The translations under genes were made by a program, and so were the position numbers. Of a DNA stretch of 64,000 bases, positions 1 through 64,000 are shown one piece after another (the stretch's first letter is position 1; each line of letters opens with the position of its first letter). The notes below the pieces were generated by a model that was not told where the DNA came from, made no database searches, and saw only the letters and a program-made list of their open reading frames with translations. Source of the stretch: Rhizobium sp. BK316 (GTDB lineage Bacteria > Pseudomonadota > Alphaproteobacteria > Rhizobiales > Rhizobiaceae); contig NZ_JACHZR010000001.1 of assembly GCF_014193695.1 (NCBI RefSeq), positions 595,309-659,308 on the forward strand. Direction: 5' to 3'.

Positions 1-1
1 T

Positions 2-946
2 ATCAAGACCCATAAGATACCGGCGCTCGCTGCGGCCCAGGTCGCGGCCGGCGCCAAGGGTATCAATTGCCAGAAGGTGACAGAGGCAGAGGTCTTTGCC
101 GAAGCCGGTTTCGAAGACATCCTGATCACCTTCAATATTATCGGAGCCCCGAAGCTCGAACGGCTCGCCGCCTTGAACGATCGCATTTCCGGTCTCAAAG
201 TCGTTGCCGACAGCGACGTGACGGTCGACGGCCTGTCTGCACATTTCTCCGGCCGCAAGCCGCTGACCGTGCTCGTGGAATGCGATACCGGCGGTGCCCG
301 CTGCGGCGTCCAGACGCCCGAGCAGGCGGTCTCGCTCGCCAGACGCATCCTTGCCGCCGACGGGCTGACATTCGGCGGTATCCTCACCTATCCGAAGCCG
401 CAGTCGGCCGATGTCGTCGAAGCTTTCATCCAAGCCGCATTAAAGCAATTGGCGGCAGACGGTATCGCCTGCCCGATCGTCAGCAATGGCGGTACGCCCA
501 GCCTCTTTCAGGCGCATCTGGTCAAATCGGCGACGGAACACCGGGCAGGGACCTATATCTATAATGACCGTCAGATGATCCGGATGGGACATTGCACGCA
601 AGACGATTGCGCGATGCACGTTTTGGCAACAGTGGTGTCACGGCCGAATGCCGGCCGCGCCGTTATTGACGCAGGTTCGAAGGCGCTGACCTCCGATCTT
701 CAGGGCTTTGCCGATTTCGGCCTCGTCGTCGGATATCCCGAGGCGAAGATAGCCAGCCTCTCCGAAGAGCACGGCGTCATCGACCTTTCGGCCTGCACCG
801 CTACGCGGCCTGAGATCGGCGAAAAGCTCTTCATCATCCCGAACCACACATGCGTGGTTTCGAACCTGTTCGACACGATGGTCTTCCATCGCGACGGCAT
901 CGTCACGCGCGTCGAGGACGTCGCCGCGCGCGGGCTTGTCTGGTAG
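2..946 (+). CDS. D-threonine aldolase / D-serine dehydratase-like PLP enzyme (5' end outside window)
   Basis: The reading frame is open from base 2 with no credible start, so the gene begins before the window. The first visible residues include KTHK, the edge of the RPHxKTHK motif of the alanine-racemase-fold DSD1/D-threonine aldolase family, whose first Lys is the expected PLP Schiff-base residue. The C-terminus carries PNHTC, the His/Cys pair that binds a divalent metal in this family. Such enzymes cleave or deaminate D-3-hydroxyamino acids in the cytoplasm. It converges with the ABC transporter operon to its right, with a gap of only 16 bases. The substrate is not determinable. The family call is firm and the exact activity is not. 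Confidence 0.85.
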   Translation: MKTHKIPALAAAQVAAGAKGINCQKVTEAEVFAEAGFEDILITFNIIGAPKLERLAALNDRISGLKVVADSDVTVDGLSAHFSGRKPLTVLVECDTGGARCGVQTPEQAVSLARRILAADGLTFGGILTYPKPQSADVVEAFIQAALKQLAADGIACPIVSNGGTPSLFQAHLVKSATEHRAGTYIYNDRQMIRMGHCTQDDCAMHVLATVVSRPNAGRAVIDAGSKALTSDLQGFADFGLVVGYPEAKIASLSEEHGVIDLSACTATRPEIGEKLFIIPNHTCVVSNLFDTMVFHRDGIVTRVEDVAARGLVW

Positions 947-962
947 CTGATCAATCGACCCT

Positions 963-2096
963 TCACGCCGTTGCCGGAGCCAGCAGGTTCATGTCGATAT
1001 CGGTGAGCTCGACGTGGCGTTCGAAGGCGACACCTTCCTCGTCAAAGAGATGGCAATCGGCGGCATTGATACCGACGGTAACCGGCGCCTCGGTACGGAT
1101 ACCGACACTGCCGGGCAGCATGGCGCAGAAGTTTTCCGTTTCGCTGCCGAGCGCCGCATAGGCCACGGTGTTCGCGCCAAGCCGCTCGATGACGCTGGGC
1201 GTAACCGTCAGCGAAATATCGCCGGAGCTGAGCTGGATATGTTCCGGCCGAATACCGAGTGTCATTATCTTGCCGACCATGCCGTCGCGGGGCTTCACCG
1301 GTAGGGTCGCCGTCTGGCCGCGATAGTCGACGATCGCGTCTGCCTCGCTTGCGGACGTGCAGGTCACGGGCAGGAAATTCATTTTCGGATTGCCGATGAA
1401 GCCGGCGACGAACTGGTTGGCGGGCTTATGATAGAGCTCAAGCGGCGCACCGGTCTGTGAAATATTGCCGGCGTCCAGCACGACGATGCGGTCGGCCATT
1501 GTCATGGCTTCCACCTGGTCGTGCGTCACATAAATCATCGTCGCCTTCAACTGCCGGTGGAGCTTGGCGAGTTCGATGCGCATGTCGGCGCGAAGGGCGG
1601 CATCAAGGTTGGAAAGAGGCTCGTCGAACAGGAAGATTTTCGGCTCGCGGACGATGGCGCGGCCGATTGCGACGCGCTGGCGCTGTCCGCCCGAGAGCAT
1701 GCCGGGTTTCTGCTGCAGCCTCGTTTCGAGATGCAGGATACGAGCGGCATTCTCGACCTTGGCCTTGAGCTTTTCCTCCTCCATCTTTTCCACACGAAGA
1801 GGGAAGGCGATGTTTTCGAAAACCGTCATGTGCGGGTAGAGCGCATAGGACTGGAAGACCATGGCGATGCCGCGCTTGACCGGCGGCAGGTCGTTGACCC
1901 TGACGCCATTGATGATGATGTCGCCTTTGCTCGTCGCATCGAGACCTGCGATCATGCGCAGGAGGGTGGACTTGCCACATCCCGAAGGCCCGACGAAGAC
2001 GACGAACTCACCGTCCCTGACGTCGAGCTCGACGCCTTTCAGAACTTCGTAGTCGCCATAGAATTTTTGAACCTTGTTGAGCTGAAGCTGTCCCAA
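963..2096 (-). CDS. Carbohydrate ABC transporter ATP-binding protein (MalK/UgpC type)
   Basis: Cytoplasmic ATPase of a sugar-type importer, 377 residues. It shows Walker A GPSGCGKST, signature LSGGQRQR, Walker B IFLFDEP, the switch histidine in THDQ, and a C-terminal OB/TOBE regulatory half of MalK type ending near residue 377. I prefer the TTG at 2096 because GGAG lies 8 bases upstream and the protein then begins LGQLQLNKV, as in the family. An ATG 11 codons upstream (2129) is the alternative. It is the last gene of a minus-strand operon: oxidoreductase, two permeases, binding protein, ATPase. The substrate is unknown. Confidence 0.93.
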   Translation of the reverse strand: MGQLQLNKVQKFYGDYEVLKGVELDVRDGEFVVFVGPSGCGKSTLLRMIAGLDATSKGDIIINGVRVNDLPPVKRGIAMVFQSYALYPHMTVFENIAFPLRVEKMEEEKLKAKVENAARILHLETRLQQKPGMLSGGQRQRVAIGRAIVREPKIFLFDEPLSNLDAALRADMRIELAKLHRQLKATMIYVTHDQVEAMTMADRIVVLDAGNISQTGAPLELYHKPANQFVAGFIGNPKMNFLPVTCTSASEADAIVDYRGQTATLPVKPRDGMVGKIMTLGIRPEHIQLSSGDISLTVTPSVIERLGANTVAYAALGSETENFCAMLPGSVGIRTEAPVTVGINAADCHLFDEEGVAFERHVELTDIDMNLLAPATA

Positions 2097-2142
2097 AAAT
2101 CTGTCTCCGGTCCCGGCCTGAATGCGCAAAAGTTTGGTCGGT

Positions 2143-2173
2143 GAGGATCGCAGATCGTCAACCTGCGATCCTC
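2143..2173 (-). repeat. Perfect 11-bp intercistronic stem-loop after the binding-protein gene
   Basis: The arms GAGGATCGCAG (2143-2153) and CTGCGATCCTC (2163-2173) pair perfectly around a 9-base loop. It lies between the binding-protein stop and the ATPase start and has no U-run. It probably acts as an mRNA-stabilising or partially terminating hairpin that raises binding-protein levels relative to the downstream ATPase. Confidence 0.6.
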
Positions 2174-2182
2174 GACGTCGGC

Positions 2183-3415
2183 TTACTTGAAGGCCTCGAT
2201 CTCGCCTGCAGCCTTCTTCAGAGCGGCTTCAGGCTCGGCCTTGCCGGTGACGACGGACTGGACCATCTCGATCATCGAATTCTGGAAGCCCTTGTAGTCG
2301 GTGAAGAGCGGCTCGGGACCACCATAGCTGATGCCCTCGATGAACGGCTTCCAGAAGGGGTCCTTGGCGACGAATTCGTCAACCTTTGCGGACGGACGCA
2401 GCGGGGTGAGGCCTGCGCCGCCCTGCAGCTCGTATTCACCCTGGATGTCGGGCGAGGTGATATACTTGGCGAATTCGATCGCCTTGTCCTCGACGCCCGA
2501 ACCCTTGAAGATCGCAAGGCTGTCGGTGATGAGAAGCGTGCCTGCACCCTTGGCATCGGGACCAAGCGGCAGCGTTGTGACACCCCAGTTGACCTTCGTA
2601 TCCTTCAGGCGATAGGCGGCACCGGAGCCGGCCTGGATCATCGCGACCTTGCCATCGAGGAAGATGGCGCGGACTTCGTTCTGCTCATAGGCGGTCGGAC
2701 CTTCTTCGGCATAGGCCGAAATATCCTTATAGGCCTTCAGCGCGGCAAGGATCTGCGGGCTGTCGAGCGTGATCTTGCCTTCGGCGTCGGTCACGGCACC
2801 GTTGTTGGTGTACACCCAATGCATGAACTGATGCATCGTGTTGTCGAAGGTCTTGGCAGAAAGACCGAAGCCCGGAATGCCGGTCTTTTCCTTGATGGTC
2901 TTCGCCATCTGGATTTCTTCAGCCCAGGTCTTCGGCGGCGTTTCGGGATCGAGGCCTGCCTGCTTGAAGAGATCCTTGTTCCAGTAGAGCGCCTTGGTGG
3001 AGAAGGCGATCGGGACGCCCCACTGGTTACCCTCGAAGGTGACAGTGTCGACGATATGCGGGTAATAACCCTTCTTCTCGTCATCGGTCATCGGAACGGG
3101 AACGATGAGGTCGTTCTGCGCGAACTCTTTCAGCGTGCGCGAGCCGACATAGGCCATGGCAACCGGCGTGCCGGCGGCAGCCAGCGTCGTTGCCTTGTCC
3201 TGGCACTGTGCCCAGCCGACCACTTCCGGCGAGATCTTCCAGCCGGCATTCTTGGATTCCCATTCCTTGATATACTTGGTGTGGATCGGGTCGATCGTGT
3301 CGCCGCAATAGATCCAGCTGATTTCCTTGTCGGCTGCCTGGGCCGTAACCGCGGTCAATGCGGTGGAACCGAGCAGGGCGAGCGCTATAAGGCCTGTCTT
3401 GATGGTAATGCTCAC
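2183..3415 (-). CDS. Carbohydrate ABC transporter substrate-binding protein
   Basis: Periplasmic binding protein of family 1 (SBP_bac_1), 410 residues, with a Sec signal peptide at about residues 1-27 (hydrophobic stretch, then TAQA before ADKEI). The core contains the typical GIPVAFSTKALYWNKDLFKQAGL-like segment, here GVPIAFSTKALYWNKDLF, followed by PPKTWAE. It delivers a solute to the two permeases encoded just upstream. The spacing to the preceding permease is 48 bases, and a perfect hairpin follows its stop. The neighbouring Gfo/Idh oxidoreductase suggests a sugar, polyol or inositol-type ligand, but nothing in the sequence fixes it. Confidence 0.93.
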   Translation of the reverse strand: MSITIKTGLIALALLGSTALTAVTAQAADKEISWIYCGDTIDPIHTKYIKEWESKNAGWKISPEVVGWAQCQDKATTLAAAGTPVAMAYVGSRTLKEFAQNDLIVPVPMTDDEKKGYYPHIVDTVTFEGNQWGVPIAFSTKALYWNKDLFKQAGLDPETPPKTWAEEIQMAKTIKEKTGIPGFGLSAKTFDNTMHQFMHWVYTNNGAVTDAEGKITLDSPQILAALKAYKDISAYAEEGPTAYEQNEVRAIFLDGKVAMIQAGSGAAYRLKDTKVNWGVTTLPLGPDAKGAGTLLITDSLAIFKGSGVEDKAIEFAKYITSPDIQGEYELQGGAGLTPLRPSAKVDEFVAKDPFWKPFIEGISYGGPEPLFTDYKGFQNSMIEMVQSVVTGKAEPEAALKKAAGEIEAFK

Positions 3416-3450
3416 GTCGTTACTCCCATTCTCTGTGTTAGCTGTTCACT

Positions 3451-3471
3451 CTTATTGTTGGTCTTATTGTT
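3451..3471. repeat. Tandem 9-bp repeat spanning the permease stop codon
   Basis: CTTATTGTT occurs at 3451-3459 and again at 3463-3471, giving a 12-base period. The second copy contains the stop codon of the permease read leftwards from 4321. This looks like a short slippage duplication. Confidence 0.5.
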
Positions 3472-4321
3472 TCACCGCACCGGCAGTCAGGCCGCCGACG
3501 AGATAGCGCTGAAGGAAGAAGATGACGATCATCGCCGGCGCGATGCCGACGAAGGAGGCCGCCATCAGTTCGTTCCAGATGACCTCCTGCTTGCCAAAGT
3601 AAGCGAAGAGTCCCACCGGCAGGGGCATGTATTCCGTCTTCGAGTTGAAGGTCAGCGCGAAGATGAACTGCTGGGCATAGGCGCCGATGAAGGTGGTGAT
3701 CGCGACGACGACAATCCCCGGCATCGCAATGGGCAGAATGACCCGGCGCAGCGTATAGAAATGGCTGGCGCCATCCATGTAGGCCGCTTCGTTGAGTTCC
3801 TGTGGAATGCGGATCATGTAGGTGCGCAGCAGCCAGATCGCAGAAGGGATCAGGAAGGCGACGCCCGGTACGATCATCGCAAGATAGGTGTTCAAAACAC
3901 CCATGCTGCGCATCAAGCGAAAGAGCGGGATGAGCAGAACGGCGCCGGAGAACATATTCACCGTCAGGAAGGCGCCGAGCAGGATGCCCATGCCCTTGAA
4001 CTCGAACCTCGCAAACGCATAGGCCGCGGGAATAACGAGGCAGAGCACGATCACGGTCACGATGATCGAGATGAAGAACGAGTTGAAGATGTAACGACCG
4101 AAGCCCGGTACGCTGATCCACATGGTCCGGTAGGCTTCGAACGAGCCGTTTTCCGGCCAGAAGCGGTAGGGCGAGGAGAAGAGCTGGCTCAGCGGCTTCA
4201 GCGACACCAGGAAGCCTTCGACGAAGGGCGAGAGAACGAAGAACAGGAAGAGCGCTATGCCGCAATAGATGAGGATGATTTCCCACCAGCTATAGCGATC
4301 GATCATGGGACGGCTGCTCAT
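3464..4321 (-). CDS. Carbohydrate ABC transporter permease (MalG/UgpE type)
   Basis: Inner-membrane permease of 285 residues with about six transmembrane segments. The EAA-loop signature (ELNEAAYMDGASHFYTLRR) contacts the ATPase, and the C-terminus GGLTAGAVKQ is typical of MalG-type subunits. The start at 4321 is chosen because its ATG overlaps the upstream permease stop by 4 bases (ATGA), a sign of translational coupling. A longer open frame upstream belongs to a different frame of the preceding gene. It forms the channel with the permease at 4318-5202. Confidence 0.94.
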   Translation of the reverse strand: MSSRPMIDRYSWWEIILIYCGIALFLFFVLSPFVEGFLVSLKPLSQLFSSPYRFWPENGSFEAYRTMWISVPGFGRYIFNSFFISIIVTVIVLCLVIPAAYAFARFEFKGMGILLGAFLTVNMFSGAVLLIPLFRLMRSMGVLNTYLAMIVPGVAFLIPSAIWLLRTYMIRIPQELNEAAYMDGASHFYTLRRVILPIAMPGIVVVAITTFIGAYAQQFIFALTFNSKTEYMPLPVGLFAYFGKQEVIWNELMAASFVGIAPAMIVIFFLQRYLVGGLTAGAVKQ

Positions 4322-5202
4322 GCGCGCTTCTCCGGGTTCAGGCGGCGGGTGACACGGAAATAGGCGATGCAGAAAAGCGACAGGAAGATGCAGATCAGCA
4401 CCGCGCGCGCTGCGCCTTCGCCATATTTCTTCGAGCCGATCGCCGTCTGATAGGTGTCGATGATCATCGTCGTCGTTTCGCCGCTCGGGCCGCCCTGCGT
4501 CAGAATCCAGATGATGTCGAAGGAATTGAAGGTCGCAATCAGCGACAGCATCGACATGGTGATGATGGCCGGAACCATCAGCGGCAGCGTGATGCGGCGG
4601 AAGCGATACCAGCGGCCGGCCCCGTCGGTCCATGCTGCCTCGTAGAGGTCCTTTGGAATCGACTGGATCGCGGCCAGGAAGTAGATCGTCACCAGCGGCA
4701 CGCCGATCCAGACGTCGGTGACAATCGTCGCCCAGAAGGCGGTACTGCCATAGGCGAGGAAGGCGACCGGACCGTCGACGAGGCCGAAGCGCTGCAGCAA
4801 TCCGGAGATCATTCCGAACTGGCCATTATACATCCAGCCCCACATGAAGATGCCGATTGCCATCGGCACGATCCACGGCGGCATGGTGAGCAGTCGAAAC
4901 AGCGACCGGCCAGGCACGGCGGCGTTCAGCATCGCAGCGCCGAACGTGCCGATGATCATCTTCAGCGCGACCGAAAAGAAAGTCCAGATGAAGGTTCGGA
5001 CGATGACTTCCACAAAGGTGGGATTGAAGATCTTCTCGTAATTGACCCAGCCAACCCAGTTCGTCACCTTCCGCAGCGATGCATCCGTAAAAGACAGGAT
5101 GAACGTATCGACCAGCGGATAGGCGACGATCGCGAGCACATAGAGGACAGCCGGAAAGAGAAGGATCCAGGCGAAGATGACGGCACTTTTCTGAGCACTC
5201 AT
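4318..5202 (-). CDS. Carbohydrate ABC transporter permease (MalF/UgpA type)
   Basis: Inner-membrane permease, 294 residues, with six predicted membrane helices beginning at about residue 8 (VIFAWILLFPAVLYVLAIVA). The EAA motif is DLYEAAWTDGAGRWYRFRR. It is the partner of the MalG-type permease, whose ATG overlaps its stop. The upstream oxidoreductase ends 13 bases before its start, so both are co-transcribed. Family 1 (sugar, glycerol-phosphate) membership is clear from sequence. The transported compound is not. Confidence 0.94.
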   Translation of the reverse strand: MSAQKSAVIFAWILLFPAVLYVLAIVAYPLVDTFILSFTDASLRKVTNWVGWVNYEKIFNPTFVEVIVRTFIWTFFSVALKMIIGTFGAAMLNAAVPGRSLFRLLTMPPWIVPMAIGIFMWGWMYNGQFGMISGLLQRFGLVDGPVAFLAYGSTAFWATIVTDVWIGVPLVTIYFLAAIQSIPKDLYEAAWTDGAGRWYRFRRITLPLMVPAIITMSMLSLIATFNSFDIIWILTQGGPSGETTTMIIDTYQTAIGSKKYGEGAARAVLICIFLSLFCIAYFRVTRRLNPEKRA

Positions 5203-5215
5203 CTTGCCGGTCTCC

Positions 5216-6373
5216 TCAGGCCGCTCTGGAGTGTAGCGCCTCGTCGAACCGGTCCCATATGGGACGAAGGTCGATTACGGCCTTCTTCATGCGGGCTTCA
5301 TCCATGGCGAGCGCCAGGATGCCTGCCTCCAATGCGTTGAGCGTGGAAACCGGGAGTTCCGAACCGGTGCGCACGCTCTGCAGAATATCGGCTGCCATCT
5401 GTTCGTCGGCGCCGTAATGCTGCGACAGCTCGGTCGCGGCATATTTGTTTTCGACGATCTTGTTGCCGGTCAGCTGCTCGTGCACATCGAGGTAGCCGCG
5501 AACGAAGTCGCCTTCGGCCATGCCGCGCGAGCCCATGATGGCGAAGCGGCGGAATTGGTCGGGAACATTCAGGTTGGTGTGGAAATTCATGCCGACGCCG
5601 TTGGCGTATTCGACGATCGCCACCTGGTAATCGATGATGTCGGCGTCGCTGTCGAACACCTTGTCCGAGCCCATCCAGCCGCTCGGCTTGCGGTGGAAGA
5701 GTTCCAGATCGTTGATGCCTTCGCGCGCCGGGTCGTTGGCGGGGATAAAGCTCTTGCGGCCGCCGAAGCTTGCGACCCGTTCGGGACGGGCGCCCACCAC
5801 ACCATTATAAAGGTCGAGATCGTGGCAGCATTTCTCCAGCATGAAACTGCCGGAATAACGCTCGTAGCGGCGCCAGTCGCGCATAAAGAACGCGCCGTGA
5901 TAGGGCTCGATATGTTCGGAGGCTTCGATGGAAACGATATGGCCGAGCTTGCCTTCGGCCTGGATGGCGCGCAGGTCCTTATAAAGAGGCGAGTAGCGCA
6001 GCACGAGACCGACCATCAGCCGCTCATGGCCGAACTTCGCCATCAGGGAGGCAAGTTCGATGCTCTCGGCGATCGTCGTCACAATCGGCTTTTCGCAGAA
6101 GACCTTGAGACCAGCCTCGAGACCGAGGCGGATATGATCGAGATGCATGTGGTTGGGAGAGCCGATCATCAGGAGATCGAGCTTTTCGGAAGCGAGGAGC
6201 TCCTGCGGCGAACCATAGGCCGTGCCGACAGAGACGCCATTTTCGGTCAGTCCGGGAAGTCCCGCAGGATCCGGATCGACGTAACCGACGATCTCGAAGC
6301 TGCTGTCGATAGCCTTGAAGACATAGCCAAGATAGCCGAGCCGGAATCCCAGCCCTATGATTCCCACTTTCAT
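5216..6373 (-). CDS. Gfo/Idh/MocA family NAD(P)-dependent oxidoreductase
   Basis: Predicted cytoplasmic dehydrogenase, 385 residues. The N-terminal Rossmann fold is MKVGIIGLGFRLGYLG. The family CEKPI motif, whose Lys is catalytic, follows at roughly residue 100, then the alpha/beta substrate domain. Members oxidise sugars, inositols or sugar acids. The ATG at 6373 places the Rossmann glycines at the usual distance. Upstream in-frame ATGs up to 6502 would add about 43 residues unlike the family and would run into the transposon remnant. It is first in the operon with the ABC importer, suggesting that it acts on the imported compound. A 10-bp stem-loop overlaps its leader. Confidence 0.88.
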   Translation of the reverse strand: MKVGIIGLGFRLGYLGYVFKAIDSSFEIVGYVDPDPAGLPGLTENGVSVGTAYGSPQELLASEKLDLLMIGSPNHMHLDHIRLGLEAGLKVFCEKPIVTTIAESIELASLMAKFGHERLMVGLVLRYSPLYKDLRAIQAEGKLGHIVSIEASEHIEPYHGAFFMRDWRRYERYSGSFMLEKCCHDLDLYNGVVGARPERVASFGGRKSFIPANDPAREGINDLELFHRKPSGWMGSDKVFDSDADIIDYQVAIVEYANGVGMNFHTNLNVPDQFRRFAIMGSRGMAEGDFVRGYLDVHEQLTGNKIVENKYAATELSQHYGADEQMAADILQSVRTGSELPVSTLNALEAGILALAMDEARMKKAVIDLRPIWDRFDEALHSRAA

Positions 6374-6382
6374 GCCAACAAT

Positions 6383-6420
6383 GTTCCCAACTCGTAATTT
6401 ATTTTCTTCAAGTTGGGACA
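6383..6420 (-). promoter_or_regulatory. Leader stem-loop ahead of the Gfo/Idh gene
   Basis: In the minus-strand transcript, TCCCAACTTG pairs with CGAGTTGGGA (arms at 6418-6409 and 6394-6385, one G-U pair) around a 14-base A/T-rich loop. The 3' arm contains the GGGA nearest the start codon at 6373, so folding could limit ribosome access. Alternatively it is a protein operator with half-sites TCCCAACT and AGTTGGGA. Confidence 0.45.
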
Positions 6421-6463
6421 AAAAACGAGGGCCGTCAACTGAAAACGGGGTTCGGAGCGAATT

Positions 6464-6482
6464 GATGAAATTAATTTTCATC
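6464..6482. promoter_or_regulatory. A/T-rich palindrome upstream of the Gfo/Idh-ABC operon
   Basis: GATGAAA (6464-6470) and TTTCATC (6476-6482) form a perfect 7-bp inverted repeat with a 5-base centre. It sits exactly at the junction between the transposase remnant and the operon leader, where a repressor operator would be expected. No regulator gene of this operon is present in the window. Confidence 0.4.
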
Positions 6483-6812
6483 ATCGATTTGGAGAAGCTC
6501 ACCCAAGTGCATCACGCGACGTTCAGGGCAGGGGATCATTTTCTCGCGCGCCAGTGTCGGACCGAAATCCAGATAGCGTTCGCGGATCAGATCCAGCGCC
6601 GCATTACGAAACTCTTCGCTATGGCGCCGATTACTCGGCTGTGAGCGCTTCTTGGAAACAAGGCCGGCTGGATCATCCAGGTCATAGGCCTGCAGCAGCC
6701 GATGGACCTGACTTCGACTGAGGTCGAGCAGTTCGGCAGCCTGGACAACGCTCAGGCGTTCGTCACGGATCTTCTGGATGACTTCGAGGCGATGCAACTC
6801 TTTCTGCGACAT
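6471..6812 (-). pseudogene. ISNCY-family transposase remnant with internal deletion
   Basis: The frame from ATG 6812 begins MSQKELHRLEVIQKIRDE, the helix-turn-helix N-terminus of ISNCY-type transposases. It stays typical to about LAREKMI, then jumps to HLGELLQID, which in intact proteins lies after the second HTH next to the first catalytic Asp region. It stops after only about 114 residues, against more than 400 in intact relatives. So roughly 40-50 residues are missing internally and the whole DDE catalytic part is gone. The protein cannot transpose. The upstream flank to about 6950 is probably old IS end. Confidence 0.75.
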
Positions 6813-6961
6813 GGTGATCAAACAGGACATGACGACTCCGACCGCTCATGGTCTCGACCAGGCTGAAGGTCGTCATCCTTGCTCCCAACGTTGGCTTTGA
6901 CCAGTGCGTCGAGAGGCGACGACTGTCGCATCTCTAACTGGCCCAACTGTCGAATGCACCT

Positions 6962-8082
6962 GGTGTGAGTTCATGCTGAACCGCGACTTTTGTGCTCATC
7001 AAGCTAACCGGCATTCCGCATCTGTGCGAGCAGTTTCTTGCGAAAGACTTCGGCCGGTGTTCGGTAGCCAAGGCATTTGCGGGGCGTCTCGTTGAGCCGG
7101 TTGCAGATGTTGATCAGATCAGCATCCGTGACCGACAATGGATCGACCTCTCTCGAAAGCCATTTCCGTACCCTGCCATTGGTATTCTCGACGGTGCCTT
7201 TCTGCCATGGCGATTGCGGGTCGCAGAATCAGGTTGGGTGCCAATGCTCGCCTGGAGATAAGGCCAATCCGTGAACTCCGTGCCACGGTCGAAGGTGATC
7301 GAGCGACGGGCGAGATGGGGTAGGGTCTTGAGGGCGTGTATGAGACCATCCATGACCGGGCGCGACTGACGGTCGTTGTTGCGCAGGAAGATCGCAAATC
7401 GACTAACGCGCTCGACGAGCGACGTCACGTTGGCCTTTCCGAACTTCTTGCGGAACTGGATCAGATCACATTCCCAGTGCCCAAACTGCTTGCGCGCAGC
7501 GACGGTGTCGGGGCGGCGCAGAATGTTCAGATCCGAGCTAAACCGTTGACCGTGCTTGCGTCTGGCATGTCTTGGTCTGCGCCTGGCACGACGCTCCGGC
7601 AAATGTCGCCACAGCTTGATCGCTTGGCCGTCAGCCGAATATGCGAACTTGTAGATCGTCTCATGGCTTACCGAGATTGGATGGTGCTCCAGGCGCATCC
7701 GCCCAGCAATTTGCTGCGGCGACCAGCCGTGTACGATCCGCTCGATTACCGATTGCCGGACATGTGAGAAGCGCGCGAGCTTCCGTAGCTTCGAACGACG
7801 ATCGCAAGCGGTCTGATGTGCCGTCACACAATAATAGCCGCTGAGATCAGGTATTTGCTTGTCGACAAACGTGTTGCGCCGGATCTCGCGGAAGATCGTC
7901 GAACGATGTCGTCCGAGTTTCTCTGCAATGGCGTCAACACTGAGCCCAGCTGACCTCCAACGGGCAATCTTACGGCGTTCGTCCAATCCAATCTGAGAGT
8001 AGGTGCGTCGCATTTCGCCTTCCTTGCGAGTGATAACCCATTGGGATCATTAGCAAGTCGCACTTCATCCTTGAACCCACCC
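6962..8082 (-). mobile_element. IS30-family insertion sequence, inactivated
   Basis: Imperfect terminal inverted repeats of about 28 bp flank the transposase. The left end GTTCATGCTGAACCGCGACTT (6969-6989) matches the inverted right end at 8055-8076 (read on the minus strand: GTTCAAGGATGAAGTGCGA...). The similarity continues a few bases outward on both sides. The length of about 1.1 kb is normal for IS30 elements. I see no convincing target duplication, so exact ends are approximate by a few bases. Confidence 0.65.
7004..8013 (-). pseudogene. IS30-family transposase, frameshifted
   Basis: The first 250 or so residues are normal: N-terminal HTH (GLSVDAIAEKLGRHRSTIFREI), then the DDE core with HWECDLI and FDRGTEFTDW carrying the two Asp. 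After Gly-Thr-Gln near 7255 the frame is lost. The expected continuation FCDPQSPWQKGTVENTNGR, containing the catalytic Glu, is present in another frame and runs to a TAG at 7004-7006. A one-base deletion plus a TGA where a Trp codon is expected both break the gene. As it stands the translated product is 299 residues with a scrambled tail and no catalytic Glu. Confidence 0.85.
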
Positions 8083-8229
8083 CCGCTACATACAAAGATC
8101 GCATAACATACGTTATGGAACATTTCGTCAATTTTGTACCACGCATTTCAACGGTCGGCTGCCGCCTGCCGCATCTCCGCCGGAAACGGTGCCGGTCGCG
8201 AGATTGACGACCACATTGGGAGGGAAGTT

Positions 8230-9429
8230 TCAGTCGAAAAAGCCCGCATCCTCTTCGCTGAGATATCTCCTGGCTCCTTCAGCGTCGATATCGAGACCCA
8301 GACCCGGCGCTTCCAGTAGGTCCACCATGCTGTCCTTCACGATCTGCGACGGCAAGCCGATTACCAGATCCTCCCACCAGGGGTCGGAGGCACTCGGATA
8401 TTCGAAGGCGACGTAATTTGCTGGCAAGGTGGCGCAGACATTGATCAACGCGCCGAGGCCCAGCAGGCCGTTGGCTGTGCCGTGTGGTGCCATCAGGATC
8501 GAATGCATATAAGCGTGCTCGGCGACCCATTTGAGCTCTGCAATGCCGCCAATATCGGCAGGATCCGGGCCGATGACACGTACCGCCTGCGTCTCGATCA
8601 ATTCCTTGAAATTATGCCGCAGGTAGATCTGCTCACCAGTATGGATTGGCGTCGAGGTAGAAGTGGTCAGTTCCCGATAGGCCTGCGGATTGACCCACGG
8701 CACATAGTCGCCGGTCAGCATGTCCTCGAGCCACATCAGATTGTACCTCTCGACCGCACGAGCGAACTTGATCGCATCGGGCAGCATCCAGCCCGGGCCG
8801 CAGTCAAGCGCCAGGCTGACCTTGTCGCCCAGCACTTCCTTCATCGCGATCACGCAGTCGAGCATGTGATTGAAACCACGCTCGCTGATCACGCCCTGGT
8901 CCATGGCACCGTGATAGCCGGCCTTCTTCTGCGTCACGCCGTAGTGGAAGCCCCCGATGGTGTCCTTCATGTTGGAGTGAAACGAGATTCCTTGCTTGAT
9001 CATGAAGAAGTTCTGCGGCTGCTCCATCATCCATTTGACGTCAGCGGCGTAATCCTCCGGCCGATCGCCGGTGCGTTTCTGGCGGATCGAGCCGTTATAG
9101 ACGCGCACCTTGTCGCGCACCTTGCCGCCGAGGAGCTTATAGACGGGCACGCCCGCGGCCTTGCCGGCAATATCCCACAGCGCATGCTCGATAGCGCTCA
9201 CCGCCGCGCCGTACGGCTTGAAAGAGCCGCGTTGGCGGATCTTCAGCATGACTCTCTCGACGTCGGTCGGGTCCTCGCCGATCAGGGCCTCGCGGAAATG
9301 CAGTACCCAGGGCTTGAGGTAGGATTTGGTGAATTCGACTTCGCCCAAACCATAGAGGCCCTCGTCGGTTACGATGCGGACGATTGGGTGTCTGCCGATA
9401 ACGGCACAGCGTAGATCGGTGATCTTCAT
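8230..9429 (-). CDS. Enolase-superfamily dehydratase (mandelate racemase/MLE type), third of the minus-strand set
   Basis: Acid-sugar-dehydratase-like enzyme, 399 residues. The N-terminal capping domain (GLYGLGEVEFT) precedes a TIM barrel. The metal-binding acids appear in order as ALDCGPGW, WLEDM and HTGEQIY, and a C-terminal APHGTANGLLG supplies the probable general-acid/base His. Family members abstract the alpha proton of a carboxylate and usually lose water to give a 2-keto-3-deoxy acid. It starts 15 bases after the preceding paralogue, so both are in one operon under the GntR gene. The paralogue at 17541-18704 is more typical of galactonate dehydratases. The specific substrate is unknown. 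Confidence 0.88.
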   Translation of the reverse strand: MKITDLRCAVIGRHPIVRIVTDEGLYGLGEVEFTKSYLKPWVLHFREALIGEDPTDVERVMLKIRQRGSFKPYGAAVSAIEHALWDIAGKAAGVPVYKLLGGKVRDKVRVYNGSIRQKRTGDRPEDYAADVKWMMEQPQNFFMIKQGISFHSNMKDTIGGFHYGVTQKKAGYHGAMDQGVISERGFNHMLDCVIAMKEVLGDKVSLALDCGPGWMLPDAIKFARAVERYNLMWLEDMLTGDYVPWVNPQAYRELTTSTSTPIHTGEQIYLRHNFKELIETQAVRVIGPDPADIGGIAELKWVAEHAYMHSILMAPHGTANGLLGLGALINVCATLPANYVAFEYPSASDPWWEDLVIGLPSQIVKDSMVDLLEAPGLGLDIDAEGARRYLSEEDAGFFD

Positions 9430-9444
9430 CTTCGGTCCTTTGCC

Positions 9445-10806
9445 TCAGCTCCAGGTGCGATCCCAGGAATACTCGTCGTCCCAGCGATCCGTAGGCTGCC
9501 AAATAGCGGTGACGCCTGGCTGCAGATGCTGCGAGATCACCTCGTCGACGACGTCGTCGATCCCCAGGCCCGGCTTGTCCGGAACAGTGATGAAGCCGTC
9601 CTTGACGAGCGGCTTGGGAAGGCCCGTGACGATATCGTCCCACCAGTCGACATCGGCGGAATGGTATTCAAGCGCCATGAAATTTTCGGTCGCGGTCGCG
9701 ACATGTGCGGCGGCCATGGCGGCGATTGGGCTTTCTGCCATGTGGATGGCCATGGCGACACCATGGTCCTGCGCCATATCTCCGATCTTCTTGGTCTCGA
9801 GGATGCCCCCACTGGTTAGCAGGTCCGGGTGAATAACGGAGACGCCGCCGCTCTTCAGCAGAGGCTCGAAGCCTTCCTTGAGGTATATGTCCTCCCCAGT
9901 GCAAATCGGCACCGTGGTGGAGTCCTGCAGTTGTCGGTATTGCTCGCTATACTGCCACGGGATCACATCCTCGAGCCAGGCTGGCACGTATTTTTCAATT
10001 CGCCTGGCAAGGCGAATGCCGTTCTGCATCGAGATATGGCCGATATGGTCGATCGCAAGCGGCACATCCATGCCGATGACCTCACGCACCTCGGCGATGT
10101 ATTGCTCAAGCAGGTCGAGGCCCTTGTCGGAAAAGTGGAGGCCGGTAAACGGGTGCTGGACGTTATGCAGATCGTACGCAGCGTTGCGGAGACGCCGCTC
10201 TTCTATGGTCTTCAGCGGCCCGCGAGTGGGACCGGTGCGGTATCCTTCCAGCGAGCCGGCAGGAAACACGACCGCACCGGGCACATCCGCGATCTGCATC
10301 AATCCCAGATCCATCTTGAGGAAGGTGAAGCCGAGCTCCATGCGCTGCTTGAGGCGCTTACCGGTCTCGGTACCGCTGGGCACGGTGGCGTCGGTATCGC
10401 AGTAGACGCGCACTTTCTCCCGAAACCGGCCGCCGAGCATCTGGTAGATCGGGACGCCATAGGCCTTGCCGGCAAGATCCCACAAGGCGATCTCAATCGC
10501 CGATACGCCGCCGCCTTGCCGGCCGTGCCCGCCGAACTGCTTGATCCGGCGAAATAGGCGGTCGATGTCGCAAGGGTTCTCGCCAAGCAACCGGCTCTTC
10601 AGCATGAGCGCATAGGTGGCGCTGGCGCCGTCGCGCACCTCGCCAAGCCCCACGATGCCCTGGTTGGTGTAAATCTTCAGCAGCGCTGAGGTAAACGGCG
10701 CGCCGACAATCTCGGCTACCCGCATGTCGGTGATGCGAAGGTCGGACGGCCTGGAATGCGTGTTTACCCGATTGAGCGCCTCGTCGGCTCCATATGCCTC
10801 TGGCAT
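9445..10806 (-). CDS. Enolase-superfamily protein (mandelate racemase/MLE type), second of the set
   Basis: 453 residues, longer than its neighbours because of an N-terminal extension of about 25 residues and an insertion around residues 150-220 ([15 protein letters not shown] and onward). Barrel ligands can be seen as AIDHIGH, WLEDVIP and CTGEDIY. The C-terminal [13 protein letters not shown] carries the His. The conserved Lys-x-Asp strand appears as FLKMDLGL. It is expected to act on a sugar acid or related hydroxy-acid in the cytoplasm. It is separated from the first member by 54 bases and from the third by 15. The unusual length suggests a different substrate from the other three copies. 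Confidence 0.86.
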
Positions 10807-10860
10807 GATTTATCCTCGTTCTGGTCGGGGGCACTTTGGGGTGGCGTTGAGCGCTGCTGG

Positions 10861-12027
10861 CTAGTCCAGCTCGATCTCGTGATCTTGAAGGTAGTCGCGG
10901 TTCATCTCGACGCCGAGACCAGGCTTGGAGGTAAGCTTGAGGCTGCCGTTCGAGATATCGAGGGGCCCATCGATGAGGTGATCGTATTTGCCTAGGTTCC
11001 ACTCTGACGTTTCAAGCTTGTAGAAATTGGGAACGGTCATCATCACCTGTGCTCCCGCAACGACGTTGATCGGGCCTGCGGCATCGTGCGGCGAAACCGG
11101 AATGTAGTAGGCTTCGCAAAGAGCCGAAATCTTCTTGAGTTCGGTAATGCCACCGGTCCAGGTGACATCAGGCATGATGTAGTCGGCAAGCTTGTTTTCG
11201 AGCACCCGCACGAAATCCCACTTCGTGTGGCCGCGCTCGCCCCATGAGATAGCGGCGCTGACCTTCTCACGAACCTGCTTGAGGGCGTTGAGGCTCTCCG
11301 GTGGACAGGGCTCTTCGAACCAGTCGATCTGACCAGCCTCCTCGAGGCTCCGGCAAAGGCGGATGGCGGTCGGAACGTCGAAGCGGCCATGGGCATCGAT
11401 GAGGATGTCGACGTCAGAGCCCGCCGTCTCGCGGATCAGAGCCGTAAGTTCGGCGGCTTCGCGCTCATCCTTGCGGGTCATGCTGCCATCGAGATAGCCA
11501 TCCCGCTGCTCGCGAGCCTGTCCGCCGGCGGTGCGGCCCTGGTGGGGGAAAGGATCGAACTTGAGCGCAGTGTGGCCAGACTCGACGATATCTCGAATTT
11601 CCCGGACCACAGCCTCCTTGCTGGTAAACTTGCGCTGGTCGGGATGAGTGTAGAGCGAAATTTCATCGCGTAACGGTCCGCCCAAGAGCTCATAAATCGG
11701 CTTGCCAAGAACTTTGCCACGGATGTCCCAGAGGGCGATGTCGATGGCGCTTATGCATTCGACCGCGGCGCCGCGACTGCCCATGTAGGTGAAGCTGCGG
11801 AATATCTTGTGCCACAGATACTCGATCCGCGCCGGGTCTTCGCCGGCAATAGCGGCACCGATCTGCCGCAGGATCGTGCAGAGGGCGCGATTGGCGAGCC
11901 TTGTCGTGGTGGTGATCTCGCCCCAGCCGCTCACTCCGTCGTCGGTCGTCACCTCGACGAACAGGAACTCTCCCCAATAAGAAGCATCGGATTTGATAAG
12001 CCACGGCCGAACGCTGGTGATCTTCAT
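10861..12027 (-). CDS. Enolase-superfamily dehydratase (D-galactonate dehydratase-like), first of the set
   Basis: 388 residues from the ATG at 12027, which begins MKITSVRPWLIK as relatives do. An in-frame ATG at 12069 would add 14 atypical residues. The substrate-side cap (GVSGWGEIT) and barrel acids are seen in IDAHGRF, WFEEPCPPE and SWGERGHTKW. The C-terminal SPHDAAGPINVVA corresponds to the DgoD-type SPH motif. TALKFDP carries the Lys-x-Asp strand. It lies directly downstream of the divergently placed GntR regulator and heads the three-gene dehydratase run. Function as a sugar-acid dehydratase is inferred from family and context. Confidence 0.88.
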   Translation of the reverse strand: MKITSVRPWLIKSDASYWGEFLFVEVTTDDGVSGWGEITTTTRLANRALCTILRQIGAAIAGEDPARIEYLWHKIFRSFTYMGSRGAAVECISAIDIALWDIRGKVLGKPIYELLGGPLRDEISLYTHPDQRKFTSKEAVVREIRDIVESGHTALKFDPFPHQGRTAGGQAREQRDGYLDGSMTRKDEREAAELTALIRETAGSDVDILIDAHGRFDVPTAIRLCRSLEEAGQIDWFEEPCPPESLNALKQVREKVSAAISWGERGHTKWDFVRVLENKLADYIMPDVTWTGGITELKKISALCEAYYIPVSPHDAAGPINVVAGAQVMMTVPNFYKLETSEWNLGKYDHLIDGPLDISNGSLKLTSKPGLGVEMNRDYLQDHEIELD

Positions 12028-12081
12028 CTCAACTGCCTTTAACTGAAGTGGTGGGGATAACGATATCAAGGGTTATGGATT

Positions 12082-12813
12082 CTATCCTGCTCGAGCGGCA
12101 TTACGCGCACGCATGTGTTCGAGGATGTGCCGGCCGGAGCCCTCGACATGGCGTGCAATGAGGTCGGCTGCCTCGTTGGCATGTCCGGCTTTTACATGCG
12201 CGATGAGCTCGCGATGCTCATTAAGGATCGCGGCACGCCGGGCGAGCGTGAAGTCGAAACGCCGGCTCACAGCTCGCAGCACTTCGCGATGCTTCCACCA
12301 AAGCTCGGCGGCATGGCGGTTGTAATGCTTCTGGTACATGACGGTGTGAAAGGCGGTATCCAGCTCGCTGTGCCTGAACGGGTCGGCGAAGTTGTTCTCT
12401 TCAATCAGGCCTTGGATGCGTTCGAGCTCAGCAATGTCCTCGACGGTGGCCATATTCACGAACCATTTCGTCAGCGCCGGCTCGATCAAGACCCCGATCT
12501 CGTAGATATCCCGAACGAAGTCCTGATCTATAGGCCTCACGCGCGCTCCGCGGTTGGGAACGAAGGTGACAAAGCCCTCCCCGCGCAACAGTTGCAGAGC
12601 CTCGCGCACGGGATTGGTTGAGGTGCCATGGCGCCGGGCGAGATCGGTGACCACAAGCCGCTCGTTGGCAGCGAGCCGCCCTTCGATGATGTCTTCCCTG
12701 ATCAGTTGATAAAGCGAGGCGCCCTCGCTGGAGGCCCCTATAGCGTCGATGCCTTCGGGTGGCTGTGCTTTAAAATCGCTCGTTTCGGCCAAGACTGCCC
12801 CCAAAAAATACAC
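12082..12813 (-). CDS. GntR-family transcriptional regulator, FadR/FCD subfamily
   Basis: 243 residues. The N-terminal winged HTH at about residues 33-100 (DLARRHGTSTNPVREALQLL) is followed by an all-helical FCD ligand domain with the metal/ligand residues in ELDTAFH, NEHRELIAH and RHVEGSGRH. FCD regulators usually bind organic or sugar acids. It lies between the minus-strand dehydratases (55 bases downstream) and the plus-strand ABC importer, and is most likely the repressor of both. Its own start faces the shared promoter region. Confidence 0.92.
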   Translation of the reverse strand: MYFLGAVLAETSDFKAQPPEGIDAIGASSEGASLYQLIREDIIEGRLAANERLVVTDLARRHGTSTNPVREALQLLRGEGFVTFVPNRGARVRPIDQDFVRDIYEIGVLIEPALTKWFVNMATVEDIAELERIQGLIEENNFADPFRHSELDTAFHTVMYQKHYNRHAAELWWKHREVLRAVSRRFDFTLARRAAILNEHRELIAHVKAGHANEAADLIARHVEGSGRHILEHMRARNAARAG

Positions 12814-12997
12814 ATATTATCCGGTTATCACACGAAGTTTCCGTAAACAATGTACGATTTCTCTCATTGACAGACAATCTTTGATCTGAAAACGTATGAT
12901 CAGGCCGAATGGATACATTAGGAAGGTCCTGCGGCCGGGGAGCAAAGACCGCTCGCCTGACGCAGAGCGGCATGGGAGAGAACCTGGGAGGTTACCT
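12814..12997. promoter_or_regulatory. Divergent control region between GntR gene and ABC importer
   Basis: 184 bases without a gene, noticeably A/T-richer than the flanks. It holds a TTGACA (12867-12872) as a possible plus-strand -35 and a TATGAT (12895-12900), but their 22-base spacing is not standard, so I do not claim them as one promoter. GTTT-CCGT-AAAC (12837-12848) is a small palindrome that could be an operator half of the GntR regulator. The strong ribosome site GGGAGG lies 6 bases before ATG 12998. Confidence 0.4.
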
Positions 12998-14476
12998 ATG
13001 ACGAGGATTTCACTCGGCCGTGCCGTCATGCGCGGCACTGTCTCGACTGCTTTGATGGTATCGTTGATGTCCGCGTCTGCGCTGGGTGCGCCGGTCGACT
13101 TGAGCAAATGGTCGCCGGAATACGTTCGCTCCATCGCCGGCACGCAGGATTTTGACACGGCCGGCGATTGCGCCAAGGTCACTCCGCTCGATTACAAGGG
13201 GCGACTGACTTTCTGGTATCAGGGCGTGTTCGAGGGCGACCCCGACCTCCTGCGGCAGTATTACAAGGACTTCTTCGAGACCTTCCGCAAAACTTATCCG
13301 AACATCGAGCTTGAGGAACAAGCCCTCACCTATAATGACCTTCTGGACAAGTTCCGGACCGCACTTCTGGGCAATGCGGCACCCATGGCGGTCCGCCTGC
13401 AAATCCTTGGTGGCACCGAGTTCGCCTCAAAGGGCTATCTGCAGCCGCTCAAACCCGAGGATATAGGGTATTCGACCGAGGATTTCTGGCCCGGTGCAAT
13501 GAAGGCGGTAACCTGGGAGGGGGTGACCTACGGCCTCCCAACCAACAACGAGACGATGGCGTTCATCTGGAACGCCGACATCTTCAAGCGTGCGGGCCTC
13601 GATCCGGACAAAGCCCCAGCAACCTGGGACGACGTTGTCAAATATTCCAAGCAGATCCACGACAGGCTCGGCATTGCCGGCTACGGCCTCGTGGCGCGCA
13701 AGAATGCCGGCAATACGCCGTACCGTTTCATGCCGCAGCTGTGGGCCTATGGCGGCGGCGTCTTTGACGAGGCCACTGCGAGCCCGACCTATCAGCAGGT
13801 CGAGTTAAACAGCTCGCAGAGCAAGGCGGCGCTGCAAGCTTCCTACGATATGTATGTTCGCGACAAGTCGGTTCCGGTCTCGGCACTCACCAATCAGCAG
13901 GCAGATAACCAGCCCCTCTTCCTCGCTGGCCAGCTCGGCATGATGATCTCGCACCCGTCCGACTATAACGTCATGCTCGACCTGCAGAAGAAGACAACGG
14001 GCAGCGACAAGGAAAAAGCGCAGACCGTCATCGACAACATGCGCTATGGCCTGATTCCGACCGGCCCCGACGGCAAGCGTGCCGTCGTGTTTGGCGGCTC
14101 GAACATTCACATCCTGAAGCCCGAATATGTCGAGGGCGGCAAGGTAGACGAGCCGGCTGCAAAGGCTATCATCTGCATGTGGACGAGCCCCGAATGGTCA
14201 CTGAAGATGGCCTATGCCGGCTCCAACCCTGGAAACCTTAACGGCTTCAAGACCAAATGGATGAAGGAACGTCTTGATAGTATCAAGTTCCTTGATGTCA
14301 CGACCTCGATGCTGCCATACGGCATCCCGTTCCCGGCGCTGCCACAATCGCCCGAGATCATGAACATCATCGTCCCGGACATGCTGCAGAATGCCCTGAC
14401 TGGAGCTATGACAGTCGACCAAGCAGCGGACGACGCGGCCAAGAAGGTCAAAGACCTGATGGACGGCGGTCTGTAG
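12998..14476 (+). CDS. ABC transporter substrate-binding protein (family 1), unusually long
   Basis: 492 residues from the ATG at 12998, chosen because GGGAGG precedes it and the signal peptide (about residues 1-31, ending SALGA before PVDLSKW) then sits at the N-terminus. An earlier in-frame ATG at 12896 would bury the signal. The body is of SBP_bac_1 type (GVTYGLPTNNETMAFIWNAD, then DPDKAPATWDDVVKYSK). It is longer than usual sugar-binding proteins by 60-80 residues. It is followed by two permeases, an ATPase, an enolase-superfamily enzyme and an RraA-like protein, so a sugar acid or its glycoside is the likely ligand. Confidence 0.9.
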   Translation: MTRISLGRAVMRGTVSTALMVSLMSASALGAPVDLSKWSPEYVRSIAGTQDFDTAGDCAKVTPLDYKGRLTFWYQGVFEGDPDLLRQYYKDFFETFRKTYPNIELEEQALTYNDLLDKFRTALLGNAAPMAVRLQILGGTEFASKGYLQPLKPEDIGYSTEDFWPGAMKAVTWEGVTYGLPTNNETMAFIWNADIFKRAGLDPDKAPATWDDVVKYSKQIHDRLGIAGYGLVARKNAGNTPYRFMPQLWAYGGGVFDEATASPTYQQVELNSSQSKAALQASYDMYVRDKSVPVSALTNQQADNQPLFLAGQLGMMISHPSDYNVMLDLQKKTTGSDKEKAQTVIDNMRYGLIPTGPDGKRAVVFGGSNIHILKPEYVEGGKVDEPAAKAIICMWTSPEWSLKMAYAGSNPGNLNGFKTKWMKERLDSIKFLDVTTSMLPYGIPFPALPQSPEIMNIIVPDMLQNALTGAMTVDQAADDAAKKVKDLMDGGL

Positions 14477-14497
14477 TCCAAGCCTGACCACGATCTG

Positions 14498-14524
14498 ACC
14501 GGCTGCGCCGAGACTGCAGCCGGT
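14498..14524 (+). repeat. Intercistronic stem-loop after the second binding-protein gene
   Basis: ACCGGCTGC (14498-14506) and GCAGCCGGT (14516-14524) form a perfect 9-bp stem with a 9-base loop, followed by TTCTTCC. It could be a leaky terminator or an RNA-stabilising hairpin between the binding protein and its permeases. Confidence 0.6.
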
Positions 14525-14551
14525 TTCTTCCGAAGAACGAGGACAGGCATA

Positions 14552-15511
14552 GTGACGATCTTGACTGGCAAGGCCGAGGCGCGCCGAAGACTGCAACCTG
14601 ATAGGTCCGGCGTGCTGCGAAAGATTTGGGAGCACCGCGCTGACTACGCGTATGTGCTTCCTTCGATCGCAGTGATGCTCATCGTCATCGCCTACCCTAT
14701 CTACTACACGATCGAACTGTCGTTCTTTAATACACCGCCTGGCCTGCAGCTAAGGGACAAGATTTTTGTCGGCCTCGACAACTATACCGCCATCCTTACA
14801 AGTCCGGTGTTTTGGAAAGTCACCTCGAACACTCTCATCTGGACGCTGGGATCCACTCTCATTTCATTTGTCCTGGGGTTTGCCTGTGCCCTGGCGCTCC
14901 ATGGCGACTTTGTCGGCCGCGGCATCCTGCGCGCCATCCTGATTATTCCCTGGGTCATCAGCGCGGTCGCCGCGTCCTATATCTGGAAGTGGATCTACCA
15001 TTCGGACTTCGGGATCATCGGCGCGGTGCTCGTCGGCCTCGGATTGGCCGATCGGCCGCCGAATTTCATTGACAGCGTCAGCACGGTGCTGCCCTCGCTG
15101 ATCGTCGTCAATATCTGGCGAGAGTTTCCGTTTGCCATGATCATGATGATGGCTGGCCTGCAGACGGTCCCCGACCAGTTGCTGCGCGCCGCAAAAGTCG
15201 ACGGAGCCAATGCATGGCAGCGGTTCTGGCACGTCACCTTTCCGCACTTGAGAAACGTCTCGACGGTGACGATCCTTCTGCTGGCAGTGGCCAACTTCAA
15301 TTCTTTCATCATCCCCTGGATCATGACCGGCGGCGGGCCGTCGAACGCATCGCATATCTGGATCACCCACATTTATGAACTCGCCTTCGGCCGCCAACGC
15401 TGGGGGGTGGCATCGGCCTATTCGGTGCTCTTGTTCCTGATCCTGATGTCGCTCGGCTATTTCTACGTCCGTGCGCTGAGCGGTAACGAACGGAAGGACG
15501 GAAGCGAATGA
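14552..15511 (+). CDS. ABC transporter permease (MalF type)
   Basis: 319-residue inner-membrane protein starting at a GTG with GAGGA 9 bases upstream. Six predicted membrane segments begin at about residue 35 (YVLPSIAVMLIVIAYPIYYT). The EAA loop appears as QLLRAAKVDGANAWQRFWH. It pairs with the permease at 15508, whose ATG overlaps its stop (ATGA), so translation is coupled. It is part of the importer controlled from the GntR intergenic region. Confidence 0.94.
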   Translation: MTILTGKAEARRRLQPDRSGVLRKIWEHRADYAYVLPSIAVMLIVIAYPIYYTIELSFFNTPPGLQLRDKIFVGLDNYTAILTSPVFWKVTSNTLIWTLGSTLISFVLGFACALALHGDFVGRGILRAILIIPWVISAVAASYIWKWIYHSDFGIIGAVLVGLGLADRPPNFIDSVSTVLPSLIVVNIWREFPFAMIMMMAGLQTVPDQLLRAAKVDGANAWQRFWHVTFPHLRNVSTVTILLLAVANFNSFIIPWIMTGGGPSNASHIWITHIYELAFGRQRWGVASAYSVLLFLILMSLGYFYVRALSGNERKDGSE

Positions 15512-16398
15512 GCGCGATTGCCGAGACGGTTCATCGAAGCCAGACACGTCGCCGTACGCGCATCGATGGATGGCGGTGGGGCGGACGCATCTTCCTCGTG
15601 TTCATGCTGCTTTACACTGCATTGCCGATGGTCTGGATGCTTCTGACCTCGATCAAATCCGGCTTCGCGGCCATGCAATTCCCGCCGCAATGGTGGCCGG
15701 ACCAACCGACCCTCGACAGCTACCAGAAGCTGCTCGATCCGCAAAACAGCGTCGGCCAGGACTTCCTGCGCTTCTTCTGGAACAGCCTTTTCGTCTCCAC
15801 TGCCACGACCATCCTTTCGGTGATCGTGGCAGTTCCTGCGGCCTACGCCTTTTCGCGCTTCACCTTCCCGGGCAGGAACTTTCTGTTCTTCGCCGTCCTC
15901 CTTCGCAACATGTTCCCGGCTGTGATCTTTCTCGTGCCGCTCTTCATCCTGATGCGCGCAATCGGGCTGGTGAACACGCATGGGTCGCTCGTCCTCACCT
16001 ACCTCACATTCGGCCTGCCGCTGGCAATCTGGCTCCTGAAGGGCTTCTACGACAACATCCCGGTCCAGCTCGAGCAGGCCGCACGCATCGACGGGGCAAC
16101 GCGGTTCCAGGCCTTCCTCCTGATCGTGATGCCGCTCTCGGCGCCGGGCATCATCGCCACGGCGATCTATTCCTTCATCGGCGCGTGGAACGAGTACATC
16201 TACGCCTACACCTTCCTCTCCAAGAACGAGCAATTGACGCTGCCGGTCGGCATCCAGCGCTTCTTCTCGGAAAACACGACGGATTTTCCGGGCCTGATGG
16301 CGGCAAGCTTCATGATGAGCGTGCCCGTCGTGGTCCTGTTCCTCGTTCTTCAACGATACTTCGTACGCGCCCTCACGGAAGGCGCAGTCAAGCACTAG
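15508..16398 (+). CDS. ABC transporter permease (MalG type)
   Basis: 296 residues with six predicted membrane helices. The EAA loop is QLEQAARIDGATRFQAFLL and the C-terminus ALTEGAVKH is the usual MalG-type ending. It starts with a 4-base overlap on the MalF-type partner and is followed after 11 bases by the ATPase. It forms the translocation pore of the sugar-acid-type importer. Confidence 0.94.
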   Translation: MSAIAETVHRSQTRRRTRIDGWRWGGRIFLVFMLLYTALPMVWMLLTSIKSGFAAMQFPPQWWPDQPTLDSYQKLLDPQNSVGQDFLRFFWNSLFVSTATTILSVIVAVPAAYAFSRFTFPGRNFLFFAVLLRNMFPAVIFLVPLFILMRAIGLVNTHGSLVLTYLTFGLPLAIWLLKGFYDNIPVQLEQAARIDGATRFQAFLLIVMPLSAPGIIATAIYSFIGAWNEYIYAYTFLSKNEQLTLPVGIQRFFSENTTDFPGLMAASFMMSVPVVVLFLVLQRYFVRALTEGAVKH

Positions 16399-16409
16399 GG
16401 GAGTTGCCT

Positions 16410-17507
16410 GTGGCCCACGTGGTCCTCAAAGATCTGGTCAAGACCTATGGCGCCTTCAAAGCTGTCAACGATGTTTCGCTGACGGTCAATGACGGCGAAT
16501 TCGTTGCGCTTGTCGGCCCTTCAGGCTGCGGCAAGACAACCACGCTCAATCTTGTGGCAGGGCTTATCCCCATCACATCTGGGGACATCGTCATCGGCGA
16601 CCGGGTGGTCAACGACCTCGACCCCAAGGACCGGGACATCGCAATGGTGTTCCAGAACTACGCGCTCTATCCGCAGAAATCTGTCTACAAGAATCTGGCG
16701 TTCCCGCTGCAGATGCGCAAACTGCCGCGAGACGAGATCGACAAAAAGGTCAGGGAAGCAGCGCGCGTGCTCGACATGACGCAGCTGCTCGAGCGCAAGC
16801 CACGCGAACTTTCGGGCGGCCAACAGCAGCGCGTGGCGCTCGGCCGCGCGCTCGTTCGCGATCCGGCAGTATTCCTGATGGATGAGCCGCTCTCCAACCT
16901 CGACGCAAAGCTGCGCGTGCAGATGCGCTCGGAGATCAAGCGTTTCCACCAGGACCTCAAGGCGACGATCATCTACGTGACGCACGACCAGCTCGAAGCC
17001 GTGACCATGGCCGACAGGATGGCGGTGATGAACGGAGGCTACCTGCAGCAATACGATACTCCGGCGCAGGTCTTTGCCCATCCGGTGAACATGTTCGTCG
17101 CCAGCTTCGTCGGCAGCCCGGCGATGAGCCTTGTCCCACTAGAGGCGTCAACGGCAGGCGGCGAGGCCGTGTTGACCAGCGCGGAGGGCTGGCGCCTCGA
17201 ACTCTCGCCACGCAACGCCCAGAAGGTCGCAAGGTCATCCACCAAGAAAGTCGTGCTCGGCGCACGCCACTCGACGATCAAACTGCATAAAAGTGCGATG
17301 CCTGGAAGCGTCCCTGCCAAGGCCTACACGGTGGAGCCGACCGGAGACGTCACCTTCGTGCAGGCGTTTCTCTCCGGCGCCATCGTCAATGTCAGCGTTC
17401 CGCCAACCATTGCCGTCACGCCCGACGAACAGATTTGGCTCGAGTTCGATCAGGAGCGGATGCATCTGTTCGACGGCGAAACGGAAATGGCCCTCAAGGC
17501 CAACTGA
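16410..17507 (+). CDS. ABC transporter ATP-binding protein (MalK/UgpC type)
   Basis: 365 residues from the GTG at 16410 (AGGGGAG six bases upstream; protein begins with AHVVLKDLVKTYGAF). The open frame continues far upstream through the permease gene, but that part has no ABC homology. Walker A GPSGCGKTT, signature LSGGQQQR, Walker B VFLMDEP, THDQ switch, then an OB-type C-terminal domain. It energises the permease pair at 14552-16398. It is distinct in sequence from the ATPase at 963-2096, so each importer has its own motor. Confidence 0.94.
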   Translation: MAHVVLKDLVKTYGAFKAVNDVSLTVNDGEFVALVGPSGCGKTTTLNLVAGLIPITSGDIVIGDRVVNDLDPKDRDIAMVFQNYALYPQKSVYKNLAFPLQMRKLPRDEIDKKVREAARVLDMTQLLERKPRELSGGQQQRVALGRALVRDPAVFLMDEPLSNLDAKLRVQMRSEIKRFHQDLKATIIYVTHDQLEAVTMADRMAVMNGGYLQQYDTPAQVFAHPVNMFVASFVGSPAMSLVPLEASTAGGEAVLTSAEGWRLELSPRNAQKVARSSTKKVVLGARHSTIKLHKSAMPGSVPAKAYTVEPTGDVTFVQAFLSGAIVNVSVPPTIAVTPDEQIWLEFDQERMHLFDGETEMALKAN

Positions 17508-17540
17508 GACCAGGCGGATGCGTGCGAAACGAGGGCGTGG

Positions 17541-18704
17541 ATGACTGCGAAGCTTAAAATCACGGCGATCAAGCCCTATCCAGTATGGGTGGGAACGCGT
17601 AATCAGATGCTGGTCAAGGTTGAGACCGACAACGGCATCTTCGGCTGGGGCGAGAGCGGCTTGAGCGGTCGCGAGAAGGCCGTGACCGGCGCGATCGAGC
17701 ACTATCGCGAGTTTCTTATCGGCCGCGATCCGATGCAGGTTGGCCGAATCTGGCAGGAAATTTATCGCAGCCAATATTTCGAAGGCGGGCGCGTTCTGCA
17801 GGCGGCGATTTCGGCGATCGACATTGCCCTTCACGACATCAAGGGCAAGGCGCTGGGCGTGCCGGCCTACCAACTCTTGGGCGGCAAGCAGCGCGACCGC
17901 ATTCCGACCTTCGCCTCGACCGGCGACGAGGCCGAGGGCGATGTTGCCATCGAACGAGCCCGCGAACTGCGCGCACAGGGGTGGCAGGCGATCCGCTTCT
18001 TCCCCATCGGGCAAAGCAGCAACGACATCTTCGAGCCGCGCGAGTCGATCGGCGCGACCGCACGGATGCTGAACAAGGCGCGCGAGGCGCTCGGCGACGA
18101 CGTCGTCCTCGGCATCGACTATCATCACCGGCTGTCGGTGGCAGAGGCGGCGAGCTTCTGCAACAAGCTCGGCCGTGGCGTGCTCGATTTCCTCGAAGAG
18201 CCGATACGAGACGAAACGCCGGAGGCCTATGAATCCCTGCGCAGGATGACTGACATCCCCTTCGCCATTGGCGAGGAATTTGCCAGCAAGTGGCAATTCC
18301 TGCCCTATATCGAGCGCGGCATCCATCAGTTCAACCGGCTCGATGTCTGCAACGTTGGCGGGCTCACTGAAGCGATGAAGGTCGCGGGCTGGAGCGAGGC
18401 GCACTATGTGGACCTGATGCCGCACAATCCCCTTGGTCCAGTCTGCACAGCCGCGACCATCCATCTCGCCGCTGCGGTGCCGAATTTCGCCTGGCTCGAG
18501 ACCAGGGCGCCCGAAGCAAAGCTGGGCTTCGATAATTCCGACTTCTTTCCCGTGCAACCACGCCTCGACGGCCCTGACTATCCGGTGAGCGACCTGCCGG
18601 GGCTCGGCGTCGAGGTCAACGAAGAAGCGGTCGAGGCGGAGAGCTTTCGTTTCTGGGAAGCGCCTCACCTGAAGCGCCGCGACGGTTCTGTCACAAACTG
18701 GTAG
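17541..18704 (+). CDS. Enolase-superfamily dehydratase, D-galactonate dehydratase-like
   Basis: 387 residues. The cap (GIFGWGESGLSG) is followed by a barrel with metal ligands in GIDYHHRLS, DFLEEPIRDE and AIGEEFASKW, and MPHNPLGPVCTAA matches the DgoD-type His-containing loop closely. It is the fourth enolase-superfamily gene of the locus and the only one inside the transporter operon, which suggests it handles the imported acid directly and gives a 2-keto-3-deoxy acid. Acid identity (galactonate or another aldonate) cannot be decided here. Confidence 0.9.
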   Translation: MTAKLKITAIKPYPVWVGTRNQMLVKVETDNGIFGWGESGLSGREKAVTGAIEHYREFLIGRDPMQVGRIWQEIYRSQYFEGGRVLQAAISAIDIALHDIKGKALGVPAYQLLGGKQRDRIPTFASTGDEAEGDVAIERARELRAQGWQAIRFFPIGQSSNDIFEPRESIGATARMLNKAREALGDDVVLGIDYHHRLSVAEAASFCNKLGRGVLDFLEEPIRDETPEAYESLRRMTDIPFAIGEEFASKWQFLPYIERGIHQFNRLDVCNVGGLTEAMKVAGWSEAHYVDLMPHNPLGPVCTAATIHLAAAVPNFAWLETRAPEAKLGFDNSDFFPVQPRLDGPDYPVSDLPGLGVEVNEEAVEAESFRFWEAPHLKRRDGSVTNW

Positions 18705-18725
18705 TTTCATCCACCGGAGCCTAAA

Positions 18726-19472
18726 ATGACGCATACGCCCGATATTACGCGACCGCCCAGAGAGCTGATCGATGCGCTGAAGGAGATCGGCGCCGCGACC
18801 ATTGCAGGTACGCTCGGCCACATGGGCTTCCGCAATCCGCATATGGTCGGTCCGGTATCGCAGAGCCGCGGGAAGTCGATCGTCGGCCCGGCGCTGACGC
18901 TTCAATTCATGCCGCAGCGGCCGGACCTTTTCACCGAGGGAGAATATGCAGATCCGGAGACGCAGTTGCACCGGCATGTGCTCTATCACGCGCAGGAGGG
19001 CGATGTGGTCGTGGTCGACGCGCGCGGCGACATGAGCTCGGGCGTCTTCGGCGATATGATGTCGACCTATTTCAAGGGTAGAGGCGGCGCTGGCATCGTG
19101 ATCGACGGCTGCATGCGCGATCGGCCCAATGTCGAGAAGCTGGATCTCCCTCTATGGCTACGCGGCTGGACGCCCAACTATCATGTGCAGACTGGCATCT
19201 ATCCTAACGCCGTCAACGTTCCGATTGCCTGCGGCGGCGTCACGGTCATCCCCGGAGACATCATTGTCGCCGACGATGACGGGGTGGTGGTGCTTCCAGT
19301 CACAATGGCCTCGAAGGTGATCGAAGAATCGCAAAAGCATCACGATTGGGAAGAGTTCTCGCGCATGAAGCTCATGGGGGGCGGGTCGTTGCAGCGCTAC
19401 TATCCGCTGCATGACGATGCCCGCGGAGAGTACGAAGAGTGGCGCAAAATGAACAGCTCGGGAACTCCTTAG
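18726..19472 (+). CDS. RraA-like / HMG-aldolase family protein
   Basis: 248 residues of the RraA-like fold. The segment GIVIDGCMRD contains the Arg-Asp pair that is catalytic in class II pyruvate aldolases of the 4-hydroxy-4-methyl-2-oxoglutarate aldolase group, and IPGDIIVADDDGVVVLP is the family signature. It starts 21 bases after the dehydratase, so it is last in the operon. In this context cleavage of a 2-keto acid to pyruvate after dehydration is attractive, but a role as RNase E regulator is unlikely because true RraA proteins are shorter (about 160 residues). The aldolase role is inference. Confidence 0.82.
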   Translation: MTHTPDITRPPRELIDALKEIGAATIAGTLGHMGFRNPHMVGPVSQSRGKSIVGPALTLQFMPQRPDLFTEGEYADPETQLHRHVLYHAQEGDVVVVDARGDMSSGVFGDMMSTYFKGRGGAGIVIDGCMRDRPNVEKLDLPLWLRGWTPNYHVQTGIYPNAVNVPIACGGVTVIPGDIIVADDDGVVVLPVTMASKVIEESQKHHDWEEFSRMKLMGGGSLQRYYPLHDDARGEYEEWRKMNSSGTP

Positions 19473-19592
19473 CCAATGGATTACCCGCTGGCCAGCCTCT
19501 ATGCAAGGACGATGGCCGACGCCGCCATGGAAGCCCTAATGGCAGCGGTAGAGCCAAGGCGAATCTCGAACCGGTCGGGGTTTTCGTGGCAT

Positions 19593-20192
19593 CTAACAAC
19601 TGCTTTCGGCTCGATGAATTCCAAGAACATCGGACAAGCGCGACGTAATTGTTTTCATCACATCGGGTGAGCTTCTATCTACGCCATAAACGAAACCGGG
19701 AAAGTCCAGTGACTTCTGGAGTGCCCATATGGCTTCGTGCTGATCGGAGGACAGAATTTCCGCCGGGTCACCGACGGCGACCCATCCGATCGGCACGGTT
19801 GAGCCCGGCTCCAGCCGCGTTCGCAAATGCACGGTTCCGTTGATGCGGACTTCTGACCCGCGTCCGATCTGCGCCCCGTGAAACACGGCTGCCCCGGTTG
19901 CGACGAAAACTTCGCCGTCAATTTGCGCGCCTACCACATGGCTGTTAGGGCCGACTATGCAATGGTCTCCAATGGAACAGTCATGACGACTGGTGGCTCG
20001 GATCACGGCATTTTCGAACACGATGCAATTCCGTCCGATGTGGATGGATCCACCGGCTTCCGCCACCAAGCGAGCACCATGCATGATTCTGCTACCCGCA
20101 CCGATGGCAACATCGCCACAGACCGTCGCATCCTGCGCTACCCATGCATCGGGATCGATCGATGGCGACTGTTCTTCGTACGATAAGATCAT
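19593..20192 (-). CDS. Left-handed beta-helix (hexapeptide) protein, gamma-carbonic-anhydrase/acyltransferase-like
   Basis: 199 residues built mainly of hexapeptide turns from about residue 15 to 145 (repeats such as VCGDVAIGAGSRI, IHIGRNCIVFENAVI, CSIGDHCIVGPN), with a helical C-terminus. Homologous trimeric proteins include gamma-carbonic anhydrases and PaaY-like thioesterases. Three-His metal clusters are expected at turn interfaces, and His residues occur at SRHDCS, SHVVG and VFHGA. It is encoded with a SnoaL-like protein just upstream (28-base gap). Function is unassigned. Confidence 0.75.
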   Translation of the reverse strand: MILSYEEQSPSIDPDAWVAQDATVCGDVAIGAGSRIMHGARLVAEAGGSIHIGRNCIVFENAVIRATSRHDCSIGDHCIVGPNSHVVGAQIDGEVFVATGAAVFHGAQIGRGSEVRINGTVHLRTRLEPGSTVPIGWVAVGDPAEILSSDQHEAIWALQKSLDFPGFVYGVDRSSPDVMKTITSRLSDVLGIHRAESSC

Positions 20193-20220
20193 GTTTTACC
20201 CTCTTGCCTCGATCTCGGCG

Positions 20221-20601
20221 CTACGACGACGCCCTCACACTTTCAAGGTGCCAGACCTTTGCGACGATCCGCCAGCCATCAATGCCTTTCACGAAGCAAA
20301 GATGATCGATAAAGATGTTGGCGTGGATCCGCAGCCTGACCTTCACGGTGGCCGCAGCTGGCGAAAGCCAATCAATCAGGATGATTTCGTCCTCACGGTC
20401 TTGCGAGCGGCTCGCGGGAGATTCGCGCCTGGCGATCACCTGGCGATAATCTGCAATCGGGTCCACCGTGATTGCGCCTTCGTCAGCGTCGAACAGGCTA
20501 CAGGCTGGATGAAAGATGTGGTCAAAGAGCGAGAGATCGCAGGCGTAGAGCGCATCGAAATAGGTTTGTATCGCGTTTAGCAATTCGGTATCGCGGCTCA
20601 T
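20221..20601 (-). CDS. SnoaL-like / nuclear transport factor 2-fold small protein
   Basis: 126 residues from ATG 20601, supported by GGAG seven bases upstream. The open frame extends further but through unrelated sequence that is antisense to the regulator gene at 20692. The pattern ELLNAIQTYFDALYACDLSLFDHIFHP followed by beta strands and DGWRIVAKVWH is typical of the NTF2-like fold, which includes ketosteroid-isomerase-like and lumazine-binding-like proteins. It is divergent from the FtrA-type regulator (91 bases between starts), which probably controls it. Catalytic role unknown. Confidence 0.75.
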   Translation of the reverse strand: MSRDTELLNAIQTYFDALYACDLSLFDHIFHPACSLFDADEGAITVDPIADYRQVIARRESPASRSQDREDEIILIDWLSPAAATVKVRLRIHANIFIDHLCFVKGIDGWRIVAKVWHLESVRASS

Positions 20602-20691
20602 CTGGTTTCTCCGTATTTGTTGGCGGGTGACCGTGTCGCATGCCGACAGCACGAGTTGCCAGCGGCAGGATTGCCAGATAAGACGGCATTC

Positions 20692-21744
20692 ATGCCAAAA
20701 ACTGAGAACGCACGCTTTCCTGCAAACAGACGTGTCGTCAGCCTCGTCTATGATGGCCTCTGCACCTTCGAGTTCGGGATCACGGTCGAAATCTTCGGTT
20801 TGGCACGACCTGAGGCAGGACCCGACTGGTATCAGTTCAAATCGGTCTCGCTGGAGGATCAGGTTCTCAATGCCTGTGGTGGCTTGACGGTCGCAGCAAC
20901 AGGCACCGAGACGGATCTGCACCAAGCCGGAACAATTATCGTCCCCGGCTGGCGTGGACCCGACGAGCCGGTACCCGATCAGATCTGCAACGCATTGGTT
21001 CGCGCTCATGAGGGCGGCGCCCGCATCGTTTCCATCTGCGGGGGCGCGTATGTGCTCGCGGCCGCCGGCTTGCTCAATGGCCGCCGTGCCACAACGCATT
21101 GGCGTTTCGCCGAGGGCCTGGTTCAGCGCTATCCCGCCATCAAGATCGACGCGAATTGCCTCTATATCGATGAGGGCGACATCCTCACCTCGGCAGGCAG
21201 CTCAGCAGGCATCGATCTGTGCCTGCATATCGTCCGTTCGGATTTCGGGGCGGAGCTCGCCAATACGGTGGCGCGCCGGTTGGTGATGTACAGCCATCGC
21301 CAGGGTGGACAATCCCAGTTCATCGAGCGTCCCGTGCCGCTCAGGCGAGAGGCAGATCGGCTGTCATCGATCCTGGACCATATTCTGACCGACCTTCACC
21401 ACCCGCACACAGTCAGTTCTCTCGCCCGCCACGCCGGCATGAGCGAACGTACCTTTCAACGTCGTTTTCGCTCCCTGACCGGCCTGCCACCGCTCAAATG
21501 GATCCTGAGGGAGCGACTTGAGCAGGCCCGCATCATGCTGGAGACCGGTTCTGCCGTGCCTGATGACATCGCAAGGGTGACAGGACTCGGAAGTGCTGAA
21601 AACCTACGGCTTCAGTTTGGTCGACATTACGGGGTTAGCCCAATGATTTATCGCAATCGTTTTGCGCAACGACCGCAAATAGGCCAGGCGCTTCCGAAGC
21701 AAACTGGCCAAAGTTCCTCGAACATCGATTTCCTTGTTGATTGA
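20692..21744 (+). CDS. ftrA: AraC-family regulator with DJ-1/PfpI-type N-domain (FtrA/GlxA type)
   Basis: 350 residues from the ATG at 20692. The N-terminal class-I-glutamine-amidotransferase-like domain runs to about residue 195, with the nucleophile elbow SICGGAYVLAAAGL. Two AraC HTH motifs follow (SSLARHAGMSERTFQRRF and DDIARVTGLGSAENLRLQF), then a basic tail. Such regulators sense small ligands through the amidotransferase-like domain. It diverges from the SnoaL-like gene and converges with the MFS gene. The GTG/ATG choice upstream (20617) is less likely because it adds residues unlike the family. Confidence 0.85.
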   Translation: MPKTENARFPANRRVVSLVYDGLCTFEFGITVEIFGLARPEAGPDWYQFKSVSLEDQVLNACGGLTVAATGTETDLHQAGTIIVPGWRGPDEPVPDQICNALVRAHEGGARIVSICGGAYVLAAAGLLNGRRATTHWRFAEGLVQRYPAIKIDANCLYIDEGDILTSAGSSAGIDLCLHIVRSDFGAELANTVARRLVMYSHRQGGQSQFIERPVPLRREADRLSSILDHILTDLHHPHTVSSLARHAGMSERTFQRRFRSLTGLPPLKWILRERLEQARIMLETGSAVPDDIARVTGLGSAENLRLQFGRHYGVSPMIYRNRFAQRPQIGQALPKQTGQSSSNIDFLVD

Positions 21745-21774
21745 ACTGTAGACCCTCCCCGCGAATGTCGCAAT

Positions 21775-23034
21775 TCATGCAACAAGATAGGCGCCGCGCA
21801 AACATGGCCCGGTTGCAGCTTCCGGCGAACCGGCCGAGGATTGCTGTGCCGCTGCTTTCGGTGGTGGCATGCGTGTCCCGATGGCAAACAAAATCGCGCT
21901 GATGGCCGAGAACCCGGCGAATAACAGGAACATGCCTGGCCCGCCAAAAGCGCCAAGCATGGCACCGCCCAGAGTCGGTCCAATAAAGTTGCCGATGGTT
22001 GAGAACGAGTGAGCGCCAAAATAGCTGCCTCTGTTCCGATCGTTCGCAATGCCGTCGACCAGCATGTATTCGCAAGGTACGACGAGAATCTCTCCGATCG
22101 TGAAAACAACCATCGAGACCGCGAGCCCCCAGAAGCCGGCAGCGCTGAGAAACCCGACTTCGCCGAAGGCAAACAGCATACAGCCGATCACAAGGCCGTT
22201 GAGCGCGCCTGCACGTTCGACGAACCTGCGCGCAAACGGATTCCCGATCAGAACAGCCGCACCGTTGATCGAAACGAGATAGGCGTAGATTTCCATGCCT
22301 TCGGCGACATTTCCCGTGAGGTACGGGGCGAGTGTCGCTGACCATTGGCCATAGACGGCGATCAGCAATGTGCCGCCACTGACAAAGAAGGCCAACCGCG
22401 GATCGCCGATCGCCGCCTTCAGGCTCTCAAGCAATGGCGGCGAAGCGGGTGCTTTGGAAACATCGTCGCTCTGGTGAATTGGAACGTGCAACATGTACAG
22501 GGCAAGCGCGAACATCGCGTAGACAACACCTGCAATGACGAAAAGAATGGTGGAGGCAGCCCCAGCGGCAATCCCCATCAAAGGTCCGATGGCCCAGCCG
22601 ACATTCGTGGCCGTGTAACGCCAGGAAAAATACCTGAGGCGCAGCGGCTGCGGACAGACGTCGCTCATCAGCGCGCGTGAAATCGGTTCATAAATCGCGA
22701 GAGCGATGGCAGCAACGATCTGGGCAATGCAAAATGTCAGCACGGTTTCAGCCAACCCCATACAGGTTAGCGCAACAGCCATGGAAAGCAGGGTAAGCGT
22801 CAGCACCGTCTTGCGTCCCACCCTGTCCGACAGGGATCCCGCGAAGGGAGCCGCGACAGCGCCTACCAGGGGACCAATGCCCAGAAGCGCGCCAATCATG
22901 GCCGGACCAAGCCCGAACGACTGCTGCAGCTTGATGGCAAGGAACGAGAGCGTCATTGCGCGCGCGATGGTCACGAGTCCTGACCCCGCGATGAGGAACA
23001 GGACGTAGCTCAGTCGTTGATTGTCGTGCCTCAT
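21775..23034 (-). CDS. Major facilitator superfamily transporter
   Basis: About 419 residues with 12 predicted membrane helices. The loop 2-3 motif GSLSDRVGRKTVL is the MFS A-motif (GxxxDRxGRR), and FSWRYTATNVGWAIGP is typical of drug/proton antiporter-1-type members. The ATG at 23034 (MRHDNQRLSYV) leads directly into helix 1, so the 31 extra residues from 23127 are rejected. It converges with the FtrA-type regulator, with only 30 bases between stops. Likely a proton-coupled exporter of an unknown small molecule. Confidence 0.86.
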   Translation of the reverse strand: MRHDNQRLSYVLFLIAGSGLVTIARAMTLSFLAIKLQQSFGLGPAMIGALLGIGPLVGAVAAPFAGSLSDRVGRKTVLTLTLLSMAVALTCMGLAETVLTFCIAQIVAAIALAIYEPISRALMSDVCPQPLRLRYFSWRYTATNVGWAIGPLMGIAAGAASTILFVIAGVVYAMFALALYMLHVPIHQSDDVSKAPASPPLLESLKAAIGDPRLAFFVSGGTLLIAVYGQWSATLAPYLTGNVAEGMEIYAYLVSINGAAVLIGNPFARRFVERAGALNGLVIGCMLFAFGEVGFLSAAGFWGLAVSMVVFTIGEILVVPCEYMLVDGIANDRNRGSYFGAHSFSTIGNFIGPTLGGAMLGAFGGPGMFLLFAGFSAISAILFAIGTRMPPPKAAAQQSSAGSPEAATGPCLRGAYLVA

Positions 23035-23080
23035 CGGGCCTCTCAGCAATTCGTGGTCGTCAATACAGCTATACCGGTAT

Positions 23081-23860
23081 TCACGAGCTTCCGGTCTCTC
23101 CATCAGATGAATCGCGGACTTTTGCAACGCACGACGTCAGGGATGACTGCGGCCTCGCTTGCACGATGCCGACAGCCATCATGACCCAGGCTTGTGACAA
23201 GTCATCTGAATGGCTGCGCAACCAGCCGGCCGTAAAGGGCATGATGCTGGCGATGATGTATCCGCCCCCCCTGCACGAAGGCGGTGAGGCGGCCGGCGCT
23301 GGTCGGTTCGTCGGCGTGGTCGAGTGTGACGATCAACGAAAGTGGAAACAGCGCGCCGATGCCCAACCCAAGCAGGATCATCGCTGGAAGGGCAAGCGCC
23401 AGTGGCATGGTGATGAGGCAGACCAAGCCTCCGAGAATGGCAAAAAGAGCGGCGGCAAGCGGTCCCCGCCGATCGGGAAACCAGTTGATCATCGCCGACA
23501 CAGCTGGGCCGGCTAGAACCTCCACGAGCGTGAGGCCCGCGAGCAGATAGCCTGCGATATCCTCGCTCCGCCCCAGTTGAACATAGAAGGGCGGCAGCCA
23601 CGCCAGCACGAGCGTGTAGGCGCCCGTGCCGACGCCGAAGAAGGCAAGCAAAAGCCACGTCCTGCCGCTTCGCGAGGGGGACGAACTACTAGTTTTACTT
23701 GTTGCCGTCCTTTGCCCAGAGGCAACACGATGCCGCTTGCCACAGAACAAGCGCAAGGAGAGCAGGCAGCGCCCACAATCCCAGCATCGCTTCCGAGCCC
23801 AGTTGCCGGGACACGCTGGCTGCCGTCGCGGCTGCCAAGCGTCCGGAAAGTGGGCCAGTA
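23081..23860 (-). pseudogene. Decayed MFS transporter (CynX/NimT-like), truncated and frameshifted
   Basis: Three frames together spell the second half of a 12-helix MFS protein. The segment near 23720-23850 reads AATAASVSRQLGSEAMLGLW in one frame. A middle segment (RTWLLLAFFGVGTGAYTLVL to AFVQGG) is in a second. After a run of seven G (about 23269-23275, minus strand) the sequence continues GYIIASIMPFTAGWLRSH in a third, ending at 23081. Reading six G would restore the frame. The N-terminal half is absent. It sits directly upstream of the intact MFS gene. Confidence 0.75.
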
Positions 23861-23880
23861 AAAACTGGAGACGGATCAGA

Positions 23881-24294
23881 TCAAAAATCCCACGGGTTGA
23901 CGAGATCGAGACCTGTTGTTTCAAAATCCTTGAGATTGCGCGTGGCTAGGCGTCCGCCGTTCACGCGAGCAACTGCAGCGATCATTGCATCGGGTGCTGA
24001 CATTCCTCGCCCCTGACGAACCGCCCGCCCCATAATTTCTCCGTAAGCAAGCGCGGCTTCCTCCGTAAGCCCAAACATCCGATCGGCAAACCGGCGACGC
24101 CACTCTGTAAGCCCCTGTTCGAGGCGATCGGCACGCTGGTCCGGCTTGATCTTTTGAATGCCGAAAGCGATCTCGGCTATTGTCACAGTGGGCAGGGCCA
24201 ATTCCGCGTCGAACCGAACCAGCCAGGCCATTAGGGCTTCGTTGGGATCCCTTCTCAACGTCTCGGAGACGACGTTCGTATCGAGAAATATCAA
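23881..24294 (-). CDS. vapC: VapC-type PIN-domain toxin (FitB-like)
   Basis: 137-residue PIN ribonuclease. The acidic metal-binding residues are Asp5 (MIFLDTNVVSE), Glu41 (TIAEIAFG), Asp102 (SAPDAMIAA) and Asp123, the normal quartet for this fold. The start is TTG at 24294, which overlaps the antitoxin stop (TTGA), so toxin synthesis depends on translation of the antitoxin. In the family the toxin cleaves tRNA or rRNA when freed. The intact catalytic set implies an active protein. Confidence 0.9.
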   Translation of the reverse strand: MIFLDTNVVSETLRRDPNEALMAWLVRFDAELALPTVTIAEIAFGIQKIKPDQRADRLEQGLTEWRRRFADRMFGLTEEAALAYGEIMGRAVRQGRGMSAPDAMIAAVARVNGGRLATRNLKDFETTGLDLVNPWDF

Positions 24295-24539
24295 AGCTCA
24301 ATGCCCTGATGAGGACGACGGCTTTCTCGGATGACGGCATCCAGATCGATATCTGCGGCAGCCTGCGCATTTACACGCGAGTAGAAGCTGGACGCAGGTT
24401 CGCGCCCCGCCTCGCGTATCTCGTAAGCTTCTAGCGCTCGTTCGACCACTTCAGCGATCGAACGATTTTCGCGCCGAGCCAGCCTGTGTGCCAAATCACG
24501 TGCTTTGGAGCTTCGAACAGAGAGTTGTGGTGCGGCCAT
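24291..24539 (-). CDS. vapB: VapB-type antitoxin
   Basis: 82 residues from ATG 24539, which has GGAG six bases upstream. The N-terminal half (APQLSVRSSKARDLAHRLARRENRSIAEVVERALEAY) looks like a ribbon-helix-helix DNA-binding module, and the C-terminal half is the acidic, flexible toxin-wrapping tail. It precedes vapC with a 4-base overlap, the classic antitoxin-first order, and the pair should autorepress. The 100 bases upstream hold its promoter region. The longer open frame to 24635 is rejected for lack of a ribosome site. Confidence 0.87.
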   Translation of the reverse strand: MAAPQLSVRSSKARDLAHRLARRENRSIAEVVERALEAYEIREAGREPASSFYSRVNAQAAADIDLDAVIRESRRPHQGIEL

Positions 24540-24639
24540 TGCGGTCTCCTTCGCAGAAAATATAAGGTAGCCCGGTCTCGCCATCAAGATGGCAGATGAC
24601 GGCTTGCCATCTGACAAACGCAGGGCAATTGCCAAGAGG

Positions 24640-26682
24640 TCAAAACAACGAACATAATCTCAGAGCGTCATAAACGGCAGCATGGATGTTGCGGCTGGAA
24701 ATCGCATCGCCGATTCGCACGAGATCGAAACGCCCCTGACTACCGAGCTTCGGCAGTGGCGCCCGACGATTGATCAAGGCGGCATAATCCACGGCTCCAA
24801 GATTTCGCGAAAGCGGCTTCAGCTCAAGATAAAGCCCGTCATTGGCAAGCGTGCCATGCTCTACAACGACCTGAGAGACGCGCCGCTCCCACTGTGCGCC
24901 GTCTGCAAAATCCGATCCGAGTACGGCGACAAGAGCATTGCCGTCGCGCCGGACGGACTTGAGCCGCGTGTTGATGGTGACCCTGACGTTCCGTTCTGCA
25001 AAGGTACGGGCATAGGGCACGTGGTTCATGCCCCCTATATCGGGTGCGAAAAAGCGTTCGGGTGACACAAGCTCGAGCTCTGCACCGCTTCTAGCAATCA
25101 CTTCGGCGGCCGACATGCCTGGATGTCCGCCGTTGTCATCGAAGAGCAGGACCGCATCCGCAATCCTGACGCCGCCTGAAAGAATGTCCCAGGAGGAGGT
25201 TACGAGTTCATCGCCGGCATCGAGTTCGGGTTGCTGCGCAATGCCGCCGGTCGCAATGACAACGAGGTCGGGTTCAAGAGCAAGGACATCGCTTGCCTCT
25301 GCGTAGACATCATAATGCATGCGAACACCCAACCGCTCAAGTTCCGCCAGCCGCCAGTCGATGATGCCTATCATCTCCCTGCGTCTGACATTGCGGACGA
25401 GCAGATTGACCTGTCCGCCGGCTTTTCCCGTTGCTTCCAGGACATCGACCACATGCCCGCGCTCCGCGAGCACACGGGCGGCCTCGAGGCCGGCCGGTCC
25501 CGCACCGACCACGACGGCCTTGCGGCGAACCTCGGCCTTTTCGATCTCATGCGGGATCTGTCCCTCGCGTCCGGTCGCAGCATTGTGGATACAGAGTGCC
25601 TCCCCGCCTTCGTAGATCCGGTCGAGACAATAGGTAGCGCCGACACAGGGCCGGATGCGCGCCTCCTCGCCGCGCTCGATCTTGCGCACGATATGCGGGT
25701 CGGCGATATGGGCGCGCGTCATGCCGACCATGTCGAGCTTCCCCTCGGCGATCGCATGACGGGCCGTTGCTACATCCCCGATGCGCGCGGCGTGGAAGAC
25801 CGGAAACTTGGTGATCGCCCTCACCTCGCCGGCAAAATCGAGATGCGGGGCAGATGCCATGCCCTGGATCGGAATGACCTCGTTGAGCGCGACGTCGCTG
25901 TCGATATGGCCGCGAATGATGTTGAGAAAATCAATGTCGCCGGATCGGGCAAATCGTGAGGCGATCTCTATGCCTTCCTCCCGCGATAGTCCCTTCTCCC
26001 AGTCCTCGTCTGCGACGAGACGCATGCCAACGATGAAATCCGGCCCGACTGCCTCGCGAACCGCCCGCGTGACCATGACAGAAAAACGCATACGATTGTC
26101 GAGCGAGCCGCCAAATTCGTCCTCACGCCGGTTGGTTGCCGGCGACCAGAAACCATCGAGCAGATGGCCGTAAGCCTCGATCTCGATACCGTCGAGGCCG
26201 GCTTCCTGCACGCGCTGCGCGGCGCCTGCATAGTCGGCGACGATACGCTCGATGTCCCAGTCTTCCACCTCTTTCGGGAAGGCCCGGTGCGCCGGCTCGC
26301 GGATCGGCGAAGCCGCCAGAACGGGCAGCCAGTCGCCCTTGTTCCAGCTTGTGCGGCGGCCAAGATGCGTAAGCTGGATCATGACCGCCGCACCGAACTC
26401 ATGACAGTCGTCGGCAAGTCTCTTCAACCACGGCACGATCTCGTCGCGATAGGCATGGAGATTGCCGAAGGATGGCGGAGAGTCAGGCGAGACGACTGCC
26501 GATCCCGCCGTCATGGTCAGCGCGATGCCGCCTCTCGCCTTTTCTCTGTGATAGAGCCGGTAGCGATCCGTCGGCATGCCGTTTTCCGAATAAGCCGGCT
26601 CGTGAGCGGTCGACATGACGCGGTTTTTCAGCGTCAGGTGCTTGAGTTGGAAAGGCTGCAGCAGGGGGTCTTTGGAGGACAT
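24640..26682 (-). CDS. NADH:flavin oxidoreductase, 2,4-dienoyl-CoA-reductase/trimethylamine-dehydrogenase family
   Basis: 680 residues from ATG 26682. An Old-Yellow-type FMN barrel occupies about residues 1-340. A Cys-rich linker follows with Cys346, Cys352 and Cys364, then FAD/NAD-binding Rossmann domains starting KAVVVGAGPAGLEAARVL. Relatives with [4Fe-4S] have four Cys here; the second is replaced by Ala349, a variant I associate with betaine/dimethylglycine demethylase homologues (memory, not checked). Given the carnitine, betaine and choline-sulfate genes nearby, N-demethylation of a methylated amine is plausible. Dienoyl-CoA reduction is the alternative. Confidence 0.82.
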   Translation of the reverse strand: MSSKDPLLQPFQLKHLTLKNRVMSTAHEPAYSENGMPTDRYRLYHREKARGGIALTMTAGSAVVSPDSPPSFGNLHAYRDEIVPWLKRLADDCHEFGAAVMIQLTHLGRRTSWNKGDWLPVLAASPIREPAHRAFPKEVEDWDIERIVADYAGAAQRVQEAGLDGIEIEAYGHLLDGFWSPATNRREDEFGGSLDNRMRFSVMVTRAVREAVGPDFIVGMRLVADEDWEKGLSREEGIEIASRFARSGDIDFLNIIRGHIDSDVALNEVIPIQGMASAPHLDFAGEVRAITKFPVFHAARIGDVATARHAIAEGKLDMVGMTRAHIADPHIVRKIERGEEARIRPCVGATYCLDRIYEGGEALCIHNAATGREGQIPHEIEKAEVRRKAVVVGAGPAGLEAARVLAERGHVVDVLEATGKAGGQVNLLVRNVRRREMIGIIDWRLAELERLGVRMHYDVYAEASDVLALEPDLVVIATGGIAQQPELDAGDELVTSSWDILSGGVRIADAVLLFDDNGGHPGMSAAEVIARSGAELELVSPERFFAPDIGGMNHVPYARTFAERNVRVTINTRLKSVRRDGNALVAVLGSDFADGAQWERRVSQVVVEHGTLANDGLYLELKPLSRNLGAVDYAALINRRAPLPKLGSQGRFDLVRIGDAISSRNIHAAVYDALRLCSLF

Positions 26683-26770
26683 GTCCGCACTCTTTGCTGG
26701 GTGGGAGTAGCAATCGAACCGGTATTCTGACCCATGGCGCCTGAAATGACGATCCGATCGGCGTCGCTTT

Positions 26771-27676
26771 CTAGCCGGCATGCGCCCGCCGGCTGCGGCT
26801 GAGATCGACGGCGGTATGCCAGAGAACGGCTGCGAAGATGATGGCGCCGCCGAAGAAGGTGGCGACAGGCGGTTGCTCGGAGAACAGAAGCCAGACCCAG
26901 AACGGGGTCAGCACGATCTCCATCGTCCCGATCAGCGCAGCTTCGGCCGGCGGCATTCGCCTGGCCCCGGCCAGGAAAAGCACAAGCGCCAGCGAAAAAT
27001 TGGTCGCACCAAAAGCTGCAAGCACGATCCAGTTGTGAAGATCAAGCGAGCCGACCGAGCCGAATGGAGCGAAGATGACGAGCGTCAGGAAGGCGCTGAC
27101 AACCGTCGGCGGCAGGCTCGGCACTTCAGGGTTGATGCGCGGGATAATGATGACGAGCGCGAAGGAGACCGTCATGCCAAGCGCTAAGAGGTCGCCGAGC
27201 CCGGTGCCACCGCCGATCGACGAGGCGACGATGACCACGACACCCAGAAGGGAAATGCCGCCGGCAATCAGCGTGCGCCGTCCGACGCCCTCTTTCAGGA
27301 TGATCCAGCCGAACAGGGCGGCGATGAAGGGTGCGGTCGAATAGATCATCGTCACATTCGCGACGCTGGTCATATAGAGCGCCCCGATGAAGCAGCCCTG
27401 GCTGACGGTCTGGCAGACAATCATCGCCAGGCCGGACGGATGCAGGACGGAGCGCCACTGCTTTCGTGATATCCCGCCTTCGAGGAACAGGCAGGGGATC
27501 AGCAGGAATAACCCACCGAACAGCGAACGCCAGGCGATCGCCGTCCAGACGTCTGTCGTCAGGAGCCGCGAGTAAACGCCGCTGGCGCTCCAGGCAAGTG
27601 TCGCCCCGATGACGAGAAGGATGCCCTTCTCGCGCTCGCCGGCACCGAGGTGCCTGGCCGGATGGTCAATGGTCAC
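26771..27676 (-). CDS. EamA/DMT-family transporter
   Basis: About 301 residues with ten predicted membrane helices in two EamA repeats (first from GILLVIGATLAWSASGVYSRLL, second from GDLLALGMTVSFALVIIIPR, ending PPVATFFGGAIIFAAVLWHT). The start is uncertain: a GTG at 27676 (VTIDHPARHLG) gives the normal length, and an in-frame ATG at 27769 adds 31 residues antisense to the LysR promoter. It diverges from the LysR gene 114 bases away, which probably regulates it. EamA proteins often export metabolites or amino acids. The flavoprotein gene follows after 88 bases. Confidence 0.85.
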   Translation of the reverse strand: MTIDHPARHLGAGEREKGILLVIGATLAWSASGVYSRLLTTDVWTAIAWRSLFGGLFLLIPCLFLEGGISRKQWRSVLHPSGLAMIVCQTVSQGCFIGALYMTSVANVTMIYSTAPFIAALFGWIILKEGVGRRTLIAGGISLLGVVVIVASSIGGGTGLGDLLALGMTVSFALVIIIPRINPEVPSLPPTVVSAFLTLVIFAPFGSVGSLDLHNWIVLAAFGATNFSLALVLFLAGARRMPPAEAALIGTMEIVLTPFWVWLLFSEQPPVATFFGGAIIFAAVLWHTAVDLSRSRRAHAG

Positions 27677-27731
27677 GCAGGTTAGTCTCGAAGGAGGAAA
27701 AGTCGAACGCACTTCCTTTCTGCACCTGCAA

Positions 27732-27759
27732 TTGACATCAGACAAACGAATAGTAGAGA
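27732..27759 (+). promoter_or_regulatory. Candidate promoter for the LysR gene
   Basis: TTGACA (27732-27737) and TAGAGA (27754-27759) are separated by 16 bases, about 30 bases ahead of the LysR start. The -35 is perfect, the -10 is poor. It lies in the divergent EamA/LysR region, where the regulator would be expected to bind. Confidence 0.35.
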
Positions 27760-27790
27760 TGGATGGCATCGATTTTTTCTATGGCTGTCC

Positions 27791-28666
27791 ATGCGCGAGC
27801 CCATCGAGAGTGATCTTCTCCGGACCTTCCTCGTCGTCGTCGAGACCACCAATTTTTCGGCGGCCGCACAGCGCGTCGGCAGAACGCAGTCTGCGATCAG
27901 TGCGGCGATCAAGAAGCTGGAAGACACGATCGGCGAAACATTGTTCGAACGCGGCGCCCGAGGGGTGGTGCTGACACGTCAGGGCGTCCAGCTCGTCCCC
28001 TATGCCCGCCGTGTCATCGATCTCCTGAGTGAGGCGGCGGCGACGATCCGCAGCAAGCCGCTCGACGGACCGGTTCGCATCGGCATTCCCGAGGAATATA
28101 GCCAGACTGTGCTGCCCGCAGCACTTGCAGCCTTCGCCGTGCGTCATCCGGCCGTCGAGGTCACGGTCTCCTGCGATTATACTGTCCGCAATATCGCCGC
28201 CCTCGAACGCGACGAGCTTGATCTCGCCGTCGTCTTCGACTGGAGCGATCAGATGAGTGGTGAAGTGCTCTGCATCGACCCGACCGTCTGGGTGACCTCG
28301 ATCGTCCACCGGCTGCACGACATCGACCCGCTGCCGATCGCAACCTACAGAGACTCGAGCTGGTGTCGCGACTTTGCATTGAAGTCGCTGCACCAGCTCG
28401 GGCGCAACTACCGGGTCGCTTTCATTGCCGATACCAGCTCCGGACTGAAGAACGCCGTGACTGCCGGTCTTGCCGTCACCACGCTGTCGCGCAGCAACAT
28501 CCCGCCCGGCTGCCGGGAACTGACGACCGAGGATGGTTTCCCGCCGGTCGATTCCTCAAGGGTCGTGCTTCGTCGCAACACCTTCCGGTCGAGCGAAGCG
28601 GTTCGCGAGCTTGCTGAGATGGTGCGCGACGCCTTCCAGCCTATGGCCGGGCTTCCGATGGCCTGA
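27791..28666 (+). CDS. LysR-family transcriptional regulator
   Basis: 291 residues. The N-terminal winged HTH at about residues 8-65 (LLRTFLVVVETTNFSAAAQRVGRTQSAISAAIKKLE) is followed by a periplasmic-binding-protein-like effector domain. It diverges from the EamA transporter, the usual LysR target arrangement, and overlaps the 3' end of the CdhR-like gene by 26 bases tail to tail. No good Shine-Dalgarno is visible, so the start could move by a few codons. Effector unknown, possibly a quaternary amine given its neighbours. Confidence 0.92.
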   Translation: MREPIESDLLRTFLVVVETTNFSAAAQRVGRTQSAISAAIKKLEDTIGETLFERGARGVVLTRQGVQLVPYARRVIDLLSEAAATIRSKPLDGPVRIGIPEEYSQTVLPAALAAFAVRHPAVEVTVSCDYTVRNIAALERDELDLAVVFDWSDQMSGEVLCIDPTVWVTSIVHRLHDIDPLPIATYRDSSWCRDFALKSLHQLGRNYRVAFIADTSSGLKNAVTAGLAVTTLSRSNIPPGCRELTTEDGFPPVDSSRVVLRRNTFRSSEAVRELAEMVRDAFQPMAGLPMA

Positions 28667-29690
28667 CCGGACGCCGCAGCCGTCGCCGCGTTTCCGAGGG
28701 ACTTTCGGAATAGCTTGCCCGATAGCTTCGCGCGAAGGCGGAGGCAGAATTGAAGCCCGTCGCCGCGGCAATGTCGGCGAAGGACGCCGTCGTCTCGATC
28801 ACCTTGCGCCGCGCCGCGTTCAATCTGAGCGCAAGATAATGGATATGGGGCGGCGCGCCGATCGAGGCCTGGAAGAGATCCTGCAGGTGCCGGGCGCTGA
28901 TCCCGACCCTGCGGGCAAGACGCGTCAGCACGATCGGCTGCTCGATATTGTCCTCCATCAGCCGTACGGCGTGGGCAACCCGCGGATCGTCCATGCGCAA
29001 GCCTGCCGACAGCGCCTCGTCGGCATGAAAGGCTGGCTGCTCGTAGCGGAACAGCCGGCTGACCTCGAGCGCCAGCGAATAGCTCTGGCGCCGCCGGATG
29101 ATCTCCAGCATCAGGTCCACGGTGGGCAGCGAGCCTGATGTCGTCACCCGCTTGCCGTCGATGACGAACCGGTCCTTGACCGCGGACACCTGCGGATAGG
29201 CAACCACGAAATCCTCGTAATCCTCCCAATGCACGGTCGCCGACAGGCCGTCGAGCAGGCTTGCTTCGGCAAGCAGCCAGGTGCCGGATTCGATGCCGGC
29301 GATCATCGTCCGGTGGCGTGCCGCCTGCGATAGCTGCATCTTCAGGCCCGGCGTTGCGCTTTGCCGCCAGTTGTAGCTCGCCAGCACGAAGAGCGGCGTA
29401 TCCGATGCCGTCACCTGGAACGTTCCCTGCGCCGGTATGGCAATGTGGCTGGTTGTCGGTACAGCTTCGCCGTCAGGCGTGAAGATGTGCCAGCGGTAGA
29501 GCTCGCTGCCGGAAATGCGGTTTGCTCCGCGCAGCGGTTCGATGACGGAGGCAATGAGAATGAGATTGGTATCCGGCAGGACAAGAAGATCGATGTCGAG
29601 CCGTTCGGTCGATCGCTGCAGCAAACTCCCCTCCCCGGTGTTCCGATAATGTATCGATCGATTCCGAAAATGCAAAGCATCCTCGCTCAT
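28641..29690 (-). CDS. cdhR: GlxA-type AraC regulator, CdhR-like (carnitine catabolism)
   Basis: 349 residues. An N-terminal DJ-1/PfpI-like domain (LLVLPDTNLILIASVIEPLRGAN; elbow AGIESGTWLLAEASLL, in which the nucleophile Cys is replaced by Glu-Ser) precedes a C-terminal AraC domain with LTRLARRVGISARHLQDLFQ and FADIAAATGFNSASAFARSY. The ATG at 29690 avoids overlap with the divergent BKACE gene start. The arrangement next to carnitine dehydrogenase and BKACE matches Pseudomonas CdhR, an activator of carnitine catabolism. The specific symbol rests on this context. Confidence 0.8.
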   Translation of the reverse strand: MSEDALHFRNRSIHYRNTGEGSLLQRSTERLDIDLLVLPDTNLILIASVIEPLRGANRISGSELYRWHIFTPDGEAVPTTSHIAIPAQGTFQVTASDTPLFVLASYNWRQSATPGLKMQLSQAARHRTMIAGIESGTWLLAEASLLDGLSATVHWEDYEDFVVAYPQVSAVKDRFVIDGKRVTTSGSLPTVDLMLEIIRRRQSYSLALEVSRLFRYEQPAFHADEALSAGLRMDDPRVAHAVRLMEDNIEQPIVLTRLARRVGISARHLQDLFQASIGAPPHIHYLALRLNAARRKVIETTASFADIAAATGFNSASAFARSYRASYSESPSETRRRLRRPVRPSEARP

Positions 29691-29731
29691 CCTGGCGCGT
29701 AATGGCCTCAAGACGAGGGAGAACAACAAAC

Positions 29732-30634
29732 ATGCCTCTTGCGATGAACCGCGATGTCTTCATCACTTGTGCCGTCACCGGTGCCGGCGATACGGTTTCG
29801 AAATCCAGCCACGTTCCCATTACTCCCAAGCAGATCGCGGCCTCCGCGATCGATGCCGCCAAGGCTGGGGCGGCAGTCGTTCACTGCCATGTCCGTGATC
29901 CGGAAACCGGCGCCGCAAGCCGCCGCAACGACCTTTATAGGGAGGTCACGGACCGCATCCGTTCGGCCGACGTCGATGTGGTGCTGAACCTGACGGCCGG
30001 CATGGGCGGAGATCTGATCTTCGGCGATGTCGAAAGTCCCCTTCCCTTGAAGACCGCGGGAACGGATATGGCGGGAGCAACCGAGCGCGTCAGCCATGTC
30101 GCCGAATGCCTGCCGGAAATCTGCACGCTCGACTGCGGCACGATGAACTTCAATCTCGGCGATTACGTCATGACCAACACGCCCGCCATGCTGCGGGCAA
30201 TGGCCAAGAAGATGACCGATCTCGGTGTGCGCCCCGAGATCGAGGCGTTCGACACCGGCCATCTTTGGTTTGCCAAGCAGCTCGCCGAAGAAGGCCTGAT
30301 CCAAGATCCGGTGCTGATCCAGCTCTGCATGGGCATTCCCTGGGGTGCTCCAGACGATCTCAATACCTTCATGGCCATGGTCAACAACGTGCCCGATAGC
30401 TGGACCTTCTCGGCCTTTTCGATCGGTCGCAACGCCATGGCCTATCCGGCTGCCGCGGTTCTGGCGGGCGGCAATGTCCGCGTTGGCCTCGAGGATAATC
30501 TCTATATCGGCAAGGGCGCTCTCGCCACCAATGCGCAGCTCGTCGAAAAGGCCGCGCAGGTGGTCGAAGGCATGGGTGCCAGGATCATCGGTCCTGAGGA
30601 CGTCCGCAAGAAACTGAATCTGACGAAGCGCTGA
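29732..30634 (+). CDS. Beta-keto acid cleavage enzyme (BKACE, DUF849), probable 3-dehydrocarnitine cleavage
   Basis: 300-residue Zn-dependent TIM-barrel protein. VVHCHVRDPETG carries the two metal His, and the C-terminal GNVRVGLEDNLY supplies the conserved Glu-Asp. BKACE enzymes condense a beta-keto acid with acetyl-CoA, releasing acetoacetate and a new acyl-CoA. Beside carnitine dehydrogenase the expected reaction is 3-dehydrocarnitine plus acetyl-CoA to betainyl-CoA plus acetoacetate. ATG 29732 gives the family N-terminus; ATG 29744 is also possible. It is first in the plus-strand cluster, 8 bases before the dehydrogenase. Confidence 0.9.
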   Translation: MPLAMNRDVFITCAVTGAGDTVSKSSHVPITPKQIAASAIDAAKAGAAVVHCHVRDPETGAASRRNDLYREVTDRIRSADVDVVLNLTAGMGGDLIFGDVESPLPLKTAGTDMAGATERVSHVAECLPEICTLDCGTMNFNLGDYVMTNTPAMLRAMAKKMTDLGVRPEIEAFDTGHLWFAKQLAEEGLIQDPVLIQLCMGIPWGAPDDLNTFMAMVNNVPDSWTFSAFSIGRNAMAYPAAAVLAGGNVRVGLEDNLYIGKGALATNAQLVEKAAQVVEGMGARIIGPEDVRKKLNLTKR

Positions 30635-30641
30635 GGACGAA

Positions 30642-32132
30642 ATGACAGGGATTACCAAAGCGGCCTGTATCGGCGGCGGCGTCATCGGCGGCGGATGGAT
30701 TGCACGTTTTCTGCTTGCCGGCATCGACGTGAGCGTCTTCGATCCGCATCCGGAAGCAAGCCGCATCGTCGGCGAGATCCTTGCCAATGCGGAAAAAGCC
30801 TATGCCATGCTGACCGGCGCACCGCTGCCGCCACGTGGCCGGCTGACCTTCGAAACGTCCCTGCAAGAGGCCGTCTCCGGTGCCGACTGGATCCAGGAAA
30901 GCGTGCCGGAACGGCTCGACCTGAAGCGTCGCGTGTTGACGGAGATCGATGCTGCGGCACGACCGGATGCCCTGATCGGTTCATCCACTTCCGGCCTGCT
31001 GCCGAGCGACCTGCAGCGTGACATGCGGCATCCCGAGCGTCTCTTCGTCGCCCATCCCTATAATCCCGTCTACCTGCTGCCGCTGGTGGAGATTGTCGGT
31101 GGCGAGAAGACATCAAAAGCCACCATCGAGGCAGCGATGGAACGTCTGATCCCGATCGGCATGAAGGGCGTTCATATCGCCAAGGAGATCGAGGCCTTCG
31201 TCGGCGACCGACTGCTCGAAGCGCTGTGGCGCGAGGCGCTCTGGCTCATCCATGACGATATCTGCACCGTCGAGACGCTCGATAACGTCATCCGCTATTC
31301 TTTCGGACTGCGCTGGGCGCAGATGGGCCTGTTCCAGACCTATCGCATCGCCGGCGGCGAGGCCGGTATGCGCCATTTCCTCGCCCAGTTCGGCCCCTGC
31401 CTTGCCTGGCCCTGGACGAAGCTCACCGACGTCGTCGACCTCGATGAGGCGCTGATCGAAAAGATCGGAAAACAGTCGGACGAACAGGCCGCCGGCCTTT
31501 CGATCCGCGCACTGGAGCGCATCCGCGACGAAAATCTCGTCGGCATCCTGCAGGCGTTGAAGGGCGGAAACGACGGCAAGGGCTGGGGCGCCGGCCAGTT
31601 GCTGAAGGATTTCGAACGGTCCCTCTGGGCCGCAGGCGGCGGGAAAACCACTGCTGCTGATCCTGCAGGCCCTCTCAAGCTCGTCGAGACGAAGGTGAGC
31701 CCAGCCTGGGTCGACTATAACGGCCATATGACAGAGCATCGCTACCTACAGGTCTTCGGCGATACGTCCGATGCGCTTCTGCGGCTGATCGGGGTCGATC
31801 TTGCCTATGTCGAGGCAGGGCGGAGCTACTATACGGTCGAGACCCATATCCGCCATCTTGGCGAAGCAAAACTCGGGCAGGCGATCCATTCGACCTGCCA
31901 GATCCTCGCAGTCGATGAGAAGCGGCTGCACCTCTTCCATACCGTCTGCGACACCGAGAGCGGCACGGTGCTCGCCACTGCCGAGCAGATGCTGCTGCAT
32001 GTCGATACCGAGGCCGGCAAGGCGACCTTGGCGCCAGCCGCAGTCCTCGACAAGGCAAATCTGATCGCCGCGGCCCATGCAAAACTGCCTCCCCCCGATG
32101 GGGTCGGCCGCCATGTCGGCCAGAAACGATAG
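30642..32132 (+). CDS. lcdH: Bifunctional L-carnitine 3-dehydrogenase / betainyl-CoA thioesterase
   Basis: 496 residues. The N-terminal 3-hydroxyacyl-CoA-dehydrogenase-type half (residues 1-330) has the NAD loop CIGGGVIGGGW and the catalytic His in FVAHPYNPVYLLPLVE. From about residue 346 a hot-dog thioesterase domain begins (SPAWVDYNGHMTEHRYLQVF). Rhizobial carnitine dehydrogenases are known as such fusions, in which the second domain hydrolyses betainyl-CoA from the BKACE reaction to glycine betaine. The gene order BKACE then fusion enzyme matches. RBS GAGGA precedes the ATG by a few bases. Confidence 0.93.
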   Translation: MTGITKAACIGGGVIGGGWIARFLLAGIDVSVFDPHPEASRIVGEILANAEKAYAMLTGAPLPPRGRLTFETSLQEAVSGADWIQESVPERLDLKRRVLTEIDAAARPDALIGSSTSGLLPSDLQRDMRHPERLFVAHPYNPVYLLPLVEIVGGEKTSKATIEAAMERLIPIGMKGVHIAKEIEAFVGDRLLEALWREALWLIHDDICTVETLDNVIRYSFGLRWAQMGLFQTYRIAGGEAGMRHFLAQFGPCLAWPWTKLTDVVDLDEALIEKIGKQSDEQAAGLSIRALERIRDENLVGILQALKGGNDGKGWGAGQLLKDFERSLWAAGGGKTTAADPAGPLKLVETKVSPAWVDYNGHMTEHRYLQVFGDTSDALLRLIGVDLAYVEAGRSYYTVETHIRHLGEAKLGQAIHSTCQILAVDEKRLHLFHTVCDTESGTVLATAEQMLLHVDTEAGKATLAPAAVLDKANLIAAAHAKLPPPDGVGRHVGQKR

Positions 32133-32142
32133 GGAGATCGCT

Positions 32143-33303
32143 ATGGATTTCGGCCTCAGCGAAGAACAGGAAATGATCGTCGAGACGGTCCGCGACTTCG
32201 TCGAAACCGAAATCTATCCGCATGAGAACGACGTCGAGCGCACCGGCGTCGTCCCGCCGGATCTCGCGGCTGAGATCCGGCGCAAATGCATCGACCTCGG
32301 CTTCTACGCCTGCAATTTCCCCGAAGAGGCCGGCGGCGCCGGCCTCGATCATGTCACCTTCACGCTGGTCGAGCGCGAGCTTGGCCGCGGCTCCATGGCG
32401 CTGACGGTCTTTTTTGGCCGTCCCTCCGGCATCCTGATGGCCTGCGAGGGCGAACAGCGCGAACGCTATTTGCTTCCGGCGGTCCGCGGTGAAAAGATTG
32501 ACGCGCTGGCGATCACCGAGCCCGATGCCGGCTCCGACATGCGCGGCATGAAATGCACCGCTCGCAACGACGGCGGCGATTTCGTCCTCAATGGTACCAA
32601 GCATTTCATCTCGCATGCCGATGTCGCCGATTTCATCATCGTCTTTGCCGCAACCGGCGAAGAGGAAACGCCAAGGGGTCTCAAGAAGAAGATCACGGCG
32701 TTTCTGATCGATCGCGGCACGCCGGGCTTTGAAATCCTCAAGGGCTACGATTCCGTCTCCCACCGCGGCTATCACAATTGCACCTTAAGCTTTGCCGATT
32801 GCCGGATTCCGGCCTCCCAAGTGCTGGGCGAGGTGCATCGCGGTTTCGAACTCGCCAATCACTGGCTCTACGGCACGCGGCTGACGGTCGCCGCCACCTG
32901 CGTCGGCCGGGCGCGGCGCGTCTTCGACATGGCCTTGTCCTATGCCGCCGAGCGCAAGCAGTTCGGCAGGCCGATCGGCGCCAATCAAGGCGTCTCCTTC
33001 AAGCTTGCCGACATGATCACGGAGATCGACGCAGCCGACTGGCTGACGCTTTCGGCGGCATGGCGCCTGGATGCCGGCCTGACTTCCGATCGCGAAATCG
33101 CGTCTGCCAAGCTCTACGCCTCTGAAATGCTTGCCCGCGTCACCGATGAGGCGATCCAGATCTATGGCGGCATGGGCCTGATGGACGACCTGCCGCTTTC
33201 CCGCTTCTGGCGGGACGCGCGTGTCGAACGTATCTGGGACGGCACGTCGGAGATCCAGCGCCACATCATCAGCCGCGATCTCCTGCGGCCTCTGGGAGCG
33301 TAG
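32143..33303 (+). CDS. Acyl-CoA dehydrogenase, probable gamma-butyrobetainyl-CoA dehydrogenase
   Basis: 386-residue flavoenzyme. Mid-domain ITEPDAGSDM (FAD/substrate signature 1) and C-terminal signature 2 (QIYGGMGLMDDLPLSRFWRDARV). At the position of the usual catalytic Glu (YEGT in medium-chain enzymes) this protein has Asp366 in IWDGTSEIQ, which may still serve as base or mark a relocated one. ATG 32143 follows AGGGAG by 6 bases. Between carnitine dehydrogenase and a CoA ligase, oxidation of gamma-butyrobetainyl-CoA to crotonobetainyl-CoA is the natural reading. Other short-chain substrates are possible. Confidence 0.88.
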   Translation: MDFGLSEEQEMIVETVRDFVETEIYPHENDVERTGVVPPDLAAEIRRKCIDLGFYACNFPEEAGGAGLDHVTFTLVERELGRGSMALTVFFGRPSGILMACEGEQRERYLLPAVRGEKIDALAITEPDAGSDMRGMKCTARNDGGDFVLNGTKHFISHADVADFIIVFAATGEEETPRGLKKKITAFLIDRGTPGFEILKGYDSVSHRGYHNCTLSFADCRIPASQVLGEVHRGFELANHWLYGTRLTVAATCVGRARRVFDMALSYAAERKQFGRPIGANQGVSFKLADMITEIDAADWLTLSAAWRLDAGLTSDREIASAKLYASEMLARVTDEAIQIYGGMGLMDDLPLSRFWRDARVERIWDGTSEIQRHIISRDLLRPLGA

Positions 33304-33306
33304 CCG

Positions 33307-35361
33307 ATGACAGCACGCGCGCTCGACCGCCTGTTCAGACCGCAAACGATCGCCGTCTTCGGCGGTCGTGAAGCGCGCCGTGTGATCGAGCAGTGCGACC
33401 GGATGGGGTTTGCGGGCGAGCTCTGGCCCGTTCACCCGACGCTCGACGAGGTCCTCGGGCGACGCTGCTACAGAAGCGTTTCCGAACTGCCGTCGCCGCC
33501 AGACGCGGCCTTCGTCGGGGTCAACCGGACATTGACCGTCGAGATCGTGCGCAGCCTGTCGGCGGCTGGTGGTGGCGGTGCGGTCTGTTATGCCTCGGGC
33601 TTCAGCGAGGCCGTCGCGGAATTAGCCGATGGCAACAAGCTGCAACAGGCGCTGATTGCCGCCGCAGGCGACATGCCGATCCTCGGGCCGAACTGCTACG
33701 GCTTCATCAACGGCCTCGACGGCGCGCTGCTCTGGCCCGATCAGCACGGCATGAGGCGCGTCGAACGCGGCGTGGCGATCCTGACCCAATCGTCGAATAT
33801 AGCGCTCAACCTGACCATGCAGACACGCGGCCTGCCGATCGCCTATGTCGTGACGTCGGGCAACCAGGCGCAAACCTCGCTCTGCGATATCGCCTGCGGC
33901 CTGCTTTCCGATCCGCGCGTGACGGCGCTTGGCCTGCATGTCGAAGGCTTTGGAGACAAAGCCGCGCTCGAGCGCCTTGCCGCCACAGCCCGCCTGACGA
34001 AAAAGCCCGTTATTATCTTGAAAGTCGGCAAATCCGAACAGGCGAGACAGGCAACGCTCTCCCATACCGCATCCCTTGCCGGCGGCGATGCCGTGGCCGA
34101 TGCGGTGCTTGCCCGCCTCGGCCTTGGCCGCGTCGAAACGCTGCCGGCTTTGCTCGAAGCGCTGAAACTCCTGCATGTCGCAGGCCCGCTGCAAGGTGCC
34201 GCGATCTCCTCCATGAGCTGCTCGGGTGGCGAAGCCTCGCTGATGTCGGATGCTGCCATCGGACGCGCCATCACGTTCCGAGACCTTGAACCAAAGCAAC
34301 TGCCGCGCCTGAGAGGCATCCTCGGCAACATGGTGACGATCTCCAATCCGCTCGATTACCACACGTTCGTGTGGGGCGATCTTGCGCGTCAGACAGAGGC
34401 CTTCACCGCCATGTTCGAAGGTAGCTACGACCTCAATCTCGTCGTCCTCGATTTTCCCCGCGCCGATCGATGCGAGGCGGCAGATTGGGTGACGACGGCT
34501 GACGCGGTCACCGCTGCGGCGTCTGCAACAGGCGCGCTTGCGGGGATCCTGGCGACTCTCCCCGAAAACATGCCGGAGGCTGTCGCCGACCGTCTGATCG
34601 CCGACGGCGTCGTCCCCTTCTGCGGTATTGATGAAACCCTGATTGCCGCAGAAATCGCAGCCGGCATCGGTGATACCTGGCGCAAGCCGCCTTCCCTGCC
34701 GCTTCTCAATGTGGCGTCTGTCGAAGGCGCAATCGAAACGCTGACGGAGGCCGATGCAAAGACCGAACTCGACCTCGCCGGCCTCCGGATCCCCAAAGGC
34801 CGGGTTGCAGGCTCGCCGCTTCAGGCGGCAGATTGTGCCGAGCGGCTCGGCTTTCCTGTTGCCCTGAAAGCTCTCGGCGTCGCGCATAAGACCGAAGCAG
34901 GCGCCGTCGCACTCAACCTGAAGGATACCAAGGCCGTATCGGATGCCGCATCAAAGATGACTGCGACACGCGGTTTTCTGGTCGAGCAGATGGTCGACCG
35001 GCCCGTCGCCGAGCTGATCGTCGGCGCCTCCCGCGACCCGGTCTTCGGATTATCGCTAACGCTTGGCGCTGGCGGAATTTTCGTCGAATTGCTGGAGGAT
35101 TCCGTCATCTTGCCGTTGCCGACAACGAGATCGGAAATTTCCGAGGCAATTTTACGCCTGAAGATCGCAAAATTGATCGAAGGGTATCGCGGGCGCCCGA
35201 AAGGAGACCTCGAAGCGACCGTAACGGCTGTCGCACGGGCGGCAGATTATGTCGTAATGAATGCGGCACGGCTGGAGGAACTGGACATTAATCCATTGAT
35301 GGTTCTTCCCGAAGGTCACGGCGTGGCCGCAGTCGATGCCCTGATCCGGCGGAGGAGGTAG
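33307..35361 (+). CDS. ADP-forming acyl-CoA synthetase (acetate-CoA-ligase family)
   Basis: 684 residues. N-terminal CoA-binding domain (from residue 8: LFRPQTIAVFGGREARRVIEQ), flavodoxin-like ligase domains with the phosphorylated His253 in LSHTASLAGGD, and a C-terminal ATP-grasp domain (GFPVALKALGVAHKTEAG). These enzymes activate carboxylates with ATP through a phospho-His, giving ADP. It overlaps the spacing of the acyl-CoA dehydrogenase by only 3 bases between genes. In this cluster it would activate gamma-butyrobetaine or carnitine, a job done in enterobacteria by the unrelated AMP-forming CaiC. Substrate is inference. Confidence 0.88.
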   Translation: MTARALDRLFRPQTIAVFGGREARRVIEQCDRMGFAGELWPVHPTLDEVLGRRCYRSVSELPSPPDAAFVGVNRTLTVEIVRSLSAAGGGGAVCYASGFSEAVAELADGNKLQQALIAAAGDMPILGPNCYGFINGLDGALLWPDQHGMRRVERGVAILTQSSNIALNLTMQTRGLPIAYVVTSGNQAQTSLCDIACGLLSDPRVTALGLHVEGFGDKAALERLAATARLTKKPVIILKVGKSEQARQATLSHTASLAGGDAVADAVLARLGLGRVETLPALLEALKLLHVAGPLQGAAISSMSCSGGEASLMSDAAIGRAITFRDLEPKQLPRLRGILGNMVTISNPLDYHTFVWGDLARQTEAFTAMFEGSYDLNLVVLDFPRADRCEAADWVTTADAVTAAASATGALAGILATLPENMPEAVADRLIADGVVPFCGIDETLIAAEIAAGIGDTWRKPPSLPLLNVASVEGAIETLTEADAKTELDLAGLRIPKGRVAGSPLQAADCAERLGFPVALKALGVAHKTEAGAVALNLKDTKAVSDAASKMTATRGFLVEQMVDRPVAELIVGASRDPVFGLSLTLGAGGIFVELLEDSVILPLPTTRSEISEAILRLKIAKLIEGYRGRPKGDLEATVTAVARAADYVVMNAARLEELDINPLMVLPEGHGVAAVDALIRRRR

Positions 35362-35367
35362 CATAGG

Positions 35368-36150
35368 TTGAGCGACGCCATTCGCACCCGACAGGTTGGC
35401 ACAGTGCTGGAAGTCATCATCGACCGGCCGAAGGCGAATGCCATCGACCTTGCCACCAGCCGCGACATGGGACTGATCTTCCGCGATTTCCGCGACGATC
35501 CAGCGCTCCGCGTGGCAATCATCTCCGGCGCAGGCGAGAAATTCTTCTGTGCCGGATGGGACCTGAAGGCCGCCGCGGCAGGCGACGCGGTCGACGGAGA
35601 TTATGGTGTTGGCGGTTTCGGCGGGCTGCAGGAGTTACGGGATCTCAACAAGCCTGTCATCTGCGCTGTCAACGGCATCTGTTGCGGAGGCGGCCTGGAG
35701 ATCGCGCTCTCCGCCGACCTGATCCTCGCCGCCGAGCACGCGACCTTCGCACTTCCGGAAATCCGCTCCGGCACGGTTGCCGATGCTGCCTCGGTGAAGC
35801 TGCCGAAGCGCATCCCCTATCATATCGCCATGGACATGCTTTTGACCGGCCGCTGGCTTGACGTCCAGGAGGCGCATCGCTGGGGCTTCGTCAATGAGAT
35901 ATTGCCAGCAGACAAGCTGATGGACCGGACCTGGGATCTCGCCCGCCTGCTCGAAAGCGGACCGCCGCTCGTCTATGCGGCAATCAAGGAAATCGTCCGT
36001 GAATCGGAGGGTTCGACCTTCCAGACTGCCATGAACAAAATCACCAAACGGCAGTTTGCAACGGTGGACCGGCTTTATTCGAGCGAGGACCAATTGGAAG
36101 GCGCACGGGCTTTTGCCGAAAAACGAAGCCCTAACTGGAAAGGACGGTAA
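35368..36150 (+). CDS. caiD: Enoyl-CoA hydratase/isomerase, CaiD-like (carnitinyl-CoA dehydratase)
   Basis: 260-residue crotonase-fold protein. The oxyanion hole strands are in FFCAGWDLKAA and NGICCGGGLEIAL, with the catalytic acid in LPEIRSGTVADA. It starts at TTG 35368 after a GGAGGAGG box. In the pathway it would interconvert crotonobetainyl-CoA and L-carnitinyl-CoA, as CaiD does. It is last of the five catabolic genes before the transporter. A perfect 6-bp hairpin (36174-36189) follows. The family is certain and the substrate is inferred from neighbours. Confidence 0.85.
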   Translation: MSDAIRTRQVGTVLEVIIDRPKANAIDLATSRDMGLIFRDFRDDPALRVAIISGAGEKFFCAGWDLKAAAAGDAVDGDYGVGGFGGLQELRDLNKPVICAVNGICCGGGLEIALSADLILAAEHATFALPEIRSGTVADAASVKLPKRIPYHIAMDMLLTGRWLDVQEAHRWGFVNEILPADKLMDRTWDLARLLESGPPLVYAAIKEIVRESEGSTFQTAMNKITKRQFATVDRLYSSEDQLEGARAFAEKRSPNWKGR

Positions 36151-36173
36151 TAAGGCGGCAACCGCATCATCTT

Positions 36174-36189
36174 CCCGCAAGCGTGCGGG
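36174..36189 (+). repeat. Small intercistronic hairpin between catabolic and transport genes
   Basis: CCCGCA-AGCG-TGCGGG forms a perfect 6-bp stem with a 4-base loop 24 bases after the CaiD-like gene. It is not followed by a U-run. It may be a processing or stability element before the transporter part of the transcript. Confidence 0.45.
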
Positions 36190-36269
36190 CACCTCGGACG
36201 GAAGAGGAAACCGTTTGGGGATCATGCCCAAAAAATCGAAGTCAACGCACCATAAGAAGGAGAAGGGGA

Positions 36270-37859
36270 ATGAACGACTATACGAAATATCTCGCAAGCC
36301 GGGTGACCGCCGGTGGCCTCAGCCGCCGCGAATTCCTGGGACGCGCCATGGCAGCCGGCCTGACGCTTGCCGTTGCCGACAAGCTCTTTACCGAAAGTGC
36401 CGAGGCCGCCGAACCGAAGCGCGGCGGTCATCTGAAGCTTGGCCTGGAGGGCGGGGCAGCAACCGACTCGAAGGACCCGGCGAAATTCCTGTCGCAATTC
36501 ATGTTCTGCGTCGGCCGCTGCTGGGGCGACATGCTGGTTGAATCCGACCCGCTGACGGGCGCCGCCGTACCGGCGCTTGCCGAATCCTGGGAGCCGTCGA
36601 AGGATGCTGCAACCTGGACCTTCAAGATCCGCAAGGGCGTCAAGTTCCACAATGGCAAGGAACTGACGATCGATGACGTGGTTGCGACCCTCAAGCGTCA
36701 TACCGACAAGGCGTCGGAATCCGGCGCGCTCGGCGTTCTCGGCTCGATCAAGGAAATCAAGGCGGACGGCGGCAACCTCGTGCTGACGCTTTCGGAAGGC
36801 AATGCCGATATGCCACTGCTGTTGACCGACTATCATCTGGTCATTCAGCCAAATGGCGGTGTCGACGATCCGCTCGCCTCGATCGGCACAGGCCCCTATA
36901 AGCTGACGAACTTCGAGGCAGGCGTGCGCGCCACCTTCGAGAAGAACAAGGACGACTGGCGCACCGACCGCGGTTATGTCGATTCCATCGAAATCATCGG
37001 CATGAACGATGCCACGGCGCGCATCGCCGCGCTCTCGTCCGGCCAGGTGCATTACATCAACCGTGTCGATCCGAAGACCGTCAACCTCCTGAAGCGTGCT
37101 CCGAATGTCGAGATCCTTTCGACCGCCGGACGCGGCCACTATGTCTTCATCATGCATTGCGACAAGGCGCCGTTCGATAATAACGACCTGCGCCTGGCGC
37201 TCAAATACGCCATGGACCGCGAGACCATGGTGGAGAAGATCCTCGGCGGTTACGGCAAGGTCGGCAACGACTTTCCGATCAACAGTACCTACGCGCTTTT
37301 CCCCGAGGGCATCGAGCAGCGCGTCTACGATCCCGACAAGGCGGCCTTCCACTACAAGAAATCGGGCCATAGCGGCTCGGTCCTTCTGCGCACGTCCGAA
37401 GTCGCTTTCCCCGGCGGTGTCGACGCGGCCGTCCTCTATCAGGAAAGCTGCAAGAAGGCCGGCATCGACATAGAGGTCAAGCGTGAGCCGGGCGACGGTT
37501 ACTGGACCAACGTCTGGAACGTCCAGCCCTTCTCGACCTCCTATTGGGGCGGCCGCCCGACGCAGGACCAGATGTATTCCACCGCCTATCTCTCGACGGC
37601 CGACTGGAACGACACCAAGTTCAAGCGCCCTGACTTCGACAAGCTGTTGCTTCAGGCCCGCTCCGAACTTGATGAAGCCAAGCGCAAGGACATGTATCGC
37701 GCCATGGCGATGATGGTCCGCGACGAGGGTGGCGTCATTTTGCCGATGTTCAACGACTTCGTGAACGCCTCCACCAAGCAGGTGAAGGGCTACGTCCACG
37801 ACATCGGCAACGACATGTCGAACGGCTACGTCGCGACCCGCGTCTGGCTGGAAGCCTGA
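36270..37859 (+). CDS. Peptide/opine-type ABC transporter substrate-binding protein (Tat-exported)
   Basis: 529 residues of the DppA/OppA (family 5) type. The N-terminus LSRREFLGRAMAAGLTLAVA is a Tat signal (S/T-R-R-x-F-L), cleaved near ESAEAAEPK. The core has GGAATDSKDPAKF, then WTFKIRKGVKFHNGKELTIDDV-like segments typical of the family. ATG 36270 follows AAGGAGAAGGGGA. It is closely similar to the second binding protein at 42373-43953, clearly a duplicated pair. With its cluster it probably binds carnitine, gamma-butyrobetaine or a related betaine. Confidence 0.92.
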   Translation: MNDYTKYLASRVTAGGLSRREFLGRAMAAGLTLAVADKLFTESAEAAEPKRGGHLKLGLEGGAATDSKDPAKFLSQFMFCVGRCWGDMLVESDPLTGAAVPALAESWEPSKDAATWTFKIRKGVKFHNGKELTIDDVVATLKRHTDKASESGALGVLGSIKEIKADGGNLVLTLSEGNADMPLLLTDYHLVIQPNGGVDDPLASIGTGPYKLTNFEAGVRATFEKNKDDWRTDRGYVDSIEIIGMNDATARIAALSSGQVHYINRVDPKTVNLLKRAPNVEILSTAGRGHYVFIMHCDKAPFDNNDLRLALKYAMDRETMVEKILGGYGKVGNDFPINSTYALFPEGIEQRVYDPDKAAFHYKKSGHSGSVLLRTSEVAFPGGVDAAVLYQESCKKAGIDIEVKREPGDGYWTNVWNVQPFSTSYWGGRPTQDQMYSTAYLSTADWNDTKFKRPDFDKLLLQARSELDEAKRKDMYRAMAMMVRDEGGVILPMFNDFVNASTKQVKGYVHDIGNDMSNGYVATRVWLEA

Positions 37860-37895
37860 CGCCGGGCGCCTGCCCTCCGATCTCCAGGCAAGCCG

Positions 37896-37921
37896 GGACC
37901 GTGGGACAAAACCCGCGGTCC
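37896..37921 (+). repeat. Intercistronic stem-loop after the third binding-protein gene
   Basis: GGACCGTGGG (37896-37905) pairs with CCCGCGGTCC (37912-37921) over 10 bp with one G-U pair and an ACAAAA loop. It lies between the binding protein and the first permease. No U-run follows, so transcript stabilisation or partial termination is likelier than full termination. Confidence 0.6.
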
Positions 37922-37950
37922 TCCTGACGTTTCAGCGCGAGGCCTTCATC

Positions 37951-38958
37951 ATGTCCAGTCCAACCTCCGGCAATATCCTGCCCGGCCTCAGGTTCCGGCA
38001 GCGTTTTCCGCTGCTTGCCCTTATTCTCGAACGCTTCGTGCTCAGCATCATCCTGCTTTTTGCCGTCTCCGTCCTCATTTTCGGCGGCCTGGAAGCCCTT
38101 CCCGGCGATTTTGCCACGACCTATCTCGGCCAGTCGGCAACGCCGCAGGCGGTTGCCAATATCCGCAAGGATCTCCGGCTCGACCGACCGGTGACGACGC
38201 GATATGTCGAGTGGCTCGGCAATGCCGTGCAAGGCGATTTCGGCACATCCTGGGCCAGCAAGAACTCCGTCAGCGAGCAGATCGGCAAGCGGCTCGGCAA
38301 TTCGCTGTTTCTGGCGGGCTTTGCAGCACTGATCTCCGTGCCGCTTGCCGTCGGGCTTGGCATGGTTTCGGTGCATTTTCGGGGCCGCCTGCCCGACAAG
38401 ATCATCAACATCATTTCGCTGGCGGCGATTTCGTTGCCGGAATTCTTCATCGGCTACCTGCTGATCATGTTTTTTGCGGTGAAGTTCGGCGTCGCCACCT
38501 TTCCCGCAACCGTCTATGAGAGCATGGGCTTTGCAGACCGTCTGAAGGCAATCGCACTACCGACGGCGACCCTCGTGCTCGTCGTGCTGGCCCACATGAT
38601 GCGCATGACACGCGCCGCAATCCTCTCGGTCATGTCGTCGGCCTATATGGAGACGGCCGAGCTGAAGGGCCTTTCTGCGTTCCGCTCGATCGTCAAGCAT
38701 GCCGCACCGAACGCGCTTGCGCCGATCATCAACGTCGTGGCGCTGAACCTCGCCTATCTGGTGGTCGGCGTGGTCGTCGTCGAGGTGGTCTTCGTCTATC
38801 CCGGCATGGGCCAGTACATGGTCGATGCCGTGACGGTACGAGACATGCCGGTGGTGCAGGCCTGCGGCCTGATCTTTGCCGCCGTCTATATCTTCCTCAA
38901 CATGCTGGCCGACATTCTCGCCATCATTGCCAACCCCCGGCTGAGGCATCCAAGATGA
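37951..38958 (+). CDS. ABC transporter permease (DppB type)
   Basis: 335-residue inner-membrane protein with six predicted helices. The first is at about residues 25-50 (ILERFVLSIILLFAVSVLIFG), followed by the periplasmic segment with RKDLRLDRPVTTRYVEWL typical of DppB. The EAA-like loop appears as METAELKGLSAFRSIVKHAAPNAL. Its stop overlaps the next permease ATG (ATGA). It is the first membrane subunit of the betaine-cluster importer. Confidence 0.93.
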   Translation: MSSPTSGNILPGLRFRQRFPLLALILERFVLSIILLFAVSVLIFGGLEALPGDFATTYLGQSATPQAVANIRKDLRLDRPVTTRYVEWLGNAVQGDFGTSWASKNSVSEQIGKRLGNSLFLAGFAALISVPLAVGLGMVSVHFRGRLPDKIINIISLAAISLPEFFIGYLLIMFFAVKFGVATFPATVYESMGFADRLKAIALPTATLVLVVLAHMMRMTRAAILSVMSSAYMETAELKGLSAFRSIVKHAAPNALAPIINVVALNLAYLVVGVVVVEVVFVYPGMGQYMVDAVTVRDMPVVQACGLIFAAVYIFLNMLADILAIIANPRLRHPR

Positions 38959-39782
38959 GATTGAGAGACATCCCCATCACCGCCTGGATCGGCATGATCG
39001 GCATCGCCGTCGCCTTCATCTTCGCGCTTTTTGCACCTTTGATTGCTCCCTACGGGGAGACCGAGGTCGTCGGCAGCGTCTGGCAGATGCCGGACGCGCA
39101 ATATGTCTTCGGCCTCGACAATCTCGGCCGCGACATTCTCTCCCGGCTGATCTACGGCGCGCGCACGACGCTTTTCGTGGCGCTTGCCGCAACGGTCATC
39201 TCCTTTTCGCTCGGCGTCATCTTGAGCTTCATGGCGGCCGTCTCTCGCGGGCTGATCGACATGGTCTTCTCGCGCTTCAACGACCTGATGATGTCGATCC
39301 CGACGCTGATTTTCGCGCTCGTGGTTCTGGCAGTCCTGCCACAGAACATCATCGTCCTGATCCTCGTCATGGCGATCCTCGATTCCACCCGCGTCTATCG
39401 TCTCGGCCGCGCCGTGGCGCTCGATGTCGCTGTGATGGAATTCGTCGAGGCGGCCAAACTTCGCGGCGAAGGAAAACTCTGGATCATCTTCCGGGAGATC
39501 TTGCCGAACACGCTGACGCCGCTGCTCGCCGAGTTCGGCCTGCGGTTTGCCTTTTCGATCCTCTTCCTCTCGACGCTCTCCTTCCTCGGCCTCGGCATCC
39601 AGCCGCCATCGGCTGATTGGGGCGGCATGGTCAAGGACAACAAGGACGGCATCATCTTCGGCATTTCGGCAGCGCTCGTGCCGGGTAGCGCGATCGCCAT
39701 CCTCGCCGTCTGCGTCAACCTGGTCGTCGACTGGCTTTTGAAACGAACCTCGAGCCTCAAGGGAGGGCGTGGCGATGCCTGA
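38955..39782 (+). CDS. ABC transporter permease (DppC type)
   Basis: 275 residues with six predicted helices. DppC-type hallmarks are the N-terminal segment PYGETEVVGSVWQMPDAQYVFGLDNLGRDILSRLIYGARTTL (GTDxxGRD motif variant, here GLDNLGRD) and the EAA loop FVEAAKLRGEGKLWIIFREILPN. It overlaps the DppB-type gene by 4 bases and the ATPase gene by 8, so all are translated in series. Confidence 0.93.
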   Translation: MRLRDIPITAWIGMIGIAVAFIFALFAPLIAPYGETEVVGSVWQMPDAQYVFGLDNLGRDILSRLIYGARTTLFVALAATVISFSLGVILSFMAAVSRGLIDMVFSRFNDLMMSIPTLIFALVVLAVLPQNIIVLILVMAILDSTRVYRLGRAVALDVAVMEFVEAAKLRGEGKLWIIFREILPNTLTPLLAEFGLRFAFSILFLSTLSFLGLGIQPPSADWGGMVKDNKDGIIFGISAALVPGSAIAILAVCVNLVVDWLLKRTSSLKGGRGDA

Positions 39783-41406
39783 TCTTCTTTCCGTCCGCAA
39801 TCTCAAGATCGAAGCCACCAGCTATCCGCCAGGTGAAGCGCCGAAACGCGTGACCATCGTCGACGGCGTTTCCTTTGATTTGCAGAAAGGCCGGGTGCTC
39901 GGCCTGATCGGCGAATCCGGTGCCGGCAAGTCGACGATCGGGCTCTCGACACTTGCCTATGGTCGAGGCGGCGCCGAGATCACCGGCGGAGAGGTGCTGC
40001 TCGATGGCGACAATATTCTTGGCCTTGGCAGGAGTGGCATCAGGCATATCCGCGGCGCCCGCGTCTGCTACGTCGCACAGTCGGCCGCGGCCGCCTTCAA
40101 TCCTGCCCACCGGCTCGGCGACCAGGTGATTGAGGCTTCCGTCAAACACGGGCTCATGAGCAAACAGGAGGCGAAAAAGCGAGCGCTCTACCTCTTTCAA
40201 GTGCTTGGTCTTCCCCATCCCGAAAGTTTTGGCGAACGTTTCCCCCATCAGGTTTCCGGCGGCCAGCTGCAGCGCGCCATGACGGCCATGGCGCTCTGCT
40301 CCAACCCCGAACTGATCGTCTTCGACGAACCGACGACGGCACTTGACGTCACCACCCAGATCGACGTGCTGGCCGCAATCAAGCATGCGATCGAGGAAAC
40401 CCATACGGCCGCTCTCTACATCACTCATGATCTCGCCGTCGTTGCCCAAATCTCCGACGACATCATGGTGCTGCGCCACGGAAAGACAGTGGAATACGGC
40501 AGTGTCCAGCGGATCATCGAAAAACCACGGGAGGATTATACCCGCGCGCTCGTCAACGTCCGGCAGACGCTGAGGGACGAAGCCGCCGATCAGTCCGATG
40601 CGCTGCTGAAGTTCGAAAATATCAGCGCGGAATATTCCAATGGCTTCAAGGTGTTGAACGATGTCAGCCTGCATGTACCGAAGGGACAGACATTGGCGAT
40701 CGTCGGTGAATCGGGCTCGGGAAAATCGACGCTCGCCCGCGTCGTCACCGGGCTCCTGTCACCCACGTCAGGGACGATCTCTTTTGCCGGCAAGCCATTG
40801 ACGCCCGACGTCCGACACAGGCCACGCGACGACCTGCGCCGCATCCAGCTCATCTACCAGATGGCTGACACGGCGATGAACCCGCGTCAGACCGTGCGTG
40901 ACATCATCGGTCGGCCGCTGACCTTCTACTACGGCCTCAGGGGAGCTGCGAAGACGGACCGCGTGAAGGAATTGCTCGACCAGATCGAGATGGGCAACGG
41001 CTTCCTGAACCGCTACCCGGCCGAACTCTCCGGCGGCCAGAAGCAGCGCGTCGCCATCGCCCGCGCGCTCGCGGCCAAGCCGGAACTCATACTTTGCGAC
41101 GAGCCGACGTCGGCACTCGACCCGCTGGTTGCCGAAGGCATTCTGAAACTACTGCTGAAGCTGCAGGAAGAAGAACATCTCTCCTACGTCTTCATCACCC
41201 ATGACATCGCTATCGTGCGCGCCATCGCCGACAGCGTCGCGGTGATGCATCGCGGCAAGCTCGTCCGCTTCGGTCCCAAATCCCAAGCGCTATCGCCGCC
41301 CTTCGACGATTACACCGACCTGCTGCTGAAATCCGTACCCGAGATGGAGATCGGCTGGCTGGAACGGGTACTGACGACGCGGAAGATGGCAAGCGCTGGA
41401 AATTGA
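39775..41406 (+). CDS. Duplicated ABC ATPase (DppD-DppF fusion type)
   Basis: 543 residues with two complete nucleotide-binding domains. The first (residues 1-260) has Walker A GESGAGKST, signature VSGGQLQR and Walker B LIVFDEP. The second (from about 280) has GESGSGKST, LSGGQKQR and LILCDEP. This replaces separate DppD and DppF subunits. ATG 39775 is preferred over GTG 39769 because AGGGAGG is 8 bases upstream of it. It overlaps the DppC-type gene by 8 bases. It presumably also serves the orphan binding protein at 42373, which lacks own permeases. Confidence 0.92.
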   Translation: MPDLLSVRNLKIEATSYPPGEAPKRVTIVDGVSFDLQKGRVLGLIGESGAGKSTIGLSTLAYGRGGAEITGGEVLLDGDNILGLGRSGIRHIRGARVCYVAQSAAAAFNPAHRLGDQVIEASVKHGLMSKQEAKKRALYLFQVLGLPHPESFGERFPHQVSGGQLQRAMTAMALCSNPELIVFDEPTTALDVTTQIDVLAAIKHAIEETHTAALYITHDLAVVAQISDDIMVLRHGKTVEYGSVQRIIEKPREDYTRALVNVRQTLRDEAADQSDALLKFENISAEYSNGFKVLNDVSLHVPKGQTLAIVGESGSGKSTLARVVTGLLSPTSGTISFAGKPLTPDVRHRPRDDLRRIQLIYQMADTAMNPRQTVRDIIGRPLTFYYGLRGAAKTDRVKELLDQIEMGNGFLNRYPAELSGGQKQRVAIARALAAKPELILCDEPTSALDPLVAEGILKLLLKLQEEEHLSYVFITHDIAIVRAIADSVAVMHRGKLVRFGPKSQALSPPFDDYTDLLLKSVPEMEIGWLERVLTTRKMASAGN

Positions 41407-41465
41407 AGGCTCGAAATTTTCCGGCATTCATCCGGATCTGATGGCGTCGTCGCAAATCGGTGTCT

Positions 41466-42251
41466 TCAATACTCTGTCGGCACCGCATACACTTCCGCGG
41501 AAGGATCTGCGAGGAATGAGCGCACCGTTGGTGGCAGCTGGCGTGAAGACAGCGGCAGTGGTCCGCAGCGCGACAGAAGCTCGCGCAGGTCGGGCTCGGC
41601 GCCGATATGCCGCCAGATCATTCGCGATGCATAGGGGAGATTTTCCCTTCGCCAGGAAACTCCCATTGTCGTTCCACGCAGATAGACGCGCTGGTACTCG
41701 TCGAAGGGCAGGAGGATCGTCTGTGACAATATCGGATTCGGGCCGACGACCCGCTCCGTAATGAAGATCCGGTTTCGATAGAAGGCCGCAAGGCCGACAT
41801 ATTTCGAAAACTGCTGGATGCCGTTTCCAGGGTCCCGCAGACGCTCCATTGATTTGACATGCACAAGCCCACCCTTCTCCACAATGCGGCTGCACGAACA
41901 GACAACCATTCCCGGCCAGGACGGTGAGCGATGATAGGTCTGGAAATAGCCGATATGGCGCCGGAGCGCGGTCAGATCTCCTGGGAACGCCTTTAACAGT
42001 TCGGAACTTTGATTGAGATCTAGAGTCGGTTTGCGAAGCCGCTCGCGAAAGAGCCTGGGAGCGAGACCAAAGTCGGCTGCGTCGAGATCGAAATACTTAG
42101 CTATGCGCGTGAGATTATGGGCAGACGGCCTCGTCTGGCCGTTGATATATCGATTGAATTGCTGCCTGTTAATATCGATCGCGCGGCACAGATGCGAAAT
42201 GGAACGCTGCGTGGCACAGGCAATCTTGAGGTTCTCGACCAGGTGAGGCAT
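41466..42251 (-). CDS. XRE-family transcriptional regulator with C-terminal sensor-like domain
   Basis: 261 residues from ATG 42251 (GGAG six bases upstream). A Cro/CI-type HTH at about residues 5-60 (ISHLCRAIDINRQQFNRYINGQTRPSAHNLTRIAKYF) is joined to about 190 residues of no family I can name, with SYHRSPSW-, FITERVVGPNPILSQT- and MSWRREN-like stretches. It diverges from the second betaine-type binding protein, with three GCGTNAA motifs in the shared region, and converges with the ABC ATPase. Its ligand is unknown, possibly the same betaine. Confidence 0.85.
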   Translation of the reverse strand: MPHLVENLKIACATQRSISHLCRAIDINRQQFNRYINGQTRPSAHNLTRIAKYFDLDAADFGLAPRLFRERLRKPTLDLNQSSELLKAFPGDLTALRRHIGYFQTYHRSPSWPGMVVCSCSRIVEKGGLVHVKSMERLRDPGNGIQQFSKYVGLAAFYRNRIFITERVVGPNPILSQTILLPFDEYQRVYLRGTTMGVSWRRENLPYASRMIWRHIGAEPDLRELLSRCGPLPLSSRQLPPTVRSFLADPSAEVYAVPTEY

Positions 42252-42276
42252 CGGCGGCTCCGACTTAATCATAGTA

Positions 42277-42321
42277 GCGTAAACTCGCTCAAAAATGCGT
42301 CAAGTCGCGAAATTGCGTGAA
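42277..42321. promoter_or_regulatory. Three GCGTNAA repeats in the XRE/binding-protein divergent region
   Basis: GCGTAAA (42277-42283), GCGTCAA (42297-42303) and GCGTGAA (42315-42321) are in the same orientation at 20- and 18-base steps, about two helical turns. They lie in the 121 bases between the XRE regulator and the binding-protein gene, so they may be its operators. Confidence 0.45.
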
Positions 42322-42372
42322 GCAGCCTGACCTCTACGTTCCTTTCTAATAGAGTTGAAAAAGGGGACTGCA

Positions 42373-43953
42373 ATGACACGTGAAAAGGATCAATCCGCAC
42401 CTCTGAGTATAGGCCGCCGTCACTTCCTGGGCGGTGCCGTCGCGCTGGGCGCTTTGCCTGCCCTCACCTCCGGCCTCCTGATGCCGCACGATGCCCGCGC
42501 GCAGGAAGCAAAGCGCGGTGGTCATCTGAAACTCGGCCTCAAGGGTGGCGCCACCAGTGATACGCTCGACCCTGCGACCTATAGCGCCTCCGTGTTGTTC
42601 GTCATTGGCCGTCTCTGGGGCGACACACTTGTCGAATCCGACCCCAAGACCGGTGCGCCCTTGCCGTCGTTGGCGACGTCCTGGACGCCATCGGCGGACG
42701 CATCCGTCTGGACTTTCAAGATCAGGAACGATGTGCAGTTTCACGACGGCAGCAAGATGACCGTGGCCGACATCGTCGCGACACTGAAGCGACATGCGGA
42801 CAAGAATTCACAGTCGGGTGCTCTGGGACTCATGGCCTCGATCACCGGTATTGAAGAAAAAGCGGGCGACCTTGTCTTGACGCTTTCGGAAGGCAATGCA
42901 GACCTGCCTTTGCTTTTGACCGACTACCACCTGATCATCCAGGCGAAGGGCGGCCTCGAGAAGCCTGCGGCGGCCATCGGTACAGGTCCTTACATTCTGA
43001 AAAGCTTCGAACCGGGCGTTCGCGCAACCTTCGAGAAGAACCCTGGGGATTGGCGCTCCGACCGCGGCTTTGTCGACAGCGTCGAAATCCTCGTCATCAA
43101 CGACAACACGGCCCGCGTTGCCGCACTTGCCTCCGGCCAGGTCCATTTCGTCAACAATGTCGACCCCAAAACCGTCCCGATGCTGGAGCGAGCACCGACC
43201 GTCGACATCCTCCGGAATGCAGGCAAGGGCTTCTATTGTTTCCTGATGCATTGCGACACGGCTCCCTTCGACAACGCAGATCTTCGGCTTGCGCTGAAAT
43301 ATGCCATCGATCGTCAGGCGATCCTCGACAAGGTTCTGGGCGGCTACGGAACGATCGGCGACGACTATCCGGTCAATTCCAATTACGCCCTCGCCCCGAC
43401 CGATATCGAGCAGCGCCCTTATGATCCGGACAAGGCCGCCTTCCACTTCAAGAAATCGGGGCTCGACCGCTCCATTCAGCTGCTCACGTCAGACGCAGCC
43501 TTTCCGGGCGCCGTGGATGCGGCGATCCTGTTCCAGCAAAGCGCGGGCAAGGCCGGCATCACGATCGACGTCAAGCGCGAACCGGAAGACGGCTACTGGA
43601 CCAATGTCTGGAACAAGCAGCCCTTCTGCGCCTCGTTCTGGGGCGGTCGTCCGACCCAGGATTCGCGCTATTCCACCTCCTACCTGTCGACCGCAGAATG
43701 GAACGACACGCGTTTCAAGCGCCCTGACTTCGACAAATTGGTTCTGCAAGCAAGGTCTGAACTCGATGAGGCCAAGCGCAAAGTGCTTTATCGGCAATTG
43801 GCGCTTATGGTGCGAGACGATGGCGGTCTGATCCTACCCGTCTTCAACGACTACATCATGGCCTCTTCGAAAATGCTGAAGGGATATGTCGACGATATCG
43901 GCAACGATATGTCCAACGGCTACATCGGCAGCCGTGTGTGGCTTAATGCCTGA
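42373..43953 (+). CDS. Second peptide/opine-type ABC substrate-binding protein (Tat-exported)
   Basis: 526 residues, family 5. Tat signal IGRRHFLGGAVALGALPALT, cleaved near ARAQEAKRGG. From GGHLKLGLKGGA to the end it follows the protein at 36270-37859 closely, including WGGRPTQD and NDMSNGYIGSRVWLNA. ATG 42373 is supported by AAAAGGGGA. No permease follows: the next gene is a CocE-type hydrolase after 15 bases, so it probably feeds the importer at 37951-41406 with a different ligand. Divergent XRE regulator likely controls it. Confidence 0.92.
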   Translation: MTREKDQSAPLSIGRRHFLGGAVALGALPALTSGLLMPHDARAQEAKRGGHLKLGLKGGATSDTLDPATYSASVLFVIGRLWGDTLVESDPKTGAPLPSLATSWTPSADASVWTFKIRNDVQFHDGSKMTVADIVATLKRHADKNSQSGALGLMASITGIEEKAGDLVLTLSEGNADLPLLLTDYHLIIQAKGGLEKPAAAIGTGPYILKSFEPGVRATFEKNPGDWRSDRGFVDSVEILVINDNTARVAALASGQVHFVNNVDPKTVPMLERAPTVDILRNAGKGFYCFLMHCDTAPFDNADLRLALKYAIDRQAILDKVLGGYGTIGDDYPVNSNYALAPTDIEQRPYDPDKAAFHFKKSGLDRSIQLLTSDAAFPGAVDAAILFQQSAGKAGITIDVKREPEDGYWTNVWNKQPFCASFWGGRPTQDSRYSTSYLSTAEWNDTRFKRPDFDKLVLQARSELDEAKRKVLYRQLALMVRDDGGLILPVFNDYIMASSKMLKGYVDDIGNDMSNGYIGSRVWLNA

Positions 43954-43968
43954 AGCTCTTCTGGATAT

Positions 43969-45978
43969 ATGACCATGTCAGACCGCAGCTTCACGACCAT
44001 CGAAAATCAGTGGATCACCTTGAAGGACGGCACGCGGCTCGCCGCACGCATCTGGATGCCCGACGGCGCGGAGAGCGACCCGGTGCCGGCGGTCTTCGAA
44101 TTCCTGCCCTACCGCAAGCGCGATGGAACCAGCCTGCGCGACGAATCCACCTATCCGGTCTTTGCGGCAGCCGGCATTGCCGGCGTGCGTGTCGACATCA
44201 GAGGCTCCGGCGAATCCAGCGGCATTATCGATGGCGAATATACCGAGCTTGAGCTTGCCAATGCTTGCGAGCTGATCGCCTGGATCGCAGCACAGCCCTG
44301 GTCGAACGGGTCGGTCGGCATGATGGGTATTTCCTGGGGCGGCTTCAACTGCCTGCAGGTCGCAGCCTTGAAGCCCCCGGCGCTGAAGGCAGTGATTTCA
44401 ATCGCTTCCACGGTCGACCGCTATAATGACGATATCCACTACAAGAACGGCTGCCATCTCTCTGCCCAGCTTTCCTGGGCGGCGACCATGCTTGCCTACC
44501 AATCGCGCTCCCCCGATCCGGCCATTGTCGGCGACGAATGGCGCGATATGTGGCGGCAGCGCCTGGAGCAGGAACCCTTCTTCATGGAAGAATGGCTGGA
44601 GCATCAGCGCCGTGACGATTTCTGGCGGCATGGGTCGATCTGCGAAGATTTCGCGGGCTTTGATATCCCCGCCATCGTCATCGCTGGCTGGGCGGATGGC
44701 TATCGCAACACGCCGTTGCTGGCCGTCGAGGGTCTCGGCGAGAAGGCGAAGGCGTTGATCGGTCCATGGATCCACAAGTATCCGCATTTCGCCTGGCCGA
44801 AGCCGCGGGTCGATTTTCATGGCGAAGCCATCGCCTGGTGGAACCGATGGCTGCGCGGCGAGCGCAACGGCGCGGAGACCATGCCATCCTTACGTGCCTA
44901 TATTCTCGATGCCATAAAGCCCGCCACGCGCCGCGATTTCGACCCCGGTTTCTGGATCGCCCAGCGTATTTGGCAGCAGCCGGACATGCAGTGCTTCTAT
45001 GTCGAGCAGTTCGGTGCCTTGATGGAAGGCATGCCGATCCCACATGCGCCGGAACATCCTGTTTATCTGCGCTCGCCGCTCGATACGGGCACGGCCTCGG
45101 GCGAATGGTTCACCTTGAAGCCGGATGCGGAACTGGCGATCGATCAGCGCCTCGATGACGCCGGATCGTTGATCTTCCAGACCGCGCCGCTGGTAGAGGA
45201 CCATGATTATCTCGGACGCCCGGCCCTCACATTGACGTTGAGATGCGACGCCGAAACCGCCAATCTCTGCGCAAGGCTCGTCGATGTCCATCCAGACGGC
45301 ACGGCAACGCGCGTCTCCTTTGGTCTGCTCAACCTCGCTCATCGCAATGGCAATGCTGCACCGGAGCCGCTGAATAAGGGGGAACTGACAACTATTACCA
45401 TCACGCTCGATGCCTGCGGCTACCGTTTCCGCAAGGGGCACCGTATCCGCCTGTCGCTATCAACGGCCTATTGGCCGATGGTGCTGCCCCCGCCGGAAGA
45501 TCCGGGGCTGACAATCGACATCGCCTCCATCGGTCTAGCTTTGCCCAAGCTCGGCGCGCATGAGATCATCGACATCAAGCAGCCCGACAATCCCGATCCC
45601 CTACCGAAATATATCGAACACGCACCCGCCTCCACAAAACGGCAGGTGGTGCGCGATCTCTCGGCCGGCGTCACGCGCTATGAAATTCATGAGGATACTG
45701 GCCTTTTCGAGCATCCCGGCACCGGTCTTTCCACCCGGCAACTACGCGAGGAAACCTGGTCGATCGCGCCGAACGATCCGCTATCAATGACGGGCACCTC
45801 GACCTGGACTTGCGACATGCAGCGTCCTGGTTGGTCAGTGACGACGGTTGCGACAGCATCGATCCGTTGCACGGCAACACACTGGATCATCGCCGCCTCA
45901 GTCGTTGCCCATGAAGGCGGAATAAAGATTTTTGAGAAGGATTTCGGCGACACGGCAATCGCCCGCGATCTGATGTAG
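43969..45978 (+). CDS. CocE/NonD-family serine hydrolase (X-Pro dipeptidyl-peptidase S15 type)
   Basis: 669 residues. An alpha/beta-hydrolase domain with nucleophile Ser122 in GISWGGF, Asp in GWADGYRNT and His in PWIHKYPH is followed by a C-terminal jelly-roll (KGHRIRLSLSTAYWP). Members hydrolyse esters and amides such as cocaine, acyl amino acids or N-acyl peptides. It is cotranscribed with the binding protein 15 bases upstream, which suggests that it hydrolyses an imported ester or amide, for example a choline or carnitine conjugate. No signal peptide is present, so it is cytoplasmic. Confidence 0.9.
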   Translation: MTMSDRSFTTIENQWITLKDGTRLAARIWMPDGAESDPVPAVFEFLPYRKRDGTSLRDESTYPVFAAAGIAGVRVDIRGSGESSGIIDGEYTELELANACELIAWIAAQPWSNGSVGMMGISWGGFNCLQVAALKPPALKAVISIASTVDRYNDDIHYKNGCHLSAQLSWAATMLAYQSRSPDPAIVGDEWRDMWRQRLEQEPFFMEEWLEHQRRDDFWRHGSICEDFAGFDIPAIVIAGWADGYRNTPLLAVEGLGEKAKALIGPWIHKYPHFAWPKPRVDFHGEAIAWWNRWLRGERNGAETMPSLRAYILDAIKPATRRDFDPGFWIAQRIWQQPDMQCFYVEQFGALMEGMPIPHAPEHPVYLRSPLDTGTASGEWFTLKPDAELAIDQRLDDAGSLIFQTAPLVEDHDYLGRPALTLTLRCDAETANLCARLVDVHPDGTATRVSFGLLNLAHRNGNAAPEPLNKGELTTITITLDACGYRFRKGHRIRLSLSTAYWPMVLPPPEDPGLTIDIASIGLALPKLGAHEIIDIKQPDNPDPLPKYIEHAPASTKRQVVRDLSAGVTRYEIHEDTGLFEHPGTGLSTRQLREETWSIAPNDPLSMTGTSTWTCDMQRPGWSVTTVATASIRCTATHWIIAASVVAHEGGIKIFEKDFGDTAIARDLM

Positions 45979-45981
45979 CCG

Positions 45982-46896
45982 TCAGCGCGACGCGAAGAGC
46001 CGCACCGCCTCGCATACCGCCTTGAAGCCTGCCTGGGCACCTTCGCTCATGTGGCGCGCGCGCAGCCACGCATGCACCATCTGCGGTTCCTCCCGGAACC
46101 AGACTTCCACGCCGGCCTCCGCAAGCCGGGCAGCGTAGGCTCGTCCATCGTCTCGCAGCGGATCGAACCGCGCAACCGTGATGAAGGCAGGTGCAAGCCC
46201 TTCGACCGATACCGCGTGAAGCGGCGCGGCGACAGGATGGCGCAGCGGTGCCTGCAGAACGCGGCGATAATAGGCGACTTCAGCCGTGGTCAGGCCCGGT
46301 GCATTTGCCATTTCAACATAGGAACCCTTCTGCAGGTCTCCACCCAGCGCCGGATAGACGAGGACCTGGCCGGCGATACCAGGCAGGGCCTCCTCCAGCG
46401 CCCTGATGGCGAGTCCCGCCGCCAGATTGGCGCCGGCGCTGTCGCCTATGATGACGACCTTGCCACCGGTGGACGACAGCAGATGCTTCAAGACGAGGAA
46501 GCAATCCTCGCTCTGCGCCGGCCAGCGGTACTCGGGCGCCAGCCGGTAATCGACGGAAACGAGTTCGGCGCCGGCGAAATCGGCGATTTCAGCACAGATC
46601 GAGTGATGGCTTTCGAGCGAGCCGACAACAAAGCCTCCGCCGTGCAGATAGAGGAGAACGGTTGATGTGGTTATTGTCCTTGGCCGATACCGGCGGATTG
46701 GTATCCGCAGCACCATGCCATCAGCATAGACCATCCCCTGCGGCAGAGCATGGTCGAACCGCGCGCAGAGTGCGTCATACCATTGGCGTTGCTGCTCGAT
46801 CGATGCCTCGACTGCGTCAGGCGGATAAAAGCCTTCGCAGACATCAAGGAACTCCAGAATGCTCTCTTCGGTGGGCATCGGTCGGTCGATCGACAT
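45982..46896 (-). CDS. Alpha/beta hydrolase of the hormone-sensitive-lipase family
   Basis: 304 residues from ATG 46896, which has GGAAGG six bases upstream; upstream in-frame ATGs lack this. HGGGF oxyanion motif, nucleophile in IIGDSAGANLAA, Asp in RFDPLRDDG and His in MVHAWLRARH are all present, so it should be an active carboxylesterase. It converges with the CocE gene, only 3 bases apart, and diverges from choline-sulfatase across a 414-base region. An ester of a betaine or choline compound is a possible substrate. Confidence 0.9.
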   Translation of the reverse strand: MSIDRPMPTEESILEFLDVCEGFYPPDAVEASIEQQRQWYDALCARFDHALPQGMVYADGMVLRIPIRRYRPRTITTSTVLLYLHGGGFVVGSLESHHSICAEIADFAGAELVSVDYRLAPEYRWPAQSEDCFLVLKHLLSSTGGKVVIIGDSAGANLAAGLAIRALEEALPGIAGQVLVYPALGGDLQKGSYVEMANAPGLTTAEVAYYRRVLQAPLRHPVAAPLHAVSVEGLAPAFITVARFDPLRDDGRAYAARLAEAGVEVWFREEPQMVHAWLRARHMSEGAQAGFKAVCEAVRLFASR

Positions 46897-47310
46897 GAAG
46901 ATCCTTCCGCGTGCTCGCAAGATACTGCCGAGGTGGCGACAAGCCAGCCGATACCGCATCATGCACGCGCTGCTCCGCGACGCCTGTCTTGCTGCGACCC
47001 CCGGTGTCGCCGGCAAGTCCGCCCCTGGAAAACAGGCATGAGCGAGCGCCCGGAACAACGGATGTCGGCAAGGCGATAGCGTGCAATCATCAAGCTGGTT
47101 ATCGTGAGGTGATAACTGCGACCCACGCCGCCGAGAGGATCAGTCATGCGACGACCAGTGCCGCTTGTGAAGAGGATAATGGATCTGATCGGCGCTCGCC
47201 GAGCCAGACCAGCCCCCGTCGGCGGCATCCGATTCCCTCAGACGAACTGGTGGCGGACGCATCCGTAGATCACCTCCCCCACCCCCGAACTTGAGCAGCG
47301 TCGATATATC
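46897..47310. promoter_or_regulatory. 414-base divergent control region between esterase and choline-sulfatase genes
   Basis: No gene here passes inspection. The main signal is an inverted repeat GTTATC-GTGAGGT-GATAAC at 47098-47116, a likely regulator site near the middle. The part next to choline-sulfatase (47240-47300) is rich in CCTCCCCCACCCCC, so no strong ribosome site precedes ATG 47311. Confidence 0.45.
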
Positions 47311-48825
47311 ATGGCCCGTCCCAATATTCTCATCATCATGGTCGACCAACTGAACGGCACGCTGTTTCCGGACGGCCCGGCCGATTTCCTGCATGCGCCG
47401 CATCTCAGGGCACTCGCTGCCCGTTCGGTCCGCTTCGCCAATAGCTACACGGCGAGCCCCCTCTGTGCTCCAGCGCGTGCATCCTTCATGTCGGGCCAGT
47501 TGCCGAGCCGGACGCGAGTCTATGACAATGCGGCCGAATTTGCCTCCGACATTCCGACCTATGCGCATCATCTCCGGTCTGCTGGCTATCACACCAGCCT
47601 GTCGGGCAAGATGCATTTCGTCGGACCCGACCAGCTGCACGGTTTCGAAGAGCGTCTGACGACGGATATCTATCCGGCCGATTTCGGCTGGACTCCCGAC
47701 TATCGCAAGCCCGGTGAACGGATCGACTGGTGGTATCACAATCTCGGATCGGTAACCGGCGCCGGCATCGCGGAAATCACCAACCAGCTCGAATATGACG
47801 ACGAGGTCGCCTATAACGCAACCCGCAAGCTCTATGACCTGTCGCGCCGTCAAGACGAGCGTCCCTGGTGCCTGACCGTCAGTTTCACCCATCCGCACGA
47901 TCCCTATGTCGCCAGGCGCAAATTCTGGGATCTCTACGAGGATTGCCCGGCCCTTGATCCGACTGTTCCGGCCCTGTCGTTCGAGGAGATGGACGCGCAT
48001 TCGAGGCGCTTGCTGGAAGCCTGCGACTACAAGGCTTTCGACATCACCGCCGAGCAGATCCGCAGGGCAAGACGCGGCTATTTCGCCAATATCTCCTACA
48101 TCGACGAGAAGGTCGGAGAGATCCTTGACGTACTGGAGCGCACACGGATGGGCGAAGACACCGCCATCCTGTTCGTGTCCGACCACGGCGACATGCTGGG
48201 CGAACGCGGTCTCTGGTTCAAGATGTGCTTCTTCGACGGTTCCGCGCGCGTGCCACTGATGATATCGGCACCGGGCTGGCAGCCTGGCCTGATCGATCAG
48301 CCGGTCTCCACTCTTGATGTCACTCCGACGCTTGCCGGCCTTGCCGGGCTTGATATTTCTGCGATTGCCCACTGGACGGATGGCGAGGATCTGGCCCAAC
48401 TCCTGGGCGGCAGCAAGGCACATGGTCCGGTCCTGATGGAATATGCCGCTGAAGGATCGATTGCACCGCTTGTGGCTATCCGCGCCGACCGTTTCAAATT
48501 GACGGTCTGCGAAAAGGATCCACCTTTGCTGTTTGATCTTCGGGCCGATCCCCACGAACTCTCCAATCTCGCAGGTGATCCAGCCCATGCGGAAACGCTG
48601 GACGCCCTGCTTTCTCAAGTCCATCTCCGTTGGAACCTGTCAGGCTTTGATGCGCAGATCCGCGAAAGTCAGGCCCGTCGGTGGGTCGTCTATCCCGCAT
48701 TGCGGCAGGGGTCCTACTATCCGTGGGACTATCAGCCACTGCAGAAAGCCGCCGAGCGATATATGCGCAATCATATGGATCTGAACGTCTTGGAGGAGAA
48801 CCAGCGATTTCCTCGCGGCGAATGA
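47311..48825 (+). CDS. betC: Choline-sulfatase
   Basis: 504-residue type I sulfatase. The formylglycine signature is LCAPARASF with Cys52 (C-x-P-x-R), to be oxidised to formylglycine. Metal-binding Asp residues are in IIMVDQL and in the FVSDHGDMLGERGLWFK segment. SGKMHFVGPDQLHGFEERL and DIYPADFGWTPDYRKPGERIDWWYHN follow the choline-sulfatase pattern I know from rhizobial BetC. It hydrolyses choline-O-sulfate to choline and sulfate in the cytoplasm. Usually it lies in betICBA; here it stands alone beside esterases and the carnitine cluster. Confidence 0.93.
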   Translation: MARPNILIIMVDQLNGTLFPDGPADFLHAPHLRALAARSVRFANSYTASPLCAPARASFMSGQLPSRTRVYDNAAEFASDIPTYAHHLRSAGYHTSLSGKMHFVGPDQLHGFEERLTTDIYPADFGWTPDYRKPGERIDWWYHNLGSVTGAGIAEITNQLEYDDEVAYNATRKLYDLSRRQDERPWCLTVSFTHPHDPYVARRKFWDLYEDCPALDPTVPALSFEEMDAHSRRLLEACDYKAFDITAEQIRRARRGYFANISYIDEKVGEILDVLERTRMGEDTAILFVSDHGDMLGERGLWFKMCFFDGSARVPLMISAPGWQPGLIDQPVSTLDVTPTLAGLAGLDISAIAHWTDGEDLAQLLGGSKAHGPVLMEYAAEGSIAPLVAIRADRFKLTVCEKDPPLLFDLRADPHELSNLAGDPAHAETLDALLSQVHLRWNLSGFDAQIRESQARRWVVYPALRQGSYYPWDYQPLQKAAERYMRNHMDLNVLEENQRFPRGE

Positions 48826-48920
48826 CGGGCAGGAGGAATAATCGCGACACCCGGACACTGGCCCTTCGCCCCGGGCGATTTCGGCCCGACTTCGCTCCGG
48901 CGGTCGAAACTGGCGCAGTT

Positions 48921-49184
48921 CTAGCGCAATGCACCCCATCGTGCGTCCCATTCTACCCCCTCGGATAGTTCGATGAGGATCTCACTGGCCCCGTGCAGGT
49001 GGCTGCGGGCGATTTGAAGCGCGGCTGCCGGTTCCATCTCCTCGCCGGGAAAAACACTGTAGTCCCTACCCCGGCCAGTCACTTTGCGCACGAAGCCGCG
49101 GATCTCGTCACCGGAATGATAGAGCTTGATGACCATGTCGCCCGGCTTTTCCAGACCTTTTTGAAAGCGCCGATAAATAGCCAA
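48921..49184 (-). CDS. Small hypothetical protein
   Basis: 87 residues starting at TTG 49184 with AGGAGG five bases upstream, a strong ribosome site that makes the gene credible. The sequence (GDEIRGFVRKVTGRGRDYSVFPGEEMEPAAALQIARSHL) has no motif I recognise and no membrane segment. It is followed by nothing on this strand for 96 bases. It could be cotranscribed with the PEBP-family gene 52 bases upstream. Function unknown. Confidence 0.7.
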   Translation of the reverse strand: MAIYRRFQKGLEKPGDMVIKLYHSGDEIRGFVRKVTGRGRDYSVFPGEEMEPAAALQIARSHLHGASEILIELSEGVEWDARWGALR

Positions 49185-49235
49185 TATATCCTCCTGCGCA
49201 CGGCCGTCAGCCGAGCAAGGTGAGCCAGCGGCCGG

Positions 49236-49700
49236 TTACGTTTGTTCAAACGTGCCGGTCAGTGAGGTTTCAGCGATCGTATGTTTCCGTGCCTCTCGCC
49301 ACATCGCCTGGATGCCGGCCGAGGCCGGAATTGACAGAGCGGGGACGTCGAGTGCCGCCAGCCTGAAGTGATAGTGATGGACGCCGTGGCCTTTGGGTGG
49401 CTGTGGGCCGTCATAGCGGCCATTGCCGAAATCATTGTCGCAAAAACGCGGCCCTCCATTCGGTGCCATATTGCTGTTTTCCGGTAACGCGTTGCGATCG
49501 CCCGGTATATTGAAGACGCCCCAATGACGGAAGGTTCCATTTGGCGCATCGGGATCTTCAACGATAAGCGCAAAGCTGCGTGTCTCATCCGGCGCTCCGG
49601 CCCATTCAAGGCGCGGTGCTATGTTTTCGCCAAGCCGTGTGTGCTTGTTTGGAATTGTGGATCCGTCCGTGAATGCGGAACTCGTGAGTGTGAACGACAT
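49236..49700 (-). CDS. YbhB/YbcL (PEBP, Raf-kinase-inhibitor-like) family protein
   Basis: 154 residues. Family signatures are PRLEWAGAPDETRSFALIVEDPDAP, then HWGVFNIPG and GYDGPQPPKGHGVHHYHF (DPDAP, the His-rich binding strand and GPxPPxxHxxHxY). These phosphatidylethanolamine-binding-like proteins have unknown bacterial roles, some possibly in metabolism of phosphorylated ligands. It is complete and of standard length. No signal peptide is visible. Its promoter must lie in the 290-base gap to the thiE remnant, which holds no other recognisable gene. Confidence 0.9.
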   Translation of the reverse strand: MSFTLTSSAFTDGSTIPNKHTRLGENIAPRLEWAGAPDETRSFALIVEDPDAPNGTFRHWGVFNIPGDRNALPENSNMAPNGGPRFCDNDFGNGRYDGPQPPKGHGVHHYHFRLAALDVPALSIPASAGIQAMWREARKHTIAETSLTGTFEQT

Positions 49701-49990
49701 GAAGACCTCCTTCGGCCGTCAGGACCGGCAAATGCCTTCACCGGTCCACAATCTGAGGATTGTTTCAAACATGCAGGTCCAACATGGATCGGGCGCCAAA
49801 GTTCCAGCCTTGGCCACGTTTGACCGGCGCATGTGGAACCTTTTCCGGCAGCTGTGGTTCGAATTGTAAGAGGCATACCCTTACCAACGACATGAAAGGG
49901 AAAGTGGTGCGCGGGGGTCCGCATTCGTCTCTCCGGCGGTCCCGAGATCCTGAAAATCGAGACGTGACGACGAACAGCGTCTCAAGCGTA

Positions 49991-50071
49991 TCACTCGCAC
50001 CGGTGCGGACGCGTTAGCCTTTCGATCCAGGCGGCGCTGTCGACGATCAGATAGAAGGGATCGAGCTTCAC
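49991..50071 (-). pseudogene. thiE: Truncated thiE (thiamine-phosphate synthase) remnant
   Basis: A GTG at 50071 overlaps the thiG stop (GTGA) and encodes [19 protein letters not shown], matching the N-terminus of rhizobial ThiE. After about 19 residues the homology ends at roughly 50014 and seven unrelated residues lead to a TGA at 49991. The remaining nearly 190 codons of ThiE, including the phosphate-binding and pyrimidine-binding sites, are absent from the window. The 5' end and its overlap identify it as a former last gene of thiCOSGE. Confidence 0.8.
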
Positions 50072-50841
50072 GCGAATACTGCCTTTCCAATCACGGGTGT
50101 CGACGGAACCGCCATGTCGCGCGGCTCCAGCATGCCGGCGCCGAATGCCTGTCGGCCGGCCTCAATTGCCCCAGCGAAGGCTTCCGCCATTGCCGCGGGG
50201 TCACCCGCGCCGGCAACCGCGGTGTTGAGAAGGACCGCATCGAAACCCAGCTCCATCACGGTCGTTGCATGCGACGGACGGCCGATGCCTGCGTCGACGA
50301 TCAGCGGCACGTCGGGAAAATGTGCGCGCATGGATCGAAGGGCCGTAAGATTGAGCGGCCCTGAAGCGGTGCCGATCGGGGCGCACCAGGGCATCAGCAC
50401 CTTGCATCCTGCTTCCAGGAGGCGCTCCGCCACTATCAGATCGTCGGTCGTATAGGGAAAGACCTCAAAGCCGTCAGCGGCGAGAATGCGCGCCGCCTCC
50501 ACAAGGGCGAAGACATCCGGCTGCAGCGTATCGTGATTGCCGGTCACCTCCAGCTTGATCCAATTGGTCTGAAACACCTCGCGCGCCATCTTGGCCGTCA
50601 GCACGGCCTCGGATACACCGTGGCAGCCGGCCGTGTTGGGAAGAACGCGGACACCAAGCGCCCGGATCATATCGAAAAATGCGCCGCCATTGCGCCCGCC
50701 GGCCATTTCGCGCCGTAGCGACACGGTGACGATCTCCGTCCTGGACCGCTTGACAGCCTCGGCCAGGATGTCTGGCGAGGGGTAACGCGCTGTTCCGAGC
50801 AGGAGGCGCGACCCGAGCTGGGTTCCGTAGAGATCAAGCAT
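50068..50841 (-). CDS. thiG: Thiazole synthase ThiG
   Basis: 257 residues. ThiG forms the thiazole phosphate from deoxyxylulose-5-phosphate, dehydroglycine and ThiS-thiocarboxylate. The Schiff-base Lys is in [10 protein letters not shown], and the phosphate-binding signature is seen in [37 protein letters not shown]. It starts 3 bases after thiS and its stop overlaps the remnant thiE start. Complete in length, so thiazole synthesis should work even though the following gene does not. Confidence 0.96.
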
Positions 50842-50844
50842 GGG

Positions 50845-51042
50845 TCAGCCTCCCTGCATCGGGGCCAGGATCTCGATCCTGTCATTGTCGTTCAGAAGGT
50901 GATCGTCGCGATCCTCGCGATGAATGAGCTCGCCGTTGACGGCGGTTGCCAGCCACTCGCCCTCATAATCGAGTGCCGCCAGAAGCTGCGACAGCGTGGT
51001 TGCGACAATTGTCTCGGGTTCGCCGTTTATGATCAGGTGCAT
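50845..51042 (-). CDS. thiS: Sulfur carrier protein ThiS
   Basis: 65-residue ubiquitin-like protein ending in APMQGG, whose terminal Gly is adenylated and thiocarboxylated to deliver sulfur to ThiG. ATG 51042 shares one base with the thiO stop (TGATG), and thiG begins 3 bases after its own stop. Size and Gly-Gly end are exactly as expected. Confidence 0.95.
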   Translation of the reverse strand: MHLIINGEPETIVATTLSQLLAALDYEGEWLATAVNGELIHREDRDDHLLNDNDRIEILAPMQGG

Positions 51043-52013
51043 CAGGGGCTCCTTTGCTTCGTCTGTCCGGAAAAGACCAGATCCGCGGCTTCAGCCGCCA
51101 TCGCTGGCGCCAGCAGAAAACCGTGGCGATAAAGGCCGTTGAGGATGATGATATTGCCCTCCCGCATCACGCGGGGAAAGTTGTCTGGAAAGGCAGGGCG
51201 GATGCCGGCGCCGGTTTCGACAATCGCAGCATCGGCAAAAGCAGGATGCAGTGCATAGGCGGCATTCAGCAGTTCCATCAGCGAGCGGGCGGTGATCGGC
51301 CCTTGGAATTCCGTTTCGATCATCGTCGCGCCGACCATGAACAGGCCTTTACCGCGCGGCACGATATAGACGGGAAAACGCGGATGCAGCAGGCGGACGG
51401 GCCGCGCGAGGGTGACCTCCTCAGTCTGCAGATAGAGCATTTCGCCCCGCACACCCCGCAACTCCTCGCACTGGCCGATCTGGCCCACCCCGGTGCAATC
51501 GACGATTTCCGCGAATTCACCGTCATCGGCGATCTCTTCGGCAAAAGTGACGCCCTTTGCCGACAGATCATCTTTCAATGCGTGCAATACTTCGCGGGGA
51601 TTGAGGTGCGCTTCCTGCGGAAAGAACAGGCCGTGCCTGAAGCGACCGGCGAGAGAAGGTTCGAGGGTGGCGATTTCGCGTTCCTCAACCCAACGATAGC
51701 CGGTCGTGCGGCCGGCGAAGCGCTTCAGCTCGCTCTCATCGCGGTTCGGTGCGACGACAAGCGTTCCCTTGCGGACGATCTTGCCCGGCGAAATCGCTTC
51801 CCATCGATCAGCGGAATCGCGGCCGCGTTCGAGTACGGCTTCATCGGCACTTTCCCGCTCGCACCATGGTGCCAGCATGCCGCCGGCAAGCCAGGAGGCT
51901 GCCCGGCTGAAAGTCTGACTGGGATCTGAGATCGTGACCTCAGCGCCGCGCCGAAACAGCTCGTGAGCGACCGTGAGGCCGGCGACGCCGCCCCCTTTGA
52001 CGAGGACGCGCAT
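51042..52013 (-). CDS. thiO: Glycine oxidase ThiO
   Basis: 323 residues from ATG 52013, one base after the thiC stop. An N-terminal FAD loop (VLVKGGGVAGLTVAHELFRRGAEVTISD) and the C-terminal DAO-type segment GAGIRPAFPDNFPRV with LNGLYRHGFLLAP place it in the glycine oxidase group. It oxidises glycine to the imine used by ThiG. The open frame extends upstream into thiC in another frame and that part is ignored. Slightly shorter than B. subtilis ThiO (369) but normal for rhizobia. Confidence 0.92.
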   Translation of the reverse strand: MRVLVKGGGVAGLTVAHELFRRGAEVTISDPSQTFSRAASWLAGGMLAPWCERESADEAVLERGRDSADRWEAISPGKIVRKGTLVVAPNRDESELKRFAGRTTGYRWVEEREIATLEPSLAGRFRHGLFFPQEAHLNPREVLHALKDDLSAKGVTFAEEIADDGEFAEIVDCTGVGQIGQCEELRGVRGEMLYLQTEEVTLARPVRLLHPRFPVYIVPRGKGLFMVGATMIETEFQGPITARSLMELLNAAYALHPAFADAAIVETGAGIRPAFPDNFPRVMREGNIIILNGLYRHGFLLAPAMAAEAADLVFSGQTKQRSP

Positions 52014-52014
52014 G

Positions 52015-54057
<2,043 letters not shown>

Positions 54058-54069
54058 TGAATGTCGCAA

Positions 54070-54099
54070 AGACTATGTGCTCGGCCGAGTTCATGTCAA
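54070..54099 (-). promoter_or_regulatory. Candidate thiC promoter
   Basis: On the minus strand TTGACA (54099-54094) and TAGTCT (54075-54070) are separated by 18 bases, and transcription would begin just before the riboswitch aptamer. The -35 is consensus, the -10 is 3 of 6, and the position is right for a sigma-70-type promoter of thiCOSG. Confidence 0.6.
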
Positions 54100-54217
54100 C
54101 CCGGAACTGCGGAACTTCGGGCAAACCAGCACGCAGGGTGAACCGCACCGAGCTTGCCCTGAGAGCAATAATATACGACAAGCGCGATCCGCATAACGCA
54201 ACCCGGAAGCCTTTCGG

Positions 54218-54237
54218 CGCCCCTCTAATGAAGGGCG
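54218..54237 (-). repeat. Stem-loop in the thiC-csp intergenic region
   Basis: On the minus strand CGCCCTTC-ATTA-GAGGGGCG is an 8-bp stem with one G-U pair and a 4-base loop. The G-U becomes a C-A mismatch on the plus strand, so any RNA should be from the minus strand. The surrounding 54100-54475 holds no gene that I can support, only the region leading to the cold-shock start. Confidence 0.35.
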
Positions 54238-54475
54238 ATTAATACGAACGCGCGTGGGACGCACGACCAGACACGACACGAGGTTTAGGAACGTTTTCTG
54301 CCAGCCAAAGAGGCTCTATCCAACCTCCAGCTCATGCAAACACATGCCAGCACCAGAGCGTGCTGGCTAAGGCCGGTCGTTGTTTCCCATTCGCTCCCGG
54401 TAGATCGGGTTGATCGCGCGACAGCTGATCGCTAGATTGCCGGCGCGATTAAACCGCAAGCACACGAGGATTCTC

Positions 54476-54679
54476 ATGCCGACTGGCAAAGTAAAGTTTT
54501 TCAACAACGACAAGGGTTTCGGCTTTATCACGCCTGACGACGGCGGAGCTGATGTTTTCGTGCACGTATCCGCATTGCAATACGGTGGTACACTGAAGGA
54601 AGGCCAGAACGTGTCCTTCGATATCGGCCAGGATCGGAAGACAGGCAAGTCAAAGGCCGAAAACGTCAGACCGCTCTAA
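54476..54679 (+). CDS. Cold-shock domain protein (CspA family)
   Basis: 67-residue OB-fold RNA chaperone starting [14 protein letters not shown]1 (KGFGFI) and RNP2 (VFVHV) motifs that bind single-stranded nucleic acid are intact. ATG 54476 follows CGAGGA five bases earlier; the open frame extends 22 codons further but without homology. Isolated gene with a GC-rich hairpin after it. Csp proteins melt RNA structures and often rise on temperature drop or entry into stationary phase. Confidence 0.93.
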
Positions 54680-54720
54680 ACCGCACGGGATCTCCTTTTC
54701 GACAATCAGAATTCATCGCA

Positions 54721-54748
54721 GGGCGCTCATCGAGGGCGCCCCGCTCTT
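54721..54748 (+). terminator. Possible terminator after the cold-shock gene
   Basis: GGGCGC (54721-54726) and GCGCCC (54736-54741) form a 6-bp stem with a 9-base loop, then CGCTCTTTC. The U-tract is weak, so termination may be inefficient, and it could also mark the end of the convergent DUF2934 transcript. Confidence 0.4.
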
Positions 54749-54795
54749 TCAATCCCATTCAACCAAGTCGAATGGGCCGCCATGAAGCAGCCCAG

Positions 54796-55089
54796 TTAGT
54801 GCTTGGTAACGCCTGTGGCAATCTTAGTTGACTTCGGCGGCGGAGCCGTCGTCGGAACGCTCTGGGCGCCGCCCTTGGACTTGCCTGCTGCTTTTACCTT
54901 AGGGGCTACGTCCGCCTCCCCAGCCTTCTTCGACCGGGGTTTCTTGACCGGCTGACCACCGGTCTCGGTGCTCGCGGCGATTTCCTGAAACGCCTGCAGC
55001 CAGTGCTTCATGTCCTCCCCGTGAGGCCGGCCCTCCTGCTCCCAGATCTCATAGGCGCGTTGTCTGAGACGGTCTTCGTTCACTGCCAT
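54796..55089 (-). CDS. DUF2934 domain protein with basic tail
   Basis: 97 residues. The first 35 (DRLRQRAYEIWEQEGRPHGEDMKHWLQA) are the DUF2934 motif widespread in rhizobia, and residues 45-97 form a Lys/Ala/Pro-rich low-complexity tail resembling histone-like C-termini. GGGAGGAA seven bases before ATG is a strong ribosome site. Likely a small DNA- or stress-associated protein; no experimentally known role that I can name. Confidence 0.85.
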   Translation of the reverse strand: MAVNEDRLRQRAYEIWEQEGRPHGEDMKHWLQAFQEIAASTETGGQPVKKPRSKKAGEADVAPKVKAAGKSKGGAQSVPTTAPPPKSTKIATGVTKH

Positions 55090-55402
55090 CCGTTCCTCCC
55101 TGAGCTAGACCTTAAGACCACTGACATGGTGCGGCCCATATCAGAGGCAAGTGCCACCGCGTATTTCCGGCAACGAATAATTGGCAGCACGGTCATGCCT
55201 CCGTTCTCCGGCTTGCTGGCCGTGCCAGCGATCTATTGGTAATGGCTGCTCTCCGGGCCGGCGTCGCAATTTGCCGATTGCGAATGCGGTTGTTCACCAT
55301 TTCCGGAGAAGTCAAAGCCGATTGCGTGCCGTTGAATGATCTAGCAAGCAATTTCAGATAATAGCAAAGGCATCGGTAGCTGAATCGCCTCGGAGTAACG
55401 TC
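55090..55402. promoter_or_regulatory. 313-base gene-free region with a 20-bp palindrome
   Basis: No coding sequence here is convincing. It serves as the divergent promoter region of the DUF2934 gene and the small secreted protein. It contains TCGCAAT-TTGCCG-ATTGCGA (55264-55283), a perfect 7-bp inverted repeat that could be an operator. GGAG lies seven bases before the start at 55403. Confidence 0.45.
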
Positions 55403-55720
55403 GTGAAATCTCGATTGTCGTCCAAATTTGTACTTTCAGCATCTGCGTTGCTCATCGGTTCGACGCTGGCTTCAGCCCAGGGATGGCAAACAGACACGCA
55501 AGGTACGTCCAATTGGCATGTTTCACCGCCGATCGGGCAGTGCAACGTCAGTCGAGCCAGAAACAGAGCGATACGCGCGGGCATTTACCGAAGCGAGATC
55601 GTCTATCGTGACGAGAATGTGCTGACCTTCAGGGGGCTGACGATTAACGGAGATCGCAAGGAGATCACCTTCGGAAACGAGCCAAGCTGTCCGGAACTGG
55701 AGTCGAGAGATATCCCATAG
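55403..55720 (+). CDS. Small secreted hypothetical protein
   Basis: 105 residues from GTG 55403. The N-terminal signal peptide (KFVLSASALLIGSTLASAQ, about residues 8-26) predicts export; the mature part of about 79 residues has two Cys (GQCNVSRARNRA and EPSCPEL) that could form a disulfide. No family recognised. It lies alone between the DUF2934 gene and the guanidine operon region. Confidence 0.65.
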   Translation: MKSRLSSKFVLSASALLIGSTLASAQGWQTDTQGTSNWHVSPPIGQCNVSRARNRAIRAGIYRSEIVYRDENVLTFRGLTINGDRKEITFGNEPSCPELESRDIP

Positions 55721-55792
55721 ATCGCCGAACGAATGAATGATCTCCTAACTCAATTTTTTATAGCCGCCGACTGCCTTAAGAATCTTAATTTT

Positions 55793-55849
55793 TATGCATA
55801 TCGCTAATGCGATCCAGAGAATTGCCTATTTTGTATGCATTGGTATGCA
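55793..55849 (+). promoter_or_regulatory. Candidate enhancer sites upstream of the sigma-54 promoter
   Basis: TATGCA occurs at 55793, 55834 and 55844. The last two form the palindrome TGCAT-TGGT-ATGCA (55836-55849), which resembles the NtrC site core TGCAC...GTGCA. The position 65-120 bases upstream of the -24/-12 promoter suits an NtrC-type enhancer. The region is A/T-rich. The assignment is tentative. Confidence 0.4.
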
Positions 55850-55913
55850 CTTTTTCGATCATTGCCAATACACAGCATACGTCATCCTAGTAAAATCAAA
55901 CAGATGCACGACC

Positions 55914-55929
55914 TGGCATGACGCTTGCT
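55914..55929 (+). promoter_or_regulatory. Sigma-54 promoter of the guanidine operon
   Basis: TGGCATG-ACGC-TTGCT matches the RpoN consensus TGGCAYR-N4-TTGCW at every defined position. Transcription would start at about 55940, immediately before the riboswitch. This ties the operon to RpoN and, by usual rhizobial logic, to NtrC and nitrogen limitation. Confidence 0.8.
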
Positions 55930-55939
55930 TCGATAGAGG

Positions 55940-56055
55940 CAGAGTTGGTGGCTAGGGTTCCGGCGTTCTCGGAGAGCGCGGCTGGTCCGAGAGCCACCAC
56001 CGGCGGGGGAGAGATCCCGCCGGGTGCACGGCGGGACAAAAGCCCGGGAGACCTC
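55940..56055 (+). ncRNA. Guanidine-I riboswitch (ykkC type)
   Basis: The conserved blocks are in order: GCTAGGGTTCCG (55951-55962), GGCTGGTCCGAGAGCC (55980-55995) and ACGGCGGGACAAAAGCCC (56028-56045) followed by GGGAGA. A GC-rich hairpin (CCGGCGGG...CCCGCCGG) separates the halves. This is the guanidine-I aptamer (old name ykkC-yxkD). It precedes a transporter and a carboxylase, known members of the guanidine regulon. Ligand binding should prevent the terminator just downstream. Confidence 0.93.
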
Positions 56056-56062
56056 GTAAGCC

Positions 56063-56101
56063 AAGGGATTGGCGGCACGATGGTCATTGCCGATCCCTTT
56101 T
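56063..56101 (+). terminator. Riboswitch expression-platform terminator
   Basis: AAGGGATTGGC (56063-56073) pairs with GCCGATCCCTT (56089-56099) over 11 bp with one G-U pair, then TTTT before GAAG. A small competing hairpin GCCAA-GGGA-TTGGC (56060-56073) overlaps the 5' arm. Guanidine would be expected to disrupt this terminator and allow read-through. Confidence 0.8.
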
Positions 56102-56125
56102 GAAGAAAGCAAAAGGGGAATTTCA

Positions 56126-57199
56126 ATGCAGACTTTTTCGAAAATCCTTTCCATGACCGCGCTCTCTGTGTCGCTGGCTCTCGGGATCGGTTCCATCGCC
56201 AAGGCGGAGCAGAAGACAGAATTCAAGGTCGCCTGGTCCATCTATGTCGGCTGGATGCCTTGGGGCTATGCCGCCGACCACGGCATCGTCAAGAAATGGG
56301 CCGACAAATACGGCATCAAGATCGACGTTACGCAGTTCAACGATTATGTGGAGTCGATGAACCAGTACACGGCCGGCGCCTTCGATGCCGTGACCCTGAC
56401 AAATATGGACGGCCTCTCGATCCCCGCCGCCGGCGGCGTCGACACGACAGCGGTCATTGTCGGGGACTTCTCGAACGGCAATGATGCCGTCATTCTGAAA
56501 GACAAGGCCAGCCTCGCCGATCTCAAGGGCCAGAACGTCAACCTCGTCGAATTCTCCGTCTCGCACTATCTGCTGGCCCGTGCGCTCGAGAGCATCAAGC
56601 TGACGGAGCGTGACGTGAAGGTGGTCAACACCTCGGACGCCGACATGGTCGCCGCCTACAAGACGCCCGATGTCAGCGCCGTCGTCACCTGGAACCCGCT
56701 GGTTTCCACCATTCTCGAAGATCCCACGGCCAAGAAGGTTTTCGACAGCTCGCAGGTGCCGGGCGAGATCATCGACCTGATGGTCGCCAATACCGGCGTG
56801 CTGAAAGACAATCCGAATTTCGGCAAGGCGCTTGCCGGCATCTGGTATGAGACGGCGGCCCTTCTGAGGGCCGACACCGCCGAGGGCAAGGCGGCCCGCG
56901 AGGCCATGGGTTCGGCATCCGGCACCGATCGTGCCGGCTTCGAAGCCCAGCTCGCCGCCACCAAGCTCTTCGACAAGCCGGCTGATGCAGTTGCGTTCAC
57001 CGCCTCGCCGGGCTTGCCGAAGACCATGGACCTGGTCCGCGCCTTCCTCTTCGAAAAGGGTCTGCTCGGCAATGGCGCCCCGTCTGCCGATGTCATCGGC
57101 ATCGAAATGCCTGACGGCAAGGTGCTGGGCGATACGGGCAATGTGAAGCTGCGTTTCACCGAGACCTACATGAAGGCCGCCGCCGCCGGTTCGCTCTGA
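56126..57199 (+). CDS. ABC substrate-binding protein of the guanidine/urea-carboxylase type
   Basis: 357 residues from ATG 56126 (AAAAGGGGA upstream), with a signal peptide about residues 1-28 ending SIAKAEQKT. NMT1/taurine-type binding fold (KVAWSIYVGWMPWGYAADHGIVKKWADKYGIKIDV and EYxxAxDxxT-like VESMNQYTAGAFDAVTLTNMD). It is the first gene after the guanidine-I riboswitch, so the ligand is probably guanidine or a derivative, not urea as often annotated. A hairpin (57207-57231) follows its stop. Confidence 0.88.
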   Translation: MQTFSKILSMTALSVSLALGIGSIAKAEQKTEFKVAWSIYVGWMPWGYAADHGIVKKWADKYGIKIDVTQFNDYVESMNQYTAGAFDAVTLTNMDGLSIPAAGGVDTTAVIVGDFSNGNDAVILKDKASLADLKGQNVNLVEFSVSHYLLARALESIKLTERDVKVVNTSDADMVAAYKTPDVSAVVTWNPLVSTILEDPTAKKVFDSSQVPGEIIDLMVANTGVLKDNPNFGKALAGIWYETAALLRADTAEGKAAREAMGSASGTDRAGFEAQLAATKLFDKPADAVAFTASPGLPKTMDLVRAFLFEKGLLGNGAPSADVIGIEMPDGKVLGDTGNVKLRFTETYMKAAAAGSL

Positions 57200-57206
57200 T
57201 CGCAAC

Positions 57207-57231
57207 GGAGGCGCAGCCTACCCGCGCCTTC
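57207..57231 (+). repeat. Intercistronic stem-loop after the guanidine binding-protein gene
   Basis: GGAGGCGC (57207-57214) and GCGCCTTC (57224-57231) form an 8-bp stem with one G-U pair and a 9-base loop, with CTCC following. It is the fourth binding-protein gene in the window followed by such a hairpin. Confidence 0.5.
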
Positions 57232-57257
57232 CCTCCTTCACCAGCGGAGCATTTCCC

Positions 57258-58076
57258 ATGCGTTGGATCAACACGAGGCCGAGCCGGGGCGCACAGTTCG
57301 CCTTGATGATGCTGCCCTTCGTGCTGCTCGTCGTCGCCTATGCGTTCGGTTCGGCCGCGCGACTGGCGGAAAACACCAATGACAAGCTTCTGCCAAGCCT
57401 TGCTGGCTTTGCCGATGCGATCAACCGCCTGGTTTTCGTTGCCGACCAGCGCACAGGCGAATATCTGCTCTGGTCGGATACAGGAGCAAGTCTGATCCGG
57501 CTGCTCTCCGGCCTCGGGATCTCCACTGCAATTGCGCTCGTCGTCGGCATGCTGATCGGCATGCTGCCCTATCTGAGAGCGCTGCTTTCCCCTTTCGTTG
57601 CCGTCATCTCTATGGTGCCGCCTCTCGCGCTCCTGCCGATCCTCTTCATCGTCATGGGGCTCGGCGAAACCTCGAAAATTGCCCTCATCGTCATCGGCGT
57701 CGCGCCGACGATGATCCGCGACCTGGCACTGAAGGCGCTGGAGCTGCCCCGCGAACAGATCGTCAAGGCCGAGACGCTCGGCGGCTCCTCATGGCAGATC
57801 GGCCTGCGTGTCGTGCTGCCCCAGATCCTGCCGCGGCTGATCACATGCCTCAGATTGCAGCTCGGCCCGGCATGGCTGTTTCTGATCGCGGCGGAAGCGA
57901 TCTCCTCGGATTCCGGCCTCGGCTACCGCATCTTCCTCGTCCGCCGCTATCTCTCGATGGATATCATCTTTCCCTATGTGGTCTGGATCACCCTGCTTGC
58001 CGTTGTGATGAATTATCTGCTCGACCGCCTGCGCATCGCCGTCTTCCCCTGGTCGGAACTGGAGAGGCAGGCATGA
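57258..58076 (+). CDS. ABC transporter permease (taurine/nitrate type) of the guanidine operon
   Basis: 272 residues with about six membrane helices. The cytoplasmic EAA-type loop is MIRDLALKALELPREQIVKAETLGGSSWQIGLRVVLPQ. Its last codons overlap the ATPase start (ATGA). Type similar to SsuC/TauC permeases. It forms the channel for the binding protein at 56126. Confidence 0.9.
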   Translation: MRWINTRPSRGAQFALMMLPFVLLVVAYAFGSAARLAENTNDKLLPSLAGFADAINRLVFVADQRTGEYLLWSDTGASLIRLLSGLGISTAIALVVGMLIGMLPYLRALLSPFVAVISMVPPLALLPILFIVMGLGETSKIALIVIGVAPTMIRDLALKALELPREQIVKAETLGGSSWQIGLRVVLPQILPRLITCLRLQLGPAWLFLIAAEAISSDSGLGYRIFLVRRYLSMDIIFPYVVWITLLAVVMNYLLDRLRIAVFPWSELERQA

Positions 58077-58897
58077 GTGAACTCAGGGTCGAACGGGTCT
58101 GGAAGGAATATGGCGACCAGATCGTGCTCGAGGACGTTTCGCTGACCGTCGATGCACGCGCTTTCGTCGCGCTGGTCGGCCCCTCCGGCTGCGGCAAGTC
58201 CACATTTCTGCGCATGCTGCTTGGTCAGGAACGGCCGACGAAGGGCAAGATCCTGCTCGACGGTGAGCCGCTGCCACCGGAACCGGGGCCAGATCGTGGA
58301 GTCGTCTTCCAGCGCTATTCCGTCTTCCCGCACCTGACCGTGCTCGGCAATGTGCTGCTCGGCAAGGAATTGACCGCCGCACGCTACAGGGCGAGGCTCT
58401 TCGGTGCAGCCCGCCGCAACGCGTTGGAAGACGCGCGCCGGCTGATTGCCGAGGTCGGTCTCGCCGGTTCCGAAGGCAAATATCCGGCCCAGCTTTCAGG
58501 AGGCATGCAGCAGCGCCTTGCGCTGGCCCAGGCGCTGATCATGAAGCCGAAGGTGCTGCTGCTCGACGAGCCCTTCGGTGCGCTCGATCCCGGTATCCGC
58601 GCCGAGATCCACATGTTGATGAAACGGCTCTGGCACGAGACGCAGATGACCGTCGTCATGGTCACGCACGACATGCGCGAAGCCTTCACCCTTGCGAGCC
58701 GAGTCGTCGCCTTCGAACGCCGCCGCGACCGGCCGGAGGAGAAGGAGCGTTACGGCGCCACCATCACCAAGGACATTTCCATCTGGCCGCCGCGCCTTGC
58801 CGGCCAGTCATCAATCTTCAGCCCCGACCGGGACGGCCCGGTCGCTTCCCTGGGGCACGGCCGGGACGACCTGGCACCATCAGGAGAGATGCTATGA
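58073..58897 (+). CDS. ABC transporter ATP-binding protein of the guanidine operon
   Basis: 274 residues from the ATG at 58073, which overlaps the permease stop; upstream open frame is another frame of the permease gene. Walker A GPSGCGKST, signature LSGGMQQR, Walker B VLLLDEPFG and MVTHDM are all present, as in TauB/SsuB-type ATPases. It overlaps the next gene ATG by 4 bases, so the operon continues without gap into the DUF1989 pair. Confidence 0.92.
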   Translation: MSELRVERVWKEYGDQIVLEDVSLTVDARAFVALVGPSGCGKSTFLRMLLGQERPTKGKILLDGEPLPPEPGPDRGVVFQRYSVFPHLTVLGNVLLGKELTAARYRARLFGAARRNALEDARRLIAEVGLAGSEGKYPAQLSGGMQQRLALAQALIMKPKVLLLDEPFGALDPGIRAEIHMLMKRLWHETQMTVVMVTHDMREAFTLASRVVAFERRRDRPEEKERYGATITKDISIWPPRLAGQSSIFSPDRDGPVASLGHGRDDLAPSGEML

Positions 58898-59715
58898 TGC
58901 ATATGAGACGCTCGCCCGAAGAGATCGCCGCCAACCGCGCGCGCTATGAGGAGCATCAGAAGAAGGGTTTGGAATTCGCCCCCAAGGCGCTACCCGGCCC
59001 GAGCCCACTGCCGGCGCCGGCCATCGATGCCTCGACCATCGTCCATCAGGAGACCATCCCGGGCGGCTGGTACTGGTCGACGAAGCTCTTACGTGGCGAG
59101 GCGATCCGCATCGATCAGGCCGAGGGCAATTCCACCGTGGCGCTCGTCGCCTGGAACGCGGCCGACACCAGCGAGCGCATTAATCTGGTCGATACCGCCA
59201 AGGTCCAGTGGACGACGGCGCTCGGCAAGGGGCGTGTGATCTTCTCTGACATGGGTCGCGTCATGTTCTCGATGATCGAGGACAGTTCCGGTGCCCATGA
59301 CTGCCTGATGGGTGGCTCGACGGCCGCCTCGAATGCAGACAAATATCCCGGCGAGAAGACGCGCAATACCCGTGACAACTTCGTCCTCGTCGCCGGCAAG
59401 CTCGGCCTCGACCGCCGCGACATACCCGGCATCCTCAATCTCTTCGCACCCGTTCGCCTCGCCGAGGCCGGTGGCTTCGGCTGGCAGAAGAAGCTCTCCA
59501 ACAGCGGTGACTATGTGGAGCTGCGTGCGGAAATGGACATGCTGGTCGGCTTTTCCAATTGCCCGCATCCGCTCGATCCCGATCCGGCCTATCAGCCGAA
59601 GCCGATCGTCGTCACGCGCTACAAGGCCGCAGTCCCGGCCGTGGACGATCTTTGCCGGACGGCGACCGCCGAAGCTGTGCGCGGTTTCGAAAACAACGCC
59701 CTGATGCGGGCCTGA
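58894..59715 (+). CDS. DUF1989 protein, urea-carboxylase-associated protein 2 (carboxyguanidine deiminase subunit)
   Basis: 273 residues. DUF1989 barrel from about residue 50 (TIPGGWYWSTKLLRGEAIRID) with the metal-region segments SSGAHDCLMGG and NCPHPLDPD. This is the longer of the two partners. In guanidine operons the pair has been shown to act as carboxyguanidine deiminase, turning carboxyguanidine into allophanate. It overlaps the ATPase stop. Which CgdA/CgdB label applies is not decided here. Confidence 0.88.
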   Translation: MMHMRRSPEEIAANRARYEEHQKKGLEFAPKALPGPSPLPAPAIDASTIVHQETIPGGWYWSTKLLRGEAIRIDQAEGNSTVALVAWNAADTSERINLVDTAKVQWTTALGKGRVIFSDMGRVMFSMIEDSSGAHDCLMGGSTAASNADKYPGEKTRNTRDNFVLVAGKLGLDRRDIPGILNLFAPVRLAEAGGFGWQKKLSNSGDYVELRAEMDMLVGFSNCPHPLDPDPAYQPKPIVVTRYKAAVPAVDDLCRTATAEAVRGFENNALMRA

Positions 59716-59725
59716 GGATACAACG

Positions 59726-60376
59726 ATGACCGATTTCATCCAGACCTCTCCTGCGCGCACCGTGGAAAATGCCGCGCAGGATCACTTCATTCCGGCAGAA
59801 GCCCCGTGGTCCGGCATCGTGCGCATGGGTCAGACGATCCGCATCGAGGACAGTTACGGCCAGCAGGCTATCGACACGCTCTTCTATCGTGCCGATGATT
59901 TCTCCGAGCGCTATTCCAACCAGGATACGATGCGTATGCAGGGTGCCGCCTATGTCGGCATCGGCACGAAGATCATGTCGAACGAAGGCAATGTCATGCT
60001 CACCATGACGGCAGACAGCTGCGGCCGCCATGACACGTCGGCCGGCGCCTGCTCCTGCGAGAGCAATACGGTGCGCTTCGGTCATGGCACGAAATATCTG
60101 CATGCCTGCCGCGACAACTTCGTCCTCGAAGTCAGCAAACATGGCATGGGCAAGCGCGACATCGTGCCGAACATCAATTTCTTCATGAACGTGCCGATCA
60201 AGCCGAATGGCGAGATGACGATCGTCGACGGAATCTCCGCGCCAGGCGATTATGTGGAACTCGTCGCCGAGATGGACGTGCTCTGCGTCATCTCCAACTG
60301 CCCGCAGATCAACAACCCGTGCAACGGCTTCGATCCAACGCCGATCAGGGTGCTGATCTGGGATGGCGAGGACTGA
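59726..60376 (+). CDS. DUF1989 protein, urea-carboxylase-associated protein 1 (carboxyguanidine deiminase subunit)
   Basis: 216 residues, the shorter DUF1989 partner. Conserved Cys/His clusters are DSCGRHDTSAGACSCESN and HACRDNF, and the C-terminal SNCPQINNPCNGFDPTPI is typical. It starts 10 bases after its partner and ends 2 bases before the carboxylase. Expected to work as a heteromer with the protein at 58894. Confidence 0.88.
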   Translation: MTDFIQTSPARTVENAAQDHFIPAEAPWSGIVRMGQTIRIEDSYGQQAIDTLFYRADDFSERYSNQDTMRMQGAAYVGIGTKIMSNEGNVMLTMTADSCGRHDTSAGACSCESNTVRFGHGTKYLHACRDNFVLEVSKHGMGKRDIVPNINFFMNVPIKPNGEMTIVDGISAPGDYVELVAEMDVLCVISNCPQINNPCNGFDPTPIRVLIWDGED

Positions 60377-60378
60377 GG

Positions 60379-63300
60379 ATGTTCAAGAAAGTCCTGATCG
60401 CCAACCGGGGCGAAATCGCCATCCGGGTCATCAAGACCTTGAGGAAGATGGGCATCGCCTCCGTCGCCGTCTATTCCGATGCCGACCGCTTTGCCAAGCC
60501 TGCCATGATGGCCGATGAAGCTGTCCGCCTCGGCCCGGCGCCGGCCAGCGAAAGCTATCTCAACGTCGATGCCGTCATCGCCGCCTGCAAGGCGACCGGT
60601 GCCGAGGCGGTGCATCCCGGCTACGGCTTCCTGTCGGAAAATATCGGCTTTGCCGAACGCCTCGCCGCCGAAGGCATCGCTTTCATCGGCCCGCGACCCG
60701 AGCATCTCTCAGCCTTCGGACTCAAGCACACGGCCCGCGAACTCGCCAAGGCAAGCGGCGTGCCGCTCCTGCCTGGCACCGGCCTGCTCTCGAGCGCCGA
60801 CGAAGCACTCTTTGCTGCAGAGACGATGGGCTATCCCGTCATGCTGAAAAGCACGGCCGGCGGCGGCGGCATCGGTATGCAGCTCTGCGGTGATCCGGAA
60901 AGCCTCAAGGCCTCGTTCGAAAGCGTGCAGCGCACCGCACGGGCGAGCTTCGGTGATGCGCGTGTCTATATCGAACGTTTTGTAGCCGAAGCCCGCCATG
61001 TTGAAGTGCAGATCTTCGGCGACGGGAAAGGCACGGTCATCGCGCTCGGCGAGCGCGACTGCTCGCTGCAGCGGCGGAACCAAAAGGTGGTCGAGGAGAC
61101 CCCTGCCCCCGGTCTTTCCGCAGCAAGCCGCGCTCGCCTGGACAAGGCAGCCGTCGATCTCGGTTCGGCGGTCTCCTACGAATCCGCCGGCACCGTCGAA
61201 TTCATTTACGACCCCGTGCGCGAGGAATTCTATTTCCTTGAGGTCAACACCCGCCTGCAGGTCGAGCATCCGGTAACGGAAGCCGTCTTCGGCATAGATC
61301 TCGTTGAATGGATGATCCGCCAAGCGGCGGGCGAAGACGTGCTCTCCGGCGCAGAGCCCCTGCAGCCGCAGGGTGCGGCGATCGAGGTGCGTGTCTATGC
61401 GGAGATGCCGCATGCAGATTTCCGCCCAAGCGCAGGGCTGCTGACGGAGGTGTCATTCCCTGATGATGCACGTATCGACGGTTGGGTCGAGACCGGCACG
61501 GAGGTGACGCCTTTCTACGATCCAATGCTCGCCAAGATCATCGTTTCTGCGGAGGATCGCCCAGCAGCGATCGAGAAGCTGAAGGCCGCGCTTTCGGGCA
61601 CATCGATATCGGGCATCGAAACCAATCTGGATTACCTCCGCGCCATCGCCAGTTCGGATCTACTCGCCAGCGGCAAGGTGGCGACGACGGCGCTGCGTGA
61701 CTTTTCCTTCGTACCCGATGTCATCGAGGTGCTTGCGCCGGGCGCGCAGTCGAGTATCCAGGAGCTGCCGGGCCGGCTTGGCCTGTGGCATGTCGGCGTG
61801 CCGCCGAGCGGCCCGATGGACGAGCGCTCGTTCCGCCATGCCAACCGCCTCGTCGGCAACGGTGATATGGTTGCGGCGCTGGAACTGACGGTTTCCGGTC
61901 CGGTGCTGAAATTTCATACCGATACGGTGGTTGCGCTCGCCGGTGCCAGGATGGCGATAAGCGTTGATGGCGCGAAATTGCCGCATGGCGAAGCCGTGAC
62001 TATCCGCGCCGGCCAGATCCTCTCGATCGGCAGCATCGATGGGCCGGGGCAGCGGGCCTATCTGGCCGTGGCAGGCGGTTTTGCCGCTCCCGTCGTGCTC
62101 GGTTCACGCGCCACCTTCGGCCTCGGCCAGTTCGGGGGCAACGCTACCGGTACGTTAAAGACCGGCCATGTGCTGCATCTTGCCAGAGAGGCCGCTGTCG
62201 GGCCGCCGAAACCGGCGACGGAGCCGGCAGAATTGACCCGCGAATGGGATGTCGGCGTTGTCTATGGCCCGCATGGCGCTCCCGATTTCTTTGAGGACGG
62301 CGATATCGAGACGCTGTTTTCGACGAATTACGAAGTGCATTTCAACAGCGCCCGCACTGGTGTGCGCCTGATCGGCCCGGCGCCGAAATGGGCGCGCAGC
62401 GATGGTGGTGAGGCGGGTCTTCATCCCTCAAATCTGCATGACAACGCCTATGCCATCGGCGCGATCGATTTTACCGGCGACATGCCGATCATCCTCGGTC
62501 CGGACGGACCGAGCCTCGGCGGATTCGTCTGCCCTGCGGTGATCGCCCGCGACGAGCAGTGGAAGATGGGGCAGTTTAAACCGGGCGACCGCATCCGCTT
62601 CCACCCCGTTTCACGTTCTGAGGATCCGATCGCCGGCCCGGCGGTGCATCGGGTGACGGAAGAAGCGGGCTCGCCGATCGTCGGCCACCGTGACGATGGA
62701 CCTGTCTCCGTCGTCTACCGCCGGCAGGGTGACGATAACCTGCTGGTCGAGTATGGGCCGATGACGCTCGATATCGCTCTGCGGCTCAGGGTTCATCTCC
62801 TGATGCAGGCTCTATCGAAAGCGCGTCTGCCAGGGATTATCGATCTCACGCCTGGCATCCGCTCGCTGCAGATTCACTATGACGGTACGAATTTGACCCG
62901 CAAGCGCCTGCTTGGCTTGCTCGCCGAGATCGAGGCAGGCCTGCCGGCAGCCCAGGACGTCAAAGTGCCGAGCCGCATCGTGCATCTGCCGCTGTCCTGG
63001 AACGATCCGGACGCGGAACTTGCCATGCGCAAGTATCAAGAGCTCGTTCGGCCGAACGCGCCATGGTGCCCGTCCAATATCGAGTTCATCCGCCGCATCA
63101 ATGGCCTGGCGGATGAACAGGCGGTGCGCGACGTCGTCTTTGACGCCAGCTATCTCGTGCTCGGCCTCGGCGATGTCTATCTCGGCGCGCCGGTCGCCAC
63201 TCCGATCGATCCGCGCCATCGGCTGGTAACGACCAAATATAATCCGGCCCGCACATGGACACCGGAAAATGCCGTCGGTATCGGCGGTGCCTATATGTGC

Positions 63301-63918
63301 ATCTATGGCATGGAAGGCCCTGGCGGTTACCAGCTCTTCGGCCGCACCATCCAGATGTGGAATACGTGGCGGCAGACGCCGGTATTCGCCAAGGACAAGC
63401 CGTGGCTGCTCGATTTCTTCGATCAGATCCGCTTCTTCCCGGTCAGCCACCCGGAATTGGCGGAAGCCCGCAGCGCCTTCCCGCATGGCGGCTACCCCGT
63501 CACGATCGAGGAAACGGAATTCTCCTATGCCGCCTATGAGAGAGAACTCCGGGCGAATGCCGCCTCGATCGGCCGCTTCAAGGCAAGACAGCAGGCGGCC
63601 TTCGATGCCGAGCGCCTGCGTTGGAAGGAGGCGGGCCTCGACAGCTTCGTCGCTGACGAAGGCGCAGGGGAAAGCCTGGACGGGGATATTCCCGAGGGAT
63701 GCTTCGGCGTTGCCAGCGCCGTACCCGGCAATATCTGGAAACTGCTGGTCGAGCCGGGCGTACCGGTCGCGGCCGGCGACACGCTTGCCATCATCGAATC
63801 CATGAAAATGGAAATCAACGTCACCGCACATGCGCCGGGCCGTGTCCGCGACCTGCGCGCCGGCCCCGGACGAAACGTCAAAGCGGGCGATATCATTGTT
63901 GTTCTGGAGGAATGCTGA
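60379..63918 (+). CDS. Biotin-dependent guanidine/urea carboxylase
   Basis: 1179 residues from ATG 60379 (GAGGACTGAGG upstream). Biotin carboxylase domain about 1-450 (KSTAGGGGIGMQ ATP loop; EVNTRLQVEHPVTE catalytic block). Carboxyltransferase part: KipA/AHS2-type region from about 455 (GLWHVGVPPSGPMDERSFRHAN) then KipI/AHS1-type from about 775. Biotinyl domain at the end with Lys1143 in IESMKMEIN. It carboxylates guanidine, by operon evidence, or urea. The sequence alone does not separate the two activities, but the riboswitch and DUF1989 pair favour guanidine. Confidence 0.93.
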   Translation: MFKKVLIANRGEIAIRVIKTLRKMGIASVAVYSDADRFAKPAMMADEAVRLGPAPASESYLNVDAVIAACKATGAEAVHPGYGFLSENIGFAERLAAEGIAFIGPRPEHLSAFGLKHTARELAKASGVPLLPGTGLLSSADEALFAAETMGYPVMLKSTAGGGGIGMQLCGDPESLKASFESVQRTARASFGDARVYIERFVAEARHVEVQIFGDGKGTVIALGERDCSLQRRNQKVVEETPAPGLSAASRARLDKAAVDLGSAVSYESAGTVEFIYDPVREEFYFLEVNTRLQVEHPVTEAVFGIDLVEWMIRQAAGEDVLSGAEPLQPQGAAIEVRVYAEMPHADFRPSAGLLTEVSFPDDARIDGWVETGTEVTPFYDPMLAKIIVSAEDRPAAIEKLKAALSGTSISGIETNLDYLRAIASSDLLASGKVATTALRDFSFVPDVIEVLAPGAQSSIQELPGRLGLWHVGVPPSGPMDERSFRHANRLVGNGDMVAALELTVSGPVLKFHTDTVVALAGARMAISVDGAKLPHGEAVTIRAGQILSIGSIDGPGQRAYLAVAGGFAAPVVLGSRATFGLGQFGGNATGTLKTGHVLHLAREAAVGPPKPATEPAELTREWDVGVVYGPHGAPDFFEDGDIETLFSTNYEVHFNSARTGVRLIGPAPKWARSDGGEAGLHPSNLHDNAYAIGAIDFTGDMPIILGPDGPSLGGFVCPAVIARDEQWKMGQFKPGDRIRFHPVSRSEDPIAGPAVHRVTEEAGSPIVGHRDDGPVSVVYRRQGDDNLLVEYGPMTLDIALRLRVHLLMQALSKARLPGIIDLTPGIRSLQIHYDGTNLTRKRLLGLLAEIEAGLPAAQDVKVPSRIVHLPLSWNDPDAELAMRKYQELVRPNAPWCPSNIEFIRRINGLADEQAVRDVVFDASYLVLGLGDVYLGAPVATPIDPRHRLVTTKYNPARTWTPENAVGIGGAYMCIYGMEGPGGYQLFGRTIQMWNTWRQTPVFAKDKPWLLDFFDQIRFFPVSHPELAEARSAFPHGGYPVTIEETEFSYAAYERELRANAASIGRFKARQQAAFDAERLRWKEAGLDSFVADEGAGESLDGDIPEGCFGVASAVPGNIWKLLVEPGVPVAAGDTLAIIESMKMEINVTAHAPGRVRDLRAGPGRNVKAGDIIVVLEEC

Positions 63919-63921
63919 CCT

Positions 63922-64000
63922 ATGCTGCCGACCATTCTTGATCTGACAAGCCTTCGCGCAGCCTATGAGGCGGGCACAACCCCGCGCGATGTCATCGAGA
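63922..64000 (+). CDS. atzF: Allophanate hydrolase, 5' end only
   Basis: 26 residues are in the window (MLPTILDLTSLRAAYEAGTTPRDVIE), matching the N-terminus of AtzF/DUR1,2-type allophanate hydrolases, which break allophanate to ammonia and CO2. It begins 3 bases after the carboxylase stop with GGAGG upstream. Completion lies outside the window, so integrity cannot be judged. Confidence 0.75.
   Translation, partial: MLPTILDLTSLRAAYEAGTTPRDVIE

Follow-up and report, generated by a model that had tools for sequence, protein, structure and literature searches.

Two parts of the regulation considered here are already published, as far as the available parts of the sources go: the combination of a guanidine-I riboswitch with an internal guanidine-II riboswitch, and the prediction that sigma-54 and NtrC control genes of this kind. 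The carboxylase operon of Vreelandella boliviensis (Sinn et al. 2025, PMC12508155) contains guanidine-I in the leader and guanidine-II inside the operon, with the same pathway genes as those described below, and in-line probing showed that both aptamers bound guanidine. Enterobacterial guanidine carboxylase operons have the same arrangement and the same pathway genes according to the available part of a review (PMC12186494). In the sections at hand, the guanidine-II element of both systems is non-coding and is located in the gap between cgdB and gca, before gca. In addition, COG3665 genes were predicted to have sigma-54 sites (PMC12316311), and in Rhizobiales atzF was predicted to have NtrC sites (PMC5343134). 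The accessible text of these two papers does not place a riboswitch at the start of the transcript, and the main text of PMC12316311 does not mention guanidine.

The window analyzed in this work is a 64,000-nucleotide stretch of the genome of Rhizobium sp. BK316, and it contains an operon with the same two riboswitches. The leader begins behind a predicted sigma-54 element, whereas no sigma factor is named in the main text on V. boliviensis (PMC12508155), and guanidine-II lies within the coding sequence of the ATPase, before cgdA. The position in the cgdB–gca gap, before gca, was found at nine loci outside the class of the window (L173–L181). Sequence comparison suggests, with a probability of about 0.7, that the guanidine-assimilation operon is under three serial controls, namely sigma-54 and nitrogen status, guanidine-I and guanidine-II. 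Like the SAM pairs termed bi-mechanism in the available part of a review on tandem riboswitches (PMC9481103), the locus would use two sensors for one ligand at two steps; unlike them, the aptamers are 2.9 kb apart in one operon, with three genes between them, and do not form a tandem in one leader. According to the same part of that review, none of the four guanidine classes was seen in a tandem arrangement. Among the literature matches listed, none joins sigma-54 with a guanidine riboswitch and none describes guanidine-II within an ATPase gene; earlier mention of either elsewhere is possible.

Genes of the operon

The following genes were identified:
56126–57199 (+): substrate-binding protein of the importer (TIGR03427, 551.3 bits)
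57258–58076 (+): ABC permease (PF00528)
58073–58897 (+): ABC ATPase; its last codons form the guanidine-II aptamer and its stop codon TGA overlaps the cgdA start (ATGA)
58894–59715 (+): cgdA, carboxyguanidine deiminase subunit (DUF1989, UAAP1; TIGR03425, 296.6 bits; PF09347)
59726–60376 (+): cgdB, carboxyguanidine deiminase subunit (DUF1989, UAAP2; TIGR03424, 334.2 bits; PF09347)
60376–63918 (+): gca, guanidine carboxylase (family model: urea carboxylase, TIGR02712, 1804 bits)
63922–64000 (+): start of atzF, allophanate hydrolase of 601 aa, ending beyond the window at about 65727

The TIGR and Pfam family matches bear out the gene order given in the initial annotation, from the binding protein, permease and ATPase through the two DUF1989 proteins to the carboxylase. 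The allophanate hydrolase had been called at the very edge of the window, and correctly so: its start is at 63922, so only 79 bases of the gene lie inside, and the gene is completed in the sequence beyond. The 4-base overlap of the ATPase gene and cgdA also occurs in the annotated coding sequences of two relatives. The gca product has an Asp in the motif AIDFTGD where the urea amidolyase of K. lactis has Asn, and this Asp was found in the window and in 80 of 80 related loci; it is the residue reported for guanidine carboxylases in the available part of the review (PMC12186494). Asp at the substrate site of the carboxylase thus occurs together with cgdA, cgdB and allophanate hydrolase, the set characteristic of the guanidine carboxylase pathway. 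By this comparison, the earlier assignment of the operon to guanidine assimilation is well supported.

Promoter and leader

Upstream of the first gene, the following features were found:
55823–55839 (+): palindrome TGC-N11-GCA, TGCCTATTTTGTATGCA, exact match, candidate NtrC enhancer
55914–55929 (+): sigma-54 −24/−12 element, TGGCATGACGCTTGCT, pattern TGGCAYRN4TTGCW; transcription probably starts near 55940
55941–56052 (+): guanidine-I riboswitch aptamer (RF00442, 91.8 bits, E 2.9e-15)
56050–56085 (+): helix C, GACCUCGU/ACGA-U-GGUC enclosing GCCAA/UUGGC, its first three bases overlapping the 3′ end of the aptamer match
56063–56099 (+): helix A, AAGGGAUUGGC/GCCGAUCCCUU, called a terminator earlier; mutually exclusive with helices B and C
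56095–56117 (+): helix B, CCCUUUUG/CAAAAGGG, hiding the Shine-Dalgarno (SD) sequence at 56113–56118

The −24/−12 element is the sole match to the pattern when both strands of the window are scanned, and it contains GG-N10-GC with TGGCA and TTGC. The classic −24 box is TGGCAC, and here T stands in place of the last C. The element ends 11 nt 5′ of the guanidine-I aptamer. A corresponding element was located 38–40 nt 5′ of the first conserved box of the aptamer in all 79 related loci with the leader present (L059, in which the contig ends before the leader, was left out of the leader counts). These elements comprise 57 distinct 16-mers, and the pattern occurs 96 times in total in the 2,619,100 strand-bases of the 79 loci. 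The strict pattern was not enriched in this genome (8 sites versus 7 for the reversed control), so it is the fixed place in relatives that serves as evidence for the element. With at most one mismatch, it was found in 12 of the 18 other alphaproteobacterial genomes examined of the class sample, a count that does not include two weak guanidine-I matches (G160 and G082); in L154, no −24/−12 element was seen beside the aptamer box on the correct strand. The aptamer, placed just 3′ of the expected start in the initial annotation, exceeds the gathering threshold of 63 bits, covers model positions 1–107 of 107 and is the only RF00442 match found in the genome. Thus, both the RpoN element and the aptamer hold, and the predicted joint control by sigma-54 and guanidine-I is well supported by the sequences compared.

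The TGC-N11-GCA box sits at −91 from the −24 element, and its center is about −109 from the putative start. It was first spotted by eye in these sequences and matched afterwards to the rhizobial NtrC motif given in the available part of PMC10746234. An exact box was found between −130 and −60 in 33 of 80 sequences (79 loci and the window), compared with 3 of 79 in an interval of equal length farther upstream and a shuffle mean of 1.15; with one mismatch allowed, 73 of 80 had it (shuffle mean 21.7). Counting upstream palindromes in general gave elevated numbers for most gaps without favoring one of them, and for amtB and the glutamine synthetase genes of this genome, upstream scans yielded nothing usable for a comparison of sigma-54/NtrC sites.

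The leader helices were evaluated in an alignment of 48 rows with duplicates removed. Helices C and A were paired in 99.7% and 99.8% of cells, respectively, with no two-sided changes. Helix B was paired in 94.8% of cells, and in 13 cells both sides had changed, a count that none of 500 shuffles reached; 11 of these 13 belong to an alignment-dependent end pair, and a one-column slide pairs 95.2% of cells. Folding of the post-aptamer leader left the SD of the first gene paired in 48 of 48 distinct leaders.

These features allow us to propose the following course of events. When nitrogen is scarce, the sigma-54 polymerase at 55914–55929 would be driven by an activator, probably phosphorylated NtrC bound at TGC-N11-GCA, and transcription would start just 5′ of the aptamer. 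In the absence of guanidine, helix C, drawing on the 3′ end of the aptamer, would block helix A, and helix B would hide the SD. In the presence of guanidine, helix C would be lost, helix A would form and the first importer gene would be translated; partial termination at helix A may also occur. The mutually exclusive helices are kept in relatives, and we infer their coupling to the ligand.

Guanidine-II element at the end of the ATPase gene

The initial annotation overlooked a second guanidine sensor:
58825–58875 (+): guanidine-II riboswitch (RF01068 match 58825–58874), with P1 58825–58844, a linker and P2 58860–58875
58845–58853 (+): candidate anti-SD CUUCCCUGG in the P1–P2 linker, complementary to the cgdA SD at 58882–58886

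With this second sensor within the operon, the control would become three-tiered. The match (40.4 bits against a gathering threshold of 32; loops ACGG and ACGA) is the only one found in the genome and lies in the coding end of the ATPase gene, just 5′ of cgdA. As in the guanidine-II (mini-ykkC) class described in the available part of PMC9094411, two ACGR hairpins are joined by a linker with a putative anti-SD; in contrast to that class, the aptamer here belongs to the translated end of the gene that precedes its presumed target.

The hairpin loops were found in 78 of 81 operons (the window and 80 loci). P1 is translated in 77 of these 78, and both P1 and P2 in 63. In an alignment of 59 rows (duplicates removed; L035, L068 and L079, which have no loop pair, and L118 and L129 left out), 8 pairs together showed 26 cells with both sides changed, a number reached in none of 500 shuffles, and the loop bases A-C-G were invariant. 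At third codon positions, the mean frequency of the major base was 0.931 in P1 versus 0.734 upstream. RF01068 scores exceed the gathering threshold in loci of several families, and in three genomes of one other genus (L111, L114 and L129) the element is read in another phase. In L035, L068 and L079 the element is disrupted or missing, in one of them by in-frame loss, and in L034 it falls below the Rfam cut-off; it is therefore dispensable.

Pairing of the linker with the cgdA SD was estimated at −7.4 kcal/mol in the window. For 54 distinct linker/SD pairs (duplicates and L035, L068 and L079 dropped), the mean was −6.02, lower than the −5.46 of permuted partners and reached in none of 2000 permutations, with weak own-SD pairing in some linkers (L062, −0.1; L064, −2.2 kcal/mol). 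Ensemble folding of 57 distinct sequences did not show that P1 and P2 together free the cgdA SD: its mean unpaired fraction was 0.25 with P1 and P2 enforced, 0.30 in the free fold and 0.35 with the P2 loop region melted. Several sequences, in which a stricter loop rule found one loop only, were skipped in this folding.

As proposed for the class, the linker would hide the cgdA start until guanidine makes the two loops kiss, and this would open translation of cgdA and perhaps of later genes too. Ribosomes completing the ATPase would have to melt the aptamer. Since they would do so and the ATPase stop overlaps the cgdA start, enzyme synthesis may be tied to importer translation. We tentatively consider guanidine-II as a translated riboswitch that, as the coding end of one gene, controls the next and could read both guanidine and the density of translation of the last importer gene; this somewhat speculative reading would make the enzymes depend on nitrogen hunger, on the first sensor and on the second sensor read in the gaps between ribosomes. 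A translated aptamer may, on the other hand, be melted too often for regulation.

Alternative readings and implications

The initial annotation described an AND gate in which nitrogen starvation starts transcription and guanidine finishes it. The outline is sound, but its second half is not the best reading. The hairpin at 56063–56099 is present (−19.8 kcal/mol in the window), but its role as a terminator is doubtful: it is followed by UUUUG, a terminator consensus scan did not report it, and it overlaps the hairpin that hides the SD. A transcription switch, in which guanidine disrupts a terminator made of helix A and UUUU, would be the usual guanidine-I mode according to the available part of the review (PMC12186494), and the 48 leaders have a strong helix A (−16.8 to −21.5 kcal/mol), followed by 4 to 7 T in 42 of them. 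However, helix A begins 10 nt past the aptamer match, and C is the sole tested helix that overlaps the aptamer; loss of C favors A, so the sign would be wrong for an inducible operon if A terminates. Moreover, the T-run has three or fewer T in 6 of 48 leaders (L066, L070, L074, L076, L078 and L080), and these six leaders retain a predicted helix B (−6.3 to −11.2 kcal/mol). A transcription switch is thus rather unlikely. Because the bases of the supposed terminator also form the SD-hiding hairpin, and both are kept in relatives, guanidine more likely gates translation at the first sensor.

The identity of the sigma-54 activator can be weighed similarly. An enhancer-binding protein other than NtrC would fit with the exact box being found in only 33 of 80 sequences, and in Sinorhizobium meliloti targets were known for three of seven predicted activators, as stated in the available part of PMC3616915. 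The motif near −109 is nevertheless that of rhizobial NtrC (PMC10746234), NtrC was predicted to act on atzF in Rhizobiales (PMC5343134), both as far as the parts at hand go, and a motif scan of the fetched stretches of 80 loci found no linked sigma-54 activator gene; another activator has perhaps a minor chance, and NtrC is preferred. A guanidine-II match that arose by coding coincidence or persists as a relic, with no regulatory role in this lineage, is much less probable. Translation may keep the aptamer unfolded, the loop pair is missing in 3 of 81 operons and the ensemble test was negative, but the two-sided changes, the invariant loop bases, the third-position constraint, the above-gathering scores in several families and the other phase in one genus all argue against this.

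The locus offers a testable case of three-tier logic: the promoter would read nitrogen status, and two steps at the RNA level would read guanidine. Its genus includes good laboratory strains, and Rhizobium johnstonii 3841 carries the operon on pRL9. The locus also raises the question of how a riboswitch can function while it is being translated. A coding sequence constrained by an RNA aptamer, and read in a different frame in one other genus, provides a clear example of a sensor shaping the end of a protein. A further observation, with a bearing on annotation, is that the annotations of relatives give urea names to what appear to be guanidine uptake and use genes.

Operon genes and the carboxylase substrate

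The genome analyzed (6.36 Mb) is closest to those of Rhizobium and other Rhizobiales isolates from a named collection. The following features were found in the window.

53934–54065, minus strand: TPP riboswitch (RF00059, 69.4 bits) ahead of a thiC-like gene; ordinary
55823–55839: candidate NtrC box TGCCTATTTTGTATGCA, an exact TGC-N11-GCA centred at about -109
55914–55929, plus strand: sigma-54 -24/-12 element TGGCATGACGCTTGCT
From 56126, plus strand: genes for a substrate-binding protein, permease, ATPase, two DUF1989 proteins (cgdA and cgdB) and biotin carboxylase, in this order
58825–58874, plus strand: guanidine-II riboswitch (40.4 bits), within the ATPase gene and directly ahead of cgdA
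From 63922 past the window end, plus strand: allophanate hydrolase gene (atzF), which the initial annotation had correctly placed at the end of the operon

Seven genes identical in kind were present in two annotated relatives, where several are labelled "urea". The carboxylase contains the motif AIDFTGD, and Asp occupies the substrate-residue position in 80/80 relatives (79 AIDFTG, 1 SIDFTG); the alignment places Asn there in the urea amidolyase of Kluyveromyces lactis, whose structure is solved. A 2025 review (PMC12186494) gives Asp as the signature of guanidine carboxylases and Asn as that of urea carboxylases; guanidine is thus the likely substrate, which agrees with the guanidine pathway proposed initially.

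The sigma-54 promoter and a candidate NtrC enhancer

The initial annotation had also proposed the RpoN element at 55914–55929, and it is the only strict match in the window. The motif by itself is little proof because the genome contains 8 strict sites versus 7 for a reversed control. At the sequence level, conservation in relatives settles that the element is genuine. The leader set comprised 79 of 80 related loci, mostly from Rhizobiaceae (L059 was left out, its leader being cut by a contig end). TGGCA[CT]-N5-TTGC was found at a fixed place ahead of the TAGGGTTCCG box in 79/79 leaders, at 38 nt (25 loci), 39 nt (52) or 40 nt (2), with 57 distinct 16-mers among the elements; the related loci contain 96 copies in total across 2,619,100 strand-bases. 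The proposed guanidine-I aptamer just behind the start site was recovered with a covariance-model score of 91.8 bits, and the start, by the usual sigma-54 rule (GC at 55927–55928), would lie near 55940, one base ahead of the aptamer match.

Guanidine-I was found in 21 of 289 genomes sampled from the class, and 18 besides the window's genome were checked for the element. In 12/18 it retained both GG and GC and deviated at no more than one of the twelve positions; it had TTGA in place of TTGC in two (G242, G225) and was absent in four (G266, G169 and G042 of one family, and G124). Among six fetched phylum-sample loci of the same order or nearer, five scored 11 or 12 of 12, and L154 had no element. 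Outside the class, 5 of 22 fetched loci (L132, L138, L142, L144 and L151) scored 11 or 12 within 75 nt of the box. In these five, guanidine-I is thus preceded by a sigma-54-like element, which in four of them lies 67–75 nt from the box and not about 39. Three loci of family f44 (L113, L115, L117) contain both riboswitches without a sigma-54 element, and a TGTATACA or TGCATACA stretch lies directly ahead of their aptamers. In L113, the permease gene directly follows guanidine-I with no intervening binding-protein gene; the 1.9 kb riboswitch spacing suggests the same for L115 and L117.

TGC-N11-GCA was tied to NtrC in Sinorhizobium meliloti by mobility shift and footprinting and was also named for glnII (PMC10746234). 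Positions -130 to -60 from the -24 element were scanned in 80 upstream regions (79 loci and the window). The exact pattern occurred in 33/80 regions, versus 3/79 when a window of equal length more distant from the promoter was scanned and a mean of 1.15 (maximum 4) in shuffled regions; with one mismatch, the values were 73/80, 34/79 and 21.7. Copies of GCnYA-N5-TRnGC concentrate around -90, and a few lie roughly one helical turn farther upstream; this pattern was derived from the sequences scored, so its chance figures are flattering.

In earlier studies, sigma-54 sites were predicted for COG3665 genes (PMC12316311) and NtrC sites for atzF in Rhizobiales (PMC5343134). Among the literature matches listed, whose coverage excludes key subscription papers, there was no description of a sigma-54 promoter joined with a guanidine riboswitch or of guanidine-II inside an ATPase gene.

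Switching mode of the guanidine-I leader

Helices C (56050–56085), A (56063–56099) and B (56095–56117) are mutually exclusive, and all three are kept across 48 distinct leaders (47 loci and the window). Helix C, whose first bases are the last three of the aptamer match, is paired in 99.7% of cells. In helix B (94.8%), CCCUUUUG pairs with CAAAAGGG and occludes the Shine–Dalgarno sequence, which was paired in 48/48 minimum-energy folds of the post-aptamer stretch. Helix B has 13 cells with changes on both sides of the pair (0/500 shuffles as high), 11 of them at an end pair of alignment-dependent placement; slid by one column, it retains 95.2% pairing and 6 such cells.

Helix A was initially annotated as an intrinsic terminator, with guanidine-I acting on transcription. 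The hairpin itself stands (99.8% of cells paired); a role in termination is the less likely reading, and the T-run after it is at most 3 in 6/48 leaders. Guanidine would hold the aptamer 3' end, so that helix C is lost, helix A forms and helix B opens, giving an ON switch acting on translation. Control of translation is the preferred reading because, by the same chain, a terminating helix A would make guanidine turn the operon off.

Guanidine-II inside the ATPase gene and the spread of paired riboswitches

Guanidine-II was absent from the initial annotation. The ATPase gene end at 58897 overlaps the cgdA start (ATGA). Both hairpin loops were present in 78/81 operons (the 80 and the window); P1 is translated in 77/78 and P2 as well in 63, the ATPase stop lies ahead of or within P2 in 14 operons with translated P1, and in L064 the ATPase gene terminates upstream of guanidine-II. 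A stricter hairpin rule gave 76/80. Rfam gathering was reached in 4/8 re-scanned loci and missed in the doubtful L034, L035, L068 and L079. No guanidine-II was found upstream of cgdA in L068 (Neorhizobium alkalisoli) and L079 (Brucella endophytica); both retain the sigma-54 element and guanidine-I. In L035 (Rhizobium phaseoli JHI366, about 7920–8000), the linker and P2 are gone, the ATPase frame is intact and a single hairpin is left, which provides a natural comparison for the role of guanidine-II.

The mean major-base frequency at third codon positions rises from 0.734 to 0.931 on entering P1 (33 and 7 columns). In 59 distinct rows, the stems showed 26 cells changed on both sides over 8 pairs (0/500 shuffles), and the outermost P1 pair was broken in 26 rows. 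Pairing of the linker with its own cgdA Shine–Dalgarno sequence gave -6.02 kcal/mol (54 pairs, range -0.1 to -11.8) versus -5.46 for permuted partners (0/2000 as low), a significance weakened by the kinship of rows, and shuffled linkers gave -4.69 kcal/mol. No release of this sequence upon P1 and P2 formation was seen in the ensemble folding test.

No tandem guanidine riboswitches had been seen according to a 2022 review (PMC9481103). The window shares guanidine-I with an internal guanidine-II with Vreelandella boliviensis, in which both were shown to bind guanidine (PMC12508155), and with enterobacteria, for which the pair is also published (PMC12186494). At E up to 0.001, guanidine-II was found in 28 class-sample genomes, and both riboswitches on the same strand within 3 kb in 9; in the phylum sample (378 genomes), the counts were 39 for guanidine-I, 79 for guanidine-II and 25 for both on the same strand within 8 kb.

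Beyond the 80 loci, the aptamer also lies inside the ATPase frame in L111–L118 and L129 (families f41, f42, f44 and f53), with Rfam support in 7/8 scanned (L118 below). L111, L114 and L129 (one genus) translate it in a different phase, giving GGT, from rhizobia (RDGP) and from L116 and L118 (RDDP). The spacing of the riboswitches is 1.9–3.0 kb in the window's class, except for 4.9 kb in G627 (locus L172, with guanidine-II outside the ATPase frame), and mostly 4.2–4.8 kb outside it. In nine outside loci (L173–L181), guanidine-II is located directly ahead of the carboxylase start; in 8/9 the DUF1989 frame tagged upstream stops short of it, the frame in L173 being untagged.
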